This document shows, in pieces, positions 1 through 64,000 of a stretch of DNA of 64,000 nucleotides. The DNA is taken from assembly GCA_902546765.1 (NCBI GenBank), contig CACCLG010000004.1, positions 1-64,000 of the forward strand. Direction: 5' to 3'. The notes below the pieces were generated by a model. That model was not told the DNA's origin and ran no database searches. It saw nothing but the letters and a program-made list of their open reading frames with translations. The position numbers and the translations under genes are program-made. Source of the DNA: an uncultured Pelagibacteraceae bacterium (GTDB lineage Bacteria; Pseudomonadota; Alphaproteobacteria; Pelagibacterales; Pelagibacteraceae). Each line of letters starts with the position of its first letter. The stretch's first letter is position 1.

Positions 1-473
1 GTAAAAACGTACGATTTACTGAGAATATACTTCAAGAAAACCAATCAGTAAGAATTGAAATAAAAAGTTTTGATATTGCTGAATGCAATCCTTTTGAAAA
101 AAAAGAACTCAACTTAAAAAAAAATGACAAAGTTACACGCATAAATAGCATAGGTTTTGTCAACAATTCACCTTCTGTAATAACTTTCAGATCGATTCCT
201 TATAAAAAATTTCCAAAATTTATTAATTATTTTGTTAAAAAACAATCAGTAACCAAAGCTTTTAATTTATTGAATATCAAACTAATTAAAAGATCAAAAA
301 CTCTAATCAATGCTGAAATTGCAGACAAAATAAAATCAAATTTATTAAATATAAATGAGGGGGAAGCACTATTAAAAACTACATCTGTTAATGTCGATTT
401 TAAAAACAATCCTATAGAGTTAAGTGAAAGTTATTTTATAGGATCTAAAATTCAATTTTTAATAAAAAATTAG
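1..473 (+). CDS. phnF: PhnF-like GntR/UTRA transcriptional regulator, 3' part
   Basis: The open frame runs from base 3 to the TAG at 471-473, so the gene starts before the window. The visible ~156 residues fit the UTRA ligand-binding domain of GntR-family regulators. The ending '...EGEALLKTTSVNVDFKNNP' followed by 'IELSESYFIGSKIQFLI' is the typical final beta-strand pair of PhnF/HutC-type proteins. The N-terminal winged helix is outside the window. It lies 107 bp upstream of phnC on the same strand, so it probably controls phosphonate uptake or catabolism in response to a phosphonate-derived ligand. The UTRA family is clear. The PhnF name rests on the neighbouring transporter. The ORF track lists only an internal Met (270) as a start, which would cut the domain. 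Confidence 0.72.
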   Translation, partial: KNVRFTENILQENQSVRIEIKSFDIAECNPFEKKELNLKKNDKVTRINSIGFVNNSPSVITFRSIPYKKFPKFINYFVKKQSVTKAFNLLNIKLIKRSKTLINAEIADKIKSNLLNINEGEALLKTTSVNVDFKNNPIELSESYFIGSKIQFLIKN

Positions 474-493
474 ATTTTCTACCTTAGGTTTAA

Positions 494-555
494 ATTTCAT
501 ATAACTTAAACAAAATTTAAAAGATTCATTAATAATATTTTAACATTTATTAAAG
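494..555 (+). promoter_or_regulatory. candidate PhoB-box-like repeats upstream of phnC
   Basis: The phnF-phnC gap contains 7-mers phased at 11 bp with 4-bp spacers: ATTTCAT, CTTAAAC, TTTAAAA, CATTAAT, TTTTAAC, ATTAAAG. CTTAAAC+AAAA and TTTTAAC resemble the repeats seen upstream of pstS. The gap is so AT-rich that chance phasing is quite possible, so this is a weak call. Confidence 0.25.
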
Positions 556-580
556 ATTAGAGGGTTAACAATTTCCTCAA

Positions 581-1405
581 ATGATTATTGAAAAGGTTAA
601 CAAATTTTTCGGTGATAATCATGCCGTTAAAAACGTTTCTTTTGAGGTTAACAAACCTCAAATGATAGGAATCATAGGTAGATCTGGGGCTGGTAAATCA
701 ACATTACTAAGAATTATAAATCGACTTACCGACGCAACAGATGGGTCGATTGAAATTGAAGGTCAAAATATTCTAGATTTAAAAAGTAAGGAAAAGAGAT
801 CATGGCAAAGAAACTGTGCAATGATTTTTCAACAATTTAATTTAGTCCCACGATTAGATGTTCTAACAAATGTAATATTAGGCAGATTAAATTATCAGGG
901 CTCATTTAGAGCATCTTTAAAAATGTTTTCTCGAGATGAAAGAGCTGATGCTCTGATTTTACTCAATAACTTAGGTATGGCTAACACTGCCCTTCAAAGA
1001 GCTGAAACGTTATCTGGAGGTCAACAGCAACGTGTAGCTATATGTAGAGCTTTGATGCAAAATCCTAAAATGATTTTAGCAGATGAACCAATTGCATCTT
1101 TAGATCCAATGAATGCAAGAATGGTAATGGAATCATTAAGAAAAATTCATGACGAAAAAAATTTAACAGTTATTTCAAATCTTCATACACTTGATACAGC
1201 AAAAACTTATTGTGATCGAATTATTGGAATGAAAGATGGTGAAATAGTCTTTGATGATTTGCCTGAAAAATTATCACATAAACTTGCAAGAGAAATTTAT
1301 GGTGCAGAGGCTGATGAAGCTTTTGAGCCACAAGTAACATCTACAGAGCTTAAAACAAAAAATAAATTAAATGGAGATGTTGAGAAAGAATTTGCAACTG
1401 CATGA
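581..1405 (+). CDS. phnC: phosphonate ABC transporter, ATP-binding protein
   Basis: This is the cytoplasmic ATPase that powers phosphonate import with PhnD and the two PhnE permeases. The Walker A motif GRSGAGKST is at residues ~33-41. The Q-loop 'FQQFNLVPR', the signature LSGGQQQRV, the Walker B 'MILADEP' and a switch histidine in 'SNLHTLD' are all intact. At 274 aa it is a normal length for PhnC. '[15 protein letters not shown]'-type sequence after the Q-loop is typical of PhnC rather than PstB or amino-acid ATPases. It leads a same-strand cluster with phnD 60 bp downstream. The ATG at 581 has only a distant purine stretch (AGAGGG), so the start is less certain than the family. Confidence 0.93.
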
Positions 1406-1465
1406 GATCAATAACTCATCGTTACAAATAAGTCGTTAGACTAAAATTATAAAAAGGAGATAATT

Positions 1466-2416
1466 ATGTTTAATAAACTAACAAGAGTTATTGCACTTTT
1501 GGCTATGGTGTTTTTTTCAACTCAAGCTAATGCAGTAACTTACACAGGTCCAAAAATGGACTTAAGTAAATACCAACCAGAATTTAGAGTTGGTTTTTTA
1601 GGTGACGAAGCAGCTCAAGATATTATAGCTAGAAATGAATGTTTCATGCCGTATATCGAAGCCGCTTATGGTGTACCAGCTAAATTTTTTACTTTTAAAG
1701 ACTACGCTGGAACAATGGAGTCGATGCTAGGTGGTAATCTAGATTACACTTGGTTCGGTTCTTCAGGATATGCGGGTATGTATTTAAAAGATCCAACTGC
1801 AGTAGTACCAGTACTAACAAGAATGCAGCCAACTGGTGATATGGGTTACTACTCTGTTGCAGTAGCAACTAAATCATCTGGAATTAAATCAATGGAAGAC
1901 CTTAAAGGTAAATCCTTTGGTTGGGCTGACCCTAACTCTACATCAGGTTTTTTAATTCCGTCAATTGAATTAAAGGCTATGGGTATGGATCCAGATACAT
2001 ATTTTTCAAAAACACAGTTTTCTGGAGGACATGAAAACAATGTATTAGCGGTAATGAATGGTGATGTTGATGCTGGTGTAACATGGGTATCTGGTGTTGG
2101 TAGCTGGGAAGAAGGATATTCGTCAGGGAATTTAAGAAAAATGGTTGATAAAGGGATTTTAAATATGGACGACATTGTTCAAATTTGGTCTTCAAAATTA
2201 ATTCCTAATGGTCCAATTGTGATGCCTACTTTTTTACCTGTTAGAGCACACCAAGTAATGATTGGTTTAAAGCAATGGATACACGAGAACGATCCAAAAT
2301 GTAGCGAAAACGTTGCAAACGGGATTGTAAAAAAATGGGTTCCGGTGGATCATTCTTTTTACGAGTCAGTTGTAGCTGCAAGAAAAGCTAAAATTGAAGC
2401 GCAAAAAAATAATTAA
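1466..2416 (+). CDS. phnD: phosphonate ABC transporter, substrate-binding protein
   Basis: This is the periplasmic binding protein of the phosphonate importer, 316 aa. The N-terminal signal peptide ends at about 'STQANA'. The mature part has PhnD-family features: 'RVGFLGDEAAQDIIARNE' at the start, 'DYTWFGSSGY' and 'ADPNSTSGFLIPS' forming the phosphonate pocket, and 'FSGGHENNVLAVMNGDVDAG'. A strong ribosome binding site (AAAGGAGATAATT) precedes the ATG. A perfect 11-bp hairpin follows the stop codon, which probably raises phnD expression relative to the permeases. Which phosphonates it binds cannot be read from the sequence. Confidence 0.93.
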   Translation: MFNKLTRVIALLAMVFFSTQANAVTYTGPKMDLSKYQPEFRVGFLGDEAAQDIIARNECFMPYIEAAYGVPAKFFTFKDYAGTMESMLGGNLDYTWFGSSGYAGMYLKDPTAVVPVLTRMQPTGDMGYYSVAVATKSSGIKSMEDLKGKSFGWADPNSTSGFLIPSIELKAMGMDPDTYFSKTQFSGGHENNVLAVMNGDVDAGVTWVSGVGSWEEGYSSGNLRKMVDKGILNMDDIVQIWSSKLIPNGPIVMPTFLPVRAHQVMIGLKQWIHENDPKCSENVANGIVKKWVPVDHSFYESVVAARKAKIEAQKNN

Positions 2417-2433
2417 TTAAACCCCCTATAATT

Positions 2434-2462
2434 AGAGGCAAAGACTGTAAATCTTTGCCTCT
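2434..2462 (+). terminator. intra-operon hairpin between phnD and phnE
   Basis: AGAGGCAAAGA pairs perfectly with TCTTTGCCTCT around a 7-nt loop, and the stem is followed by GATTTATTTTT. It sits in the 64-bp gap between the binding protein and the first permease. A leaky terminator or mRNA-stabilising hairpin here would allow high PhnD and low PhnE synthesis, as seen in many ABC importer operons. Confidence 0.75.
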
Positions 2463-2480
2463 GATTTATTTTTAAAAATT

Positions 2481-3335
2481 ATGGCAAAAGCCTTACCTGC
2501 CAACCTAGAACAAATTGAAGTTAATTTAAAAAAATTAACAAACCAGAGAACTAGGTCCTCGCTACTTGGAATTGCAATTCTAATATTAATTTTTTTTGGT
2601 GGTACCTTGGTATCGTTAGAAGCAAATGCAGGGTCTTTTGGAAGAGGTATAGCTAATTTTTTTAACTACCCTAGAGATTTATTTGTAGACACTTTTGAGA
2701 TGGGATGGAAATATTGGCCAAGAGTTATTAAGTATATTCCTGAATTAATTATTACTTTAAATATTGCTTTATTTTCAACTTCTATAGGTTTTATTTTAGC
2801 AATTATATTTGCAATTTTTTCAAGTAGGAACCTAATTAGAAACAAAAGAGTTATTCAATTTACAAAATTTTTAATGGATGTGACAAGATCATTTCCAACA
2901 TTAATAATAGCAATGGTGTTTTTATATCTAATGGGTAAATCATCTTTACCAGCTGTAATTGCTATAACAATACATACTGCTGGAGCACTTGGTAAATTAT
3001 TTACAGAGGCTATAGAAAATTGTGATGGAAAACCTATTGAAGGTTTAAGTTCTGTTGGTGCAACTTGGACACAGAAGATAAGATTTTCAGTTCTTCCCCA
3101 GGTACTACCTTTGTTTTTAAGTTATGGAATATTGAGGTTAGAAATTAATGTTAGAGAATCTACAATATTAGGTTTTGTTGGTGCAGGTGGAATTGGAGAA
3201 ATGTTAGCGGCTCTAATTCAGTGGAATTATGGAGCTGATGTTTTAGCGTGTATGTTCTTACTGGTTGGTACGATAATTGCATTAGATTATTTGTCTGCAT
3301 ATTGGAGACATAAATTAATTGGAGCAAATCAATGA
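2481..3335 (+). CDS. phnE: phosphonate ABC transporter, permease PhnE
   Basis: This is an inner-membrane permease of 284 aa. It has an N-terminal membrane helix (~28-46) and then a binding-protein-dependent transport domain. The EAA-type loop 'EAIENCDGKPIEGLSSVGAT', for docking PhnC, is visible, followed by 'RESTILGFVGAGGIGEML', which is highly characteristic of PhnE. It is translationally coupled to the next permease by an ATGA overlap. It is expected to pair with PhnE2 as a heterodimer. Confidence 0.92.
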   Translation: MAKALPANLEQIEVNLKKLTNQRTRSSLLGIAILILIFFGGTLVSLEANAGSFGRGIANFFNYPRDLFVDTFEMGWKYWPRVIKYIPELIITLNIALFSTSIGFILAIIFAIFSSRNLIRNKRVIQFTKFLMDVTRSFPTLIIAMVFLYLMGKSSLPAVIAITIHTAGALGKLFTEAIENCDGKPIEGLSSVGATWTQKIRFSVLPQVLPLFLSYGILRLEINVRESTILGFVGAGGIGEMLAALIQWNYGADVLACMFLLVGTIIALDYLSAYWRHKLIGANQ

Positions 3336-4732
3336 GTTCTAGTTTAGCTATTCAAAGAGAAAATATTCGTAAATTATTTCCTGACACATTTAAACAAGCC
3401 AGAAAGAGTAGATTAAGAGGCCAAATAATTTTTTTTCTCGTCTTAGTATATTTAATAGTAGGTTTTTTTACTTTAGATGTTGTTGATATCCCAAAAAAAT
3501 GGAAACCACAAAATGCTGCTATGTTTGTCTTAGACACATATGCACACAAAGATCATGTAACAATGAAATGGGAAAATCATGAGGATATTAAAATAGCTTT
3601 TGAAGGAAATTATAGAAGTATTTATGGAAGAGATAATCTTGATAAATCAATTCCAGATTGGTTTTACAAAAATTCTGATAATGTTGGCAATGTAGTTGAG
3701 TTTAATAATAAAGGTAAGGCAATATTATACAAAGATAAAGTCGAGATTGTAAATTTTCCAAAATATGAGAGAGATTTTACCATAAAATTAAATTCTAATG
3801 GTAAACCTTACCTTGTAGGTTCAGAGGATTTGGTCATAGAAGATTTAAAAGGTTTTAGAATCACAGAAAATAGAGTTGAATTTAGACCAACTTTGTATGA
3901 GAGAATTCAAGTATATCCAAAAAAAGTTGAAATTCATCGTTACAGTATCGGATGGAAATATTTTTGGTTTGATTTCTCAAGTCCGTTAGAACCATATAGC
4001 TTTTTCGAAGCATTAGGTTTGACTTTTTCTAAAGAAAGAGTTGTTCCTGAAATGTCTAATTTAAAACTTTTCTTAACAGAGATTAAGGATAATGAAGCAT
4101 TTATGCACGGTAGAGTTTGGTGGGCAATGCTCGAAACAATAGTTATGGCTGTACTTGGGACAATGTTTGCTACGGTAATGGCTCTGCCCTTGTCATTCCT
4201 TGCTGCATACAACGTTACACCTATTAAAGCTCTAAGATTTACGTTAAGAAGATTATTTGATACTTTAAGAGGAATAGACTTTTTAATTTGGAGTTTAATA
4301 TTTTTAAGAGCTTTTGGTCCAGGACCCTTCACTGGTATTTTTGCGATTGGTTTTACTGATACAGGTACTTTAGGTAAATTATATTCTGAAGCAATTGAAA
4401 ATACTGAGAAGAAACAACAAGAAGGAGTTCAATCTACAGGGGCTAGCAAATTTCTACAACATAGATTTGGTATAATTCCTCAAATACTTCCAATTTTTGT
4501 ATCTCAATCCTTATACTATTTAGAGTCAAATACTAGAGGAGCCGTAATAATAGGTGCAATGGGCGCAGGAGGAATTGGTTTACAATTTTTAGGTGCACTA
4601 GGTACTGGAAATGATTTTGAAAATGTCGCCTACATGGCAATATTAGTTTTGGCTGTAGTAATATTTATGGATAGATTATCTGCTTGGCTTAGAAGAATAT
4701 TAATTGGATCAGATCAATTAATTGTAAGGTAA
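3332..4732 (+). CDS. phnE: phosphonate ABC transporter, long permease PhnE2
   Basis: This is the second PhnE permease, unusually long at 466 aa. A membrane helix at ~31-49 is followed by about 215 hydrophilic residues (~50-265) that are probably extracytoplasmic. A standard permease domain follows from ~268, with the EAA loop 'EAIENTEKKQQEGVQSTGAS' and 'RGAVIIGAMGAGGIG'. Ordinary PhnE proteins are about 260-290 aa, so the insertion nearly doubles the protein. It overlaps phnE1 by 4 bp and ends the operon. The insert matches no domain I recognise. It may contact PhnD or the envelope, by analogy with the large insert in the PstA of this window. Confidence 0.88.
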   Translation: MSSSLAIQRENIRKLFPDTFKQARKSRLRGQIIFFLVLVYLIVGFFTLDVVDIPKKWKPQNAAMFVLDTYAHKDHVTMKWENHEDIKIAFEGNYRSIYGRDNLDKSIPDWFYKNSDNVGNVVEFNNKGKAILYKDKVEIVNFPKYERDFTIKLNSNGKPYLVGSEDLVIEDLKGFRITENRVEFRPTLYERIQVYPKKVEIHRYSIGWKYFWFDFSSPLEPYSFFEALGLTFSKERVVPEMSNLKLFLTEIKDNEAFMHGRVWWAMLETIVMAVLGTMFATVMALPLSFLAAYNVTPIKALRFTLRRLFDTLRGIDFLIWSLIFLRAFGPGPFTGIFAIGFTDTGTLGKLYSEAIENTEKKQQEGVQSTGASKFLQHRFGIIPQILPIFVSQSLYYLESNTRGAVIIGAMGAGGIGLQFLGALGTGNDFENVAYMAILVLAVVIFMDRLSAWLRRILIGSDQLIVR

Positions 4733-4799
4733 ATAGAAAAAATACCTTTATCAAAAATTTTTCTAGAAATTTTAATTTAAGAATTTAAAAAGATAAAAA

Positions 4800-5228
4800 T
4801 CAATCTTTCCAGAATTTCCACCAAGGTTTTTCTTCCTTTGTTATCTCATTATTGTCAACAACAACTTTAGTTATAGATGGATCCTCTCCATCTACTAATC
4901 CTGCTCTAGCAGTTGTTTTAGCGTCTTCTAATTTTAGTTTTGCCTCAAAAACTCTGTTTTCATTACACAATTTCATGCCCTCTTTCATTAATGCTTCTGC
5001 CTCAGATGCTTTTTCGGGACTAGATCTTGAAATATCATTTTTAACAGTGGCTCTTAACATAAGTACGCCAGGGTCTTCACAATTCCCTATTTCATTTTTA
5101 AATGTATCCTCAGTATTTTGTGAATAACTACTGCCGGCTTGTTGCTCTGTTATTTTAGCATGATTGTCAGCTTGAGTAATAGAAATTGTGGATAAAGTTA
5201 ATATAAATGAGATTAGGATTTTATTCAT
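4800..5228 (-). CDS. small secreted protein of unknown function
   Basis: It encodes 142 aa with a clear signal peptide ending near 'ITQADNHA'. The mature part has three Cys (in 'IGNCEDPG' and 'MKLCNEN'-type contexts), a predicted helical middle ('RSSPEKASEAEALMKEG') and a Trp/Lys-rich tail 'KPWWKFWKD'. I do not recognise a family. It is convergent with phnE2 and divergent from the MFS gene. Its upstream region carries a PhoB-box-like repeat with the same geometry as that of the PhnZ-like gene, so phosphate control is plausible. The ATG at 5228 has no obvious ribosome binding site, consistent with a near-leaderless transcript. Confidence 0.72.
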   Translation of the reverse strand: MNKILISFILTLSTISITQADNHAKITEQQAGSSYSQNTEDTFKNEIGNCEDPGVLMLRATVKNDISRSSPEKASEAEALMKEGMKLCNENRVFEAKLKLEDAKTTARAGLVDGEDPSITKVVVDNNEITKEEKPWWKFWKD

Positions 5229-5239
5229 AATAATCTATT

Positions 5240-5268
5240 AACTTACTTTTGTTAAAAAAATGTTAAAG
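5240..5268 (-). promoter_or_regulatory. PhoB-box-like direct repeat upstream of the small secreted protein
   Basis: Read on the minus strand it is CTTTAAC-ATTT-TTTTAAC-AAAA, i.e. two 7-mers at 11-bp spacing. After 10 nt comes TAATAG as a -10-like hexamer, then 6 nt to the ATG. The geometry is identical to the site before the PhnZ-like gene. Confidence 0.5.
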
Positions 5269-5282
5269 AAATAAAAAAATTT

Positions 5283-6455
5283 GTGAAATATTTGTCTGCA
5301 TTTTTAATAGGTATATCAGTTACCTTTTGTTACAGCAGTTGTATGTACCTGTTCTCAGCGTTGTTGCTAACTTGGGAAAACGAACTAGGTATTTCAAGAA
5401 ACAACTTAACTTTTATTTATTCCCTAGGCTTAGTTGTGCATAGTTTACTTTTACCTTTTCTAGGTAAGATTGTAGATAGAAATCTAAGTTTTCCAATGAT
5501 GTGGACCAGTCCTATACTGTTAGGACTAAGTGTAATTTATCTTTCATCAGTAGATACATATGGTGGATTTTTACTTGCTTGGATACTTGTCAGTGCAACC
5601 TCGGGTGGCTGTCTTTATACGATGCTTTTTAGTGTCATTACTATTAATTTAAAATCAAAGGCCAAAACATCTATTGCAATAATTACTTTGTTTGCTGGAT
5701 TTGCAAGCACATACACATTTCCTACTGCTACTTATTTAACAGAACAATATGACTGGAGGTTTACTGTATTTATTTTTGGAATATTAAATATATTGATTAG
5801 TTCACCAGCTAATTATTTTGGTTTCAAAAATATAATTATAAAAGAATTTAAAAAAATTGAAAAGAAAACAGATCAAAATTCAAAGCTTAAAATAATACTT
5901 AAAGATTATAGATTTTGGTTATTTAGTTTTTCATTGTTTGTTATTGGATTTAATATTGGTGCTATTACAACTCATGTAATTCCAATGTTGCAGGAAAAAG
6001 GGATGAGTCTATCCCAAGCTGTATTGACAGCATCTCTGTTTGGACCAGGACAAGTAATAGGTAGAATTTTAGTTATGATATATGGAGGTGATAAGTCAAA
6101 TTTAAAATTATTTGTAATTTGTTTTTACTCGATGGTAATTGGAATGATATTTTTATACTTTATAAATATTAATCATTACTTAGCATTTTTATTTGTTTTA
6201 TTTAATAGTTCAGCATATGGCAGTATGGCTATTTTAAAACCTTTGGTTCAAAATGATACTTTTGGCCAAAAAAACTTTGGCAATATTCATGGTATTTTAG
6301 CTTTACAATATATGATTGGTAGTATTGCTGGTCCATGGATAGGTTCCTTGATATGGAATGTAGGGGGGTATGATTTGTTAATATTAGTATTTTTTGTTTT
6401 AGCAATATTTGGCAACTCGACAGCAATTTTTCTAAACAAAAAAAAATTTATTTAA
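5283..6455 (+). CDS. MFS transporter
   Basis: This is a 390-aa integral membrane protein with about twelve hydrophobic segments and a central charged loop ('KEFKKIEKKTDQNSKLK') separating two six-helix halves, as in the major facilitator superfamily. The start is GTG. It resembles the oxalate/formate-antiporter or monocarboxylate-like MFS branch. No substrate can be assigned from sequence. It is tail-to-tail with the PhnZ-like oxygenase (8-bp overlap) and divergent from the small secreted protein. A role in importing an organophosphonate or exporting its product is only an inference from context. Confidence 0.82.
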   Translation: MKYLSAFLIGISVTFCYSSCMYLFSALLLTWENELGISRNNLTFIYSLGLVVHSLLLPFLGKIVDRNLSFPMMWTSPILLGLSVIYLSSVDTYGGFLLAWILVSATSGGCLYTMLFSVITINLKSKAKTSIAIITLFAGFASTYTFPTATYLTEQYDWRFTVFIFGILNILISSPANYFGFKNIIIKEFKKIEKKTDQNSKLKIILKDYRFWLFSFSLFVIGFNIGAITTHVIPMLQEKGMSLSQAVLTASLFGPGQVIGRILVMIYGGDKSNLKLFVICFYSMVIGMIFLYFININHYLAFLFVLFNSSAYGSMAILKPLVQNDTFGQKNFGNIHGILALQYMIGSIAGPWIGSLIWNVGGYDLLILVFFVLAIFGNSTAIFLNKKKFI

Positions 6456-6999
6456 AACTGCTTTCCACATGTTTATAAAAAAAATTTATATTTGGAATTT
6501 CTAAATTTTCAACTTTAGCAAGATCATCATATTTCCTTAGTCTAACTGCATCTTGCATAAAAGGTTGTTTAATAAATTCGTTTGCCTCTTCTTCAGAAAA
6601 ACTACCACCTTGAACATCCAAACTTCTTTTTGAGGCAATAGATAGAGCCTCATAATATCCTTTCTCATAATAAACTAAATATCTTTTAGCTGGTACATGC
6701 CCTTTAATTAGTCTTGTAACATCTTCTGGAAAAAATTTAGAAAGAAAAAAGGATCCTGAATTCTCATGCTTTTTATCTACTCCTTTTTTGATGGCTTCTT
6801 TATCATTATTAATTAAGTGACCAATATCATGGAATAGAGCTGCAGTTATAAAAAAATTGTTTTCATTATTTTTTTTTGCCAATAATGCACATTGAATTGC
6901 ATGTTCTAGTTGTGAAACTTTTTCATTTCCATATTGTTTGTCTGATCCAATTTCTTCTATAATTTTAAATAAAACGGTTATATTTGATTTAATATCCAC
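6448..6999 (-). CDS. phnZ: PhnZ-like HD-domain mixed-valent diiron oxygenase
   Basis: This 183-aa HD-domain protein closely follows PhnZ, the enzyme that oxidatively cleaves the C-P bond of 2-amino-1-hydroxyethylphosphonate. Residues matching the PhnZ active site appear at nearly the same numbers: Tyr23, Glu26, His33 ('QLEHAIQCA'), His57-Asp58 and His61 ('FHDIGH'), His78, His101 and Lys105 ('GHVPAKRYLV'), and Asp158 or Asp159. The Tyr/Glu pair separates PhnZ-type enzymes from ordinary HD phosphohydrolases. TmpB and PhnZ1 are relatives with other 1-hydroxyphosphonate substrates, so the substrate is open. No 2OG/Fe hydroxylase (PhnY, TmpA or PhnY*) is in the window. The GTG start lies 22 nt from a PhoB-box-like repeat. 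Confidence 0.83.
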   Translation of the reverse strand: MDIKSNITVLFKIIEEIGSDKQYGNEKVSQLEHAIQCALLAKKNNENNFFITAALFHDIGHLINNDKEAIKKGVDKKHENSGSFFLSKFFPEDVTRLIKGHVPAKRYLVYYEKGYYEALSIASKRSLDVQGGSFSEEEANEFIKQPFMQDAVRLRKYDDLAKVENLEIPNINFFYKHVESSFK

Positions 7000-7010
7000 A
7001 ATGTTACTTT

Positions 7011-7050
7011 AAATTAAGAATGTTTCAGTTTTGTTACAATTTAGATTTAG
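7011..7050 (-). promoter_or_regulatory. PhoB-box-like direct repeats upstream of the PhnZ-like gene
   Basis: On the minus strand the repeats read CTAAATC-TAAA-TTGTAAC-AAAA-CTGAAAC-ATTC-TTAATTT, 7-mers at 11-bp intervals. TTGTAAC-AAAA-CTGAAAC is very close to the pstS site. Then 10 nt, the -10-like TAAAGT, 6 nt and the GTG start follow, which predicts a leaderless mRNA. The site also lies within the divergent promoter region of the ArsC-like gene. Confidence 0.6.
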
Positions 7051-7096
7051 CATTCATTAAGTATAGAAAAATAATATATAGTAATAAAAGTTAAAA

Positions 7097-7546
7097 ATGA
7101 AAAAACTTTTATTTGTTTGTACCGGCAATTCTCATAGAAGTATATTGGCTGAAAGTGTAGTTAACAAATATCATAAAGATAAATTTATTGGCTACAGTGC
7201 AGGTAGCAAACCATCTGGAATAATTAATAAATATGTCATTAAATATCTTAATGAAAATAATTTTGATACAAAAAATCTATCTTCTAAAAACTTTAATAAA
7301 TTTTTAGATGAAAAAACAATATTTGACCAGGTATTTACCGTATGCAACAATGCCAGTGATGAAGTTTGTCCAGTCTGGCCATCTCCTGAAAAAATAGTTC
7401 ATTGGGACATTGAGGATCCTGTTCATATCATTAATGAGTTAGAAAATAGTGATAAACCAAATAAAGAAGAGCTGATTTCAACAGAAATACATAAAACTTA
7501 TTCCAATTTAGAAACCAGAATAAATGATTGGATTAAAAATTATTAG
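7097..7546 (+). CDS. arsC: ArsC-type LMW-phosphatase-fold protein (arsenate reductase, copy 1)
   Basis: This is a 149-aa protein with the low-molecular-weight phosphatase P-loop C-X5-R ('FVCTGNSHRS', Cys8-Arg14). A second redox pair is visible in 'VCNNASDEVCPVWP'. That Cys pair is diagnostic of thioredoxin-coupled arsenate reductases, which reduce As(V) to As(III) through a three-cysteine relay. It is clearly paralogous to the second copy at 21.2-21.7 kb, differing in the P-loop (SHR against SAR). It is divergent from the PhnZ-like gene and may share phosphate control. Phosphatase activity is an alternative, but the relay cysteines favour the reductase. Confidence 0.8.
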   Translation: MKKLLFVCTGNSHRSILAESVVNKYHKDKFIGYSAGSKPSGIINKYVIKYLNENNFDTKNLSSKNFNKFLDEKTIFDQVFTVCNNASDEVCPVWPSPEKIVHWDIEDPVHIINELENSDKPNKEELISTEIHKTYSNLETRINDWIKNY

Positions 7547-7624
7547 CTTAAAGACTCATCAATTTTACTGTCAAACTAGAACCACAACTAGAACTTTTGG
7601 AGATGTTTCAAGGTTTTGTAGTAA

Positions 7625-7693
7625 ATGAATGAAGATAATCGGCGTAAACTCTGGAAAATTATTCAGGAAGCTGGCGATTATTTGCGGGATTAG
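7625..7693 (+). other. 22-codon ORF of atypical composition in an intergenic gap
   Basis: ATG to TAG encodes MNEDNRRKLWKIIQEAGDYL plus two residues. The local GC is clearly higher than in the surrounding DNA (CGG, CGT, CTC and GGC codons). It looks like the start or a fragment of a real gene rather than random AT-rich sequence, but it is too short to name and has no convincing ribosome binding site. Confidence 0.3.
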
Positions 7694-7765
7694 AGGGACA
7701 CATTATTCTACACTAACCTACATTAAACTAAAGTATTTATGCGGATACTAAAAAGTTAGCTTAAA

Positions 7766-7858
7766 ATAAATCGAGATGATTGTTTAGAATTTGCTAAAAA
7801 ATATAGTTGGGAAGAAACAGCAAAAATTTTCTTTAAAAATATTTCACCTAATAACTAA
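7766..7858 (+). pseudogene. remnant of a glycosyltransferase C-terminus
   Basis: In one frame the sequence reads 'CLEFAKKYSWEETAKIFFKN' before TAA. This closely resembles the C-terminal helix of group 1 (GT4) glycosyltransferases ('..FA.KYSWE.TA..'). An in-frame TAG lies just upstream (7754-7756) and no start or catalytic part remains. The rest of the 346-bp gap from 7547 to 7892 holds only the short ORF above. This is most simply the scar of a deletion or insertion event. Confidence 0.55.
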
Positions 7859-7892
7859 AGACAATATTAGTTACATTTGTTAAAACATATCC

Positions 7893-9041
7893 ATGTTTTG
7901 GACAGAGTTGATACTTATATTTATAGTAATTGTTTTATTATATTTTTTATTTAAAAAAAATATTAAGCCAGAAAACATTGCTCCTACTATTAATAAGACA
8001 AATAAAGACGACTTAGGTAAAAGAATAATAATAGAGGAATTAGAGGATCAATTTTTTGCTTTAGACAAATATAACTTAATTAAATATCTTAACAAAAGCG
8101 CAAAACAACGTTTTGGAGAAGGTTTAATTGATAAAAATATTTCAAGTGTAATAAGAGATACAAAATTACTTGAAACAATCGAAAATGCTATTAAAGATCA
8201 AACTACAAAAAATGTAAATGTAGAAATAAATTTACCATCTTATCAACTTTACAAAATTTACGTTATACCTGGCCCCACTCATTTGTTTCCAGAAGCAGAT
8301 TCTGTCGTATTATTTTTAAAAGATTTTACAGAAATAACAAAAGCACAAAAATTAAAAACTGATTTTGTTGCTAACGTAAGTCATGAGTTAAGAACCCCTT
8401 TAGTATCAATCAAAGGTTCTTTAGAAACTATTCTTGGACCAGCTTCAAATGATCAAGAAGCGCAAAAAAAATTTATGTCGATCATGTCTGATCAAGTATT
8501 AAGAATGGAAAATCTTATCAACGATTTATTGATTTTAAGTAGAATTGAACTAGAAGAACACATTAAGCCTAATAAAATAATCAACTTAAATGATATTTTT
8601 ACAAATATAAAAAGTAATTTTGAAATAATATTAAAAAAAAAAAGTATTAATTTGCATCTAGATCTTATGAAACCAACCTTAGTGTTTGGTGATAATGATA
8701 AATTGTTAACTGTGTTTTCAAATTTAATTGATAATTCAATAAAATACTCTCAAAATGGCAAAAATATATATGTAAATAGTCAAAATAGCGAAGGTAAATT
8801 AATTGATAAAAATATTGTAATTAGCATTAAAGATGAAGGTGTTGGAATACCTCAACAATTAATTCCAAGAATAACTGAAAGATTTTTTAGAGTAGATGAA
8901 GAAAAAAGTAAAAAGGCTGGTGGTACAGGTTTAGGTTTAGCTATCATGAAACATATTATATCTCAACATAGAGGTGATTATGAGATTCTCAGTAAAGTAG
9001 ATAAAGGTACTGAAGTAAAGATATATCTTCCAACAAAATAA
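7893..9041 (+). CDS. phoR: phosphate-regulon sensor histidine kinase
   Basis: PhoR is the membrane kinase/phosphatase that controls PhoB according to phosphate supply, via Pst and PhoU. The protein has 382 aa: one N-terminal membrane helix (~5-20), a PAS-like domain (~45-145), and the HisKA dimerisation helix with the phospho-accepting His164 in 'NVSHELRTP'. The HATPase domain follows with N box 'NLIDNSIKYS', G1 'DEGVGIP' and G2 'GGTGLGLA'. It is short compared with E. coli PhoR. It is separated from phoB by pstS-C-A-B-phoU, all on the same strand. No strong ribosome binding site precedes the ATG. Confidence 0.88.
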   Translation: MFWTELILIFIVIVLLYFLFKKNIKPENIAPTINKTNKDDLGKRIIIEELEDQFFALDKYNLIKYLNKSAKQRFGEGLIDKNISSVIRDTKLLETIENAIKDQTTKNVNVEINLPSYQLYKIYVIPGPTHLFPEADSVVLFLKDFTEITKAQKLKTDFVANVSHELRTPLVSIKGSLETILGPASNDQEAQKKFMSIMSDQVLRMENLINDLLILSRIELEEHIKPNKIINLNDIFTNIKSNFEIILKKKSINLHLDLMKPTLVFGDNDKLLTVFSNLIDNSIKYSQNGKNIYVNSQNSEGKLIDKNIVISIKDEGVGIPQQLIPRITERFFRVDEEKSKKAGGTGLGLAIMKHIISQHRGDYEILSKVDKGTEVKIYLPTK

Positions 9042-9135
9042 TAAATTTAAAAACTTGTTTAAAATTAACACTTATTCAATCAATTTTTAACAAATCTTTT
9101 GTTGATTAGTATCTTAGTTAAATTAAAATTTTAAT

Positions 9136-9744
9136 ATGACTAAGGTGTTAAATTGTATTTTGATTATTATATATTTTTCAATATCAATGATTGCGAAAAG
9201 TAATGCATCTGATATTTCTACAATTTTAAAAAACCAGCAATTAACCGTTTTTGATATTGGTATTTTTAGATTGCACGAAGACTTAAAGAGTGCATATCCT
9301 GAAATTAAAAAACATAAAGATGTACCATACGAAGATATATACATAGATGTTCTTAGTTCCTATTGGAGAAATACAGTAGATTTAATTGTTTCAATTCCAG
9401 TAAATGAAAATTTAAAAAAAGAGAACTACATGTCAGATTCATTGAGATGTCGAAACATATTTAATTCTGTTAGAGATCATTTACTGAGAAATGAAAATAT
9501 GAGTAATTATAGGTTTACTATGGCGACAAGCTATTTAACAACTATCTTTTCTACTCCATCTAGTTGGCCAAAATGGCGTTTTGATCAAAGCGTGCTTGAA
9601 GAATTGGTTAATTTGGTAAAACTGGAAGTTGTTTTAAGACCTACTCCAGATCTTGCTTTTAAGGATAATGTTAATCCAGTCTCATGCAAAGGTGGTTTGG
9701 AAACCGAAAATAACGAGATTATTTTCTCAATGAAATACAACTAA
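9136..9744 (+). CDS. secreted protein of unknown function between phoR and pstS
   Basis: It encodes 202 aa with a signal peptide ending near 'IAKSNASD'. The mature protein has two cysteines ('SLRCRNIF' and 'NPVSCKGG') that could form a disulfide, and several Trp/Tyr-rich stretches ('SSYWRNTV', 'SSWPKWRF'). I recognise no family. Its position between the phosphate sensor and the phosphate-binding protein suggests an accessory role in phosphate acquisition. This is an inference from context only. A TTTTAAC-AAAT-CTTTTGT stretch about 45 bp upstream is a very weak Pho-box candidate. Confidence 0.7.
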   Translation: MTKVLNCILIIIYFSISMIAKSNASDISTILKNQQLTVFDIGIFRLHEDLKSAYPEIKKHKDVPYEDIYIDVLSSYWRNTVDLIVSIPVNENLKKENYMSDSLRCRNIFNSVRDHLLRNENMSNYRFTMATSYLTTIFSTPSSWPKWRFDQSVLEELVNLVKLEVVLRPTPDLAFKDNVNPVSCKGGLETENNEIIFSMKYN

Positions 9745-9754
9745 AAGGTTATGT

Positions 9755-9783
9755 TTTTAACAAAACTGTAACAATTCCGTAAT
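9755..9783 (+). promoter_or_regulatory. PhoB box upstream of pstS
   Basis: TTTTAAC-AAAA-CTGTAAC-AATT-CCGTAAT forms three 7-mers with 4-bp spacers. This matches the Pho-box architecture (CTGTCAT direct repeats at 11 bp). It lies 66 bp before the preferred pstS start, leaving room for a -10 near 9794-9800 and an untranslated leader. Confidence 0.68.
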
Positions 9784-9849
9784 ATTTAAGATTCAATTAA
9801 TTTATAGGAGTCTAAAATCTTTTAATAAACTATGAAAGGATTAAAGATA

Positions 9850-10881
9850 ATGAAAAAACTAACTATAATAATTGCTTCGCTTGTTGCTTTAACGGTCGCA
9901 ACAGTTGCTCAAGCAAGAGATCAAATTAAAATAGTTGGTTCATCTACAGTATTCCCTTACGCAACTGTTGTTGCTGAAAGATTCGGTGGTTCAGGATTTA
10001 AAACTCCTGTAATCGAATCTACTGGTACTGGTGGAGGAGCTAAACTATTCTGTGCTGGTGTTGGTGAGCAACATCCAGATATTACAAATGCATCAAGAGC
10101 TATGAAAGATAAAGAGAAAGCTCTATGTAAGAAAAACGGTGTAAATGAAATTGTTGAGATTGTGATTGGTAACGATGGTATCACACTAGCTTACAGCAAA
10201 GATGCAAAACCAGTAAATTTTACTAAAGAACAATTATATTTAGCACTAGCTGCTCATACAGTTGTTGATGGTAAATTAGTTCCAAATATTTATAAAACTT
10301 GGGACCAAATTGACCCTAGCTTACCAAAACAAAAAATTTCAGTGATGATCCCGCCAGGAACATCAGGAACTAGAGATGCTTGGAATTCTTTAGTAATGAA
10401 AAAAGGTATGACTAAAGAAGCTAAAGCTCTTTATAAAGCTGGTTTTGAAGCTGGAAATAAAAAATATAAAAAACCTCAAAAACTTTACAGAGAGGATGGT
10501 GCTGCTATTGAAGTAGGAGAAAACGATAGTTTAATCATCCAAAAGTTAACTCAAGATAAAGATATGTTTGGTTTCTTTGGTTTCAGTTATTTCTTGGCTG
10601 CTAAAGATAAATTACAAGCTGCTAGCATAGATGGTGGACAACCCTCTCTAGCGAGTATTCAAGACTACAGTTATGCAGTTGCAAGACCATTATTTTTCTA
10701 TGTGAAAAAAGCTCACGTTGGCGTTATTCCAGGATTACATGAGTTTGTGAAAGAATTCACAACAAAGAAAGCTATTGGAAAAGGTGGTTATCTAGCAGAC
10801 ATTGGTTTAGTGCCATTAGATAAAACGTTGTATAAAACAACCAGAACTAATGCCACCAAACTAGTTGCTATGGGAGATTAA
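9850..10881 (+). CDS. pstS: phosphate ABC transporter, periplasmic phosphate-binding protein
   Basis: PstS captures phosphate in the periplasm for PstCAB. I place the start at the second ATG (9850), because GAAAGGA lies 9 nt upstream and translation then begins directly with a classic signal peptide ('MKKLTIIIASL...AQA'). The track start at 9832 lacks a well-placed ribosome site. The mature protein has 'IVGSSTVFPYATVVAE', 'ESTGTGGGAKLFC', 'DITNASRAMK' and 'PPGTSGTRDAW', the phosphate-ligating segments of PstS. A strong hairpin terminator follows, so pstS should be transcribed in excess over the permease genes. Confidence 0.95.
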   Translation: MKKLTIIIASLVALTVATVAQARDQIKIVGSSTVFPYATVVAERFGGSGFKTPVIESTGTGGGAKLFCAGVGEQHPDITNASRAMKDKEKALCKKNGVNEIVEIVIGNDGITLAYSKDAKPVNFTKEQLYLALAAHTVVDGKLVPNIYKTWDQIDPSLPKQKISVMIPPGTSGTRDAWNSLVMKKGMTKEAKALYKAGFEAGNKKYKKPQKLYREDGAAIEVGENDSLIIQKLTQDKDMFGFFGFSYFLAAKDKLQAASIDGGQPSLASIQDYSYAVARPLFFYVKKAHVGVIPGLHEFVKEFTTKKAIGKGGYLADIGLVPLDKTLYKTTRTNATKLVAMGD

Positions 10882-10902
10882 TTATTTCTTTAATAACAAA
10901 TG

Positions 10903-10936
10903 AAAAAAAAGGGGTCTTTTTAGGCCCCTTTTTTTT
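10903..10936 (+). terminator. rho-independent terminator/attenuator after pstS
   Basis: An A8-GGGGTC arm pairs with GGCCCC-T8 (one G-U pair) around a TTTTTA loop. The T8 tail doubles as the termination U-tract. Partial readthrough into pstC is needed because there is little room for another promoter before 10972. Confidence 0.88.
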
Positions 10937-10971
10937 ATAAACAGAGTAAAGTCTTTATTAGTGGAGATTCT

Positions 10972-12357
10972 TTGAACTTAATATTATTTACATTTATTGT
11001 TCTTCTTGGTTTCACAAGTTATTATTTTGGACGAAAAAAAGCATACACAATTCAATATACAAAAAAAAGATTAACTGCATTACCTCAATTTTATGGTTAT
11101 TATCTTGCGATTTGGTGTGCAATACCGGCTTTTATAATTTTTTCTTTATGGGCAATTTTTGAGCCTACAATTGTAAAATTGCTTATCTTAAGTGATTATT
11201 CAAATCAAGGTTATCTTGATAATGAATTAAATTTAATTTATGAAAAAATAAAATCATTGTCTCGAGGTCAATTTACTGGAGAAATTACACCCTTCATTGA
11301 AGCTTCAGCTAAAAAATACATAAATCTTCGATCAATAGCCCAAAGTTCAAAAGTTGTTATAGTGTTATCAGCAATTATTGCGTCTGGGGCCTACGCTTAT
11401 AAAAGAATTTCATCTAATTCTAGAACAAGAGAGCCAGTTGAAAAATTTTTGAAAGCAGTTTTATTTACAGCTTCTTTAGCTGCAATATTAACTACTGTTG
11501 GAATAATTTTCTCACTTATATTTCAAACTATAGATTTTTTTAAAGTAATCCCATTATTTGATTTTGTCTTTGGAACTCATTGGTATCCTGCAAAAGCTTT
11601 TGTTAGAGATTCATCTGAGGCTTTAGATCCGTCAATGTACTCCGATACTTTTGGAGCAGTCCCTATTTTTGCGGGAACTTTTTTTATTGCTTTCATAGCT
11701 ATGTGTGTTGCTATTCCTATTGGATTAATGAGTGGAATTTATTTGGCTGAGTATGCATCAATTAAAGTTAGACAATACGCAAAACCTTTAATTGAAATTT
11801 TAGCAGGTATACCAACAGTTGTTTATGGGTTTTTTGCTGCTCTAACAGTTGGACCTTTTTTAAAGGAAATAGGTAATAGCATGGGTTTAGACGTTTCAGC
11901 TGAAAGCGCTTTAGCGGCAGGCGGAGTAATGGGCATTATGATTATACCATTCATTTCAAGTTTAAGTGACGATGTGATTACAAGTGTACCTCAAAGTTTA
12001 AGAGATGGAAGTTATGCCATGGGAGCAACCAAATCAGAAACAATAAAAAAAGTTATTTTTCCTGCAGCATTACCAGGTATTGTTGGTTCTATTTTATTAG
12101 GTGTTTCAAGAGCTATTGGAGAAACAATGATAGTTGTTATGGCCTCTGGTTTAGCTGCTAATTTAACTTTAAATCCATTAGAATCTACTTCAACAATTAC
12201 AGCGCAAATTGTTGTAATATTAATTGGAGATCAAGCTTTTGGCGACCCAAAAACGCAAGCTGCATTTGCTTTAGGTATGTCATTATTTTTAGTAACGCTC
12301 TGTTTGAATATTGTGGCCTTAAGAGTAGTTAAAAAATATAGAGAAAAATATGAATAA
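10972..12357 (+). CDS. pstC: phosphate ABC transporter, permease PstC
   Basis: This inner-membrane permease has 461 aa. The start is TTG, supported by GTGGAG six bases upstream. The N-terminal ~190 residues hold extra membrane segments and a hydrophilic stretch, typical of long alphaproteobacterial PstC. The permease core begins near 'FAGTFFIAFIAMCVAIPIG'. The conserved loop 'EILAGIPTVVYGFFA', the EAA-type 'SLRDGSYAMGATKSETIKKV' and 'GVSRAIGETMIVVMASG' identify PstC. It overlaps pstA by 8 bp. Confidence 0.92.
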   Translation: MNLILFTFIVLLGFTSYYFGRKKAYTIQYTKKRLTALPQFYGYYLAIWCAIPAFIIFSLWAIFEPTIVKLLILSDYSNQGYLDNELNLIYEKIKSLSRGQFTGEITPFIEASAKKYINLRSIAQSSKVVIVLSAIIASGAYAYKRISSNSRTREPVEKFLKAVLFTASLAAILTTVGIIFSLIFQTIDFFKVIPLFDFVFGTHWYPAKAFVRDSSEALDPSMYSDTFGAVPIFAGTFFIAFIAMCVAIPIGLMSGIYLAEYASIKVRQYAKPLIEILAGIPTVVYGFFAALTVGPFLKEIGNSMGLDVSAESALAAGGVMGIMIIPFISSLSDDVITSVPQSLRDGSYAMGATKSETIKKVIFPAALPGIVGSILLGVSRAIGETMIVVMASGLAANLTLNPLESTSTITAQIVVILIGDQAFGDPKTQAAFALGMSLFLVTLCLNIVALRVVKKYREKYE

Positions 12358-13618
12358 AAATAAAGAACAATTATTAAATAAAAGATATAAAGCTGAAAAG
12401 AGATTTCGATTATACGGTCAAAGTGCAATTTTTATGGCACTTTTATTTTTAATAATCTTTATTTTTAAAATTTTTTCGACAGGCTATTCAGCCTTTCAAA
12501 AAACTTGGCTTATTGTTCCAGTTACTTTTGATGCTGAATTAATGATGTTAGAGCAAAATCCTTCTAAAGAGGATTTAAAAGATGCTGATTATTACGATAT
12601 AGCATTAAAATCAATGGCTGATTTAGATCCAAATGCTAATGAGAATCAAGAAAATGAGCTGAAGAGAATGGTTTCTTACTTTTTCGAAAGAGAGATTAAA
12701 AGAGAACTTTTAAATGACCCTTCATTAATTGGAAAAACTAAAGATGTTTATTTAACTGCCTCAGATGATTTAGATCAAGTATTCAAAGGCAATTATCCAA
12801 GAGATTTACCTGAAGATCAAAGAAGAGTTACGGATTATCAATTAAAGATTTTCGATCAACTTGTAGAACTAGGAAAAGTTGAAAGTAAATTCAATTTAAG
12901 TTTTTTTACATATCCTGATTCAAGAGAAGCTGAATTAGCTGGTATAGCAAGCTCATTTATGGGATCAATATTTTCTATACTTGTTTGTTTAATGATAGCG
13001 TTTCCTGTAGCAGTTCTAGCAGCTATTTATTTAGAGGAATTTGCTCCTAAAAACAGATTTACTGATTTTATTGAGGTAAATATAAATAATTTAGCAGCAG
13101 TACCTTCAATTGTTTTTGGTCTTTTAGGACTGGGTATTTTACTTGCTGTATTTCAATTACCTAGGTCAACACCTTTAGTCGGTGGAATAACTTTATCGTT
13201 GATGACTTTACCAACAATTATTATTGCTTGTAGAGCATCTTTAAAAGCAGTTCCTCCAAGTATAAGAGAGGCAGCACTTGCAATGGGTGCTAGTAAAATG
13301 CAAACTACAATGCATCATACAGTTCCGTTATCTATGCCAGGGACTTTATCCGGTACAATAATTGGTTTAGCCCAAGCATTAGGCGAAACGGCACCTTTGA
13401 TATTGATTGGCATGGTGGCTTTTGTAAATACAATACCAGGATCTCCTTTAGATCCAGCTGCAAGTTTGCCAGTGCAAATTTATATTTGGGCAGAAAGCGC
13501 TGAAAGAGGTTTTGTCGAGAAAGTTTCTGCCTGTATTATGGTTCTATTAGGATTTTTAATTATAATGAACTTATTTGCACAAATAATTAGACATAAATTT
13601 GAAAAAAAATGGAGTTAA
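12350..13618 (+). CDS. pstA: phosphate ABC transporter, permease PstA
   Basis: This permease partner of PstC has 422 aa. A membrane helix at ~25-45 is followed by a hydrophilic insert (~50-195), as in PstA proteins with the DUF3333-type N-terminus. The core permease has '[17 protein letters not shown]', the EAA loop '[19 protein letters not shown]' and '[17 protein letters not shown]'. It is coupled to pstC by an 8-bp overlap and to pstB by a 1-bp gap. Confidence 0.92.
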
Positions 13619-13619
13619 G

Positions 13620-14375
13620 ATGATAAAGATAAGTTCAAAAAATGTAGATGTTTTCTATGGAAAAAAACAAGCTCTATTTAATATAAATTTAGATATTGAA
13701 GAAAATCAAGTTACAGCACTAATTGGGCCTTCAGGTTGTGGTAAATCTACTTTTTTAAGATGTCTAAACCGAATGAATGACGTAATTGATATATGTAGAG
13801 TAAAAGGGCAGATTATAATCAATGATTTTGATATCAATGACAAAAGTTGTGATGTTGTTAGATTAAGAGAAAAAATTGGGATGGTTTTTCAAAAACCAAA
13901 TCCTTTTCCCAAAACTATTTATGAAAATATTTCTTATGGTCCAACAATTCATGGTATGGCTCAATCAAAGAATGAAATGGATGAAATAGTTGAAACTAGC
14001 TTAAAAAAGGCAGCATTATGGGAAGAGGTTCAAGATAGACTTCATGAGCCGGGCACAGGGTTATCAGGAGGTCAACAGCAAAGATTATGTATAGCAAGAG
14101 CTATTTCAGTTAAACCTGAAGTTATTCTCATGGATGAGCCTTGCTCTGCTTTAGATCCCATTGCTACAGCTCAAATTGAAGAATTAATTGATGAACTAAA
14201 AAAAGACCATACTATCATAATAGTCACTCACTCAATGGCACAAGCTGCAAGGGTCTCTCAAAATACTGGTTTTTTTCACTTAGGAGAATTGATTGAACAT
14301 GGCTCTACTGATAAAATATTTAAGAATCCTGAAAATAAAAAAACTCAGGATTATATCACTGGGAGGTTTGGATAA
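13620..14375 (+). CDS. pstB: phosphate ABC transporter, ATP-binding protein
   Basis: This is the ATPase of phosphate import, 251 aa. I use the ATG at 13620, which has GGAG five bases upstream. The track start (TTG at 13599) lies inside pstA and lacks a ribosome site. Walker [10 protein letters not shown], '[15 protein letters not shown]' (a PstB hallmark), signature LSGGQQQRL and Walker B '[13 protein letters not shown]' are intact. Its stop shares a base with the phoU start (TAATG). Confidence 0.96.
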
Positions 14376-15082
14376 TGACCGAAGCACCGCATACTGTAAA
14401 GTCTTACGAAGAAGAGCTTAAAAATTTAAATAGCAATATAATTAAAATGGGTGGTTTTTGTGAAAAGTCTTTAGGGAAGGCTATTCAAGCTATTACCACT
14501 AGAAACAGTGATAATGCGGAAGCTGTTATAAAGGATGACGAAAAAATAGATAAGTTTGAAACTTTAATAGAGCAACAGGTAGTAAATCTTATTGCTTTAA
14601 GACAGCCAATGGCTATAGATCTTAGAGAAACAGTTACTGCTTTAAAAATATCTTCTGATCTTGAGAGAATAGGTGATTTAGCAAAAAATATTTCCAAAAG
14701 AACCCTTTTGTTAAATGAGAATTTACCAAAAAATTTAGTAGATGCTATCATAAGAGTCTCTTCTGATGTTCAAAAACAATTAAAATCAATATTGGATGCA
14801 TACCTAGAAAGATCTTCGGCTATGGCAATTAATGTATGGGAAAGCGACGAACAAATTGATGATTTAACCAATTTATGCATGCAAGAAGTGATTAAATATT
14901 TAAAAGAAAATGAAAAAAACTTAAGTGATGGAACGCACTTATTATTTGTAACTAAAAATATAGAGAGGATAGGTGACCATACAACTAACATTGCAGAGCA
15001 AATATACTATTTAGTTAAGGGAGAATATCTTGAGGGTGATCGACCTAAAGGTACAGAACCTATTGTTACAGGAGAAAAGTAA
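14375..15082 (+). CDS. phoU: phosphate transport regulator PhoU
   Basis: This is a 235-aa, all-helical protein with two PhoU repeats. Each has the metal-binding type motif: 'SSDLERIGDLAKNI' (~90-105) and 'TKNIERIGDHTTNIAEQI' (~190-207). PhoU links the Pst transporter to PhoR so that the kinase is silenced when phosphate is plentiful. A GGGAGG ribosome site lies 8 bases before the ATG. It sits directly between pstB and phoB, the canonical order. Confidence 0.95.
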   Translation: MTEAPHTVKSYEEELKNLNSNIIKMGGFCEKSLGKAIQAITTRNSDNAEAVIKDDEKIDKFETLIEQQVVNLIALRQPMAIDLRETVTALKISSDLERIGDLAKNISKRTLLLNENLPKNLVDAIIRVSSDVQKQLKSILDAYLERSSAMAINVWESDEQIDDLTNLCMQEVIKYLKENEKNLSDGTHLLFVTKNIERIGDHTTNIAEQIYYLVKGEYLEGDRPKGTEPIVTGEK

Positions 15083-15085
15083 AAT

Positions 15086-15769
15086 ATGCCGGCTCACATT
15101 TTTATAGCTGAGGACGAAACTTCGATAATAACCCTTCTAAAGTATAACCTTGAAAAAGAGAGTTACAAAGTAAGTTTCTGTGAAAATGGTGAACAAGCGC
15201 TTAAACAAATTAAAGATAAGCATCCTGACTTAATTTTAATGGATTGGATGTTGCCTGATTTATCGGGTGTTGAAGTATGTAAGAATTTAAAGAAAGATAA
15301 TAAGTATAACGACATACCAATAATAATGTTGACAGCGAAAGGTGAGGAAGAGGACAAATTAAGAGCCTTTGACACAGGTGCTGATGATTATGTTACAAAG
15401 CCGTTTAGTCAAAAAGAACTTAATGCAAGAATTAAATCACTACTTAGAAGATCAAAACCATATTCTTCAGTTGATGTTGTTGAGTTTACAGATCTAAAAA
15501 TAGATAGAATAACAAAAAGAGTTTATAGAAATAACGTTGAAATATCTTTGGGTCCTACAGAATTTAAATTATTAGATTTTTTTATCAAAAATCCAAAAAG
15601 GGTGTACTCACGAGAACAGCTTTTAAATAATGTTTGGGGTGAAAATATTTATGTAGAAACTAGAACCGTCGATGTACATATTAGAAGATTAAGACAGGCT
15701 ATTAATATAGATAAAACTAAGCCTTTAATAAGAACTGTAAGATCAGCAGGTTATTCTTTAGAATCTTGA
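15086..15769 (+). CDS. phoB: phosphate-regulon response regulator
   Basis: This OmpR/PhoB-type regulator has 227 aa. The receiver domain (1-120) has the acidic cluster Glu9-Asp10-Glu11, phospho-acceptor Asp53 ('LMDWMLPD'), Thr in 'MLTAKGEE' and Lys in 'VTKPFS'. The C-terminal winged helix (~130-227) contains the recognition region 'TRTVDVHIRRLRQAI'. It should bind the Pho-box-like repeats noted here. Its 3' end overlaps sixA on the other strand by 19 bp. Confidence 0.94.
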   Translation: MPAHIFIAEDETSIITLLKYNLEKESYKVSFCENGEQALKQIKDKHPDLILMDWMLPDLSGVEVCKNLKKDNKYNDIPIIMLTAKGEEEDKLRAFDTGADDYVTKPFSQKELNARIKSLLRRSKPYSSVDVVEFTDLKIDRITKRVYRNNVEISLGPTEFKLLDFFIKNPKRVYSREQLLNNVWGENIYVETRTVDVHIRRLRQAINIDKTKPLIRTVRSAGYSLES

Positions 15770-16275
15770 AGGTCTTTAGGTCTCATAAATTCCTTAATTA
15801 AACCATTTCCATCTAATTTATTCCATTCATTAAAATCAAAATAAATTTTTGCAAAAGCAGATGTTGGAAATTTAAAGTTTAATAACTTAAAATGGTTGTT
15901 GTTATGATTTTTTGTCAGTGACCGGACTAGATTTCTAACAGCAGGCTCGTGATTAATTAAAAGCACAGATTTAAATTTTTTAGGTATTTTTTTTATTATA
16001 TCTATAATTTTATCTTCACTTGTTAAGTATAATTTTTTTGAGGAATTAATTTTTTTCGGTTTTTCAATTTTTTTTAATAAAATTTTTAATGTTTTCTTTG
16101 TTCTTTTTGATGATGAAAGTAATATATAATCAAATTTATATTTTTTTTTAACAAAAAATTCACAAATCTTTTTTGCATTTTTCTTGCCACGCTTACTTAA
16201 AGTTCTTTCATGATCGTCAAGATTTGGATGGTCCCAGCTAGATTTTGCATGACGCATAACGTATAATTTGAGCAT
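15751..16275 (-). CDS. sixA: SixA-like phosphohistidine phosphatase
   Basis: This is a histidine phosphatase superfamily protein. The catalytic 'YVMRHAKSSW' (Arg8-His9 with the start chosen here) and the second histidine in 'LLINHEPAVRNL' are visible. The track extends the ORF to 16368, but the start at 16275 places 'MLKLYVMRHAKS' at the N-terminus as in the family and removes an antisense overlap with ppk. It is about 174 aa long. It sits between phoB and ppk on the opposite strand, only 13 bp from the ppk start. The lysine-rich interior is usual for this genome. Its target here is unknown. Confidence 0.82.
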   Translation of the reverse strand: MLKLYVMRHAKSSWDHPNLDDHERTLSKRGKKNAKKICEFFVKKKYKFDYILLSSSKRTKKTLKILLKKIEKPKKINSSKKLYLTSEDKIIDIIKKIPKKFKSVLLINHEPAVRNLVRSLTKNHNNNHFKLLNFKFPTSAFAKIYFDFNEWNKLDGNGLIKEFMRPKDLQDSKE

Positions 16276-16288
16276 AAAGTTTAAATAT

Positions 16289-18439
16289 ATGACTGCATTA
16301 AAAAAACAAGATAAAGAAATACTTAAATCTAAATATATAAATAGAGAATTATCTTGGCTTAAATTCAATGACAGAGTTCTTCTAGAGGCTCAAAATATAG
16401 AAAATCCTCTTTACGAAAGAATTAAATTTTTATCTATAGCTGGATCAAATTTAGATGAATTTTTCATGGTACGTGTTGCAGGTTTATATAGTCAAATCAA
16501 GCAAGACGTAGACTCTCTTAGTTCTGATGGTCTTACTCCTGATGAACAAATGAATGAAGTTATTTTGGAAACTAACAATCTTCTTAATAAACAAAATAAA
16601 ATATATAAAGATTTAATTCTTCAATTAAAAAAAGTAAATATAAGTATAGTTAAACCTGAAAATTTAAGTAAATCGGATCAGAAAAAATTATTTAAAGTTT
16701 TTAACGAAGAAATTTACCCCTTACTAACACCATCAGCAATAGACCCAGCTCATCCATTTCCATTTATTGTCAATCAAGGAAGAGCATTAGTTATGAGATT
16801 AAATAAGAAAAATAAAAAAAGAGTTTTAAATGCAATAATAGTAATTCCAAAAGCTTTATCAAGATTTATTGAAATAGATGGAAACAAAAGTTTTAAAAAA
16901 TTTTTAATTATTGATGATGTTATAAGTTTTTTTGCTTCTGAAATTTTTCCCGATCATGATTTAGATAAAAAAATGTTATTTAGAGTTATAAGGGATAGTG
17001 ACGTAGAAATACAAGAGGAAGCTGAAGATTTAGTAAGATCTTTTGAATTGGCATTAAAAAGAAGAAGAACAGGTGACATAGTACGTTTAGAAATTTTAAA
17101 AAATAGTAATAATGACTTAATTAAGTTTATAACAAATAAGTTAAACGTAAATTCTGAATATATCTATGAAACCGAAGGTATTGTTGGAATTCAAGATATC
17201 GATCAAGTTTGTAAAATTAAAAATTCTAAATTAAGATTTAAAAATTTTAATCCCAGGGAGGTTGAGAGATTAAAGGAATTTAATAATAATTTTTTTGATA
17301 CTATAAAAAAAAAAGATTTAATAGTTCATCATCCTTTTGAAACATTTGATGCTGTAATTGAGTTTTTAAATCAAGCTGCATATGATAAAAAAGTTATAGC
17401 AATTAAACAAACTCTATACAGAACAACGTTAGACTCTCCAATTGTTAAAGCCTTAATAACAGCAGCCGAAAACGGAAAGACAGTGACTGCTTTAATAGAG
17501 ATCAAAGCAAGATTTGATGAAGAAGCAAATATTCAACTTTCCAGAAGTTTAGAAAAGGCAGGAATTCAAATACTTTATGGTTTTGCAAAATATAAAACAC
17601 ATGCAAAATCATCTTTAATATTAAGAAAAGAGCAAGGAAAAATTCAAACCTATATACATCTGGGAACTGGCAATTATCACCCAGTTAATGCAAAAATTTA
17701 TACTGACTTATCTTTATTTAGCTCTGACAAAAAAATAGCAACTGATGTGGAAAAATTTTTTAATTATGTAACTGGTTATTCAAAACCGCGAAACCTTAAT
17801 AAAATATCCATATCACCAATAAATCTTAGGGAAACTTTAAACAAATGTATTGCTAATGAGATAGCAAATGTCAAAAAAGGAAAAAACGGTGAAATATGGG
17901 CAAAAATGAATTCCTTAGTAGACCCAGTGATAATTGATAAATTTTATGAAGCTTCAAATGCTGGAGTGAAGATATTTTTATTTGTAAGAGGTGTTTGTTG
18001 TTTAAGACCTGGAGTTAAAGATAAATCAGAAAATATAATAGTTAAAAGCATGATAGGAAGATTTTTAGAACACTCAAGAATTTATTGTTTTGCAAATGGA
18101 AAAACAATGCCTAGTAGAGATGCAAAAGTCTTTATTTCATCAGCGGACTTAATGCCAAGAAATTTAAATCGAAGAGTAGAACTTCTAGTTCCAATTGAAA
18201 ACCAAACAGTCCATGAGCAAGTTCTTGATCAAATTATGCTAGCTAATTATTTAGATAAAAAACAAAGTTGGGAACTCGATGCGAGTGGAAATTATAAAAA
18301 AATTAAATATATTGAAAATGATTCTTTTTCAGCTCACGATTATTTCATGAATAATCCTAGTTTATCTGGAAGAGGTAAAGCTAAATTAAAAATGAAACCA
18401 AAAAAATTAAACTTAAAATTAATTAAAAGTGGAAATTAA
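16289..18439 (+). CDS. ppk: polyphosphate kinase 1
   Basis: PPK1 reversibly polymerises ATP gamma-phosphate into polyphosphate. The protein is 716 aa from the ATG at 16289. The track start at 16268 is a TTG inside the sixA overlap. The N-domain begins 'YINRELSWLKFNDRVL'. The autophosphorylated histidine lies in 'KTHAKSSLILR' and the second active-site histidine region in 'CFANGKTMPSRDAKVFISS'. 'HLGTGNYHPVNAKIYTD' is also typical. It is followed by ppx with an 11-bp overlap, so synthesis and breakdown are coupled next to the Pho genes. Confidence 0.95.
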   Translation: MTALKKQDKEILKSKYINRELSWLKFNDRVLLEAQNIENPLYERIKFLSIAGSNLDEFFMVRVAGLYSQIKQDVDSLSSDGLTPDEQMNEVILETNNLLNKQNKIYKDLILQLKKVNISIVKPENLSKSDQKKLFKVFNEEIYPLLTPSAIDPAHPFPFIVNQGRALVMRLNKKNKKRVLNAIIVIPKALSRFIEIDGNKSFKKFLIIDDVISFFASEIFPDHDLDKKMLFRVIRDSDVEIQEEAEDLVRSFELALKRRRTGDIVRLEILKNSNNDLIKFITNKLNVNSEYIYETEGIVGIQDIDQVCKIKNSKLRFKNFNPREVERLKEFNNNFFDTIKKKDLIVHHPFETFDAVIEFLNQAAYDKKVIAIKQTLYRTTLDSPIVKALITAAENGKTVTALIEIKARFDEEANIQLSRSLEKAGIQILYGFAKYKTHAKSSLILRKEQGKIQTYIHLGTGNYHPVNAKIYTDLSLFSSDKKIATDVEKFFNYVTGYSKPRNLNKISISPINLRETLNKCIANEIANVKKGKNGEIWAKMNSLVDPVIIDKFYEASNAGVKIFLFVRGVCCLRPGVKDKSENIIVKSMIGRFLEHSRIYCFANGKTMPSRDAKVFISSADLMPRNLNRRVELLVPIENQTVHEQVLDQIMLANYLDKKQSWELDASGNYKKIKYIENDSFSAHDYFMNNPSLSGRGKAKLKMKPKKLNLKLIKSGN

Positions 18440-19940
18440 AGTTTATAAAAATAAACAAAATTTAAAATTAAAAACTGCTAAATTAGCAGTTATAGATATA
18501 GGATCTAATTCAATTAGGATGCTGATTTATGAAGATTTTAGCTCTTCTCGTGTACCATTTTTTAATGAAAAAGCTGTTTGTGAACTTGGTAAAAATTTAG
18601 ATAAATCAAGAAGGCTTAATAAGTCAGGCGTTGATTATGCTCAAAAAGTTTTAAAAAGATTTTCGGAGATTTTAAATATTTCTAAAATTGATAATTTAAA
18701 AATAATAGCAACTGCTGTATTACGTGAGGCAACAGATGCAAAACCATTTGTAGAGTATGTAGAGAGCCTTTTTAAAAAAAAAATCGAAATTTTAAGTGGT
18801 GAGGAAGAAGCAATTTGTTCAGCAGAAGGAGTTAAAATTGGATTTGATAATGTTGATGGGTTAGTTGCAGATCTCGGTGGAGGTAGTTTAGAATTATCGA
18901 GAGTTGAAAACGGTATGATCACCAATAAAACATCTCTACCCTTAGGTGTTTTAAGATTAATTAATAATCCAATTGTAAAAAAGAGAAACCTTTACAAATA
19001 TGTAAAAAAACTTTTGAGAGAGGAGAAATGGTTATCTAAAAAAAAATTTGAAAATCTTTATTTAGTTGGCGGAACATGGCGAGCTTTATTTAAACTTCAT
19101 CTTTTTCAAAACAAACACCCTGTCCACATAATCCATCAATATTCAGTAAATTATGAAGATTTATCATTATTTGTGGAAAAAATTTCTTCATTCAATAAAG
19201 CAAAATTAAAAACAGTTGAATATATATCTAAATCTAGAACTCCCTATCTACCTTATAGCTCCATTATTTTAAATGAGATCATGACAGTAACAAATCCAAA
19301 AAACATAATATGCTCTATAAGTGGTATCAGAGAGGGGTCTCTCGCAAAAGATTACTTTAAAGATATTGATAACTCTCAAGTTTTTGAAAAATCATTAGAA
19401 TACATTTCAAAAAAAAGAGGTGATTTGGGACTAACTTACAAAAAATATCACGAATTTATCAAACCTGTTTTTGATGGTAATGAACATTTTGATGAAAAAT
19501 TGCTTAACTTGGCTTGTGTTTTAAGTCATATGGATTGGGGACTTGGTGCTTTTCAAAAGGCAGAATTAGTTTTTCAAGAAACATTAAATACTCCTTTATT
19601 GAGACTTTCACATAAAGAAAGAATTCAAATAGCTCTTTCATGTTATTGGAGGTACTGTAGCATTAAATACAACCCTAAAATAGAATATTTGACTTTTTTA
19701 AATAATAATGAAATTTTTTCTAGTAAACAAGTTGGTGCAGCTTTAAGATTTGCTCACTCCCTAACATCTATTTCAACTATTTTTTTAGAGGAATTTAAAT
19801 TATATAAAAGAGGTAACTCTGTATTTTTAAAAATTCCATCACAACATCAAGAAATAATTTCCAAACAAGTTACAAAAAGATTTAAAGCTCTTGCGCGAGA
19901 ATTATTTTTAGAGCCGAGAGTAATTTACTCAAATAATTAA
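18429..19940 (+). CDS. ppx: exopolyphosphatase, Ppx/GppA family
   Basis: It has 503 aa and an actin-like fold. The phosphate-1 motif 'VIDIGSNSIRMLIYE' lies near residue 20 and the phosphate-2 motif 'LVADLGGGSLELS' near 145. The C-terminal HD-like helical domain includes 'LACVLSHMDWG'. The start is GTG inside the ppk end. Hydrolysis of polyphosphate or pppGpp are both possible in this family. Position after ppk favours exopolyphosphatase. A strong terminator closes the unit. Confidence 0.9.
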   Translation: MEIKVYKNKQNLKLKTAKLAVIDIGSNSIRMLIYEDFSSSRVPFFNEKAVCELGKNLDKSRRLNKSGVDYAQKVLKRFSEILNISKIDNLKIIATAVLREATDAKPFVEYVESLFKKKIEILSGEEEAICSAEGVKIGFDNVDGLVADLGGGSLELSRVENGMITNKTSLPLGVLRLINNPIVKKRNLYKYVKKLLREEKWLSKKKFENLYLVGGTWRALFKLHLFQNKHPVHIIHQYSVNYEDLSLFVEKISSFNKAKLKTVEYISKSRTPYLPYSSIILNEIMTVTNPKNIICSISGIREGSLAKDYFKDIDNSQVFEKSLEYISKKRGDLGLTYKKYHEFIKPVFDGNEHFDEKLLNLACVLSHMDWGLGAFQKAELVFQETLNTPLLRLSHKERIQIALSCYWRYCSIKYNPKIEYLTFLNNNEIFSSKQVGAALRFAHSLTSISTIFLEEFKLYKRGNSVFLKIPSQHQEIISKQVTKRFKALARELFLEPRVIYSNN

Positions 19941-20083
19941 AATTTAATTTAATCTATTACAACTTATAAGTTAGTGGCGTTACTCCCATAATAAATTTTT
20001 AATTTTATTGAAATATATCATTAATCCAAATGTCATATTTTTATGTTAGGTTTAGAATTGGTTAATTAACAATAGACCCTTGA

Positions 20084-20119
20084 AATACGCTCGATAATTT
20101 ATCGAGCGTATTTTTTTTT
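20084..20119 (+). terminator. rho-independent terminator after ppx
   Basis: AATACGCTCGATAA pairs perfectly with TTATCGAGCGTATT across a single T, followed by a run of T residues. It ends the ppx transcript. The 3' arm contains the stop codon of the convergent Nudix gene. The remaining ppx-terminator gap (19941-20083) shows nothing else I can support. Confidence 0.9.
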
Positions 20120-20587
20120 ATAAAATAAAAACATACCGATATGAGAAGCATTATTAAATTTGCCATTCTTAACTAATTTAATTATTTGTTGATCTGAAAC
20201 TAAGTGTATTTTTATTCCTTTTTCAGGCTTTGAAATTTTAATAAGATTATTACAAAAAAAACCAGTAATTTTAGTGGTGAGTCGACCTGGCTCAGAATAA
20301 AACGAGGTAATTTTTCTCAATTTATTTCTTGATTTATATCCCGTTTCTTCAATTAATTCTTTTTTAGCAGATATTAAGGCTGTTTCATGTTTTTCAATGA
20401 TACCAGATGGAAACTCAAAATTAATTTGATTTATAGGAATTTTTTTTTGTGAAACCAAAATATACTTGTTTTTAATTTTAGGTATTACAATTGAAAGATT
20501 TGGAGTTTTAAAAAAATGATAAAATTCATTTTTTTTAAATTTTTTATTAATTAATTTAATATTGTTTGTTAGTCTTAAATTTTTCAA
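20099..20587 (-). CDS. Nudix hydrolase, ADP-ribose pyrophosphatase-like
   Basis: The Nudix box is visible as 'GIIEKHETALISAKKELIEE' followed by TGY. It matches GX5EX7REUXEEXGU with Lys in place of the usual Arg. An 'EFPSG' lead-in and 'SFYSEPGRLTTKI' resemble ADP-ribose pyrophosphatases. The track ORF (to 20758) runs 58 codons into the aquaporin gene in another frame. I prefer a TTG start at 20587, which overlaps the aquaporin stop as TTGA, giving 162 aa. It is the last gene of the arsC-aquaporin unit. The substrate is not determinable. Confidence 0.75.
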   Translation of the reverse strand: MKNLRLTNNIKLINKKFKKNEFYHFFKTPNLSIVIPKIKNKYILVSQKKIPINQINFEFPSGIIEKHETALISAKKELIEETGYKSRNKLRKITSFYSEPGRLTTKITGFFCNNLIKISKPEKGIKIHLVSDQQIIKLVKNGKFNNASHIGMFLFYKKKYAR

Positions 20588-21243
20588 TTTTTTTCTAAGA
20601 ATAATTTTTTTGCAATATAAACAGCAATTACCATACCAATTAGTTCTGCAACTATATAAAAAGGAGTGTTTAAATAACTTATACCAGTAAAGGACTCCGT
20701 GAATGTTCTTGCTATTGCAACAGCAGGATTTGCAAAAGAAGTTGAAGAGGTAAACCAATAACCAGCTGTAATATATAACCCAACAGATGCAGCTACAGTA
20801 ATTTTACCTGACTTCATGGATCCAAAAATAATGATTATTAGTCCTAATGTTGCAACAATTTCTGATACAAAAATATAGATACCATCTCTTGATTTTGTCG
20901 ATAATTCAAAAATCTGATGTTCAAAAAAGAAATTAGCTAATGCTACACCTAGTAAACATCCAAGTATCTGAGCGGAAATATAAAAGGGTAGAAGTTTTTT
21001 TTTTAACTTTCCTGTAATTGTCATAGCAATACTTACAAATGGATTGAAATGAGCCCCGGATACATCAGCAAATACTGTTATTAGCACAAACAAACCAGCT
21101 CCAGTTGCTATAGTATTTGCAATTAGCATTACCGCTGTATCATTGGTCATATTTTCTGCCATTAAACCTGATCCAACTATGATCATTACGAGAAAGCAAC
21201 TTCCAATAAATTCTGAAAGAAAATATTTATTTTTATTTTTCAT
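20584..21243 (-). CDS. aquaporin/aquaglyceroporin family channel (AqpS-like)
   Basis: This is a 219-aa membrane protein with six helices and the two half-helix motifs of the MIP family: 'HFNPFVS' (NPF at 67-69 in place of NPA) and 'FANPAVAIAR' (NPA at 182-184, selectivity-filter Arg189). It overlaps the upstream arsC by 11 bp. In rhizobia an aquaglyceroporin AqpS replaces ArsB and lets arsenite made by ArsC leave the cell. The operon context supports that role here. Water or other small solutes are alternatives. Confidence 0.85.
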   Translation of the reverse strand: MKNKNKYFLSEFIGSCFLVMIIVGSGLMAENMTNDTAVMLIANTIATGAGLFVLITVFADVSGAHFNPFVSIAMTITGKLKKKLLPFYISAQILGCLLGVALANFFFEHQIFELSTKSRDGIYIFVSEIVATLGLIIIIFGSMKSGKITVAASVGLYITAGYWFTSSTSFANPAVAIARTFTESFTGISYLNTPFYIVAELIGMVIAVYIAKKLFLEKN

Positions 21244-21664
21244 CTAGCCAATCTTTAATTTTATTACTTATAACATTGAAAGTGTTTCTAATGATTATTT
21301 GCTTTTCTTCATCATTTGCATTTTGAAGTTTTTTTACTGGATCTTCAATATCCCAGTGTATAATTTGATTTTTATCAGGCCAAATAGGACATACCTCATT
21401 ATTTGCGTTGTTGCATACTGTTATTACATGATCCATTTTTATTTCTTTATTGATAAATTCTTCAAAGTTTTTAGAACTATAATTAGTTAAATCATAACTT
21501 TTATTTTTCTCTAAAAAATTTTTTACATCTTCATTGATTTTTCCAGATGGATTACTACCAGCACTAAAAGCATTAAATTTATTTGAGTATTCATTATTAA
21601 TAATACTCTCAGCAATAATGCTTCTCGCTGAATTTCCTGTGCATACAAATAAAATATTTTTCAT
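21233..21664 (-). CDS. arsC: arsenate reductase, LMW-phosphatase/thioredoxin-coupled type (copy 2)
   Basis: It encodes 143 aa. The P-loop C-X5-R is in 'FVCTGNSARS' (Cys8) and the relay cysteines in 'VCNNANNEVCPIWP'. 'HWDIEDPV' is also shared with copy 1. It reduces arsenate, which enters with phosphate through Pst, to arsenite. It is flanked by a small membrane protein upstream (one-base junction) and the aquaporin downstream, giving a reductase-plus-efflux unit. No ArsR repressor is visible nearby. Confidence 0.87.
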   Translation of the reverse strand: MKNILFVCTGNSARSIIAESIINNEYSNKFNAFSAGSNPSGKINEDVKNFLEKNKSYDLTNYSSKNFEEFINKEIKMDHVITVCNNANNEVCPIWPDKNQIIHWDIEDPVKKLQNANDEEKQIIIRNTFNVISNKIKDWLDEK

Positions 21665-21885
21665 TAAAAAATAATTTTATAAATACCAATTACAAATAAA
21701 GGAATTTGTAATCCAAAATTTGTTAAAATCGCCTTATCTTTTGAGATGAAACCTGCAATCGTCCAACCGACTACACCAAGACCATGAAAATATATATTTA
21801 TCGGATATATATTTAAATTTGTTAATAATATTCCAATTAGAACTAAAAAGGTACTTATCCACTTAAGATATTTTTTTAAAAACAT
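21664..21885 (-). CDS. small two-helix membrane protein
   Basis: It encodes 73 aa with two hydrophobic segments and a conserved-looking 'HGLGVVGWTIAGFIS'. A good ribosome site (GAAAGGAGTTAT) precedes the ATG, so it is very likely translated. Its stop shares bases with the arsC start. I do not recognise a function. It heads the arsenic unit, after a 59-bp spacer. Confidence 0.7.
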   Translation of the reverse strand: MFLKKYLKWISTFLVLIGILLTNLNIYPINIYFHGLGVVGWTIAGFISKDKAILTNFGLQIPLFVIGIYKIIF

Positions 21886-21944
21886 ATAACTCCTTTCGTA
21901 TTACTTATGACACTTATGTTAAAGATTTGTTAAATATGTTAACT

Positions 21945-22284
21945 TTATAAGAAATTAACTATGTATCTATGGATAAAATATCCACCGATTAGAAACATTA
22001 AACCTGCAATATAAATTATGAAAAAATTCATATTAAAAGATTTTGCAAAAAAGAAGGGCACAAAGAATAAGTAACTTGCTGGCACTGCAATAAATATACT
22101 TTTCGTAAACATTACTGTTTTTTCTGTATCATTGTGCTCATAATACGAAAACAGTATCGCTATTAGTGATACCAAAGGTAATGCTATAATAAATCCAGCC
22201 AGCTTAGGATTTTGACCAGCCAACCAGCTCGAAAAAGCAACAATTAAACCTGCACCAACAACTTTTAAAAAAAAAAAATAACAT
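21945..22284 (-). pseudogene. DUF3147-like membrane protein with a homopolymer frameshift
   Basis: The track shows only a 92-aa ORF starting at 22223. In the same frame the coding sequence continues upstream as 'VVGAGLIVAFSSWLAGQNPK', matching the N-terminus of DUF3147-type four-helix membrane proteins. An ATG at 22284 has a strong ribosome site (TAAGGATTATTA), but it is in a different frame. Between them is a run of 12 T (coding strand), and 11 T would restore one continuous gene of about 112 aa. This is therefore a frameshift by one base, either a real mutation or slippage site, or a sequencing/assembly error. The function is unknown. Confidence 0.72.
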
Positions 22285-22377
22285 TAATAATCCTTATTTA
22301 ATTTAATATAGAAATACGAAATAATATTAGCAACCTTAAAATTTTGCTAAAATATTTCTAAGTAAAGTAAAATATAA

Positions 22378-22971
22378 TTATTTATTTAATGCATCCTCAA
22401 GATAATCTAACCTGTCTTGACCCCAAAAAATCTCATTATTAAAGACATAAGTTGGGGCACCAAATACATCATTATCAACTGCATCTTTTGAATTTTTTTG
22501 GTACTTTAAGTTAACATCCTCACTTAACGCTACTTCTTTTATTTCTTTAAAATTTAAGGATAATTTTTCACAAATTTCCTTGAGGGTATTGTGATCAGAA
22601 ATATCTTTTTCTAAAGACCATAAACTTTTTTGACATTCAATTCCAAAATTAAGTTTATTTCCTTTTAAGTTTGAGGCTATCGCAAATTTTGCAGGTAGGT
22701 GTGGGTCTTTAGGTGGAAAAAACTTTGGTTGTTTATTTATTTTTAATCCATGTTTATTCGCAATTCTATCCAACTCCAATAGTCTATATTTTTGTCTAGC
22801 TGGGTGTCTTTTAGGAACTGGTAACCCCCCAGTATTTGGAAAAATTTCACCTATTAAATCAAAAGGTTTTTCTTGCACGTCTAAATCATATTTGGTGACA
22901 AGCTTTAAAAATCTTTCTGCTCCTAAATAACTAAATGGAGATAAAACACTAAAATAATAATCAATTTTCAT
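22378..22971 (-). CDS. 2-hydroxychromene-2-carboxylate isomerase-like, DsbA/GST-kappa family
   Basis: It has 197 aa and a thioredoxin fold with an inserted helical domain. The N-terminal 'DYYFSVLSPFSYLGAERF' carries Ser where DsbA has Cys, typical of HCCA isomerases and kappa GSTs, which use glutathione. The cis-Pro segment 'VFGAPTYVFNNEIFWGQDRL' is the family signature. It overlaps zur by 11 bp. A catabolic role is not evident here, so the physiological substrate is unknown. Confidence 0.85.
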   Translation of the reverse strand: MKIDYYFSVLSPFSYLGAERFLKLVTKYDLDVQEKPFDLIGEIFPNTGGLPVPKRHPARQKYRLLELDRIANKHGLKINKQPKFFPPKDPHLPAKFAIASNLKGNKLNFGIECQKSLWSLEKDISDHNTLKEICEKLSLNFKEIKEVALSEDVNLKYQKNSKDAVDNDVFGAPTYVFNNEIFWGQDRLDYLEDALNK

Positions 22972-23374
22972 TATTTTTTATTTTATCGCATTTCTTGCAT
23001 AGACCAAAAAATTCCAAATTGTATTTATTATATCTCATCCCTTTATTGTCTTTGAAATCTTTTAAATGTTCAGACAATTTGTGGTCATGAATTTCAGTAA
23101 CATGTTCACATCCTTCACAAATTGAAAAAACTGTAGCTTTAGCAATTTGACATTTAGAATTTTTGCAAGCTATAAAAGCATTTCTACTTTCTATTTTATG
23201 TATCTTTCCAATTTCTACTAATTTGTCTAAAGCCCTATACACTTGTAAAGGTGCATTAATTCCTTTTTTTTGAACATTAAATAAAATTGAATATGCTTTT
23301 AATGGTTGAGAGGATTTTTCAATTATATCTAATATAATTTTTTGGTTTTTAGTTAGATTTTCTTGTTTTTGCAT
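22961..23374 (-). CDS. zur: Fur-family zinc uptake regulator
   Basis: It has 137 aa. The winged helix is in the first ~75 residues ('VYRALDKLVEIGKIHKIE'). The dimerisation domain has structural-zinc CxxC motifs ('ICEGCEH' and 'GLCKKCDK') and 'EIHDHKL'. Location in the znuCB operon and the double Zur-box-like palindrome upstream identify it as Zur rather than Fur or PerR. It presumably represses both divergent zinc units when zinc is sufficient. Confidence 0.88.
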   Translation of the reverse strand: MQKQENLTKNQKIILDIIEKSSQPLKAYSILFNVQKKGINAPLQVYRALDKLVEIGKIHKIESRNAFIACKNSKCQIAKATVFSICEGCEHVTEIHDHKLSEHLKDFKDNKGMRYNKYNLEFFGLCKKCDKIKNNEN

Positions 23375-23398
23375 TCTATTATTTTTTACAACAATCCA

Positions 23399-24202
23399 TT
23401 AGTTTTTCAATTGTATCGTTTGTTTAATTTTTAATAGTGAAATTATGAACAACACTAAAGCAGCAGCAATTATTGATGGACCAGATGGAGTATTAAATTC
23501 TAAAGAGGAAAATAATCCTATAAATACAGATAATAATCCTCCAATTACTGAAAATATTACCATTTTTTGTGGGTTGTCTGAAAGATTTCTAGCCATAGCT
23601 GTGGGTATAATTAACATTCCTGTAATTAATAGAACTCCAACTAATTTAATTGAAATGGCAATTATTGCAGCCAATAAGATTGTAAACACTGCTTTTGCTC
23701 TATCTGGGTTAAGACCTTCTGCTTGTGCTAACTCATAATTTACAGTTGATGCGAATAAAGGTTTCCATATAAATCTTAAAACCAACAAAATTAAGGCTGC
23801 ACCGATCCATATAGTTAATAAATCTTTTTTGTTAACTGCTAATATATCTCCGAACAATAATCCCATAATGTCAAATCTAATAAAGGTTAAAAATCCAATC
23901 ACAACTAATCCAACTGCCAATGATGAGTGAGCTAACAGACCAAGCAAGGCATCACTTGGTAGATTAGTTTTTCTTTGTAGTTGTATTAAAATTAATGCAA
24001 TTACTGATGAAATTAAAAATATTGAAACAGCAATATTAAACTCTAAAGAATATGCAATTGTAACACCAAGTAAGGCTGAATGAGCAAGAGTATCCCCAAA
24101 ATAAGACAATCTCCTCCAAACAACAAAACAACCAAGAGGGCCCGCCACAAAAGCAATACCTATACCTGCAACCAATGCTCTTATAAAAAAATCATCAAAC
24201 AT
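23399..24202 (-). CDS. znuB: zinc ABC transporter, permease
   Basis: This is a 267-aa integral membrane protein of the ABC-3 family (ZnuB/MntB/TroC). 'LSYFGDTLAHSALLGVTIAY' and 'GVLLITGMLIIPTAMARNLS' are diagnostic. It follows znuC with a single-base gap. It forms the channel for zinc delivered by ZnuA. Confidence 0.93.
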   Translation of the reverse strand: MFDDFFIRALVAGIGIAFVAGPLGCFVVWRRLSYFGDTLAHSALLGVTIAYSLEFNIAVSIFLISSVIALILIQLQRKTNLPSDALLGLLAHSSLAVGLVVIGFLTFIRFDIMGLLFGDILAVNKKDLLTIWIGAALILLVLRFIWKPLFASTVNYELAQAEGLNPDRAKAVFTILLAAIIAISIKLVGVLLITGMLIIPTAMARNLSDNPQKMVIFSVIGGLLSVFIGLFSSLEFNTPSGPSIIAAALVLFIISLLKIKQTIQLKN

Positions 24203-24203
24203 A

Positions 24204-24950
24204 TTAGTTTTTCTTTATATCCCCATCACTTGTATGAACATGATCGTGCTTGTGTTCATAAATTGATAGTGTTTGAGCGGCTTGTTCACCAAACAATGCT
24301 TTGTATTCGTTGTTTTTTGCAACTTCTTTTGGTGAACCTGAACAACAGACATGACCATTTAAACAAACAACATAATCTGTAGCACTCATTACAGTATGGA
24401 GATCATGTGATATTAATAATATACCGCAATTTAATTTTTCTGAAATTTCTTTAATTAATTCATACAGAACAATTTCTCCTGTAAAATCTACACCTTTAAC
24501 AGGCTCATCAAGCACTAACAATTCAGGTTTTTTTGATATAGCTCTTGCAAGTAGCACTCTTTGAAATTCTCCACCGGACAAATTTCCCAAACTTTTGTCC
24601 TTTAGATCAACTACACCAGTTAAGGATAGAGCTTCTTCCATTGTGTCTTCTTTAAGTTTATCAGTTAGAAGCATAAAGTCTCTAACTCTAAGGGGAAGTG
24701 TCCAATCTATTGATATTTTTTGAGGCACATACCCAATTTTATTTGTAAATTTTTCAACTTCACCTTCAATATTTTTTAATAATCCTAATGCAATTTTAGC
24801 AGTTGTACTTTTACCTGATCCATTAGGACCAATTAAAGTAACAATTTTTGCTTTTTCAACTTGAAGAGAAACACCTTGAACAAGCCACTTTTGGTTTTGT
24901 CTAAACCCAACATTATTTAACTTTACTAAAATATTATTTCCCATGCTCAT
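24204..24950 (-). CDS. znuC: zinc ABC transporter, ATP-binding protein
   Basis: It has 248 aa. Walker A GPNGSGKST, 'IGYVPQKISIDWTLPLRV' (ZnuC/MntA type Q-loop region), signature LSGGEFQRV and Walker B 'LLVLDEP' are intact. The C-terminus ends in a His-rich tail ('YEHKHDHVHTSDGD') suited to metal sensing or binding. It is first in the znuC-znuB-zur-isomerase unit. Confidence 0.93.
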   Translation of the reverse strand: MSMGNNILVKLNNVGFRQNQKWLVQGVSLQVEKAKIVTLIGPNGSGKSTTAKIALGLLKNIEGEVEKFTNKIGYVPQKISIDWTLPLRVRDFMLLTDKLKEDTMEEALSLTGVVDLKDKSLGNLSGGEFQRVLLARAISKKPELLVLDEPVKGVDFTGEIVLYELIKEISEKLNCGILLISHDLHTVMSATDYVVCLNGHVCCSGSPKEVAKNNEYKALFGEQAAQTLSIYEHKHDHVHTSDGDIKKN

Positions 24951-24970
24951 TTATTCTCTTGACTTAGATA

Positions 24971-24985
24971 TGTTATATTATTACA
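24971..24985. promoter_or_regulatory. Zur-box-like palindrome 1
   Basis: TGTTATA-T-TATTACA is an inverted repeat with one mismatch. It matches the core of the proteobacterial Zur operator (TGTTATA-N-TATAACA). It lies in the 73-bp znuC-znuA divergent gap. Confidence 0.68.
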
Positions 24986-24989
24986 CAGC

Positions 24990-25002
24990 GTTATATTATA
25001 AC
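24990..25002. promoter_or_regulatory. Zur-box-like palindrome 2
   Basis: GTTATA-T-TATAAC is a perfect 6+1+6 inverted repeat, the core of the Zur operator. It sits 18 bp (centre to centre) from palindrome 1 and 21 bp before the znuA ATG. The pair can serve both divergent promoters. Confidence 0.75.
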
Positions 25003-25023
25003 AATTAACAATAACAAAATATT

Positions 25024-26076
25024 ATGAAAAACCTAAAAAAAACATCAATAATCCTATCAATATTATCATTTTTAACTTTATTTACATCAGCAAATGCTGA
25101 AATTAAAGTTGTTGCATCAATAAAACCAATACACTCTTTAGCTAGTTATTTAATGGATGGAGTAGCTAAACCTGATTTAATAGTTGATGGATATGCTTCC
25201 CCGCATGGTTTTGCAATGAAACCATCACATGCAAAAATGCTACAAAATGCGGACATTGTTTTTTGGGTTGGTGAAGATTTAGAAAATTTTTTAGAAAAAC
25301 CACTTAATTCAATTGCTACAAAAGCTGAAAAAATTGAATTTATGGATTTGAAAGGTTTAGTTAAATTAAAATTCAGAGAGAGAAATATTTTTGATGATCA
25401 CGATGATCATGACCATGATGAACATGCAAAGAAAGATGATCACGATGATCATGACCATGATGAACATGCAAAGAAAGATGATCACGATGATCATGACCAT
25501 GATGAACATGCAAAGAAAGAGGATGGACATGACGATCACGACGATCATGATGGACATGAAGGACACCATCACGGTGAATTTGATCCGCACATTTGGTTAG
25601 ACCCAATTAATGCAAAAACTATTTTATTTGAAATGTCTAAGCACTTAATTGAAAATGATCCAAAAAATGAAGCTACTTACAGAGCTAATTTAAGTAAAGC
25701 TTATAAGGAAATTGACAAACTCACGGCTAATGTATCCTCTGAACTTACGAATAGTGTAGCCTCAATTGTATTTCATGATGCTTATCAATATTTTGAAAAA
25801 AGATTTGATGTAAATATTCTAGGAGCATTTACAGTAAATACAGATGTTTTGCCAGGTGCCGAACAACTTGCGGAAATACGAGAAATAATCGAGCATGATA
25901 AAGTTGCTTGTGTATTTTCAGAGCCCCAATTTAATCCCGATATCATTAAAGCAGTTGCTAAGGATATGAATATTAAAACCGGCGTGGTAGATCCTTTAGG
26001 AGCAACCTTAAATCCTGGAAAAGACTTATATTTTGATTTAATCAAAAATATGTCTAATTCCTTTAAAGGATGTTAA
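25024..26076 (+). CDS. znuA: zinc ABC transporter, periplasmic zinc-binding protein
   Basis: It has 350 aa with a signal peptide ending near 'FTSANA'. The cluster A-I metal-binding fold has zinc-ligand histidines in 'IKPIHSLA', 'EFDPHIWLDP' and 'VFHDAYQYFEKR', and an acidic site near 'TGVVDPLG'. The His/Asp-rich loop typical of ZnuA is here greatly expanded (~119-190), built from three exact 14-residue repeats plus an imperfect tail. It is divergent from znuC and leads the cobW unit. Confidence 0.95.
   Translation: MKNLKKTSIILSILSFLTLFTSANAEIKVVASIKPIHSLASYLMDGVAKPDLIVDGYASPHGFAMKPSHAKMLQNADIVFWVGEDLENFLEKPLNSIATKAEKIEFMDLKGLVKLKFRERNIFDDHDDHDHDEHAKKDDHDDHDHDEHAKKDDHDDHDHDEHAKKEDGHDDHDDHDGHEGHHHGEFDPHIWLDPINAKTILFEMSKHLIENDPKNEATYRANLSKAYKEIDKLTANVSSELTNSVASIVFHDAYQYFEKRFDVNILGAFTVNTDVLPGAEQLAEIREIIEHDKVACVFSEPQFNPDIIKAVAKDMNIKTGVVDPLGATLNPGKDLYFDLIKNMSNSFKGC
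25393..25518 (+). repeat. three exact 42-bp tandem repeats inside znuA
   Basis: The 42-bp unit (encoding DDHDDHDHDEHAKK) occurs three times with no base differences: 25393-25434, 25435-25476 and 25477-25518. A degenerate His/Asp stretch follows. Exact identity of in-frame repeats suggests recent expansion and possible copy-number variation. Confidence 0.95.
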
Positions 26077-26084
26077 TTTAATTA

Positions 26085-27059
26085 ATGGAAGCGAGTAATA
26101 AACAAGTACCAGTTACCGTTTTAACTGGTTTTCTTGGTGCAGGTAAAACTACTCTCTTAAATAGAATATTAACTGAACAGCATGGAAAAAAATATGCTGT
26201 AATAGTTAATGAATTTGGCGAACAAGGCATAGACAACGATCTTGTAGTTGACGCTGATGAAGAAGTTTTTGAGATGAACAATGGTTGCATATGTTGCACT
26301 GTTAGAGGTGACCTAATACGTATTTTAAGTGGACTCATGAAGCGAGCTGATAAACTTGATGCCATTATTGTAGAAACTACTGGATTAGCTGATCCAGCTC
26401 CTGTAGCACAAACATTTTTTGTGGACCAAGATGTTGCTGATCGTACGAAGTTAGATGCTATTGTTACTGTTGCTGATGCTGTTCATTTAAGTACACAATT
26501 AACAGATCATCATGAAGCAGAAGAACAAATTGCATTTGCAGATGTTGTATTATTAAACAAAATCGATCTTGTTGACGAAAGTGGTTTAAATATAGTTAAG
26601 GATAGAATTAAAAAAATAAATCCTTTTGCAAAAATCATCAATACAAAGAAATGTGGAGTGCCTCTTAATGAAATACTTGATCTTGATGCATTTAGTCTAA
26701 AACGTGTTTTAGATGTTGAGCCTGATTTTCTAACATCAGATCATGACCATGAACATGACGATGATGTAACTAGCTTGTCGTTTGTCACCGATACACCTTT
26801 GGACATGGAAAAATTTCAAGATTGGTTTAGCAAACTATTACAAACTAAGGGTCAGGATATATTAAGAACAAAAGGCATTCTTGACTTTAAGGGAGAAAGT
26901 GATCGATATGTATTTCAAGGTGTACATATGCTGATGGATGCTTCACCAATGGGTAAATGGCCTGAGGGAAAAGATCGTAGTTCACGTCTTGTATTTATTG
27001 GTCGAAATCTTGAAAATATGAACTTAAAAGAAGGATTCGAAAACTGTAAATCAGCATGA
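26085..27059 (+). CDS. CobW/COG0523-family zinc-handling GTPase
   Basis: It has 324 aa. The G1 P-loop 'GFLGAGKTTLLNR' is near residue 15, and the metal-binding CxCC motif lies in 'NNGCICCTVRGD'. Other GTPase motifs are 'ETTGLADP' and 'LLNKIDLV' (NKxD). A His/Asp patch 'SDHDHEHDDD' separates the CobW C-terminal domain. These proteins hand metal to client enzymes under zinc shortage. Its place directly behind znuA and the Zur boxes supports a zinc role rather than cobalamin synthesis. Confidence 0.9.
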   Translation: MEASNKQVPVTVLTGFLGAGKTTLLNRILTEQHGKKYAVIVNEFGEQGIDNDLVVDADEEVFEMNNGCICCTVRGDLIRILSGLMKRADKLDAIIVETTGLADPAPVAQTFFVDQDVADRTKLDAIVTVADAVHLSTQLTDHHEAEEQIAFADVVLLNKIDLVDESGLNIVKDRIKKINPFAKIINTKKCGVPLNEILDLDAFSLKRVLDVEPDFLTSDHDHEHDDDVTSLSFVTDTPLDMEKFQDWFSKLLQTKGQDILRTKGILDFKGESDRYVFQGVHMLMDASPMGKWPEGKDRSSRLVFIGRNLENMNLKEGFENCKSA

Positions 27060-28090
27060 AAGCTGACAAAAGCCAATTTCCACAATTAGATAAAACTAAG
27101 TTTGAGCAAAGAGGAAAAGAATTTGAGTTTGGAATTCCAATTACTAACTCAGTTTGCCTAGGAAATTCAATTGCAGTAGGTTTTGGAGATGGGACTGTAA
27201 GAATTTTTCGATCAGGTAAAAATTCAAAAACTATAAAAGCACATAACGGTGTCGTTCTATGTATGGCTGAGGATGGAAAAAACATTTTAACAGGTGGTGA
27301 TGATGGTCGATTTTTAAAAATTTCAATTGATGGTCAAATAAATGAAATTTATAATTTTGGTACACGGTGGGTAGACCATGTGGAAGCAATTAATGGAAAT
27401 ATTGCATGTTCATCTGGTAAGGATGTTTATTATTGGGCAAAGACTAGCAACCAACCAAAAATATTTAGTCACAACAGTACTGTTGGAGGCTTATCGTTTG
27501 ATACTAAAGGAAGAAGATTAGCTGTTTCAAGATATGGAGGAATAACTCTATGGAAGAAAGATTATACCAATAAATGGACATCATCTAATTTACTTTGGAA
27601 AGGCTCACATAATAAAGTAATTTTTAGCAAAGATGGAAAATATTTGATATCTTCAATGCAAGAAAATCAACTTCATTGCTGGCGTTTAAAAGATAAAATT
27701 GATTTTGCTATGTCAGGATACGGTTCAAAAATAAAAAGTTTTTCCTTTACAGATAACTCAAAATACTTAGCTACATCAGGAGCAATAGATGCTATTTGTT
27801 GGCCATTTGATGGAGATGGACCAATGGGTCGCAAACCTGTCTGTATTCCTTATGTGGGAAATAAGAAAGTTTCATTTGTTGAAACTTTCCCAAATGAAAA
27901 TGCAGTTTTTACAGGCTTAAGCGATGGATCAGTTTTTTTATCTGAAATTGATAAAGAGGATAACACAATTATTATAAGAAGTTTTACAGAACATGAAGTA
28001 TCAGCAATTTCAATTACTAATGATTGTTCAAATTTATTAATCGGTGATATGGGCGGCAACGTTTTATGGACTTCTGTTTGGGATAACTAA
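27056..28090 (+). CDS. WD40-repeat protein in the zinc operon
   Basis: It has 344 aa with no signal peptide. Several repeats of about 40 residues show WD40-type patterns ('VGFGDGTVRIFRSG', 'ILTGGDDGRFLKISIDG', 'VFTGLSDGSVFLSEID', 'LLIGDMGGNVLWTSVW'), consistent with a seven-bladed cytoplasmic propeller. It overlaps cobW by ATGA, so the two are translationally coupled. A scaffolding role with the GTPase is an inference. I cannot name a function. Confidence 0.78.
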   Translation: MKADKSQFPQLDKTKFEQRGKEFEFGIPITNSVCLGNSIAVGFGDGTVRIFRSGKNSKTIKAHNGVVLCMAEDGKNILTGGDDGRFLKISIDGQINEIYNFGTRWVDHVEAINGNIACSSGKDVYYWAKTSNQPKIFSHNSTVGGLSFDTKGRRLAVSRYGGITLWKKDYTNKWTSSNLLWKGSHNKVIFSKDGKYLISSMQENQLHCWRLKDKIDFAMSGYGSKIKSFSFTDNSKYLATSGAIDAICWPFDGDGPMGRKPVCIPYVGNKKVSFVETFPNENAVFTGLSDGSVFLSEIDKEDNTIIIRSFTEHEVSAISITNDCSNLLIGDMGGNVLWTSVWDN

Positions 28091-28100
28091 AAATTAATTT

Positions 28101-28364
28101 ATGTTTAACAAAAAAAAACCAAATGTAGAAAATATTAGAAATTTAAAAATAATATTTGCAGAAAAGTATAATATTCCAGAAAATTCAACTTTAAGTATAG
28201 CTGAACTAGCTTGTCATGAACCTAATTGCCCACCTATTGAGACAATAATTACTGAAAGAAATGAAAATGGAAAATTAAGAAATTGGCGTATAGCTAAACC
28301 AATAAATGATATTCAAGAAACTGATATTAATAATTTAAATAACTCAGAAAACCATAATCATTAA
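28101..28364 (+). CDS. small Cys-containing protein, end of the zinc unit
   Basis: It has 87 aa and starts 10 bp after the WD40 gene. A compact motif 'ELACHEPNCPPIETIITE' could bind metal through its two Cys and one His. The C-terminus is polar and ends 'NHNH'. I do not recognise the family. Co-transcription with znuA-cobW-WD40 suggests a zinc-starvation function. Confidence 0.65.
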   Translation: MFNKKKPNVENIRNLKIIFAEKYNIPENSTLSIAELACHEPNCPPIETIITERNENGKLRNWRIAKPINDIQETDINNLNNSENHNH

Positions 28365-28435
28365 AAAAATTTAATTTTAAATATAATACTGGATTATAAT
28401 TGATCTTTTAATTTAAATGAGATCTAATATTATTT

Positions 28436-29434
28436 ATGGCAACTGTATCTCTATCACTTGATGAAATCTATAAATTAGCCAATAAAACATTACTAGCTAA
28501 TGGATGTGATCAAGAAACAGCTGATATTTTATCAGAACTAATTACCAATGCTGAAAGGGATGGTTCACTCTCACATGGCTTATTTCGTTTACCTGCATAT
28601 GTTTCCGGTTTAAAAAGTGGAAAAATTAATGGGAAACAAAAGCCAGAGGTAAAAAAACTAACACCTTCAGTAATTAAAGCTGATGGTAAAAATTGCTTAG
28701 CACCAGTTGTGTTAAATAAATCGATACCAGAGTTAGTAAAAGCTGCTAAAGAAAATGGTGTAGCAGTTCTTGCTATAATTAATTCACACCACATGGCCGC
28801 TATGTGGCCTGAAACTGAAAAAATAGCTGAAGAGGGTTTGGTGGCATTTGCATGCACATCGTATAAACCCGCAGTAGCTCCTGCAGGGGCTATTAAACCA
28901 TTATTTGGCACAAACCCAATTTCTTTCGCTTGGCCAAGAAAAAATAATACACCAGTTGTTTATGATATGGCCACAGCTTCAATGGCTATGGGTGAAGTAC
29001 AAGTTGCAAAAAGAGAGGGACACAAAGTTCCTTTAGGGACTGGACTTACAAAAGATGGCAAAGATACAACTGATCCTGCAGAAATTGCTGATGGCGGTGT
29101 TTTATTACCTTTTGGAGGTTATAAGGGTTCAGGAATTGCAATGATGGTTGAGTTATTAGCAGGAGCTTTGGTTGGAGATAATTTTAGTTACGAAACAGCA
29201 GCTAAAGATAATAATGATGGCGGACCCCCAAGTGGTGGAGAATTCATATTAGCAATATCTCCAGATAAACTCTCAGACACTGATTGGGATAAACATGCAA
29301 ATGAATTTTTTGAAAAAATGAAATCAATGGGCGAGGTCAGATTACCTGGTGAGAGAAGACACAAAAATAGATTGGATAAAGGACCAAGAAATATAAACGA
29401 GGAACTTGTTAATAAAATTAGATCTTTAGGCTAA
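28436..29434 (+). CDS. Ldh2/malate-lactate dehydrogenase-family oxidoreductase
   Basis: It has 332 aa of the NAD(P)-dependent family that includes ureidoglycolate dehydrogenase, delta-1-piperideine-2-carboxylate reductase and 2,3-diketogulonate reductase. Visible features are 'HGLFRLPAYVSGLKSG', the catalytic-type 'NSHHMAAMWPETE', 'GTNPISFAWPRK' and 'DMATASMAMGEV'. The substrate cannot be decided. It ends convergently with xthA (9-bp overlap). It is probably unrelated to the zinc genes before it. Confidence 0.83.
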   Translation: MATVSLSLDEIYKLANKTLLANGCDQETADILSELITNAERDGSLSHGLFRLPAYVSGLKSGKINGKQKPEVKKLTPSVIKADGKNCLAPVVLNKSIPELVKAAKENGVAVLAIINSHHMAAMWPETEKIAEEGLVAFACTSYKPAVAPAGAIKPLFGTNPISFAWPRKNNTPVVYDMATASMAMGEVQVAKREGHKVPLGTGLTKDGKDTTDPAEIADGGVLLPFGGYKGSGIAMMVELLAGALVGDNFSYETAAKDNNDGGPPSGGEFILAISPDKLSDTDWDKHANEFFEKMKSMGEVRLPGERRHKNRLDKGPRNINEELVNKIRSLG

Positions 29435-30202
29435 TTCAATTTCTATAGGAGTGTGATCGGAAGGCTTTTCTCTTCCACGAGGATATTTATTAATTTTTAC
29501 GTTTTTAACTAAATTGATAATTGAATTAGAAACTAAGAAATGATCAATTCTCATTCCATTATTTTTTTGCCAAGCACCACTTGTATAATCCCAAAATGTA
29601 TAACCTTCTTTATCAGGATATTTGTATCTATATGCATCATGGAAGCCTAAATTAATCATTTCTCTTAATCTTTTTCTAATTTCTAATCTGAACAAGGCGT
29701 CGTTTTCATAACTTTTTGGATTATGAACATCTTCTGCTGCTGGTATTATATTAAAATCCCCACCAATAATTATATTTTCGTTTTTATTTAAATAAGATTT
29801 AAGTTTTTTAATCAAACTATCTAACCAATAAATCTTATAAGAATATTTATCTGTATCAACTGGATTACCATTTGGAGTGTAAATATTTATTAGCTTTATA
29901 GTTTTAGATTTATGTTTTATATTTGCGGTAATTATTCTTGATTGCTTATTTTTATCTTTAAAAATATCCTTGTCAATTTTTTCAATCTTTTTTTTTGAAA
30001 TAATAGCAACTCCATTATAACTTTTTTGACCGAATACATGACTTTCATATTTTAGGTTTGATATATCATCAAAAGGATATGTTTCCTCTTGAGTCTTTAT
30101 TTCTTGCATCATTAATATATCCGGTGAGAATTTCTTCAGGTATTCTTGAATATTAATAATACGTGCTCTTACAGAATTTACATTCCAAGAGCTAATTATC
30201 AT
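29426..30202 (-). CDS. xthA: exodeoxyribonuclease III
   Basis: This is an AP endonuclease/3'-exonuclease of 258 aa for base-excision repair. The start at 30202 gives the family N-terminus 'MIISSWNVNSVRAR' and forms a TAATG junction with erpA. The track start at 30232 adds ten residues from within erpA. Metal and catalytic segments are 'MMQEIKT', 'GGDFNIIPAAEDVHNP', 'RIDHFLVS' and 'SDHTPIEIE'. Confidence 0.92.
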   Translation of the reverse strand: MIISSWNVNSVRARIINIQEYLKKFSPDILMMQEIKTQEETYPFDDISNLKYESHVFGQKSYNGVAIISKKKIEKIDKDIFKDKNKQSRIITANIKHKSKTIKLINIYTPNGNPVDTDKYSYKIYWLDSLIKKLKSYLNKNENIIIGGDFNIIPAAEDVHNPKSYENDALFRLEIRKRLREMINLGFHDAYRYKYPDKEGYTFWDYTSGAWQKNNGMRIDHFLVSNSIINLVKNVKINKYPRGREKPSDHTPIEIELA

Positions 30203-30519
30203 TAAAGTGAGAATGAGACGCCACAACCGCACGAGGATTTGCTTTGTGGGTTGTTAATTTTAAATGAATCTCCGATTAATTCCTTAACAAAATCTACCTC
30301 AGAACCTTTTAGTAGGTCAGCCGAAGTTTTATCTATGAGTATATTTTCATGTCTTAAATCATCTTCATTTTGTGATTTATCAAAAGAAAAATCGTACTGA
30401 AAACCTGAGCAACCACCACCTTTAATTGCGATTCTAAAAAAAGAACCGTTATCTTTTGATGATAGAAGGTGCTTTATTTGTTTTAAAGCATTTTCTGTAA
30501 ATTTAATTTCTTTAATCAT
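30202..30519 (-). CDS. erpA: A-type iron-sulfur cluster carrier (ErpA/IscA family)
   Basis: It has 105 aa. The three conserved cysteines are present in 'KGGGCSGFQYDF' and the C-terminal 'SSCGCGVSF'. It delivers Fe-S clusters to target proteins. ErpA is chosen because the protein stands alone next to xthA and dgt, as in other alphaproteobacteria. IscA or SufA cannot be excluded. Confidence 0.87.
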   Translation of the reverse strand: MIKEIKFTENALKQIKHLLSSKDNGSFFRIAIKGGGCSGFQYDFSFDKSQNEDDLRHENILIDKTSADLLKGSEVDFVKELIGDSFKINNPQSKSSCGCGVSFSL

Positions 30520-30569
30520 GATTTAACACTGATAATACTAATATAATGTCATTTTACCAAATTTAAAGA

Positions 30570-31685
30570 ATGAAAAATTATTCAAATTTAGGACTGTTTA
30601 AATCTAAAGGTAGACTTATTTTTGAGCCTAAGAATAAATACAGATCACCATTTCAAAGAGATAGAGATAGAATTATTCATTCAGCTTCATTTAGAAGGTT
30701 AAAGCATAAAACCCAGGTATTTGTTAATACAGAGGGGGATCATTATAGAACAAGAATTACTCATTCCATAGAAGTTGCACAAATTGCACGATCTATAGCC
30801 AAGTACCTAAATGTAAATGACGATTTAGCAGAAACATTAAGTCTCGCTCATGATTTGGGACATACGCCATTTGGTCATGCTGGCGAAATCGCATTAAACG
30901 AATGTATGTCAAAATATGGTGGATTTGATCATAATTTACAAACTTTGAGAATTGTTATGTTTTTAGAGCATAAGTATTTAAAGTTTAAAGGATTAAATTT
31001 ATCTATTGAGACACTGGATGGATTAATTAAACATAATGGCCCTTATCATGAAATGTCCAAACTTAATAAAATTATTGGTAAAAAAAATTTTAAAGGAAAA
31101 CTTAATTTTAACAAAAATACATCGATAGAGGCACAGATATCGGCAATATCAGATGATATAGCTTATAATAATCATGATATACAAGATGGAATTAAAGCTA
31201 ACCTATTTAAGCTAAACGATTTAATTGAAATCAAATTTTTTAAAGAAATTTACAAATCCTATAAATCAAATATAAAAAAAAGAGAGAAAAATATAATAAT
31301 TTATCAAATTATCAGAGACTCTATAAATCTTATGGTTGAGGATGTAATCAATAATACTTTATTAAATATAAAAGATAATAAAATTAAAAAGTATAGTGAT
31401 ATTATTAATAATAAAAAACAAATAGTATCATTTTCAAATAAATTTAAATCAATCGAGCAAGAAATTAAATCGTTTTTAAGGTTTAAAATGTACAACAATA
31501 AAAGTGTATTAAACAAAAATAATAATGGAAAAAAAATTATTACGAAATTATTTTCAGAGATTTCAAAAAAACCAAAAAAATATATAAATAATTATCAAAA
31601 TAAAGATCAATTTAGATCTATTTCTGATTATATATCAGGAATGACCGATCGATATGCTATACAACTTCATAAATCATTAAAATGA
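30570..31685 (+). CDS. dgt: deoxyguanosinetriphosphate triphosphohydrolase-like protein
   Basis: It has 371 aa with an HD domain. 'HSIEVAQIARSIA', 'LAHDLGHTPFGHAGE' and 'DDIAYNNHDI' supply the metal ligands. The N-terminal 'RSPFQRDRDRIIHSASFRRL' is the dGTPase signature. It hydrolyses dNTPs to nucleoside plus triphosphate. The lysine-rich C-terminal half is poorly conserved. It overlaps argS by ATGA. Confidence 0.9.
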   Translation: MKNYSNLGLFKSKGRLIFEPKNKYRSPFQRDRDRIIHSASFRRLKHKTQVFVNTEGDHYRTRITHSIEVAQIARSIAKYLNVNDDLAETLSLAHDLGHTPFGHAGEIALNECMSKYGGFDHNLQTLRIVMFLEHKYLKFKGLNLSIETLDGLIKHNGPYHEMSKLNKIIGKKNFKGKLNFNKNTSIEAQISAISDDIAYNNHDIQDGIKANLFKLNDLIEIKFFKEIYKSYKSNIKKREKNIIIYQIIRDSINLMVEDVINNTLLNIKDNKIKKYSDIINNKKQIVSFSNKFKSIEQEIKSFLRFKMYNNKSVLNKNNNGKKIITKLFSEISKKPKKYINNYQNKDQFRSISDYISGMTDRYAIQLHKSLK

Positions 31686-33406
31686 ACATTTTTTCAGATT
31701 ATCTAATAAAAATATTAAAATTAATTCAAAAAGCATCCAATGATAATCAATTTACTCTTCCAGAGAAATTATCTAGTATAAATGTTGATATACCACCAAA
31801 TAAATTTGATGGAGATTTATCAACAAATGTTGCAATGGTATTATCAAAACCTAACAATACACCTCCCATGGAAATTGCTAAAATAATTAGTAAGCTACTT
31901 AAAGAAAATGACGATAATATCGACTCTATAGAAATAATTAAGCCAGGATTTATAAATATAAAATTTAATCACAATTTTTGGGGTGAGTTTTTAAGAAATA
32001 TAATTAATCAAAATAATTATGGATCTACTAGCGGAGAAAATAAAAAATATTTAATTGAATTTGTATCTGCCAACCCAACTGGGCCATTACATGTAGGTCA
32101 CTGCAGAGGAGCAATTCTAGGTGATGTTATTTCAAATTTATTAATATTTAATAATAACACTGTTACAAAGGAATATTACGTAAATGATCATGGAAACCAA
32201 ATATTATATTTTACAAAGTCTGTTTATTTTAGAATTCGTGAAATTTTATTTAAAGAAAATTTCCCATCTGATAATCCTGATCTTTATCCGGGAGAATATC
32301 TAATAGATATAGCAACAAATATTTTAAACCAAAAAAAAGATATCAATTTTGACAACTATGAAAAAATAAAAAGCGAATTAACAATTTTATCTGTTGATGA
32401 GTCTTTAAAGTTAATTAAGCAAAATCTTAAAAAACTTGGAATTAACCATGATAACTTTGCTAGTGAAAGAAATTTAGTTAAAGAAAAAGAAGTAGAAAAA
32501 GTTATTGAAAAACTAAAATCAAAAGAATTCGTTTATACTGGAAAAATTAAAGCGCCAGAGGGCGAAGATACAAAAAATTGGGTAGAAAGGGAGCAATTAT
32601 TGTTTAAATCAACGGAATTTGGTGATGACAAAGACCGTGCTTTACAAAAATCTGACAACACATGGACGTACTTTGCAGGTGATGTTGCATACCATAATAA
32701 CAAACTTAATAGAAATTATGATATTTTAGTCAATATTCTAGGAGCTGATCATGCAGGTTATATAAAAAGAATTACCTCAGTTGTGGAGGCATTATCAGGA
32801 GATAAAAATAAATTAATTTGCAAAGTCAGCCAATTAGTAAAATTAATAAAAGATGGCAAACCTTTTAAAATGTCAAAACGTAAAGGTGATTATATAACAG
32901 TTGATGATTTAATCAGCGAAGTTGGAAAAGATGCTACTAGATTTATTATGCTTAATAGAAGCAGTGATGCAGAACTAGATTTCGATTTTACCAAAGTAAA
33001 AGAAAAATCTAAAGACAATCCACTTTATTATGTTCAATATTGTTATGCTCGAATTTCATCAGTATTTAGAAATATAAGTAAAAATTTAGAAGATGAAATT
33101 TTAATTAAAAATGAACTTAAATATTCTAAAGATGAAATTAAGATTTTTAGAAAAATATCTGAGTGGCCGAAATGTATTGAAATTGCAAGTAATAAATTAG
33201 AACCTCATAGACTACCAGTTTATCTTTATGAATTATCATCTGAATTTCACTCATATTGGAATATGGGAAGAGATGATAAAGATAAAAGATTTATAGAAGA
33301 AGATGGCACTATAAAAATTGAAAAATTAGTGTTTTTAAAATCTATTGCAAATGTAATCAAAACTGGAATGAATATTCTAGGAGTTGATACTCCACAAAAA
33401 ATGTAA
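31682..33406 (+). CDS. argS: arginyl-tRNA synthetase
   Basis: This class I synthetase has 574 aa. An N-terminal Add-1 domain precedes the HIGH-type motif 'PTGPLHVGHCRGA' (~125). The KMSKS-type loop reads 'FKMSKRKGDYIT' (~397). The C-terminal DALR anticodon-binding domain includes 'LPVYLYELSSEFHSYW'. It couples to the next small gene by TAATG. Confidence 0.97.
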   Translation: MNIFSDYLIKILKLIQKASNDNQFTLPEKLSSINVDIPPNKFDGDLSTNVAMVLSKPNNTPPMEIAKIISKLLKENDDNIDSIEIIKPGFINIKFNHNFWGEFLRNIINQNNYGSTSGENKKYLIEFVSANPTGPLHVGHCRGAILGDVISNLLIFNNNTVTKEYYVNDHGNQILYFTKSVYFRIREILFKENFPSDNPDLYPGEYLIDIATNILNQKKDINFDNYEKIKSELTILSVDESLKLIKQNLKKLGINHDNFASERNLVKEKEVEKVIEKLKSKEFVYTGKIKAPEGEDTKNWVEREQLLFKSTEFGDDKDRALQKSDNTWTYFAGDVAYHNNKLNRNYDILVNILGADHAGYIKRITSVVEALSGDKNKLICKVSQLVKLIKDGKPFKMSKRKGDYITVDDLISEVGKDATRFIMLNRSSDAELDFDFTKVKEKSKDNPLYYVQYCYARISSVFRNISKNLEDEILIKNELKYSKDEIKIFRKISEWPKCIEIASNKLEPHRLPVYLYELSSEFHSYWNMGRDDKDKRFIEEDGTIKIEKLVFLKSIANVIKTGMNILGVDTPQKM

Positions 33407-33666
33407 TGTTTAAGGAATTTAAGTATCTTTTATTTTTAATTGTTATTTTTTTCTTCATTTTTTTTACTATCAGATATTACTTTTCAGATGAAAATAAAAA
33501 AAAGTCATTTAGATCATTCAATCAAATTGATAAAAAATTAGAAATTTCTACAAAAGATTTAATTATACTAGAGAGTGATACTGAGAACATTATCGATTTT
33601 GTAGAATATAAAAACAATAAAAAAACAGAAAAATATTCATTTTGGGAACTTCTCTATAATGATTAA
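33406..33666 (+). CDS. small single-pass membrane protein between argS and nagZ
   Basis: It has 86 aa with one N-terminal membrane helix (~7-25) and a short charged extracytoplasmic tail ending 'YSFWELLYND'. In many alphaproteobacteria this exact slot holds a SPOR-domain protein (argS-SPOR-nagZ-scpA). Here no SPOR domain remains, so it may be a shrunken version. Overlaps on both sides argue that it is translated. Confidence 0.7.
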   Translation: MFKEFKYLLFLIVIFFFIFFTIRYYFSDENKKKSFRSFNQIDKKLEISTKDLIILESDTENIIDFVEYKNNKKTEKYSFWELLYND

Positions 33667-34612
33667 TAAAAATACTAGATCGTTTATATGTGGCATTAAA
33701 AGTTACAAGCTATCTAAATCTGAAATTAAATTTTTACGTAAATATAAACCCTGGGGTATAATTCTTTTTTCACGAAATATAAAAACTATAAAACAAACTC
33801 AATTATTAACAAAATCATTAAAAAATATTTTACAAAACTCCACACTTCCAATTTTAATTGATGAAGAGGGTGGTAGAGTTTCACGATTAAGAAAATTTAT
33901 AGATAATTCTGTTTTTACAAATAAATATTTTGGAGATCTTTATAAAAAAGATAAAAAAAAATTTAATTTGTATTTTAATGTCTACGTTAAACAAATTTCA
34001 TATTTGTTAAGACTTCTTGGTATAAATGTTAATACAGTTCCAGTTTTAGATATTTTAAGAAAAAATTTACATCAAATTGTGGGTGATAGATCTTTTTCTT
34101 CAAATAAAAAAATTGTTTCAAAAATTGGTGATATTTGTATTGATAAATTTCATAAAAACAAAATTGCAACAATAACAAAGCATATGCCAGGGCATGGCTT
34201 AGCTAAAGTAGATAGTCATTTAAAGCTGCCAATTATTGATAAAAATCAAGCTTATTTGCTTAAAAATGATTTTAGCGTATTTTCTAGAAAGAAATCTAAA
34301 TTAACCATGACGGGTCATTTAATGTTTAAAAAATTGGATAGCCAATATCCAGTAACACACTCCAAAAAGATAATTAGGATAATCAGAAACAAAATAAAAT
34401 TTAACGAATTGATCATAACAGACGATATTTCGATGAAAGCATTAAACAACAATATTGAAGATAATGTTATAAAATCATTCAGTGCAGGTTGTAATTTAGT
34501 TTTACATTGTAATGGAAAAATGAGTGAAATGCTTAAGGTAGCGAAAAATTCACCTAAAATTAATAATTTTATAATTAAAAAAACATCACAAATAAATAAT
34601 ATTATAAGCTAA
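33659..34612 (+). CDS. nagZ: beta-N-acetylhexosaminidase, cell-wall recycling
   Basis: This glycoside hydrolase family 3 protein has 317 aa. 'PILIDEEGGRVSRLR' and the catalytic His/Asp loop 'KHMPGHGLAKVDSHLKLP' are intact, with the nucleophile region in 'LIITDDISMKAL'. It removes GlcNAc from anhydro-muropeptides in the cytoplasm. The N-terminus overlaps the previous gene by 8 bp. Confidence 0.93.
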   Translation: MINKNTRSFICGIKSYKLSKSEIKFLRKYKPWGIILFSRNIKTIKQTQLLTKSLKNILQNSTLPILIDEEGGRVSRLRKFIDNSVFTNKYFGDLYKKDKKKFNLYFNVYVKQISYLLRLLGINVNTVPVLDILRKNLHQIVGDRSFSSNKKIVSKIGDICIDKFHKNKIATITKHMPGHGLAKVDSHLKLPIIDKNQAYLLKNDFSVFSRKKSKLTMTGHLMFKKLDSQYPVTHSKKIIRIIRNKIKFNELIITDDISMKALNNNIEDNVIKSFSAGCNLVLHCNGKMSEMLKVAKNSPKINNFIIKKTSQINNIIS

Positions 34613-34621
34613 ATTTATTTA

Positions 34622-35356
34622 ATGAATGATTCTTTAGAATTTAATGTTGAGTTAAATGCTTACAATGGTTCTCTAGAAGTATTGTTAGATCTAGCTAAAT
34701 CCCAAAAAGTTGATTTAGAACAAATATCTATTACTAAACTTGCAGATCAATTTCATGAGTTCATTACTAAATCAAAAAATCTTAATCTTGAAATTGCTTC
34801 TGAATATTTATTGATGGCAACTTGGCTCACATATTTAAAATCAAAGTTACTTTTACCTGAAAGTGAAGAGGAAGAATTTAAAGCTTTAGAAGTTGCTGAA
34901 AAATTAAAATTACAATTAAAAAAACTGGAGTTAATAAGACTTCTCTCTTCACAGATGTTAAGCAGAAAAAGACTTGGAAGAGATGTTTTTATGCGAGGTT
35001 CAAAAAGTGGTATTAAACCCATTTACGACTCTAAATATACTTTAACATTATTTGAGGTTTTAAAAACTTATGCCAATATAATTATGACCAAAGATTTTCA
35101 AAGAATGAATATTCCAAGGCTACCAGTTCTTACAACAGAAGAGGGCATTAAAAGAATAAAAGAATTTTTTGGTAAATTATCAGATTGGAAAGATATGTCT
35201 GAATTAATCCCAGATAATTTCAAATCTACAAAAAATTTAAAACGAACTGGAAAAGCTGGAATTTTTGCTGGCTCGTTAGAGTTAGCTAAAGAGGGCAATA
35301 TTTCTATAAAGCAAAAAGAATTATTTGATAATATCTATATTAAAGAAAAAATATGA
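34622..35356 (+). CDS. scpA: segregation and condensation protein A
   Basis: This kleisin partner of SMC has 244 aa. The N-terminal helical domain begins 'YNGSLEVLLDLAKSQKVDL', with the family segment 'ASEYLLMATWLTYLKSKLLLP'. It overlaps scpB by ATGA, the usual pairing. It bridges SMC heads for chromosome compaction and segregation. Confidence 0.93.
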   Translation: MNDSLEFNVELNAYNGSLEVLLDLAKSQKVDLEQISITKLADQFHEFITKSKNLNLEIASEYLLMATWLTYLKSKLLLPESEEEEFKALEVAEKLKLQLKKLELIRLLSSQMLSRKRLGRDVFMRGSKSGIKPIYDSKYTLTLFEVLKTYANIIMTKDFQRMNIPRLPVLTTEEGIKRIKEFFGKLSDWKDMSELIPDNFKSTKNLKRTGKAGIFAGSLELAKEGNISIKQKELFDNIYIKEKI

Positions 35357-36045
35357 ATAAATTAAAAAAAGATAACGTTTTAAATTTTCCCTCAAAAATG
35401 ACTGAAATAGAAAGAGAAGTTGAAGCTATTGTTTTTGCTGCTGCAGAACCGTTAAGTATAGAAACAATAGAAACAAAAATTTCAAAAAATACTGATGTTT
35501 TAAAAATATTACAAAAACTACAAACATTCTATACAAACAGAGGCATTAATTTAGTTTGTATTTCAAACAAGTGGTCTTTTAGAACAGCACAAAATTTATC
35601 ATCATTAATGTCTCAACAAAAAACTGTTGAAAAAAAATTATCAAAAGCCGCTATAGAAACTTTAGCTATCATTGTGTATCACCAGCCTGTTACAAGAGCG
35701 GAGATAGAGGAGATACGGGGTGTTGCTTTTGGTACTAATACTTTAGAAATACTAATGGAATTAAATTGGGTTAAACCACAAGGCAGAAAAGATATTCCAG
35801 GTAAACCTATCCAGTATGGAACTACAGATGACTTTTTAAGCCATTTTAATCTTCAAAAATTATCTGATCTTCCAACAGTGGATGAACTAGGGACTGCTGG
35901 ACTTATTGATACATCCTCTGTTGATGCATCGATCTTTGGTACCGGAAAGTTTTATACGGAAAAGCAAGAAGACAAAAAGGAAAACATATATTCTGATATT
36001 GATGAAATGTTAAATAGCACTCTCAAACCTGAAAGTGAGGAGTGA
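35353..36045 (+). CDS. scpB: segregation and condensation protein B
   Basis: It has 230 aa with two winged-helix domains. 'EREVEAIVFAAAEPLS' and 'AAIETLAIIVYHQPVTRAEI' followed by 'GVAFGTNTLEIL' are characteristic. It binds ScpA in the SMC complex. The C-terminal ~50 residues are acidic and probably disordered. Confidence 0.93.
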   Translation: MNKLKKDNVLNFPSKMTEIEREVEAIVFAAAEPLSIETIETKISKNTDVLKILQKLQTFYTNRGINLVCISNKWSFRTAQNLSSLMSQQKTVEKKLSKAAIETLAIIVYHQPVTRAEIEEIRGVAFGTNTLEILMELNWVKPQGRKDIPGKPIQYGTTDDFLSHFNLQKLSDLPTVDELGTAGLIDTSSVDASIFGTGKFYTEKQEDKKENIYSDIDEMLNSTLKPESEE

Positions 36046-36089
36046 AAAAGTTTCTTTAAAAAAACAACTATTAAGGGTATAAATAAAGT

Positions 36090-36302
36090 ATGAGTATAGG
36101 ATTTTGGCAAATAGCAATTGTAGTTATACTGGTAGTTTTACTGTTTGGGAGAGGTAAAATCTCTAGTTTGATGGGCGATGTCGCTAAAGGGATAAAAAGT
36201 TTTAAAAAAGGTATGGCAACTGACCCTACGGAAGATACACAACCGAAAAATATCACAGAAAACGAAGACTCAAATAATCAAGACTCCAATAACAAAGAGT
36301 AA
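36090..36302 (+). CDS. tatA: Sec-independent translocase subunit TatA
   Basis: It has 70 aa: an N-terminal membrane helix '[19 protein letters not shown]', an amphipathic helix '[19 protein letters not shown]' and a polar tail. It forms the pore-forming oligomer of the Tat pathway. It is first in tatABC with 3 bp to tatB. Confidence 0.93.
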
Positions 36303-36305
36303 TAC

Positions 36306-36545
36306 ATGCCACAAATTGGCTGGTTAGAAATTTTAATAATAGTTTCTATAGCAATCATTGTAGTAGGTCCTAAAGATTTTCCTTTAATGTTAAAAAAAAT
36401 GGGATCTTGGATTGGATCAATTAAAAGATATGTAAGTGATGTACAAAATCAAGTATCTGAAATTACAGACAACTCAATACAAGATGAAAAAAGTATTAAA
36501 AAATCATCTGAAAAAAATGAAAACATAAAAGATATAAATGGATAA
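36306..36545 (+). CDS. tatB: Sec-independent translocase subunit TatB
   Basis: It has 79 aa, short for TatB. The membrane helix 'WLEILIIVSIAIIVVGPKDFP' contains the TatB-type Glu and the 'VVGP' hinge, followed by an amphipathic helix. It overlaps tatC by 8 bp. It recognises twin-arginine substrates together with TatC. Confidence 0.92.
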   Translation: MPQIGWLEILIIVSIAIIVVGPKDFPLMLKKMGSWIGSIKRYVSDVQNQVSEITDNSIQDEKSIKKSSEKNENIKDING

Positions 36546-37296
36546 AGAAACAGGATTCATAAGTCACTTAGTTGAACTTAGAAAAAGATTAATTCATTCT
36601 TTAATATTTTTATCTGTATTGTTTGTAATTTGTTATTTTTTTTCAGAGTACATTTATGGATTTTTAGTTAACCCATATGCTGAAGCAGTAAGAGATGACG
36701 GTATTGAAAGAAGGTTAATATTTACAGCTTTACAAGAAACTTTTTTAACTTATTTAAAAGTATCTTTTTTTGCAGCTTTTTTTATCACTAGTCCATTTAT
36801 TTTAATACAGATTTGGAAATTTATTGCACCTGGACTTTATACTCATGAAAAAAAAGCAATTATGCCTTATCTAATTATTACACCAATTTTATTTCTTTTA
36901 GGAGGAATGCTTGTTTATTATTTAATAATGCCACTTGCGATTAAGTTTTTTTTATCTTTTGAAAGTTTAGGAGCAAGTACAAATTTACCTATTCAACTTG
37001 AAGCAAAAGTTAATGAATATCTATCATTAGTAATGAAATTAATATTTGCTTTTGGTTTGAGTTTTCAATTACCTGTAGTTTTAAGTTTATTAGCAAGAAT
37101 TGGAGTAATTAATTCAACTTTTTTAAAAGAGAGAAGAAAATATGTTGTAGTTATGATATTTGGAGCTGCAGCAATTTTAACTCCTCCAGATCCAATTACA
37201 CAAATAGGATTAGCTGTTCCGCTGCTTATTTTATATGAATTATCAATTTTTTCTGTAAATATAATTGAGAAAAAAGCAGAAGAAAAAAATGCATAA
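36538..37296 (+). CDS. tatC: Sec-independent translocase subunit TatC
   Basis: It has 252 aa and six membrane helices. Family markers are '[16 protein letters not shown]', '[12 protein letters not shown]', '[17 protein letters not shown]' and '[10 protein letters not shown]'. It is the core twin-arginine receptor. It overlaps serS by 8 bp. Confidence 0.96.
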
Positions 37297-38548
37297 TTTA
37301 AAAGAAATAAGGGAAAATTTAGAACATTTTAAAACATCACTCAGTCATAGAAATTCTGAAGTCGATTATGATCAAATTTTAGATCTTGATAAAAAAAATC
37401 GACAGTTAATTCAAGAAAAAGAAAAATTTGAGATGGAGAAAAAAAATATCTCTAAATCAAAAGATGAATCTTTATTTGAAAAATCTAAAGAAATATCCAA
37501 GCAAATTGAAAATTTATCAAAAAAACAAAAAATTATTAAAAACGAACTTGATAATTTACTAAGTTCAATACCGAATTTACCATTGGATGAAGTTCCTGTT
37601 GGTAAAGATGAAAATGGTAATGTTGAAGTTACTAAATCTGGTGAAATCAAAGATTTCAAATTTAAACCATTGAGTCATTATGAGTTAGGAGAAAAACTAA
37701 ATATGTTAGATTTTGATTTAGCTACAAAAACTACTGGTTCTAGATTTGTATTTGTTAAAGATAAATTAGCTGCTCTTGAAAGAGCAATCTCTAATTTTAT
37801 GATTGATACACATATTCAAAAAAATGGATATACAGAAATATCACCTCCTTTAATGGCAACCGATGAAACTATGTTTGGAACAGGACAATTACCAAAATTT
37901 GAAAATGATCAATTTGAAATTAAATTTGATGATAAAAATGACAGAAAATTTTTGATACCAACAGCTGAAGTAATATTAACAAATATGGTTAAAAACCAAA
38001 TTATTGATAAAAAAAAACTTCCAATGAGGTTAGTTGCATCAACACCTTGTTTTAGAAAAGAAGCTGGCAGTTATGGAAAAGATACAAAAGGAATGATTAG
38101 ACAACATCAATTTTATAAAGTTGAACTTGTAAGCATTGTCGAAAACAATCAATGTATGCAGGAACTAGAGAGAATGACCGAATGTGCAACTAAAATATTA
38201 GATGATCTAAAATTACCTTACAGAAAAATTATTTTATGTACCGGTGATATGGGTTTTGGAGCAGAAAAAACATATGATTTAGAAGTTTGGCTTCCTTCAG
38301 AAAACAAATACAGAGAAATTTCGAGCTGTTCTTCATGTGGATCTTTCCAAGCCAGACGAATGAAAGCTAGGTATAAAAATAAAGATAATAATATCGAATT
38401 TGTGGGTACTCTTAATGGCAGTGGATTAGCAGTAGGTAGAACTCTGATAGCCATTCTTGAAAATTATCAACTAGAGGACGGCTCAATTATAATTCCAGAA
38501 GTCTTGAAACCTTATATGGGAAATATTGATAAGATTTCGAACAATTAG
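37289..38548 (+). CDS. serS: seryl-tRNA synthetase
   Basis: This class II synthetase has 419 aa. The start at 37289 gives the family-typical '[15 protein letters not shown]'. The track start at 37265 adds 8 residues from inside tatC. A long N-terminal coiled coil (~25-100) for tRNA binding precedes motif 2 '[17 protein letters not shown]' and motif 3 '[18 protein letters not shown]'. Confidence 0.96.
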
Positions 38549-38602
38549 GAGTTGTCATTAAAAATTAGATAGTATAAATAATCTTAAACTTTAGAGGATC
38601 AT

Positions 38603-38887
38603 ATGGACAGTGGAATTGGACAATTTGTACCGTTAATTTTAATATTTGTTATTTTTTATTTCTTTTTGATTAGACCACAACAAAAGAAAGTCAAAGAACA
38701 TAAGGCAATGGTTGAAAATTTAAAAAGAGGAGACAAAGTTGTAACTTCAGGTGGAATTGTTGGTACTGTTGAAAGAATAATTGATAACGATAAAGTTGAA
38801 GTACAAATCGCCGAAAATATTAATGTCGAGGTAGTTAGAGCTACTGGAATACAAGGTTTAATAAATACTGCTGAACCAAAAAAATAA
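38603..38887 (+). CDS. yajC: preprotein translocase subunit YajC
   Basis: It has 94 aa with one N-terminal membrane helix followed by 'FLIRPQQKKVKEHKAMVENL' and 'GDKVVTSGGIVGTV', the YajC signature. It precedes secD with 11 bp between them, as usual. Confidence 0.95.
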   Translation: MDSGIGQFVPLILIFVIFYFFLIRPQQKKVKEHKAMVENLKRGDKVVTSGGIVGTVERIIDNDKVEVQIAENINVEVVRATGIQGLINTAEPKK

Positions 38888-38898
38888 CATTAACTTAA

Positions 38899-40452
38899 AT
38901 GTTATACTTTTCAAAATTAAGAATATTTAGTGTAATAATATTTACCTTAATTTTATCATATTTTACTATTTCAAACTTTTTTAAAATAGATGATAATTTT
39001 TTTTCAAAAAATATAAAACTTGGATTAGATTTACAAGGTGGTTCATACTTACTACTCGAAATTGATAATAAGCCTGTAATTACTCAAAAACTTCAAAACA
39101 AAGTTATGGAGTTAAAAAATTTTTTTAAGGATAAAAATATTATTACAAGAAATTATACCGTAGATGATAATTCAATTATTTTTGATACCACCCCAGACAA
39201 ATCTGATGAATTAAACAATATTTTAGATGACGATGAAAGTGAAATTAATCCTTACTATCAACAGTACAAGTCACATGAATTTGACTTCGTAAAAGATCAA
39301 GACTCTTTCAAATTAACTCTTTCTAAATATGGACTTGTTCTATTAAAGAATGCTTCTTTAGATCAAGCAATTGAAATTGTAAGAAGAAGAGTTGATGAGG
39401 TTGGAACCAATGAACCAAATATTTTAAAAAGAGGCAATGATAGAATTTTAGTAGAATTGCCAGGTTTAGATGATCCTGGAAGAATAAAATCTTTATTAGG
39501 AAAAACTGCTAATTTGACTTTTCAATTTATTACTCAAAATACTGAGGAGTCTTTTGGAACTGAAAAATTAGAATTTGAAGATGGCTCTGAGAATGCAGTT
39601 GTTAGTAAGAGAATTATTTTAAGTGGTGACAACCTGGTAGATGCAAAACCATCTATGAATTCACAAACTAATGAAACAGTTGTATCTTTTACTTTGGATA
39701 GAGTAGGTGCAAAAAAATTTGGAAAAGCAACTAGTACAGGAGTTGGAAAAAGACTAGCAATTATACTTGATGGTAAAATTATTAGTGCACCATCAGTGAG
39801 AGAGCCCATAATTGGTGGATCAGGTCAAATATCAGGAGATTTTACATTTCAATCAGCAACAGATTTAGCTTTATTATTAAGATCTGGAGCTTTACCTGCA
39901 CCTCTTAACATTATTGAGGAGAGAACAGTAGGACCTGATCTCGGACAAGACTCCATTGATGCTGGGATAATGTCATTAATAATTGGTTTTATATTGGTCG
40001 TACTATTCATGATTTATAAATATAGAGTTTTTGGTGTCATTGCGAATTTAGCATTAATTTCAAATTTGTTTTTACTGGTTGGTGTATTAACGTTATTCGA
40101 AGCTACTCTAACATTGCCTGGTATAGCAGGAATAATCTTAACGGTTGGAATGGCAGTTGATGCAAATGTTTTAATTTTTGAGAGAATAAAAGAAGAAATT
40201 AAATCTGAGCGAAATCCAATTATTGCCTTCGACTCTGGTTATACAAAATCAAGAACTACAATTTTAGATGCAAATATTACTACATTAATAGCAGCTGTAA
40301 TATTATTTTTTATGGGATCTGGTCCAATCAAAGGATTTTCAATAACATTAGGTGTTGGAATTCTAACTACACTATTCTCTGTATACTTCATAGCAAGACT
40401 ATTTACTGCATTTTATGTGATCAAAAATAAGGAAAAGGAAAGTTTAATATAA
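38899..40452 (+). CDS. secD: protein translocase subunit SecD
   Basis: It has 517 aa. One N-terminal helix is followed by 'KLGLDLQGGSYLLLEID', a large periplasmic region with 'IVRRRVDEVGTNEPNI', and five C-terminal helices of RND type with 'GMAVDANVLIFERIKEE'. It uses the proton gradient to complete export. It joins secF by TAATG. Confidence 0.96.
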   Translation: MLYFSKLRIFSVIIFTLILSYFTISNFFKIDDNFFSKNIKLGLDLQGGSYLLLEIDNKPVITQKLQNKVMELKNFFKDKNIITRNYTVDDNSIIFDTTPDKSDELNNILDDDESEINPYYQQYKSHEFDFVKDQDSFKLTLSKYGLVLLKNASLDQAIEIVRRRVDEVGTNEPNILKRGNDRILVELPGLDDPGRIKSLLGKTANLTFQFITQNTEESFGTEKLEFEDGSENAVVSKRIILSGDNLVDAKPSMNSQTNETVVSFTLDRVGAKKFGKATSTGVGKRLAIILDGKIISAPSVREPIIGGSGQISGDFTFQSATDLALLLRSGALPAPLNIIEERTVGPDLGQDSIDAGIMSLIIGFILVVLFMIYKYRVFGVIANLALISNLFLLVGVLTLFEATLTLPGIAGIILTVGMAVDANVLIFERIKEEIKSERNPIIAFDSGYTKSRTTILDANITTLIAAVILFFMGSGPIKGFSITLGVGILTTLFSVYFIARLFTAFYVIKNKEKESLI

Positions 40453-41345
40453 TGAGAGAAATATCCTTTAATAAGTTTTACAAATCATTCAATATTCTCT
40501 CAATTGTTCTTATTGTTACATCGCTAATTCTATTGGTATTTAAAGGATTAAATTATGGTGTTGATTTTAAAGGAGGTACATTAATTGAATTAAGAACTGA
40601 TTTAAATTCTGCAAATATTAAAAAAATTAGAGACAGTTTTAATCAATTAAATCTTGGAGATGTGTCTGTTAAAAACTTTGGAAATGACACTGACTTTATT
40701 ATTAAATTTGAAAAACAAAATTCAAATGATCCAAAATTTATAGATAATATTAAAACTAAACTTTCAGGCTCAATTGGAACGGTAGATTTTAGAAGAGTTG
40801 AAAATGTCGGTCCAAAGGTAAGTGCTGAACTTTTACAATCAGGCATTATAGCTATTGCTTTATCTTTAGCAGCTATGCTTTTATATATTTGGATAAGATT
40901 TGAGTGGCAATTTAGTTTGGGTGCAATCGTTGCACTTTTTCATGATGTAATAATTACACTTGGAGTTTTCTCACTTTTTTCATTAGAAATAAATTTATCA
41001 ATTGTTGCAGCAGTGCTTACCATTGTTGGATACTCAATGAATGATACGGTTGTAATATTTGATAGGGTTAGAGAAAATCTAAGAAAATTTTCTGATATTA
41101 AAATTTTTGAATTAACAAATATTTCAATCAACCAAACACTATCAAGAACAATTATTACATCTGCCACTACTTTATTAGCACTTTTATCAATTTTTATTTT
41201 TGGAGGTGAAATTCTAAAAGGATTTTCATTAGCAATGATCTTGGGTGTTATATTTGGAACTTATTCTTCAATTTATATTGCAAACCCAATTTTAGTTGTC
41301 CTAAAAGTATCGCAACGAACTATAGTAAAAGAAGATAAAGATTAA
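40452..41345 (+). CDS. secF: protein translocase subunit SecF
   Basis: It has 297 aa. 'GLNYGVDFKGGTLIELR' and 'TIVGYSMNDTVVIFDRVREN' are SecF signatures. It forms the SecDF pair with the gene before it. The last 4 bp overlap the convergent PuuD-like gene. Confidence 0.96.
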   Translation: MREISFNKFYKSFNILSIVLIVTSLILLVFKGLNYGVDFKGGTLIELRTDLNSANIKKIRDSFNQLNLGDVSVKNFGNDTDFIIKFEKQNSNDPKFIDNIKTKLSGSIGTVDFRRVENVGPKVSAELLQSGIIAIALSLAAMLLYIWIRFEWQFSLGAIVALFHDVIITLGVFSLFSLEINLSIVAAVLTIVGYSMNDTVVIFDRVRENLRKFSDIKIFELTNISINQTLSRTIITSATTLLALLSIFIFGGEILKGFSLAMILGVIFGTYSSIYIANPILVVLKVSQRTIVKEDKD

Positions 41346-41944
41346 TATAAATTTTGAGCAGCTACCATTGAAAGTAGCATCGGCAATGAAAGAAGGGTAT
41401 TTGTTCTAGAAAATAACATTGCAGTTTTTGCGGACTTTGCTTTTAGCTCAGGTTCACATTCAACTATACCCAAGGCTCTTTTTTGATTAGGCCAAATAAC
41501 AAACCAAACATTAAATGCCATTATCAATCCTAACCACATACCTATACCTATTGCAGTATTTTTACCACCACCAGAACCAATTCCTAAAGTCATTGCTTGA
41601 TGAACATATCCATTTAAATATGCAAGAATTAAACCTGAAACTACTGTAACTAAAGCTGCCCATCTAAACCAGAATAGGGCAGATGGAGCTATTACTTTTC
41701 CAATAGCAGGTTTTTGTTCATCTGGTATTTTTGGCATATTAGGTATTTGAACGAAATTGAAATACCAGAGTAATCCAATCCACATAGTTGCTACAATCAC
41801 ATGAATATATCTGAATACCCAGCTCCAGAATAAAACATCAATATCAAATCCTCCATTTCCAAAGTACAAACCTAAAAAAAGAATTACAGATATTCCTAAA
41901 GATAAATGAACTGTTTTTGATAATGATTGTAGAATCGAAGTCAT
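41342..41944 (-). CDS. PuuD-like (urate hydroxylase N-terminal type) membrane protein
   Basis: It has 200 aa and about five to six hydrophobic segments. 'VFRYIHVIVATMWIGLLWYF' and 'FWFRWAALVTVVSGLILAY' resemble the membrane part of PuuD, a urate hydroxylase with a C-terminal cytochrome c. No CxxCH haem motif is present, so only the membrane domain is found. The invariant-looking histidine in 'YIHVI' and the motif 'IWPNQKRALG' are kept. The function may differ from urate oxidation. Confidence 0.65.
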   Translation of the reverse strand: MTSILQSLSKTVHLSLGISVILFLGLYFGNGGFDIDVLFWSWVFRYIHVIVATMWIGLLWYFNFVQIPNMPKIPDEQKPAIGKVIAPSALFWFRWAALVTVVSGLILAYLNGYVHQAMTLGIGSGGGKNTAIGIGMWLGLIMAFNVWFVIWPNQKRALGIVECEPELKAKSAKTAMLFSRTNTLLSLPMLLSMVAAQNLY

Positions 41945-41977
41945 AAATATTAATTATACAATGTTTTTTTTACAATA

Positions 41978-44854
41978 TTAAGCAGTTTTTTTAAATTTTG
42001 TGTTTAAAAGTGGTTTTAGGAATTTTCCTGTGTAACTACCGTCAACTTTTGCCACATCTTCGGGTTTCCCCGCAGCAATAATATTTCCTCCCTTAACACC
42101 TCCCTCTGGACCCATATCAATAATATAATCGGCAGTTTTAATTACATCTAGATTATGTTCAATTACAACTACACTATTTCCTGTAGCAACAAATGTATGT
42201 AGAATTTCTAATAATTTCTTAATATCATGTTGATGCAAACCAGTTGTAGGTTCATCTAGAATATACATTGTTCTTCCAGTTGATCTCTTTGATAATTCTT
42301 TTGCTAATTTAATTCTTTGTGCTTCACCACCTGATAGAGTAGTTGCTTGTTGTCCAATTTTAATATACCCAAGTCCAACTTTCTTAAGTGTTAGAAGTTT
42401 TGTTTTAATATTTGATATATTCTCAAAATACTCACAACCTTCATCAACTGTCATATTCAACACATCAGCAATACTCTTATCTTTAAATTTAATTTCTAAG
42501 GTTTCTCTATTATATCTTGTTCCCTTACAATCATCACAAGTAATATATACGTCAGGTAAAAAATGCATTTCATATGTAATTACTCCATCACCTTCACAAG
42601 CCTCGCACCTTCCACCTTTAACGTTAAAAGAGAAACGACCTGGTTTGTAACCACGACTTTTAGACTCTGGTAAGTTTGTAAACCAGTCTCTTATTGGCCC
42701 AAATGCACCAGTATATGTTGCAGGATTTGACCTTGGTGTTCGTCCAATTGGAGATTGGTCAATATCGATAACTTTATCAATTAACTCTATACCTTTAAAA
42801 CCTCTAAAGGGTTGAGGAATTTTTCTAGACTTATTATTATTTAGTGTAAGGTTTAAAGCATTGTAAAGAGTTTGAAGAACTAAAGTTGATTTACCACTTC
42901 CTGACACTCCTGTAACACAAGTAAAACTACCTAATGGAATTTTCAGATTAACATTATTTAAGTTATTACCACTTGCACCATTGATTTCTAAAAATCTTCC
43001 ATTTTTTGCAAGTCTTCTATTTTTTGGAATTGGTATAAAGCTTTTATTTGATAAATATCTTCCAGTAATACTATCATTATTTTTTAAAATTTCTTCATAA
43101 CAACCTTGTGCAACTACTTGACCACCTTTATTCCCAGCTTCTGGTCCAAGATCAATTATATGGTCTGCGTTTTCCATTGTTTCAGTATCGTGTTCAACAA
43201 CAATCACAGTGTTACCAAGATCTCTTAATCTTTTTAAAGCATCAATTAATTTAACATTGTCTTTTTGGTGCAATCCAATTGATGGTTCATCTAAAACATA
43301 TAAAACTCCTGTAAGTCCTGAACCAATTTGAGATGCTAGTCTTATTCTTTGAGCTTCACCACCTGATAGAGTTCCAGACTCTCTTGAAAGTGTTAAATAA
43401 TCAAGACCAACATTTAATAAAAAATCTAACCTTTCATTTATTTCTTTTAATATGTGTTGTGCAATTTTTAATTGTCTTTTATCTAGATTGTTATTTAGAG
43501 ATCTAAACCATTCTTTGGCATCGTAAATTGATTTTTCTGTTACTTCGCTAATGTTAAGTTCGTTAATTTTGACACATAAAGCCTCATCTTTTAACCGCTG
43601 GCCATTGCATCTTTCACATTTTGTATCAGATTGATATTGAGCTATTTCCTCTCTTTTCCAATCACTATCAGTCTCCAAATATCTTCTTTCTAAATTATTA
43701 ACAACACCTTCAAAAGTTTTTTTGTGAGAATATTTTTCATAACCATCATCATAAGTAAATTTTATCTCCTCATCATCAGATCCAAAAAGTATTACATCTT
43801 TTATTTTTTTTGAAAGTTTTGACCATTTTTCATCAAGTGAAAATCCATAATGTTTTGCTAAAGATGCTAAAGTTTGCGCGTAATACATAGATGAAGATTT
43901 TGACCAAGGTTCAATTGCTCCATCTGCAATACTTTTTTTTTCATTAGGAACCACTAATTTTGGATCTACATTAAGTTTTACACCAATACCTTCACACTCC
44001 TCACAAGCACCATAGGGACTATTAAATGAAAAAAGTCTAGGCTCAATTTCCTCAATGGTAAATCCACTTTCTGGACAAGCGAATTTTGTAGAAAAAATTA
44101 GTTTTTCTGCTTTTCGGTATTTTTTTGGTAATGTTTCGTTTTCATATTCAACAAACAGTAAACCATTTGCTAAATTAACTGCTGTTTCTACACTTTCAGC
44201 TAATCGATTACCAAGTGATGAATTAATAACAATTCTATCTACTAATATTGATATATCATGTTTAACTTTTTTATTTAATTCTGGCACATTATCAATTTCA
44301 TAAAGCTGGTCGTCTATTTTAATTTTTCTAAAACCTCTTTTTTTATAATTTAAAATATCCTTTTTATACTCACCCTTACGACCTCTAACGACTGGCGCAT
44401 ATAAGAAGATTGTAGATTTTTTTGGCAGTTCTTTAATTTTATCAACAATTTGGCTTATAGTTTGAGATGTAATTGGTTTACCAGTAAATGGTGAATAGGG
44501 CACCCCAGCTCTTGCATAAAGTACTCTCATATAATCATAAATCTCAGTTACAGTAGCAACGGTTGATCGTGGATTTTTTGATGTATTTTTTTGTTCAATT
44601 GAAATGGCTGGACTTAATCCCTCTATCAAGTCAACATTCGGTTTTTTCATTTTATCTAAAAACTGTCTTGCATATGCAGATAAACTTTCTACATATCTTC
44701 TTTGTCCTTCAGCATATATAGTATCGAAAGCTAGAGAAGATTTTCCAGAACCTGACAGACCAGTAATAACAACAAATTTATCTTTTGGAATCTCTAGTGA
44801 GATGTTCTTTAAATTGTGCTCTTTTGCACCCTTAATAACTATCTTTTTAAGCAT
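41978..44854 (-). CDS. uvrA: excinuclease ABC subunit A
   Basis: It has 958 aa and two ABC modules: Walker A 'GLSGSGKSS' and 'GVSGSGKST', and two 'LSGGEAQRI' signatures. Zinc modules are '[11 protein letters not shown]' and 'RCEACEGDG...CDDCKG'. It recognises DNA damage with UvrB. It is divergent from ssb across 80 bp. Confidence 0.97.
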
Positions 44855-44934
44855 AATTTTTGTTGCTTTAGATTAATTAAATTAATATTCAACTCAATAA
44901 GTGATATAAATAAACATATCAGATATAAAATATT

Positions 44935-45381
44935 ATGGCAGGTAGTTTAAATAAAGTACTTTTAATCGGTCGATTAGGCGCAGATCCAGAAGTAAAACAA
45001 ATGGTAAATGGTAAAAGTGTTGCAAGATTAAGCCTTGCAACTAGTCAATCTTGGAAAGATAAAAATACAGGAGAAAAAAAAGAGAAAACAGAATGGCATA
45101 GAGTGGTTGTATTTAACGAGGGACTAGTTAATGTCGTTCAGCAGTATCTTAAAAAAGGCGCACAAGTGTACGTTGAAGGACAACTTTCAACACGAAAATG
45201 GAAAGATGAACAATCTGGACAAGACAAGTATTCGACAGAAATTTTAATACAAGGTTATAACTCTTCTTTGACAATGTTAGGTGGTGGAAATCAAAATTCA
45301 ATTCCTTCTCAAGATAATAAACAAAATTTTGACGACAATAGCATTTCTCAAAATGACATGGACGATGATATTCCATTCTAG
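44935..45381 (+). CDS. ssb: single-stranded DNA-binding protein
   Basis: It has 148 aa. The OB fold begins '[17 protein letters not shown]', with 'EWHRVVVFN' and '[14 protein letters not shown]'. The acidic interaction tip 'DMDDDIPF' is intact. It lies 5 bp before gyrA. Confidence 0.97.
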
Positions 45382-45386
45382 TTTTT

Positions 45387-47963
45387 ATGCAAAAAAACGA
45401 GGCACCTAAAGATTTAAACATCAAACCAATTTCAATGTATGATGAAATGAGTTCGTCATACTTGTCTTACGCAATGAGCGTTATAATAAGTAGAGCTCTA
45501 CCTGATGTAAGAGATGGTTTAAAACCAGTACATAGAAGAATTTTATATGCAATGCATAAAGGAGGTTTTGATTGGTCAAAACAATTTAGAAAATCTGCAA
45601 GAATAGTAGGAGATGTAATTGGTAAATATCATCCCCATGGTGATCAAGCAGTATATGACGCTTTAGTTAGAATGGTTCAAGATTTTTCAATGAGCCTTCC
45701 ATTAATTGATGGCCAAGGAAATTTTGGTTCTATTGATGGCGATCCACCAGCCGCTATGAGATATACAGAAACTAGATTAGCAAAAATAGCTCAATTTTTA
45801 TTAGACGATATTGAAAAAGATACAGTTTCATTCAAAAGTAATTATGATGAAACCGAACAAGAACCAGATGTCCTTCCTGCACAGTACCCAAATTTATTAG
45901 TTAATGGAGCAGGAGGAATTGCCGTTGGTATGGCAACAAGTATACCTCCTCATAATTTAGGTGAAGTTGTAGATGCTACTTTGGCTTTAATCAAAAATAA
46001 GGACATAAAATTAAGCGAATTGATGAAACATGTGCCTGGTCCAGATTTTCCAACTGGTGGTATTATTATTGGTAAAGATATTATTAAACAAGGTTATAAA
46101 TCTGGCAGAGGTTCTTTTAAAATCAGAGGCGATATTAAGATTGAGCAAGCTAAAGGGGGTAGAGAAAGATTAGTAATAACCTCCATACCTTATCAAGTAA
46201 ACAAATCTGTTTTAAATGAGAGAATAGCTGAATTAGTAAGAGAAAAAAAAATTGAAGGAATTAAAGATATAAGAGATGAGTCTAATAGAGAAGGAATTAG
46301 AGTTGCAATTGATTTAAGATCAAGTGTTGAACCAGAAACAATTAAAAGACAATTATATAAATATACATCCATTGAAAGTTCATTTGGTTTCAATACTTTA
46401 GCTATTGTAGATAACAAACCAAAGACATGTAATTTAAAAGATTTTTTAGAAAATTTTTTAAAATTTAGAGAAGATGTAGTAATAAAAAAAACTAAATATG
46501 ATCTAAAAAAAGCAGAAGATCGTGTTCATATTTTAATCGGATTATCTGTCAGTGTTGAAAATATAGATAAAGTAATAAAAATAATAAGACAATCCAAAAA
46601 TCCTGAAGAGGCTAAGAATTCTCTATTAAAAACAAAGTGGAAGATAAACAAGTCAGCAAAATTGATTAAATTAGTTGATAATAAAAATTATAAAGGAACT
46701 TATAGTTTATCTAATGAGCAAGTTGTATCTATTCTTGATTTAAGATTACAGAAACTTACTGCTTTAGGAATAAACGAAATTGAAGTAGAAATAAAAAAAT
46801 TAGCTGAATTAATAACTCAATATAAAAAAATTATTAATTCTAAAGCAGAGTTACTAAAAGTTATTAGTGCTGACTTGCAACAAATCAAAGATAAATTTTC
46901 TGAACCAAGAAGAACACAAATAATTGATGCTGTATTAAATTATGATATTGAAGAAACTATTCAAAAAGAGGCTGTAATCATTACAATTACGTTACAAGGA
47001 TATATTAAACGCGGTCCATTAAGTAATGTAAAACAACAAAAAAGAGGTGGAAAAGGAAAAACAGGTATTAAAACTAGAGATGAAGACTCAGTAGTTCAAA
47101 CCTTATCAGTCAATACACATACCTCAGTTCTATTTTTCTCTACAGAGGGATTGGCATACAAAATTAAAGCTTGGAAGATACCTGAAGGATCTGCATCATC
47201 AAAAGGTAAATCTTTATTCAACATTCTACCACTTAAAAATCACCAATCTATTAGCTCAATTATGCCTTTTCCTGATGAAAATGTTGACACAAAAGGAATG
47301 CATATTATTTTTGCTACAGCCAAAGGAAAAATTAGAAAAAATAATTTAGAGGATTTTAGTTCTATTAATCAATCAGGTAAAATTGCTATGAAATTAGATA
47401 GTGATGACAAAATTATTGGTGTAAAAATTTGTAAAGATGATCAAGACATTATTCTAAGTACAAAGTTTGGAAAATGCATCAGATTTGAGTCTAAAAAATT
47501 AAGAGTATTTAAAGGTAGATCATCTAAAGGCATTAAAGGTATAAATTTAACTGACAAAGATGAAATTGTATCATTATCTATAATTGATCATGATCAAAAA
47601 ATTCCAAAAAAATCTTCAAAAGATGGATCATCTGAGGTAAGGGCTAAAGAAAAATTTATACTCTCAATTACAGAGAATGGCTATGGAAAAAGAACTTCCC
47701 ATTATGATTTTCGAGTAACTAATAGAGGTGGAAAAGGTATAATTGGTATTGTCAACTCATCAAGAAATGGAAATGTTTCATCATCTTTCCCAGTTTTTGA
47801 GGGTGATCAAATATTAATATCAACTGACAAAGGTAGAGTTATCAGAACTACTGTTAAAGAGATAAGAGTAGCAGGAAGAAACACTCAAGGAGTTAGAATT
47901 ATTAAACTTTCTGGAGATGAAAAAGTAGTTTCGGCTATTAAATTAGATGATAATTTAATTTAA
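45387..47963 (+). CDS. gyrA: DNA gyrase subunit A
   Basis: It has 858 aa. The breakage-reunion domain has the catalytic tyrosine in '[10 protein letters not shown]', and the C-terminal beta-pinwheel carries a GyrA-box-like '[11 protein letters not shown]'. In the quinolone region '[16 protein letters not shown]', Gln occupies the place of E. coli Ser83 while Asp87 is kept. It joins coaD by TAATG. Confidence 0.96.
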
Positions 47964-48457
47964 TGAAAAATATTGCAATATATCCTGGTACCTTTGATCC
48001 TATAACCTTTGGTCATATAGATGTAATTAAAAAAGCTTTAAAATTTGTAGACAAAGTGGTTGTAGCAATTTCAGATGGAAACCAAAAAAATTTTTTATTT
48101 CCAATCGATGAGAGAGTAGATATCGTAAAGAAAGCTTTGTTCTCCGATCTTAAATTTACCAAAAAAAATATCGATGTTATTACATTTAATTCATTAACAA
48201 CAGATTTATGTAAAAAATATAAATCAAATATTATTTTAAGAGGTCTTAGAGCTGTTTCTGATTTTGAATATGAGTTTCAATTAGCTGGAATGAATAGAAA
48301 ACTTTACAATAAAATAGAAACAATATTTTTAATGTCTGATGTTGAAAATCAAATTATTTCCTCAAGATTTGTAAAAGAAATTGCTCAACATAATGGAGAT
48401 TTAAAAAAATTTACAACTAAGAGTACAATCAAATCTTTAAAGGAGAGATATGCTTAA
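47963..48457 (+). CDS. coaD: phosphopantetheine adenylyltransferase
   Basis: It has 164 aa. The nucleotidyltransferase motif is 'YPGTFDPITFGHIDVI', with 'RGLRAVSDFEYEFQLAGMNR' and 'ISSRFVKEIAQ'. It catalyses the penultimate step of coenzyme A synthesis. It overlaps the cyclophilin gene by 8 bp. Confidence 0.96.
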   Translation: MKNIAIYPGTFDPITFGHIDVIKKALKFVDKVVVAISDGNQKNFLFPIDERVDIVKKALFSDLKFTKKNIDVITFNSLTTDLCKKYKSNIILRGLRAVSDFEYEFQLAGMNRKLYNKIETIFLMSDVENQIISSRFVKEIAQHNGDLKKFTTKSTIKSLKERYA

Positions 48458-49007
48458 ATATATAAATATATTATTTTTTATTTTATTAACTTTAACTTCA
48501 AAACTAAATGCAAAGGAGAATATAATGATTTTAAAATTAAAAGATGGAAATGTTAAAATAGAAATGTTTCCTGATGTTGCCCCTAATCATGTAAAAAGAA
48601 TTACTGAGTTAGCTAACAGTGGCAAATATGATAATGTAGTATTTCATAGAGTTATTGATGGCTTTATGGCTCAAACAGGAGATGTAAAATTTGGAAATTC
48701 GTCATCATCCGATTTTAATCTGCAAAGAGCAGGAATGGGTGGATCTGACTTACCTGATTTAAAACAAGAATTTAACGATTTGCCCCATGAACGTGGTACT
48801 GTATCCATGGCAAGATCTTCTGATCCAAACAGCGCTAATAGTCAATTTTTTATTTGTTTTGAGTCAGCGTCTTATTTAGATAGAAATTATACAGTCTTTG
48901 GTAAAGTTATTGAAGGAATGGAGTTTGTAGATAAAATTAAAAAAGGTGATGGTCCTAATGGATCAGTTTCTGAACCAGATAAAATAATTAGTTTTAAGTC
49001 TGAATAA
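48450..49007 (+). CDS. ppiA: cyclophilin-type peptidyl-prolyl isomerase
   Basis: It has 185 aa from the upstream ATG, which gives a signal peptide ending near 'KLNAKE'. The catalytic segments 'VVFHRVIDGFMAQTGD', 'SMARSSDPNSANSQFFICF' and 'YTVFGKVIEGM' are present. A second ATG at 48525, preceded by a strong AAGGAG six bases away, would give a 160-aa protein without the signal peptide, starting 'MILKLKDGNVKIEMFPD'. Both exported and cytosolic forms are conceivable. Confidence 0.92.
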   Translation: MLKYINILFFILLTLTSKLNAKENIMILKLKDGNVKIEMFPDVAPNHVKRITELANSGKYDNVVFHRVIDGFMAQTGDVKFGNSSSSDFNLQRAGMGGSDLPDLKQEFNDLPHERGTVSMARSSDPNSANSQFFICFESASYLDRNYTVFGKVIEGMEFVDKIKKGDGPNGSVSEPDKIISFKSE

Positions 49008-49013
49008 AAATGA

Positions 49014-50126
49014 ATGGCATTAAAAAAATTTAATTTTAATGTTAATCATACTGAAAACCATTCACGAGTAGGAGTTATTGAAACTCATAGAGGTAATATT
49101 AATACACCTGCTTTTATGCCTGTTGGTACACAGGCGACTGTAAAAGGTGCATTCATAAAAGATGTAGTTCAAACTGGAAGCGAAATAATATTGGGAAACA
49201 CCTATCACCTAATGTTAAGACCAGGTGTTGATAGAATTTCAAGTGTTGGGGGTTTGCATGAATTTATGAATTGCAACCTTCCTATACTAACTGACTCTGG
49301 TGGATTTCAAGTAATGTCATTATCAAAATTTAATAAAATAGACAGAGAGAAGGGTGCTATTTTTCAATCTCATATTGATGGTAATAAGTTTATTTTAAGT
49401 CCTGAGGAGAGTATAAGAGTTCAAAAGGGCCTCAACTCAGACATAGTAATGGTAATGGATGAATGTCCAAAAAAAACTGATGATTTTGAGAAAATTAAAA
49501 AATCAATGGATTTATCTATGTATTGGGCAAAAAGATCAAAAAATGCATTTGGCGACAATCCTCACAAAGGTTTATTTGGAATAGTTCAAGGCGGTCTGTT
49601 TAATGACTTAAGATTAAAATCACTAGAGCAACTTATAGATATTGATTTTGATGGTTATGCGATGGGTGGTTTGGCGGTTGGAGAAACCCAGAAAGAAATG
49701 TTTAATGTATTGGATGGAGTTAAAGATTATTTACCAAAAGATAAACCTAGATATCTTATGGGTGTTGGTACTCCCTCAGACATTATTGGCGCAGTTAAAA
49801 GAGGTATTGATATGTTTGATTGTGTATTACCAACACGATCTGGCAGAACTGGTTTGGCATTTACATGGAATGGGAGAGTACAAATAAGAAATGCAAAATA
49901 CCAAAACGATAATTCGCCTCTAGATTTAAATGTTTCTAAATTCGACTTAAATAAATACTCAAAAAATTATTTGAATCACTTATTCAATACTAATGAAATG
50001 TTAGCGTCTATGCTGTTAACTTTAAATAATATTAACTTTTATCAGGAGTTGATGAGTGAGATAAGAAAAAATATTAAAAATGGAACTTTTGAAGAATTTC
50101 ACGATAGCTATATTAACATTCTGTAA
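49014..50126 (+). CDS. tgt: tRNA-guanine transglycosylase, zinc site missing
   Basis: It has 370 aa and inserts preQ1 at the wobble guanine. Active-site segments are intact: 'LTDSGGFQVMSLSKF', 'GIVQGGLF', 'MGVGTPSDIIGAVKRGIDMF' and the nucleophile in 'FDCVLPTRSGRTG'. The structural zinc site normally reads CxCxxC near 'PLD..CDCYTCKNYSRAYLHHL' plus His in 'TIHNL'. Here it reads 'PLDLNVSKFDLNKYSKNYLNHL' in part and 'TLNNINFY', so all four ligands are replaced. The rest of the C-terminal domain aligns, which argues against a frameshift. Confidence 0.93.
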   Translation: MALKKFNFNVNHTENHSRVGVIETHRGNINTPAFMPVGTQATVKGAFIKDVVQTGSEIILGNTYHLMLRPGVDRISSVGGLHEFMNCNLPILTDSGGFQVMSLSKFNKIDREKGAIFQSHIDGNKFILSPEESIRVQKGLNSDIVMVMDECPKKTDDFEKIKKSMDLSMYWAKRSKNAFGDNPHKGLFGIVQGGLFNDLRLKSLEQLIDIDFDGYAMGGLAVGETQKEMFNVLDGVKDYLPKDKPRYLMGVGTPSDIIGAVKRGIDMFDCVLPTRSGRTGLAFTWNGRVQIRNAKYQNDNSPLDLNVSKFDLNKYSKNYLNHLFNTNEMLASMLLTLNNINFYQELMSEIRKNIKNGTFEEFHDSYINIL

Positions 50127-50129
50127 AAA

Positions 50130-50151
50130 TTATCCATTGATAAATGGATAA
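50130..50151 (+). terminator. weak hairpin after tgt
   Basis: TTATCCATT-GATA-AATGGATAA is a perfect 9-bp inverted repeat just after the tgt stop. No U-tract follows, so termination is uncertain. It may instead be a 3'-end or processing structure before tRNA-Lys. Confidence 0.35.
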
Positions 50152-50174
50152 AAATCAATATAAGGACCTCCGTT

Positions 50175-50250
<76 letters not shown>

Positions 50251-50253
50251 ATT

Positions 50254-51075
50254 TTAAGAAATTGGTGGATATTCTAAAGTTACCTCATTTATCCAAGATG
50301 TGATGTTATTTATTCTATTGGTCGAGGAAGGATGCGTACTCATGAATTCCGGTGGTTCCTTACCTTTATTAGCTTCACGCATTCTCTCCCAAATTTTTAC
50401 TGTCTCTCTTATGTCATAGCCAGATAATGAAGCAAATATTAAACCTAAGTAATCAGCTTCACTCTCTTGTTTTCTATTAAAAGGATTCATAATTCCAATT
50501 TGAGATAACAAACCAACTGTATCCATACCAGTTGTTCTATTTACATTAGATACAGCACCTTTAGTTGCAATATCTAAAATTTTTGTGCCCACATTTAATA
50601 ATGTTCCTCTACTTGCTCTTTCAACTGAGTGTTTTGCTACAGCATGAGCTATTTCATGACCCATTACAGCAGCTAATCCATTATCATTTTTTGTAATATC
50701 AAGCATACCTGTATACACCGCAATTTTTCCACCAGGCATACACCATGCGTTTTTTACTTTTTTGTTTTCTATTAAAATATACTCCCATCTAAAATTAGCT
50801 GTTGGATCCGGTTGATTACTTCTTGCAAAGTATTCAGTAATTGAATTTTCAATTTTTGAGCCAATATTTTTTATTTTATTTAAAGTTGTAATATCTTTGC
50901 TAAGCTTTTCTTTTTCTTTCACTTTTTCGTATAATTTTTCTGCTTGAGCATTAAGTTTTGCCTCAGGTATAAGTCTTAACTGTTTTCTTTCTGTTATTGG
51001 AACACTTGTACAGGCGTGAAGACCAAAAGATGCACATCCACACCCCATTAAATATATGAAATTTCTTCTATTCAC
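50254..51075 (-). CDS. M48-family metalloprotease, predicted Tat-exported lipoprotein
   Basis: It has 273 aa. The HExxH zinc motif is 'MGHEIAHAVAKHS' and the third ligand Glu lies in 'ESEADYLGL', typical of M48B/LoiP-YcaL proteases. The N-terminus 'NRRNFIYLMG' resembles a twin-arginine signal, and 'GLHAC' a lipobox. The start is GTG. It probably acts in outer-membrane protein quality control. Confidence 0.87.
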   Translation of the reverse strand: MNRRNFIYLMGCGCASFGLHACTSVPITERKQLRLIPEAKLNAQAEKLYEKVKEKEKLSKDITTLNKIKNIGSKIENSITEYFARSNQPDPTANFRWEYILIENKKVKNAWCMPGGKIAVYTGMLDITKNDNGLAAVMGHEIAHAVAKHSVERASRGTLLNVGTKILDIATKGAVSNVNRTTGMDTVGLLSQIGIMNPFNRKQESEADYLGLIFASLSGYDIRETVKIWERMREANKGKEPPEFMSTHPSSTNRINNITSWINEVTLEYPPIS

Positions 51076-51117
51076 TTTTACTCACAATTATATTACATGT
51101 AACTAATAAACAACTAT

Positions 51118-51195
51118 ATGATTTTAAATAACAAGATTTTAGTTTTCTTATTTGTTCTTGCAGTATCATTTGTAATTTACTCAAGTTATAATTAA
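51118..51195 (+). CDS. possible 25-aa single-helix membrane peptide
   Basis: The short frame MILNNKILVFLFVLAVSFVI plus YSSYN ends with TAA 3 bp before the DUF502 start. It would form a single transmembrane helix. There is no clear ribosome site, and AT-rich DNA readily yields hydrophobic codons. It would be co-transcribed with the DUF502 gene. Confidence 0.3.
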   Translation: MILNNKILVFLFVLAVSFVIYSSYN

Positions 51196-51198
51196 AAT

Positions 51199-51822
51199 AT
51201 GGCAAAATTTAAAAGAAAAAGCATATCTTTATTTGCTAAATTAAGAAATTATTTTATCACAGGAATAGTCGTATTAATTCCAATTGGTATTACACTTTAT
51301 TTAACAAAATTTTTTATCTCTGTTTCCTCTAAACTAATACCTTATGAGCTAAACCCAAATACATATTTGCCATTTGCTATTCCAGGTCTCGAAATAGTTC
51401 TTGCAATTATTTTTATAACCTTAGTTGGAAGTTTATCTTTATCATTTATAGGAAAAAAAATTTTACAATTCGTAAACGATTTATTTAAAAGAATTCCTAT
51501 TCTTCGAACTATTTATTCAGCAATAGGACAGATGACAGAGTCGTTAGCTCCTAAAAAGGGAGATAGAAAAAGTGTAGTTTTAATTGAGTATCCTAGAAAA
51601 GGAAGCTGGGCAGTTGGATTTGCAACTAAAGACAATGAAGGAGAAATCTCAAAAAAAACAAACAAAAATCTTGTTAATGTATTTGTTCCAACTACACCAA
51701 ATCCAACCAGTGGATTTTTACTAATGTTTCCAAAAGAAGAAGTTTTATATTTAGATATGAGTTTCGAGGAGGCGTCCAAGTTTATTGTGTCTGCAGGTAC
51801 CTCAAACCCCCAAGCTAAATAA
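51199..51822 (+). CDS. DUF502 family membrane protein
   Basis: It has 207 aa and two membrane helices (~12-35 and ~62-85). Family markers are 'YFITGIVVLIPIGITLYL', 'IPILRTIYSAIGQMTE', 'LIEYPRKGSWAVGFATK' and 'VFVPTTPNPTSGFLLMFP'. The cellular role is undefined. It is convergent with recG (8-bp overlap). Confidence 0.88.
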   Translation: MAKFKRKSISLFAKLRNYFITGIVVLIPIGITLYLTKFFISVSSKLIPYELNPNTYLPFAIPGLEIVLAIIFITLVGSLSLSFIGKKILQFVNDLFKRIPILRTIYSAIGQMTESLAPKKGDRKSVVLIEYPRKGSWAVGFATKDNEGEISKKTNKNLVNVFVPTTPNPTSGFLLMFPKEEVLYLDMSFEEASKFIVSAGTSNPQAK

Positions 51823-53857
51823 TATCATTTAAGATTGAAGCACGGTCATAAAGTTTAAGTAATTTATAATACTCACCAATCTGTTTATCTTTTAGCTCAA
51901 TTTTTTTAACCTCTTTTTCTGCTAATATAAAAAGATCTTTATGTAAAATAGGATCTGCCAATTTAAATTTTTTTAAACCACTTTGTTTAAAACCTAAGAC
52001 ATCTCCATAACCTCTTAAAACCATATCGTGTTCTGAAATTTCAAAACCATCATTTGAGTTCTTTAAAATATTTATTCTTTTTTTTGCATTTTCACTTAAA
52101 TTTGACTTAAACATTAAAATACATGTACTTTGTTTGTCACCTCTTCCAACTCTGCCTCTGAGTTGATGTAATTGTGATAACCCATATTTATTTGCATTTT
52201 CAATGATGATTACATTTGCATTTGGGAAATCAATTCCTACTTCAATAACAGTTGTCGACACTAACACATCAATTTTTTTATTTAAAAAATCATCAAGCAC
52301 TTTATTTTTTTCATCTTTTTCCATTGATCCATGAATTAGACCAATTTTGTTTTTAAAAAATTTTTTTAAAACTTTACTCTTTTCAACAGCAGACTGATGA
52401 TCAAGTTTCTGTGATTTTTCAATAAGCGGGCAAACCCAAAATATCTGATTACCAGAGGAAATTTCTTTTTTACAAAATTTTATAATTTCATCTACTTTTG
52501 TTTCTAATTTACTATAAGTGGTTATTGCTTTTCTATTTTTTGGTTTTTCTTTAATCAAAGTAACATCCATATCTCCATAGATTGTCATTATCATAGTACG
52601 AGGTATTGGGGTTGCAGACATGACAAGCACATCACAATTATTGCCACCTTTGTCGGACAATTCTTTTCTTTGTCTTACACCAAATTTATGTTGTTCATCG
52701 ATAATAATTAAACCAAGATTTTTATAATCTACTTTTTTTTGAAAAAGGGCATGTGTGCCAATGATCAATTTTATTTTATTTTGTTTTATATTTTCTAATG
52801 TACTTTTTTTTTGTTTATATTCTGTTTTTCCTGTTAATAGTTCTATTGATATATCTTTTCCAAATAAATCTGATGCAAAATTATAGTGTTGTTTAGCTAG
52901 TATTTCAGTAGGAACCATCAAAGCTACTTGAAAACCTGATTTTATAACATTCAACGCAGCAATTAGTGCAATTATTGTTTTTCCTGATCCTACATCACCT
53001 TGAAGTAACCTAAACATTCTTTGTTTTGATTTGAGGTCATTATTTATTTCTTTCATTGCCTTTATTTGATCATTTGTAAGTATAAATTTGAATTTTTTTA
53101 AATATTTCTGACAAATATTTGGATCAAAAATCTTTTCTTTTTTTTTTATTTTCTTAATTTTTTTCCTTATTTCAGATGATATTAAAAAGTTTGAGATAAT
53201 TTCATCAAAAATTAATCTTCTTAGGTAATCTGAATTCTGAAGATTTTCAATTTCCTCACTATGAATCTTTCTAATGGATTGATCCCAACTTACATTATTG
53301 AAATAGTTTAAAATTTCTGCGTTATGCCATTCTTTAAGTACAGGCATATTCTTAAATATGATTTCAATAGTTTTATTATATTTTGAAGCTGTTAGTCCTT
53401 CTGTAAGACTATAAGTATTTATATCTTTTATATTTCCATCCTCTGTCTCTGACACTAATTTTGGATTAGTTATTTGATATTTACCCTTATAAAAACCTAC
53501 TTTTCCATAAATAATTGTTTCTTGATCCAGAGGAAGTATTTTTTTTATGTAGCCTTCAAAACTATTAAAGAAAATACAATCTATTTTCTTTTCAGAAGAT
53601 AAACAGTTAACCCTATTGGGCAAATTTCTTATTCTAGGAAAATTATACTTTTTCGGGACTAGTTGTATTGATTGGGTTTTGCCTATTTGCAATTGATCAA
53701 TGTTTACTGTCTTTGAGGTTTCTATTTTTGAAATAGGTGCGTGCCATAATAGATCAAAAATATTTAATATTTTTTTTTTTAAAAATAATTGTGTTGTTTT
53801 TTTACCTATCCCTTTAATGCTACTAATTTTTGATAAAAAATATTCATAATCCTGCAT
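51815..53857 (-). CDS. recG: ATP-dependent DNA helicase RecG
   Basis: It has 680 aa with an N-terminal wedge/OB domain. Helicase motifs are I 'LLQGDVGSGKTI', II 'IIDEQHKFGV', III 'MSATPIPRT' and VI 'QLRGRVGRG'. It remodels stalled forks and Holliday junctions. It is divergent from sdhE over 24 bp. Confidence 0.95.
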   Translation of the reverse strand: MQDYEYFLSKISSIKGIGKKTTQLFLKKKILNIFDLLWHAPISKIETSKTVNIDQLQIGKTQSIQLVPKKYNFPRIRNLPNRVNCLSSEKKIDCIFFNSFEGYIKKILPLDQETIIYGKVGFYKGKYQITNPKLVSETEDGNIKDINTYSLTEGLTASKYNKTIEIIFKNMPVLKEWHNAEILNYFNNVSWDQSIRKIHSEEIENLQNSDYLRRLIFDEIISNFLISSEIRKKIKKIKKKEKIFDPNICQKYLKKFKFILTNDQIKAMKEINNDLKSKQRMFRLLQGDVGSGKTIIALIAALNVIKSGFQVALMVPTEILAKQHYNFASDLFGKDISIELLTGKTEYKQKKSTLENIKQNKIKLIIGTHALFQKKVDYKNLGLIIIDEQHKFGVRQRKELSDKGGNNCDVLVMSATPIPRTMIMTIYGDMDVTLIKEKPKNRKAITTYSKLETKVDEIIKFCKKEISSGNQIFWVCPLIEKSQKLDHQSAVEKSKVLKKFFKNKIGLIHGSMEKDEKNKVLDDFLNKKIDVLVSTTVIEVGIDFPNANVIIIENANKYGLSQLHQLRGRVGRGDKQSTCILMFKSNLSENAKKRINILKNSNDGFEISEHDMVLRGYGDVLGFKQSGLKKFKLADPILHKDLFILAEKEVKKIELKDKQIGEYYKLLKLYDRASILNDII

Positions 53858-53881
53858 AAAGTATATATAAATCTATATTAT

Positions 53882-54136
53882 ATGGATTCAAACAGGCAAA
53901 ATCTTATTAATAAAATAAAATATAGAGCTCAGTATAGAGGCACTAAAGAAATGGACTTATTTGTTTATAAGTTCGTAAATGAAATTGTTGAAAATTTAAA
54001 TTTAGAAGAATTGGAAGATTTGAATAAATTAATTAACCTTGGTGATGAAGAATTAATTAAAATTTCTGAGTCAAAAGATAACCAAAATTTATCCAAAGTC
54101 ATAATAAAATTGCGAGAATTTAAAGAAAAATATTAA
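53882..54136 (+). CDS. sdhE: FAD assembly factor SdhE
   Basis: It has 84 aa. The flavinylation motif appears as 'YRGTKEMDLFVYKFV' (RGxxExD), followed by the helical 'LEDLNKLINLGDEELI'. It helps attach FAD covalently to SdhA. It is paired with recG as in other alphaproteobacteria and abuts the tRNA-Ser gene with no gap. Confidence 0.88.
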   Translation: MDSNRQNLINKIKYRAQYRGTKEMDLFVYKFVNEIVENLNLEELEDLNKLINLGDEELIKISESKDNQNLSKVIIKLREFKEKY

Positions 54137-54226
54137 TGGCGGAGAGACTGGGATTCGAACCCAGGAAAGAGTTGCCCCTTTGCCGGTTTTCAAGACCGGT
54201 GCTTTCAACCGCTCAGCCATCTCTCC
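54137..54226 (-). tRNA. tRNA-Ser (anticodon UGA)
   Basis: It is a 90-nt class II tRNA. The acceptor is GGAGAGA/TCTCTCC, the D-arm is TGGCTGAGCGGTTGAAAGCA, the anticodon loop is CTTGAAAA (UGA), and there is a long variable arm. The T-arm is GGGTTCGAATCCC, and the CCA end is encoded. Confidence 0.96.
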
Positions 54227-54314
54227 GTGAGCTAGGTTTTATAAGTATTAATATATATTTCAACAATAAAATAGATAAGATATTAATCAAAATCTTTTTA
54301 ATAATAATTTCATT

Positions 54315-55196
54315 ATGGATAAAAAAAGTTTTAACCAAGGTTTGTTCTTAAGTGCAGTTGGATCTTTCTGGTGGGGCTTTTTTGGTGTTTTATATTTTAA
54401 GTATATTTCTTTTGCAGGTCATATAGAAGTTGTTGTGCATAGAAGTTTGTGGACTGCAGTTACACTTTTAGTAACAACAATTATTTTTTCAAAATGGAAG
54501 ATTTTTAAGGAAATTATATCAAATAAAAAACAATTATTTATTCTATTTTTATCTGGGGTATTAATATTTTTAAATTGGGCAGTTTGGATTTATGCAGTTT
54601 CATTCAATCAAGTTATAAATGCAAGTTTTGGATATTTTATTATGCCGATATTAAGTGTTTTTTTAGGATATTTCTTTTTTAAAGAAAAATTAAATAAGAA
54701 AAGATTTGTTTCTATTTCTTTAGTTTTAGTTTCAATAGCTTATATCTTTCTGATTGACTTTAAATCTATACCATGGGTTGGAATATCCGTTGCTTTAAGT
54801 TGGGGTTTTTACAACTTACTCAGAAAAAAAATATCAGTATCAACAGATATTGGTTTATTTATAGAAAGTTTATTTATCTTGCCTTTTATACTAATAGTTT
54901 TTTATTTTATTACTCAAAATAACGTTAATGACTTCTCACTATCAAATCCTATTTTGATGTTAATTCTTATGATGGCAGGTCCAATGACAGTGATTCCATT
55001 ATTTTTATATGTAAGAGGTGTAGAATTGTGTGGTCTTGGACCTACAGGTATGATTTTTTATATTACACCCACATTACAATTTATTTTAGGGTATTTTTTG
55101 TTCAATGAGCCTTTCAATATTAATCAGTTAGTTAGTTTTATTTTAATATGGATTGCTGTATTCATTTATCTTAGAGATTTATATGAAAATAACTAA
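54315..55196 (+). CDS. rarD: RarD/EamA-family transporter
   Basis: It has 293 aa and ten membrane segments. 'FYFKYISFAGHIEVVVHRSLW'-like sequence, 'LNWAVWIYAVSFNQVINASFGYFI'-like sequence and 'PTGMIFYITPTLQFILGY' are RarD hallmarks (short quotes partly paraphrased from the translation). The substrate is unknown. It overlaps mltB by 14 bp. Confidence 0.87.
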   Translation: MDKKSFNQGLFLSAVGSFWWGFFGVLYFKYISFAGHIEVVVHRSLWTAVTLLVTTIIFSKWKIFKEIISNKKQLFILFLSGVLIFLNWAVWIYAVSFNQVINASFGYFIMPILSVFLGYFFFKEKLNKKRFVSISLVLVSIAYIFLIDFKSIPWVGISVALSWGFYNLLRKKISVSTDIGLFIESLFILPFILIVFYFITQNNVNDFSLSNPILMLILMMAGPMTVIPLFLYVRGVELCGLGPTGMIFYITPTLQFILGYFLFNEPFNINQLVSFILIWIAVFIYLRDLYENN

Positions 55197-56181
55197 TGTA
55201 TTTATAATAAATATAATCTTTTTTTTATTTAGCTTTAAATTTTTATCTGCCTCAGATTTTGAAAATTGGAAAATTGACTTTAAAAAAAAGGCTCTAGATG
55301 AAGGTATTAGTATAAAAACACTAAATAGAGTAATAGATAATTCAAGATTTCTTCCTGATGTTATTAAATATGACAGATATCAACCTGAATTTTATGAGGA
55401 TACTTATACTTATATATCAAAACGAACATCTCAAAAAAAAGTTGCTAAGGGTAGAAATCTTTATAATTCAAATCAAAAATTAATTGAAATTGTATCTAAC
55501 GAGTTTTTAGTTGATAAAAATCTTTTATTAGCATTGATGGGTATAGAAACTAATTTTGGTACATATCTTGGAAAAATGGATATTGTTTCTTCGTTAGCTA
55601 CACTAAGTTTTGATAAAAGACGTAGCAAATTTTTTACATCTGAACTCATTACTTTATTAAAATTAGTTGATGCAAATATAATTGATCCTGACACTTTATT
55701 TGGATCTTGGGCTGGAGCTTTTGGAAATTTTCAATTTATGCCATCAACAATTACTAACCACGCAATTGATTATAACAATGATAAAAAAATTGATCTAAAA
55801 AATATTGAAGACTCATTTGCATCAGCTGCTAATTATATAAAAAATTTAGGGTGGAATAATGATATCCCATGTTTTTATAAAATAAATTTAAAAGATGATA
55901 TCCCATTAGAATTTTTAAATACTTCAGCCAAAAAACTAAATAATAAAAGAAAAGTAAAGTATTTTTCAAAGTACATAGAAAATAGTGATCATTTAAAACA
56001 ATTTAATAATCTTAATTCAGCAATTATTACACCTGATGTAGATATTGTTGAAAACGCAAAAAAGTTTTCACCCGCTTATATAGTTTTTGATAATTATGAT
56101 TTAATATTAAAATGGAACAGGTCATTAAGATTTGCATTAGCTGTTTGTACCTTAAGAGATAAATTCAAAGATGAATTATAA
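55183..56181 (+). CDS. mltB: MltB-family lytic murein transglycosylase
   Basis: It has 332 aa from the ATG at 55183, which begins a signal peptide ('MKITNVFIINIIFFLFSF'). The track start at 55153 lies upstream within rarD. The catalytic Glu is in 'LLALMGIETNFGTYLG'. 'SWAGAFGNFQFMPSTI' and 'FASAANYIKNLGW' follow as in family 3 transglycosylases. It cleaves peptidoglycan in the periplasm. It overlaps the RlpA-like gene by 11 bp. Confidence 0.91.
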   Translation: MKITNVFIINIIFFLFSFKFLSASDFENWKIDFKKKALDEGISIKTLNRVIDNSRFLPDVIKYDRYQPEFYEDTYTYISKRTSQKKVAKGRNLYNSNQKLIEIVSNEFLVDKNLLLALMGIETNFGTYLGKMDIVSSLATLSFDKRRSKFFTSELITLLKLVDANIIDPDTLFGSWAGAFGNFQFMPSTITNHAIDYNNDKKIDLKNIEDSFASAANYIKNLGWNNDIPCFYKINLKDDIPLEFLNTSAKKLNNKRKVKYFSKYIENSDHLKQFNNLNSAIITPDVDIVENAKKFSPAYIVFDNYDLILKWNRSLRFALAVCTLRDKFKDEL

Positions 56182-56932
56182 AATTCCTCTTATACTTCTT
56201 TTAACTTTTTTATTTGCATGCGAACAAAGGTATACTAATTTAGAATACAACAGTAATTTTGAGAACTTTTCAAACAAAGGGTTTGCCTTAATTTATGATG
56301 AGCAACTTTATAAAAATAAAATTGTTAATAAAAAAATAGATGAAAGATCGCTTATAATTTTTAATAATAAATTGAAATATGATACTCCAGTAAAAGTAAC
56401 AAATTTATTAAACGGAAAATATATTTTAGCTAAAATAGGTAAAAAATCTAAATATCCTTTTTTTTATAATGCTGTTATATCAAAAAGAATAGCAGAAGAA
56501 TTAGAAATTGATCTATCAGAGCCTTATATTGCTGTTCAAACAATAAATACCAGTGGTGCATTTGTTGCCAAGAAAGCTAAAACATTTAAAGAAGAGAAAA
56601 AAGTAGCAGATAAAGCCCCTGTAGATGGCATTACTATTGAAAATTTAGGTGATGAAACAAATAAAATAAAAAAAACAAATAAATTAAAATTAAAAAAGAA
56701 GGAGTTTAATTACATTATTAAATTTGCAGACTTATATTTTGAAGATTCGGCTTTAATTCTTAAAAAAAGGTTAATAGATGAGTACAACTTAAGTAATATT
56801 TCAATAGATAAGATAAATAATAATGTTTATAGGGTTTATAAAGGACCCTTTGATAATATAAAGTCTATTAAAATTGAGTTCGATAAAATAAATCTAATGG
56901 ACTTTGATAATATAGATATAATTAAATTATAA
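56171..56932 (+). CDS. rlpA: RlpA-like lipoprotein with C-terminal SPOR domain
   Basis: It has 253 aa. The lipobox is 'LLLTFLFAC' (Cys at ~17). A double-psi beta-barrel region ('DTPVKVTNLLNGKYILAKIG') resembles RlpA. The usual 'RVNDRGPF' segment with the catalytic Asp is replaced by 'KIGKKSKYPF'. The C-terminal ~75 residues ('YIIKFADLYFEDSALILKKR') fit a SPOR domain. It probably localises to septa, but lytic activity is doubtful. Confidence 0.75.
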   Translation: MNYKIPLILLLTFLFACEQRYTNLEYNSNFENFSNKGFALIYDEQLYKNKIVNKKIDERSLIIFNNKLKYDTPVKVTNLLNGKYILAKIGKKSKYPFFYNAVISKRIAEELEIDLSEPYIAVQTINTSGAFVAKKAKTFKEEKKVADKAPVDGITIENLGDETNKIKKTNKLKLKKKEFNYIIKFADLYFEDSALILKKRLIDEYNLSNISIDKINNNVYRVYKGPFDNIKSIKIEFDKINLMDFDNIDIIKL

Positions 56933-56933
56933 A

Positions 56934-58091
56934 ATGCAAAATTCTATAAAACTTATTTTAATTTTGTTTTCTTTAATTTTATTTCCATCAAAATCAAATG
57001 CAATAATTAGCGTAAATGCTAAAACTGCAATACTACAAGATTATTTATCTGGTGAAATTCTTTATGAAAAGGATGCAGACCTTTCTATATATCCTGCATC
57101 TATGACAAAAATTATGACCTCAATTATTGCTTTTGATTTAATTAAAAAGGGAGAACTTACATTAGATGAAAAATTTATAGTATCTGAAAATGCTTGGAGA
57201 CTATCTACAGCAGGATATTCGTCTATGTTTATAATGGTTGGCGATGAAGTATCAGTTGAAAATCTTTTAAGAGGTATAATAGTTGCATCAGGTAATGATG
57301 CCTGCATTGCTTTGGCAGAGGGTATTGCAGGTACAGAGGAGGAATTTGCTGTATTAATGACTGAAAAAGCGCTTGAGATAGGGATGGAAAATACTAATTT
57401 TTCAAATTCATCAGGTATCAATGACCCAAATAATTACTCTACAGTTCGAGATATTTTAATAATGTCTAATTACTTAATTAAAAATTACCCAGAATATTAT
57501 CATTATTACAAAGAAAAAGAATTTACATGGGATAGAACCGGTGGTGATCCTATTACTCAAGGAAATAGAAATCCTTTATTGTATAAAAATATGGGAGCTG
57601 ATGGAATTAAAACTGGTTATCTTGCAGTTGAAAAATATTCATTAGCATCCTCAATAAAAAAAAAGAACAGAAGATTAATTGCAGTTGGAAGTGGCTTTAA
57701 TTCAAAAAATGATAGATCTAGGCAATCTACAAAGTTGTTGACTTGGGGACTAACAAAATTTGATACAATTTTAATTGGCAAAAAAAACGATGTAATATCA
57801 GAGTTAGATGTATGGCAAGGCAAACAGAAAAAAGTTAAAGCATATATTTCATCGGACATCTATAAAACAATTCCTAAAGCAAAAAAAAAATATCTAAAAG
57901 TAACAGTTAATTATGAAGGACCTCTGGAAGCACCAATAGAAAAAAATGATGTCATTGGAAAAATAAAGATTACTTACAAAGATGAGGTAGTTGGTAATTA
58001 TGATTTATTTGCATCAGAAAGTGTTCAAAAACAGAATATAATCTCCCGTATCTTAAGCTCAATAAATTTTTTAATATGGGGCGATGTATAA
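56934..58091 (+). CDS. dacA: D-alanyl-D-alanine carboxypeptidase
   Basis: It has 385 aa with a signal peptide ending near 'SKSNA'. Penicillin-binding motifs are SxxK in 'YPASMTKIMT', SxN in 'VASGNDAC' and KTG in 'GADGIKTGYL'. A C-terminal beta domain and amphipathic tail anchor it to the membrane. It trims peptidoglycan stem peptides. It overlaps tmk by 8 bp. Confidence 0.94.
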   Translation: MQNSIKLILILFSLILFPSKSNAIISVNAKTAILQDYLSGEILYEKDADLSIYPASMTKIMTSIIAFDLIKKGELTLDEKFIVSENAWRLSTAGYSSMFIMVGDEVSVENLLRGIIVASGNDACIALAEGIAGTEEEFAVLMTEKALEIGMENTNFSNSSGINDPNNYSTVRDILIMSNYLIKNYPEYYHYYKEKEFTWDRTGGDPITQGNRNPLLYKNMGADGIKTGYLAVEKYSLASSIKKKNRRLIAVGSGFNSKNDRSRQSTKLLTWGLTKFDTILIGKKNDVISELDVWQGKQKKVKAYISSDIYKTIPKAKKKYLKVTVNYEGPLEAPIEKNDVIGKIKITYKDEVVGNYDLFASESVQKQNIISRILSSINFLIWGDV

Positions 58092-58707
58092 AAAAAAACA
58101 CCCTGTAATTATTTTTGAAGGAATAGAAGCCTCAGGAAAGTCAACAAATATAAATAATTTTTCAAAATTTTTAAAAAAAAATAAATATCAGTTTATAAAG
58201 ATAAGAGAGCCTGGGGGTACAAAATTTTCAGAAAAATTAAGAAAAATAATGTTATCAAAGAACAATAAATTAGATAAAAAAACTGATTTACTGTTAATAT
58301 TAGCTTCAAGATCTGAAAATATTTCAAAAATTATTAACAAAAATTACCAAAAAAAAATAATTTTAATAGATAGATTTTCAGATTCTACAGTAGCTTATCA
58401 ACATTATGGTATGGGTTTAAATTTGAATATAATAAAAAATTTAAATTCTTATATTATTGGTAAATTTAAACCAGATCTTACCTTTTTATGTACTGTAAAT
58501 AGTGAGAATATGAATAACAGATTAAAAATAAGATCAAATAACAATAGATATGATAATTTTAAAATTAGCTTTTATAATAAAGTTCAAAAAGGTTTTCTTA
58601 AATTATCAAAAAATAAAAAAAAATATGTTTTATTAGATTCGAATAATTCGACACCTACTGAAAATTTAAATAGAATTATCAATGAATTTAAAAAAATAGC
58701 AAAATAA
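58084..58707 (+). CDS. tmk: thymidylate kinase
   Basis: It has 207 aa. The P-loop is 'FEGIEASGKSTN', with the DRx motif in 'LIDRFSDSTVAYQHYG' and 'REPGGTKFSEKLR'. It makes dTDP from dTMP. It lies 4 bp before holB, a conserved pair. Confidence 0.94.
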   Translation: MYKKKHPVIIFEGIEASGKSTNINNFSKFLKKNKYQFIKIREPGGTKFSEKLRKIMLSKNNKLDKKTDLLLILASRSENISKIINKNYQKKIILIDRFSDSTVAYQHYGMGLNLNIIKNLNSYIIGKFKPDLTFLCTVNSENMNNRLKIRSNNNRYDNFKISFYNKVQKGFLKLSKNKKKYVLLDSNNSTPTENLNRIINEFKKIAK

Positions 58708-58711
58708 TTAA

Positions 58712-59620
58712 ATGTCAAATACACTAATAGGCTTAGGCGATGTTTTGAATGATCTAATTAACTTACATAATTCAAATAGACTTCCAAATAAATTATTATT
58801 AAGTGGGACACAAGGAATAGGGAAAGGAGTATTATCCAAACACCTTCTAAATTATATTCTGTCTAAGAACGAGCCGTTTGAATATGATCTAAAAAAACTC
58901 CAAATTAATCCTAGTAATAAATCTTTTAAATTACTTGAAAGTAATGCACATCCCAATGTTTTTAAAATTCATATAAAAAAGGATAAAAAAAATATTGATA
59001 TAGGCCAGATAAGAGAAATGATTAAATTCCAAAATAGTTCATCATTTAATAATAAAACACGATTTGTATTAATTGAAGATGCAGATCTGCTTAATGTAAA
59101 TTCTGTAAATGCATTATTAAAGTCTCTTGAAGAGCCAAATAACAATTTCTCTTTTATTTTAACACATAATTCAAATAAAACTGTCTTAGAAACTTTAAAA
59201 TCAAGATGCATAGAATTCAAAGTAAATTTAAAAAATGAATTTGTAGAAAATATTGTTAACTCTTACTTTTCTAAAAAGGTATATGATCAAATTTCTTTAG
59301 ATTTTAAAAATTATTATCATAATCCTGTTTTTCTAATTAATTTATCAAACTATTTTAATGAAAATAACTTAGATATTCAAAATTTTAGCATTGAAGATTT
59401 ATTATATGAAATCTCAATAAACCCATCACATTTAAAAGATGAATTTATATTATTAAATCTTAATCTTTTTATTGAATTATACTTTTATAAAAATATAAAT
59501 GCCCATAAAAAAAATATTTTTAAAGCAAAAGAATATTTTCTAAAAAAATTATCAAACGTCAAAAAATATAATCTTGATATCGAGACTTTTTTTTTAGAAT
59601 TTAAAGATTTATTAAAATGA
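58712..59620 (+). CDS. holB: DNA polymerase III subunit delta'
   Basis: It has 302 aa of the clamp-loader family. The P-loop is 'GTQGIGKGVL', with 'FVLIEDADLLNVNSVNALLK' and 'KSLEEPNNNFSFIL'. The SRC motif lies in 'TLKSRCIEFK'. The four-cysteine zinc module of E. coli delta' is absent. It overlaps metG by ATGA. Confidence 0.9.
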   Translation: MSNTLIGLGDVLNDLINLHNSNRLPNKLLLSGTQGIGKGVLSKHLLNYILSKNEPFEYDLKKLQINPSNKSFKLLESNAHPNVFKIHIKKDKKNIDIGQIREMIKFQNSSSFNNKTRFVLIEDADLLNVNSVNALLKSLEEPNNNFSFILTHNSNKTVLETLKSRCIEFKVNLKNEFVENIVNSYFSKKVYDQISLDFKNYYHNPVFLINLSNYFNENNLDIQNFSIEDLLYEISINPSHLKDEFILLNLNLFIELYFYKNINAHKKNIFKAKEYFLKKLSNVKKYNLDIETFFLEFKDLLK

Positions 59621-61146
59621 GTAAAAATTTCTATATAACCACACCTATTTATTACCCTTCAGCAAAACCACATATGGGACATGCTTATTCTAGTATTGTT
59701 TCTGACTTTTTTGCAAGGTTTAAAAGAAATGACGGTTATTCCGTTCAATTTTTAACTGGTACCGACGAACACGGTTTAAAAATTCAAAGATCTGCAGAAA
59801 AAAACAATATGAAACCAAAAGATTTTTGTGATCAAATATCTAAAACTTTTAAAAATTTATCTAAGACCCTAAATTTATCAAATACTGATTTCATCAGAAC
59901 TACCGAACAAAGGCATATTAAATCTGTTCAACATTTATGGAAAATTCTAGAAGATCAAAATCAAATTTATATGTCCAAATATGAGGGCTGGTATTCTGTT
60001 TCTGATGAAGCATTTTATCAACCTGATGAAATAGAAAGTAAAGAAAATAAACATTTTGTAATAAGTTCTGGCTCTCCTGTTGAGTGGGTAGAAGAGGAAT
60101 CCTTTTTTTTTAAATTATCTGAATGGGAAAAACCATTACTAAAGTTTTATGATGAAAATCCAAAATTTATCTTACCAGAGGGAAGAAGGAACGAAGTCAT
60201 TAGTTTTGTTAAAAATGGTTTAAAAGATTTGTCTGTTAGCAGAAAAACATTTTCCTGGGGTATTAAAATTCCTTCAAATAATGACCATATTATTTACGTA
60301 TGGCTAGATGCACTTACCAATTATTTAAGTGCTTTAAATTATCCAAATACTAAAGACGAATTATATAAAAATTTTTGGCCTGCTGATGTTCATATAATTG
60401 GAAAAGATATATTAAGATTTCATGCAATTTATTGGCCAGCTTTTTTAATGGCAGCTAAATTACCTTTGCCTAAAAGAGTTTATGGTCATGGTTGGATATT
60501 ATCTGGTGATGAAAAAATGTCTAAGTCAAAGGGGAACATACTCGATCCATTAGAAATTATAGATGCATATGGGCTAGATACACTTAGATATTACCTTTTA
60601 AAAGAAGTTTCCTTTGGTAATGACGGAAATATTTCTCAAGAAAAACTTGAAAGTTGTATAAATAGTGATTTAGCAAATAATTATGGAAATTTATGTCAAA
60701 GAGTTTTGGCTTTTTGCGAAAAAAATTGTGGATCGAAAATCCCAACTAGTGATTTTATAAATGATGATTTGGAGATTTTGAAAAACTTCGAAAATTTAGA
60801 GTATTTGAGAGATTTAATAGACAATCAAAACATCAATGATTATATGAAATTTATTATAGATATGCTTTTTTCATCAAATAAATATTTTAATGATCAAGAA
60901 CCTTGGAAGAAAAAAAATGATAAAAATAGATTGAGTACAATTGTTTATACTGCTTTAGATCTAATTAGAAAAATTTCTATACTATTAAATCCAGTTATAC
61001 CTGATACAACTTTAAAAGTTCTAAAAATATTTGACATTAATAACGACAAACTCAAATTTGAGGATATTATTAATCATAAATTTCTGGAAAGTGGAAAAAA
61101 TATTGCAAAATTAAACATACTATTTAAAAAGATAGAAAATGATTGA
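59617..61146 (+). CDS. metG: methionyl-tRNA synthetase
   Basis: This class I synthetase has 509 aa. The HIGH-type motif is 'KPHMGHAYSSI' and the KMSKS motif 'EKMSKSKGNILD'. In the connective domain 'YEGWYSVSDEAFYQPDEI' lacks knuckle cysteines, a zinc-free variant known in alphaproteobacteria. No C-terminal Trbp111 domain is present. It overlaps tatD by 8 bp. Confidence 0.96.
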   Translation: MSKNFYITTPIYYPSAKPHMGHAYSSIVSDFFARFKRNDGYSVQFLTGTDEHGLKIQRSAEKNNMKPKDFCDQISKTFKNLSKTLNLSNTDFIRTTEQRHIKSVQHLWKILEDQNQIYMSKYEGWYSVSDEAFYQPDEIESKENKHFVISSGSPVEWVEEESFFFKLSEWEKPLLKFYDENPKFILPEGRRNEVISFVKNGLKDLSVSRKTFSWGIKIPSNNDHIIYVWLDALTNYLSALNYPNTKDELYKNFWPADVHIIGKDILRFHAIYWPAFLMAAKLPLPKRVYGHGWILSGDEKMSKSKGNILDPLEIIDAYGLDTLRYYLLKEVSFGNDGNISQEKLESCINSDLANNYGNLCQRVLAFCEKNCGSKIPTSDFINDDLEILKNFENLEYLRDLIDNQNINDYMKFIIDMLFSSNKYFNDQEPWKKKNDKNRLSTIVYTALDLIRKISILLNPVIPDTTLKVLKIFDINNDKLKFEDIINHKFLESGKNIAKLNILFKKIEND

Positions 61147-61909
61147 TTCACATTGTCATTTAGATCACGAACCTTTAATAAATAATCTAAACGATGTTTT
61201 AGAAAGATCTAAAAACGTTGGAATAGATAAACTTTTGACTATTTCAACTAATATTGACAGTTATAAAAATATTTTAAATTTAATAAACCATGATCCTATG
61301 ATTTATGGATCAATTGGAATTCATCCACACGAGGTTCAAACCTCAAATTTTGAGAAAAACTATATTATTCAGGAGTTTAAAAAATATCAAAAAATAATTG
61401 GAGTAGGGGAGACGGGATTAGATTATTATTATGAAAATAGTCCAAAAGAAACTCAAATAGAAAGTTTCAAAATTCATATAGAGGCTTCAATTGAATGCAA
61501 TTGTCCACTAATAGTTCATTCTAGAGATGCAGAAAATGAAACTTTTTCAATTTTAAATGATTATAAAAATAGCAATCCTAAAATACTTATGCATTGTTTT
61601 ACTGGGTCAAAAGAGTTTGCAAAAAAACTTCTTGATCTTAATGCATATTTTTCAGCAAGCGGGATTATTACCTTTAAAAAAAGTGTTGAATTACAAGATA
61701 CATTTAAGTTTTTACCAAATGATAAAATATTAATAGAAACCGATAGTCCTTTTTTAGCACCTATTCCTATGAGAGGAAAAAAAAATGAGCCAAGTTTTAT
61801 TCAATATACCCTTCAACACTTATCTAAATTAAAGGAGATTGATAAATCTATCATGGATCATATTACTACCCAGAATTTTGAAACACTATTTTTCAATAAT
61901 GAAAACTAG
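61139..61909 (+). CDS. tatD: TatD-family metal-dependent DNase
   Basis: It has 256 aa. Metal ligands are in 'MIDSHCHLDHEPL', 'GVGETGLDYYYENS', 'VHSRDAENET', 'MHCFTGSKEFA' and 'IETDSPFLAP'. It acts as a 3'-5' exonuclease/DNase in the cytoplasm. It overlaps the next hydrolase by 11 bp. Confidence 0.94.
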   Translation: MIDSHCHLDHEPLINNLNDVLERSKNVGIDKLLTISTNIDSYKNILNLINHDPMIYGSIGIHPHEVQTSNFEKNYIIQEFKKYQKIIGVGETGLDYYYENSPKETQIESFKIHIEASIECNCPLIVHSRDAENETFSILNDYKNSNPKILMHCFTGSKEFAKKLLDLNAYFSASGIITFKKSVELQDTFKFLPNDKILIETDSPFLAPIPMRGKKNEPSFIQYTLQHLSKLKEIDKSIMDHITTQNFETLFFNNEN

Positions 61910-62672
61910 ATTTACAATATTAGGGTCAGGTAGTTCGCTAGGTATACCAAGAATTGACGGATATTTTGGTAAATGTAATCCAAAAATAAAGCAAAACTTT
62001 AGATCAAGATGTTCTGCTTTAGTAACCCATGATAATTTTAATATATTAATTGATACATCTCCTGATTTAAAAATCCAATTATTAAAAAATAAAATTAAAA
62101 ATATAGATAAAGTTTTTTACACACATCTACATGGTGATCAAACTCATGGTATTAATGAATTAAGGGTTTTTTTCCTAAAAAATAGAAAAAAATTAGATGT
62201 CTTTGCTGATAAAATTACTTCTGATTATTTATTACAATCTTTTAGTTACTGTTTCAAAAATAATCATGGTTATCCTGCAATTTTCAATCTTAACAAGTTA
62301 AAAAAAAAACATACTTTCAAAGTAAAAAAATCGAAGGTTCAAGTCGAGTCTTTTCCTGTCAAACATGGAAAAATTAATAGTATGTTGTATAAAATCAATA
62401 ACTCATGTGCTTATGCTAGTGATGTAAGCAAAATCAGTGAAAAATATTACTCTAGACTTAAAAAACTAAATTACTTTATAGTCGATTGTTTAAGATATGA
62501 TCCGCATCCATCCCATTTTAATTTAGATCAAGTTTTAAATTTAGTTAAAATTATCAAACCAAAAAAAACAATCTTAACTAATATGAACAACGAAATTGAT
62601 TATGTTAAGATACAGAAGTATCTGCCTAGATCTGTTGTTCCTGCCTATGATGGTATGAGCTTTTCAATATAA
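61899..62672 (+). CDS. MBL-fold metal-dependent hydrolase (PhnP-like family)
   Basis: It has 257 aa from the ATG at 61899, giving the family start 'MKTRFTILGSGSSLGIPRI'. The track start at 61839 lies inside tatD. The metal motif is 'YTHLHGDQTHGINELR', and 'DTSPDLKIQLL' and 'YASDVSKIS' are also visible. The C-terminal 'LTNMNNEIDY' has Asn where relatives I recall carry His ('TNMHVDLDY'). The function is probably a cyclic-phosphodiesterase or similar, but the substrate is unknown. Confidence 0.82.
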   Translation: MKTRFTILGSGSSLGIPRIDGYFGKCNPKIKQNFRSRCSALVTHDNFNILIDTSPDLKIQLLKNKIKNIDKVFYTHLHGDQTHGINELRVFFLKNRKKLDVFADKITSDYLLQSFSYCFKNNHGYPAIFNLNKLKKKHTFKVKKSKVQVESFPVKHGKINSMLYKINNSCAYASDVSKISEKYYSRLKKLNYFIVDCLRYDPHPSHFNLDQVLNLVKIIKPKKTILTNMNNEIDYVKIQKYLPRSVVPAYDGMSFSI

Positions 62673-63577
62673 TGGAAATATACATAAAACTATTTGAAGT
62701 AGTATTTCCTGTGTTTTTTATAGTGGGAATTGGCTACTATTTAGGTAAAAAAGATAAGAAATTTGATACTACTTTTATTACAAATTTTGCATCTAACATA
62801 GGTACACCTGCTATGGTAATATACGCTATTACCTCAACTGGAATAAATTTTCAGATTTTTAAAGACTATTTTTTCTTTTATCTTCTTGCAATTTTAGGTT
62901 TTATTATACTTGGAATAGTCATCTTATTTATGTTGAATACTAAGGATATAATAAGAGAACTTCCTCCTTTAATTCTTCCTAACACTGGCAATATGGGTAT
63001 TCCTATATGTTTATTTGCTTACGGAGCTCAAGGACTTGGGGTTGCAGCTGCAATATCATCTTTAATTGTATTACTTCATTTTACACTTGGAATTTTTTTA
63101 GCTGATAGAAAATTTAACTTTACAGTGTTGATTAAAAGTCCACCATTTTATGCAATTGTTATATCGGTCCTATTTTTATATTTTGAAATTAATATGCCAA
63201 AAGTAGTAATCAATTTGACTGAGCTATTAACTTTTGCAACAATTGTATTAATTCTTATGTCACTTGGTATTGCTTTAACAAAATTAAAAGTTTTCTCTTT
63301 AAAAAATGCAATATTTGCATCAATAGGAAGAGTAATTTTAGGTCCATTAATAGGTTTTTTAATTATTATTTATTTTGATTTATCTGGTTTTGCAGCTGGA
63401 GTACTTCTAATTCAAGCATCAATGCCAAGTGCTGTTTTAAATTATCTTATAGCTGCTATTTATTCTCCAAAAGCTGTAACGGATAGTGTTGCAAGTACTA
63501 TAGTTGTCTCAACAATAATGTCATTTATAACTTTACCTATTGTTATTTTTATATCATTAAAATATTTTCCTCTATGA
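62672..63577 (+). CDS. AEC-family (auxin efflux carrier-like) transporter
   Basis: It has 301 aa and about ten membrane segments. 'VVFPVFFIVGIGYYLGKKDK' at the N-terminus, 'LPNTGNMGIPICLFAYG' and 'QASMPSAVLNYLIAAIY' are typical of the AEC/membrane transport family. Such carriers move malate or other organic anions, and the substrate here is unknown. Its TGA overlaps the next gene's ATG. Confidence 0.87.
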   Translation: MEIYIKLFEVVFPVFFIVGIGYYLGKKDKKFDTTFITNFASNIGTPAMVIYAITSTGINFQIFKDYFFFYLLAILGFIILGIVILFMLNTKDIIRELPPLILPNTGNMGIPICLFAYGAQGLGVAAAISSLIVLLHFTLGIFLADRKFNFTVLIKSPPFYAIVISVLFLYFEINMPKVVINLTELLTFATIVLILMSLGIALTKLKVFSLKNAIFASIGRVILGPLIGFLIIIYFDLSGFAAGVLLIQASMPSAVLNYLIAAIYSPKAVTDSVASTIVVSTIMSFITLPIVIFISLKYFPL

Positions 63578-64000
63578 GGGGTGCAATAATAAACCTTTCA
63601 GCCTGGCTAATTCTGCCGTTTATGGATGCCATTGCAAAATATCTTTCTTATTCTTTACCTGTATTGCAAGTAACGTGGTTTAGATTTTTTTTTAGTACTC
63701 TAATCACTTTGTTATTTATATTTTTTTTTTCTAGAAATTCTTTAGTCTCCTCTAAAAATTTAAAATCTCAAATTATAAGAGGATTACTACTATTAACTTC
63801 AAGTGTATTATTCTTCTATTCAATATCTATAATCTCTCTAGCTAAAGCATTAACAATAGCTTTTATTTGTCCATTAATGGTTACTGCTTTATCACCTTTT
63901 TTTTTAAAGGAGAGGGTGGGGCCAAGAAGATGGACAGCCGTTATAATAGGTTTTATAGGGGTTTTGATTGTAATTAGACCAGGAATTGTAGAATTTAATT
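63574..64000 (+). CDS. EamA/DMT-family transporter, 5' part
   Basis: The ATG at 63574 overlaps the AEC stop (ATGA). The frame stays open to the window end (142 codons). Translation gives several hydrophobic helices with 'LPFMDAIAKYLSYSLPVLQV', 'TWFRFFFSTL' and 'FLKERVGPRRWTAVIIGFIG', typical of the first EamA repeat. The track misses it because no stop is reached. The second half is outside the window. Confidence 0.85.
   Translation, partial: MRGAIINLSAWLILPFMDAIAKYLSYSLPVLQVTWFRFFFSTLITLLFIFFFSRNSLVSSKNLKSQIIRGLLLLTSSVLFFYSISIISLAKALTIAFICPLMVTALSPFFLKERVGPRRWTAVIIGFIGVLIVIRPGIVEFN

Follow-up and report, generated by a model that had tools for sequence, protein, structure and literature searches.

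A PhnZ/TmpB-type HD-domain protein at one edge of a SAR11 C-P lyase island: a putative oxygenase for imported 1-hydroxyphosphonates

The window considered here, i.e. the whole stretch of 64,000 nucleotides that was analysed, is the start of a contig from a 0.98-Mb SAR11/Pelagibacter genome that is 65% complete. It contains a gene for an HD-domain protein, hereafter HD, surrounded by genes for phosphonate import, a transporter of the MFS type and an arsenate reductase-like protein (Table 1). The MFS and HD genes are convergent and overlap by 8 bp; the same overlap is found in 41 of 43 close relatives, and in the remaining two the MFS open reading frame is shortened. Both the convergent MFS neighbour and the adjacent phosphonate importer had been described in an earlier note on this DNA, and both descriptions hold, the former from the coordinates and the overlap and the latter from the NCBIfam assignments of phnCDEE. 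On the opposite side, the divergent gene arsC* is followed in the window by a sensor kinase and then by pst genes. The approximately 350 bases between arsC* and the sensor kinase (7547-7892) have no recognisable gene; in most relatives an aquaporin gene is located there, and the gap is possibly a remnant, or the junction to the pst operon. Across SAR11 the HD gene is under purifying selection, with a median dN/dS of 0.09.

Table 1. Features of the HD locus, in positions of the window
Feature	Position	Strand	Remarks
phnF regulator, truncated by the contig start	3..473	+	in relatives, phnF leads into phnGHIJKLN-DUF1045-phnM
phnC, phosphonate importer ATPase	581..1405	+	NCBIfam
phnD, phosphonate-binding protein	1466..2416	+	NCBIfam
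phnE, importer permease	2481..3335	+	NCBIfam
phnE2 (second phnE), long importer permease	3332..4732	+	NCBIfam
142-aa predicted secreted protein, no known family	4800..5228	-	restricted to cassette genomes; between phnE2 and MFS
Pho-box-like direct repeat, gap from MFS to 142-aa gene	5250..5267		motif scan
MFS transporter gene	5283..6455	+	390 aa
HD gene, PhnZ/TmpB-type HD-domain diiron oxygenase (predicted)	6448..6999	-	183 aa, GTG start
Pho-box-like direct repeat, shared HD/arsC* promoter	7021..7038		in HD direction, TGTAACAAAACTGAAACA
arsC*, LMW-type arsenate reductase, distinct subfamily (predicted)	7097..7546	+	divergent from the HD gene
Pho-box-like repeat preceding pstS (9832)	9756..9773		positive control for the motif

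A sequence search of the PDB matched the HD protein to PhnZ (E 5e-29) and TmpB (E 5e-26), and to nothing else convincingly. An AlphaFold (AF2) model built from 52 sequences (pLDDT 94.1) gave the same answer in a structure search, with TM values of 0.87-0.91 and E values of 1e-11 to 1e-12 for PhnZ and TmpB, beyond which nothing was retrieved below E 0.1, phosphohydrolases included. The diiron ligands (His33, His57-Asp58, His78, His101 and Asp158), the Tyr23/Glu26 pair of the YxxE loop, and His61, Lys105, Ser123 and Arg155 are identical in 44 of 44 sequences of the clade, which bears out the claim of the earlier note that the pair and all the iron ligands are present. In the alignment with PhnZ, Tyr23, Glu26, His33, His57-Asp58, His61 and His78 correspond to Y24, E27, H34, H58-D59, H62 and H80, and His101, Lys105, Ser123, Arg155 and Asp158 to H104, K108, S126, R158 and D161, respectively; by the roles known for PhnZ, we take His61 to be catalytic and Lys105, Ser123 and Arg155 to be phosphonate-binding. 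The YxxE loop is a feature of PhnZ and TmpB, where the binding of the substrate frees the second iron (PMC8177086). Sequence, modelled fold and loop thus support the assignment of HD to the PhnZ/TmpB type rather than to the phosphohydrolases, as had been proposed from the sequence.

Among the named NCBIfam families, TIGR03276 Phn-HD ranks first for the HD protein with 201.2 bits, below its cut-off of 214.6; some of the HD relatives linked to C-P lyase genes also fall just under this cut-off (212.5 and 213.8 bits). PhnZ1 (NF052439) is the second-best named family with 159.5 bits, and TmpB (NF049941) gives 138.4 bits, both below cut-offs of 300. In a tree of 93 proteins, whose deep order and backbone, joining the SAR11 HD clade to the other C-P lyase-linked HD proteins, are not settled, this clade is monophyletic (100/99) and stands apart from PhnZ and TmpB, so that a grouping with either of them was discarded. 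The placement in such a tree had been recommended as a check, and it returned a separate clade with no grouping among phosphohydrolases, so that the phylogenetic refutation named in the earlier note did not materialise. No viral copies of the HD gene were found in IMG/VR.

All 43 close relatives of HD (88-99% identical) originate from single-cell genomes or MAGs of Pelagibacter. On every contig of sufficient length, the HD gene adjoins the MFS gene, the 142-aa gene and phnEEDC, and its other side is occupied by arsC*, usually with the aquaporin beyond it. Among 201 Pelagibacter genomes, HD (at least 92% identity), MFS, arsC* and the 142-aa gene are each present in the same 8, here called cassette genomes; PhnJ occurs in 5 of the 201, all of which belong to these 8. 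In the three cassette genomes devoid of PhnJ the contig stops before the phnJ position: inside phnF in the present genome (G000), ahead of phnD in G097, and in G121 about 350 bases before the expected phnJ start; PhnJ is thus missing from the present genome because its contig ends in phnF. The full order of the island, derived from G054, G131, G151 and G162, with the part to the left of HD from G054 and G151, is ppk-ppx-nudix-phnX-(glpD-ugp in some)-aquaporin-arsC*-HD-MFS-142aa-phnEEDC-phnF-phnGHIJKLN-DUF1045-phnM. No hydroxylase is contained in the island in three of these four genomes; in G131, and in this genome only, one unrelated PhyH gene directly follows phnM (L229:14018-14902, minus strand), and its product is 71-74% identical to PhyH proteins encoded elsewhere in two other cassette genomes.

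Because this order is conserved and PhnJ is confined to genomes with the HD cassette, the HD locus is one edge of a SAR11 C-P lyase island. The setting with phosphonate catabolism genes that belongs to TIGR03276 is found here as well, with phnCDEE in the window and the C-P lyase genes in the relatives. As a whole, the earlier note had correctly recognised the enzyme type and the lack of a hydroxylase in the window, and it had missed the membership in the island and the arsC* neighbour. The island also carries phnX, coding for a phosphonoacetaldehyde hydrolase that scores above the NCBIfam cut-off (L227:5541-6335 and L014:6011-6805), and phnW was not recognised in those parts of the island that were read, so that a second C-P cleaving enzyme may be deprived of its usual activating partner as well.

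The C-P lyase island includes the MFS gene. ArsK is the nearest named model for the MFS product, whose score of 127.9 bits is far under the cut-off of 400. The best plasmid relative of this carrier (31%; L233:7980-9188) is located in a C-P lyase operon of plasmid pMAQU01 from Marinobacter VT8, in the gap between phnL and phnN, and more distant relatives are found in ars operons or in mixed surroundings. Identification of the carrier as ArsK was rejected, since the score is under the cut-off and the closer relatives lie in C-P lyase or mixed contexts; the idea of a common MFS type beside HD in Hymenobacter, Variovorax and Aquicella was also abandoned, as the MFS proteins of these bacteria are not related to that of the window at E 1e-3. 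The Marinobacter and window proteins could represent a phosphonate-linked MFS subgroup. In G459, a small alphaproteobacterial genome, the MFS relative that is closest in identity (35%) is encoded two genes away from a protein (L236:1-498) sharing 31% identity with the 142-aa secreted protein, a hint that the pair is kept together outside SAR11 as well.

The product of arsC* has the CTGNSHR motif (a CX5R loop) together with C8, C83 and C91, so that the cysteines of the LMW-type arsenate reductases are present; its best family match, arsC_pI258_fam, reaches 68 bits, under the cut-off of 174.3. An ordinary arsC is found in 91 further genomes without this type of HD. The present genome has two arsC genes, about 50% identical, and the ordinary SAR11 arsenate-resistance pair lies in the window as well, at 20584-21664 on the minus strand (arsC 21233-21664, aquaporin 20584-21243).

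HD and arsC* share a divergent promoter in 42 of 42 relatives having both genes. In the gap between them a stretch of 20 bases, TTGTAACAAAACTGAAACAT, is nearly invariant (one position is C or T), with variable flanks. The repeat that it contains, when read in the direction of HD, is a 7-4-7 direct repeat with 16 of 18 bases equal to that upstream of pstS; a one-base variant is present at the HD box in 24 of the 43 relatives. The pattern TGTTWMA-N4-TGTTWMA has 4 exact matches in the 64 kb, with 0.1 expected, an enrichment that is partly post hoc because the pattern was written after the sites had been seen; three of these matches belong to the promoters of HD/arsC*, MFS and pstS, and the fourth, at 21917-21934, is located upstream of the ordinary arsC at a distance of about 250 bases. 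SAR11 ArsC is induced 2.3-fold under P starvation (PMC6426599). Given the way in which the pattern was chosen, the repeats support Pho control without proving it, and the HD/arsC* promoter is probably under such control.

No PhyH or TauD hydroxylase is encoded in the 64-kb window, in agreement with the earlier note, the matches of this genome being located on other contigs. They comprise L001, which is clearly a PhyH protein, and three proteins of the TauD/BBOX type; the genome-wide search that had been suggested thus did recover candidates, none of which is PhnY- or TmpA-like or tied to HD. PhyH proteins are encoded in all 8 cassette genomes, one or more in each, and many uncharacterised PhyH and TauD proteins exist in SAR11 genomes; the identity of the PhyH proteins of the 8 cassette genomes with HD-linked PhyH proteins is at most 35% (on a short segment) or 29%. 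L001 was dismissed as a partner, as its orthologs are distributed across the genus regardless of the cassette (4 of 8 cassette genomes, and dozens without it) and its identity with HD-linked PhyH is 24%. Another PhyH protein of 262-263 aa, present in 6 of 8 cassette genomes, is encoded between MTA-phosphorylase-like and mtnA-like genes or by amino-acid transporter genes, neighbours that were named from their sequences by eye, and was therefore not considered a phosphonate gene. The three TauD/BBOX proteins were excluded as TmpA, having 24-31% identity with TmpA-like enzymes, which share 68% among themselves. Since the genomes are incomplete, at 65% for the present one and no more than 90% for the other cassette genomes, and a hydroxylase could sit in a gap, this search is evidence against a dedicated partner and not proof of its absence.

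The same arrangement is encountered outside SAR11. In a set of 66 HD relatives from other bacteria, each with roughly 5-14 kb of context, an adjacent hydroxylase was found for none of the 16 HD genes accompanied by C-P lyase genes, versus 15 of the 50 others (Fisher p 0.008, in a test that takes no account of how the loci are related). Many of the C-P lyase-linked HD genes directly follow phnM; among annotated examples, the Nostoc gene lies inside the C-P lyase operon, before phnJ, and that of Variovorax follows phnE. Thus, the hydroxylase-free arrangement is recurrent and not anomalous, and belongs to a family that NCBI marks as function-hypothetical. The missing hydroxylase to which the earlier note had drawn attention is the usual condition in relatives with C-P lyase genes. 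The nearest non-SAR11 relative of HD (50%; L146:5547-9282) has no hydroxylase either; its neighbours encode a PhnW-like aminotransferase, a calcineurin-like phosphoesterase, a DSP-type phosphatase and a PiT-like permease.

We propose, with a probability of about 60%, that HD functions within the C-P lyase island as an oxygenase under Pho control and cleaves imported 1-hydroxyphosphonates. The proposal builds on the fold, the complete active site, the clade, the membership in the island, the co-inheritance and the promoter motif in common with pstS; from these we infer the Pho control, the oxygenase activity and the uptake of a substrate that is already hydroxylated. Upon exhaustion of phosphate, PhoB would probably activate the common HD/arsC* promoter, and phosphonates would be imported by PhnCDEE. 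Those already hydroxylated at the carbon adjacent to phosphorus would be bound at the diiron site by Lys105, Ser123 and Arg155; on their binding, Tyr23 would leave the iron and Glu26 would come in, after which O2 would bind, and cleavage of the C-P bond at what would be a mixed-valent diiron site would give phosphate and a carboxylic acid. The remaining phosphonates would be left to the C-P lyase, HD acting as an accessory enzyme. A precedent for the use of a preformed substrate is the lyase PbfA, which uses preformed (R)-HAEP, and PhnZ has some substrate tolerance and high specificity for (R)-1-hydroxyphosphonates (PMC10574752).

The earlier note had left the choice between a partner encoded elsewhere and direct uptake of a 1-hydroxyphosphonate, and direct uptake is the better supported of the two. 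That HD is instead the second half of a hydroxylase pair, with its 2OG/Fe partner elsewhere in the genome, is conceivable but on balance unlikely: all the characterised HD relatives work with a partner (PMC8177086, PMC10574752), potential partners exist in the PhyH proteins of every cassette genome and in the three TauD proteins of this one, and in the other SAR11 HD clade a TauD gene adjoins HD; however, none of the PhyH and TauD proteins found resembles PhnY or TmpA, L001 orthologs occur in only half of the cassette genomes and in many cassette-free ones, and in other bacteria the C-P lyase-linked HD genes have no adjacent hydroxylase. In many alphaproteobacteria HD closes a C-P lyase operon, and in Nostoc it lies within one. 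This could also be explained by an enzyme that removes or recovers a hydroxylated compound connected with the C-P lyase pathway, be it an intermediate, a by-product or an inhibitor, rather than acting on an imported nutrient; we hold this to be quite improbable, as some HD relatives are accompanied by phnX and an FAD oxidoreductase instead of C-P lyase, and none of the C-P lyase intermediates known to us has a 1-hydroxyphosphonate group.

The neighbourhood of arsC* raises the further question of whether the substrates are organoarsenicals, with HD, arsC*, the ArsK-like MFS and the aquaporin forming an arsenic module in which HD cleaves C-As bonds, possibly as the arsenic demethylase of SAR11. 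SAR11 strain HTCC7211 demethylates DMA by unknown enzymes, and its phnD is induced by DMA (PMC6426599); together with the divergent promoter that HD invariably shares with arsC* and with ArsK as the nearest named model of the carrier, this would place HD in a SAR11 arsenic demethylation route under one phosphate-starvation promoter. Such a role is nevertheless very improbable. PhnJ tracks the cassette exactly, whereas the ordinary arsC is widespread in genomes lacking this HD, and this tie of the cassette to PhnJ and not to arsC in general makes phosphonates much likelier than organoarsenicals; moreover, the carrier is far under the ArsK cut-off with closer relatives outside ars operons, arsenate resistance near Pho genes is expected anyway, and methylarsenicals lack the 1-hydroxyl. 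Finally, an ordinary HD phosphohydrolase is hardly credible: the general HD domain (Pfam HD) is indeed present in the protein, but sequence, fold and YxxE loop all lead to PhnZ and TmpB, the hydrolases being far more distant.

A second PhnZ-like HD clade (L056-L075, L162-L165) is found in about 40 of the 201 Pelagibacter genomes, with roughly 35-46% identity to the present one; G131 is the sole genome with both. In most of the copies examined, the HD gene of the second clade is flanked by genes for a TauD-family dioxygenase and a choline dehydrogenase-like protein, and a small thioesterase-like gene is often present as well; TauD and HD probably form a hydroxylase/oxygenase pair acting on a quaternary-amine-like phosphonate. 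A PhnY neighbour is absent from both SAR11 HD clades. In a global survey, about 45% of marine phnZ came from SAR11 (Pelagibacterales) and phnZ was read as a marker of the 2-AEP pathway; in the Mediterranean, phnX and C-P lyase genes rise jointly (PMC9381506), which fits an island carrying both. Since neither SAR11 clade has a PhnY neighbour, the reading of phnZ as a sign of 2-AEP catabolism needs re-examination: the HD gene of the SAR11 island should not be counted by default as 2-AEP catabolism in marine "phnZ" figures, and it should be reconsidered whether the oxidative breakdown of 2-AEP is, as claimed, the most widespread marine phosphonate strategy. The HD oxygenases associated with C-P lyase may have a different mode, the use of ready-made 1-hydroxyphosphonates.

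Among known systems, TIGR03276 Phn-HD, described as a "phosphonate degradation HD-domain oxygenase" of hypothetical function, is the best full-length family match of the HD protein, and it, too, is found in other bacteria together with C-P lyase genes in the absence of a hydroxylase; in contrast, the SAR11 HD lies outside the phnG-M transcription unit and has its own divergent promoter beside arsC*. With PhnZ (HF130_AEPn_1; PDB 4MLM, 4MLN, 4N6W, 4N71), HD shares the fold, the diiron ligands, the Y24/E27 loop and the phosphonate-binding Lys/Ser/Arg, but the two are 33-35% identical, HD has no PhnY partner and it occupies a separate branch of the tree. Similarly, fold, ligands and YxxE loop are common to HD and TmpB (6NPA), from which HD differs in its identity of 31-32%, in the lack of a TmpA partner and in its separate branch. 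PhnZ1, the hydroxymethylphosphonate dioxygenase of Gimesia maris and Prochlorococcus, has the oligotrophic marine setting in common with HD, which however lacks a PhnY* partner and falls far under the 300-bit cut-off of that family. As for arsC*, it resembles the LMWPc_ArsC of the SAR11 arsenate-resistance pair with aquaporin (PMC6426599) in that it adjoins an aquaporin gene on the same strand in most cassette genomes, and it differs from the ordinary SAR11 ArsC in being a distinct subfamily, about 50% identical.
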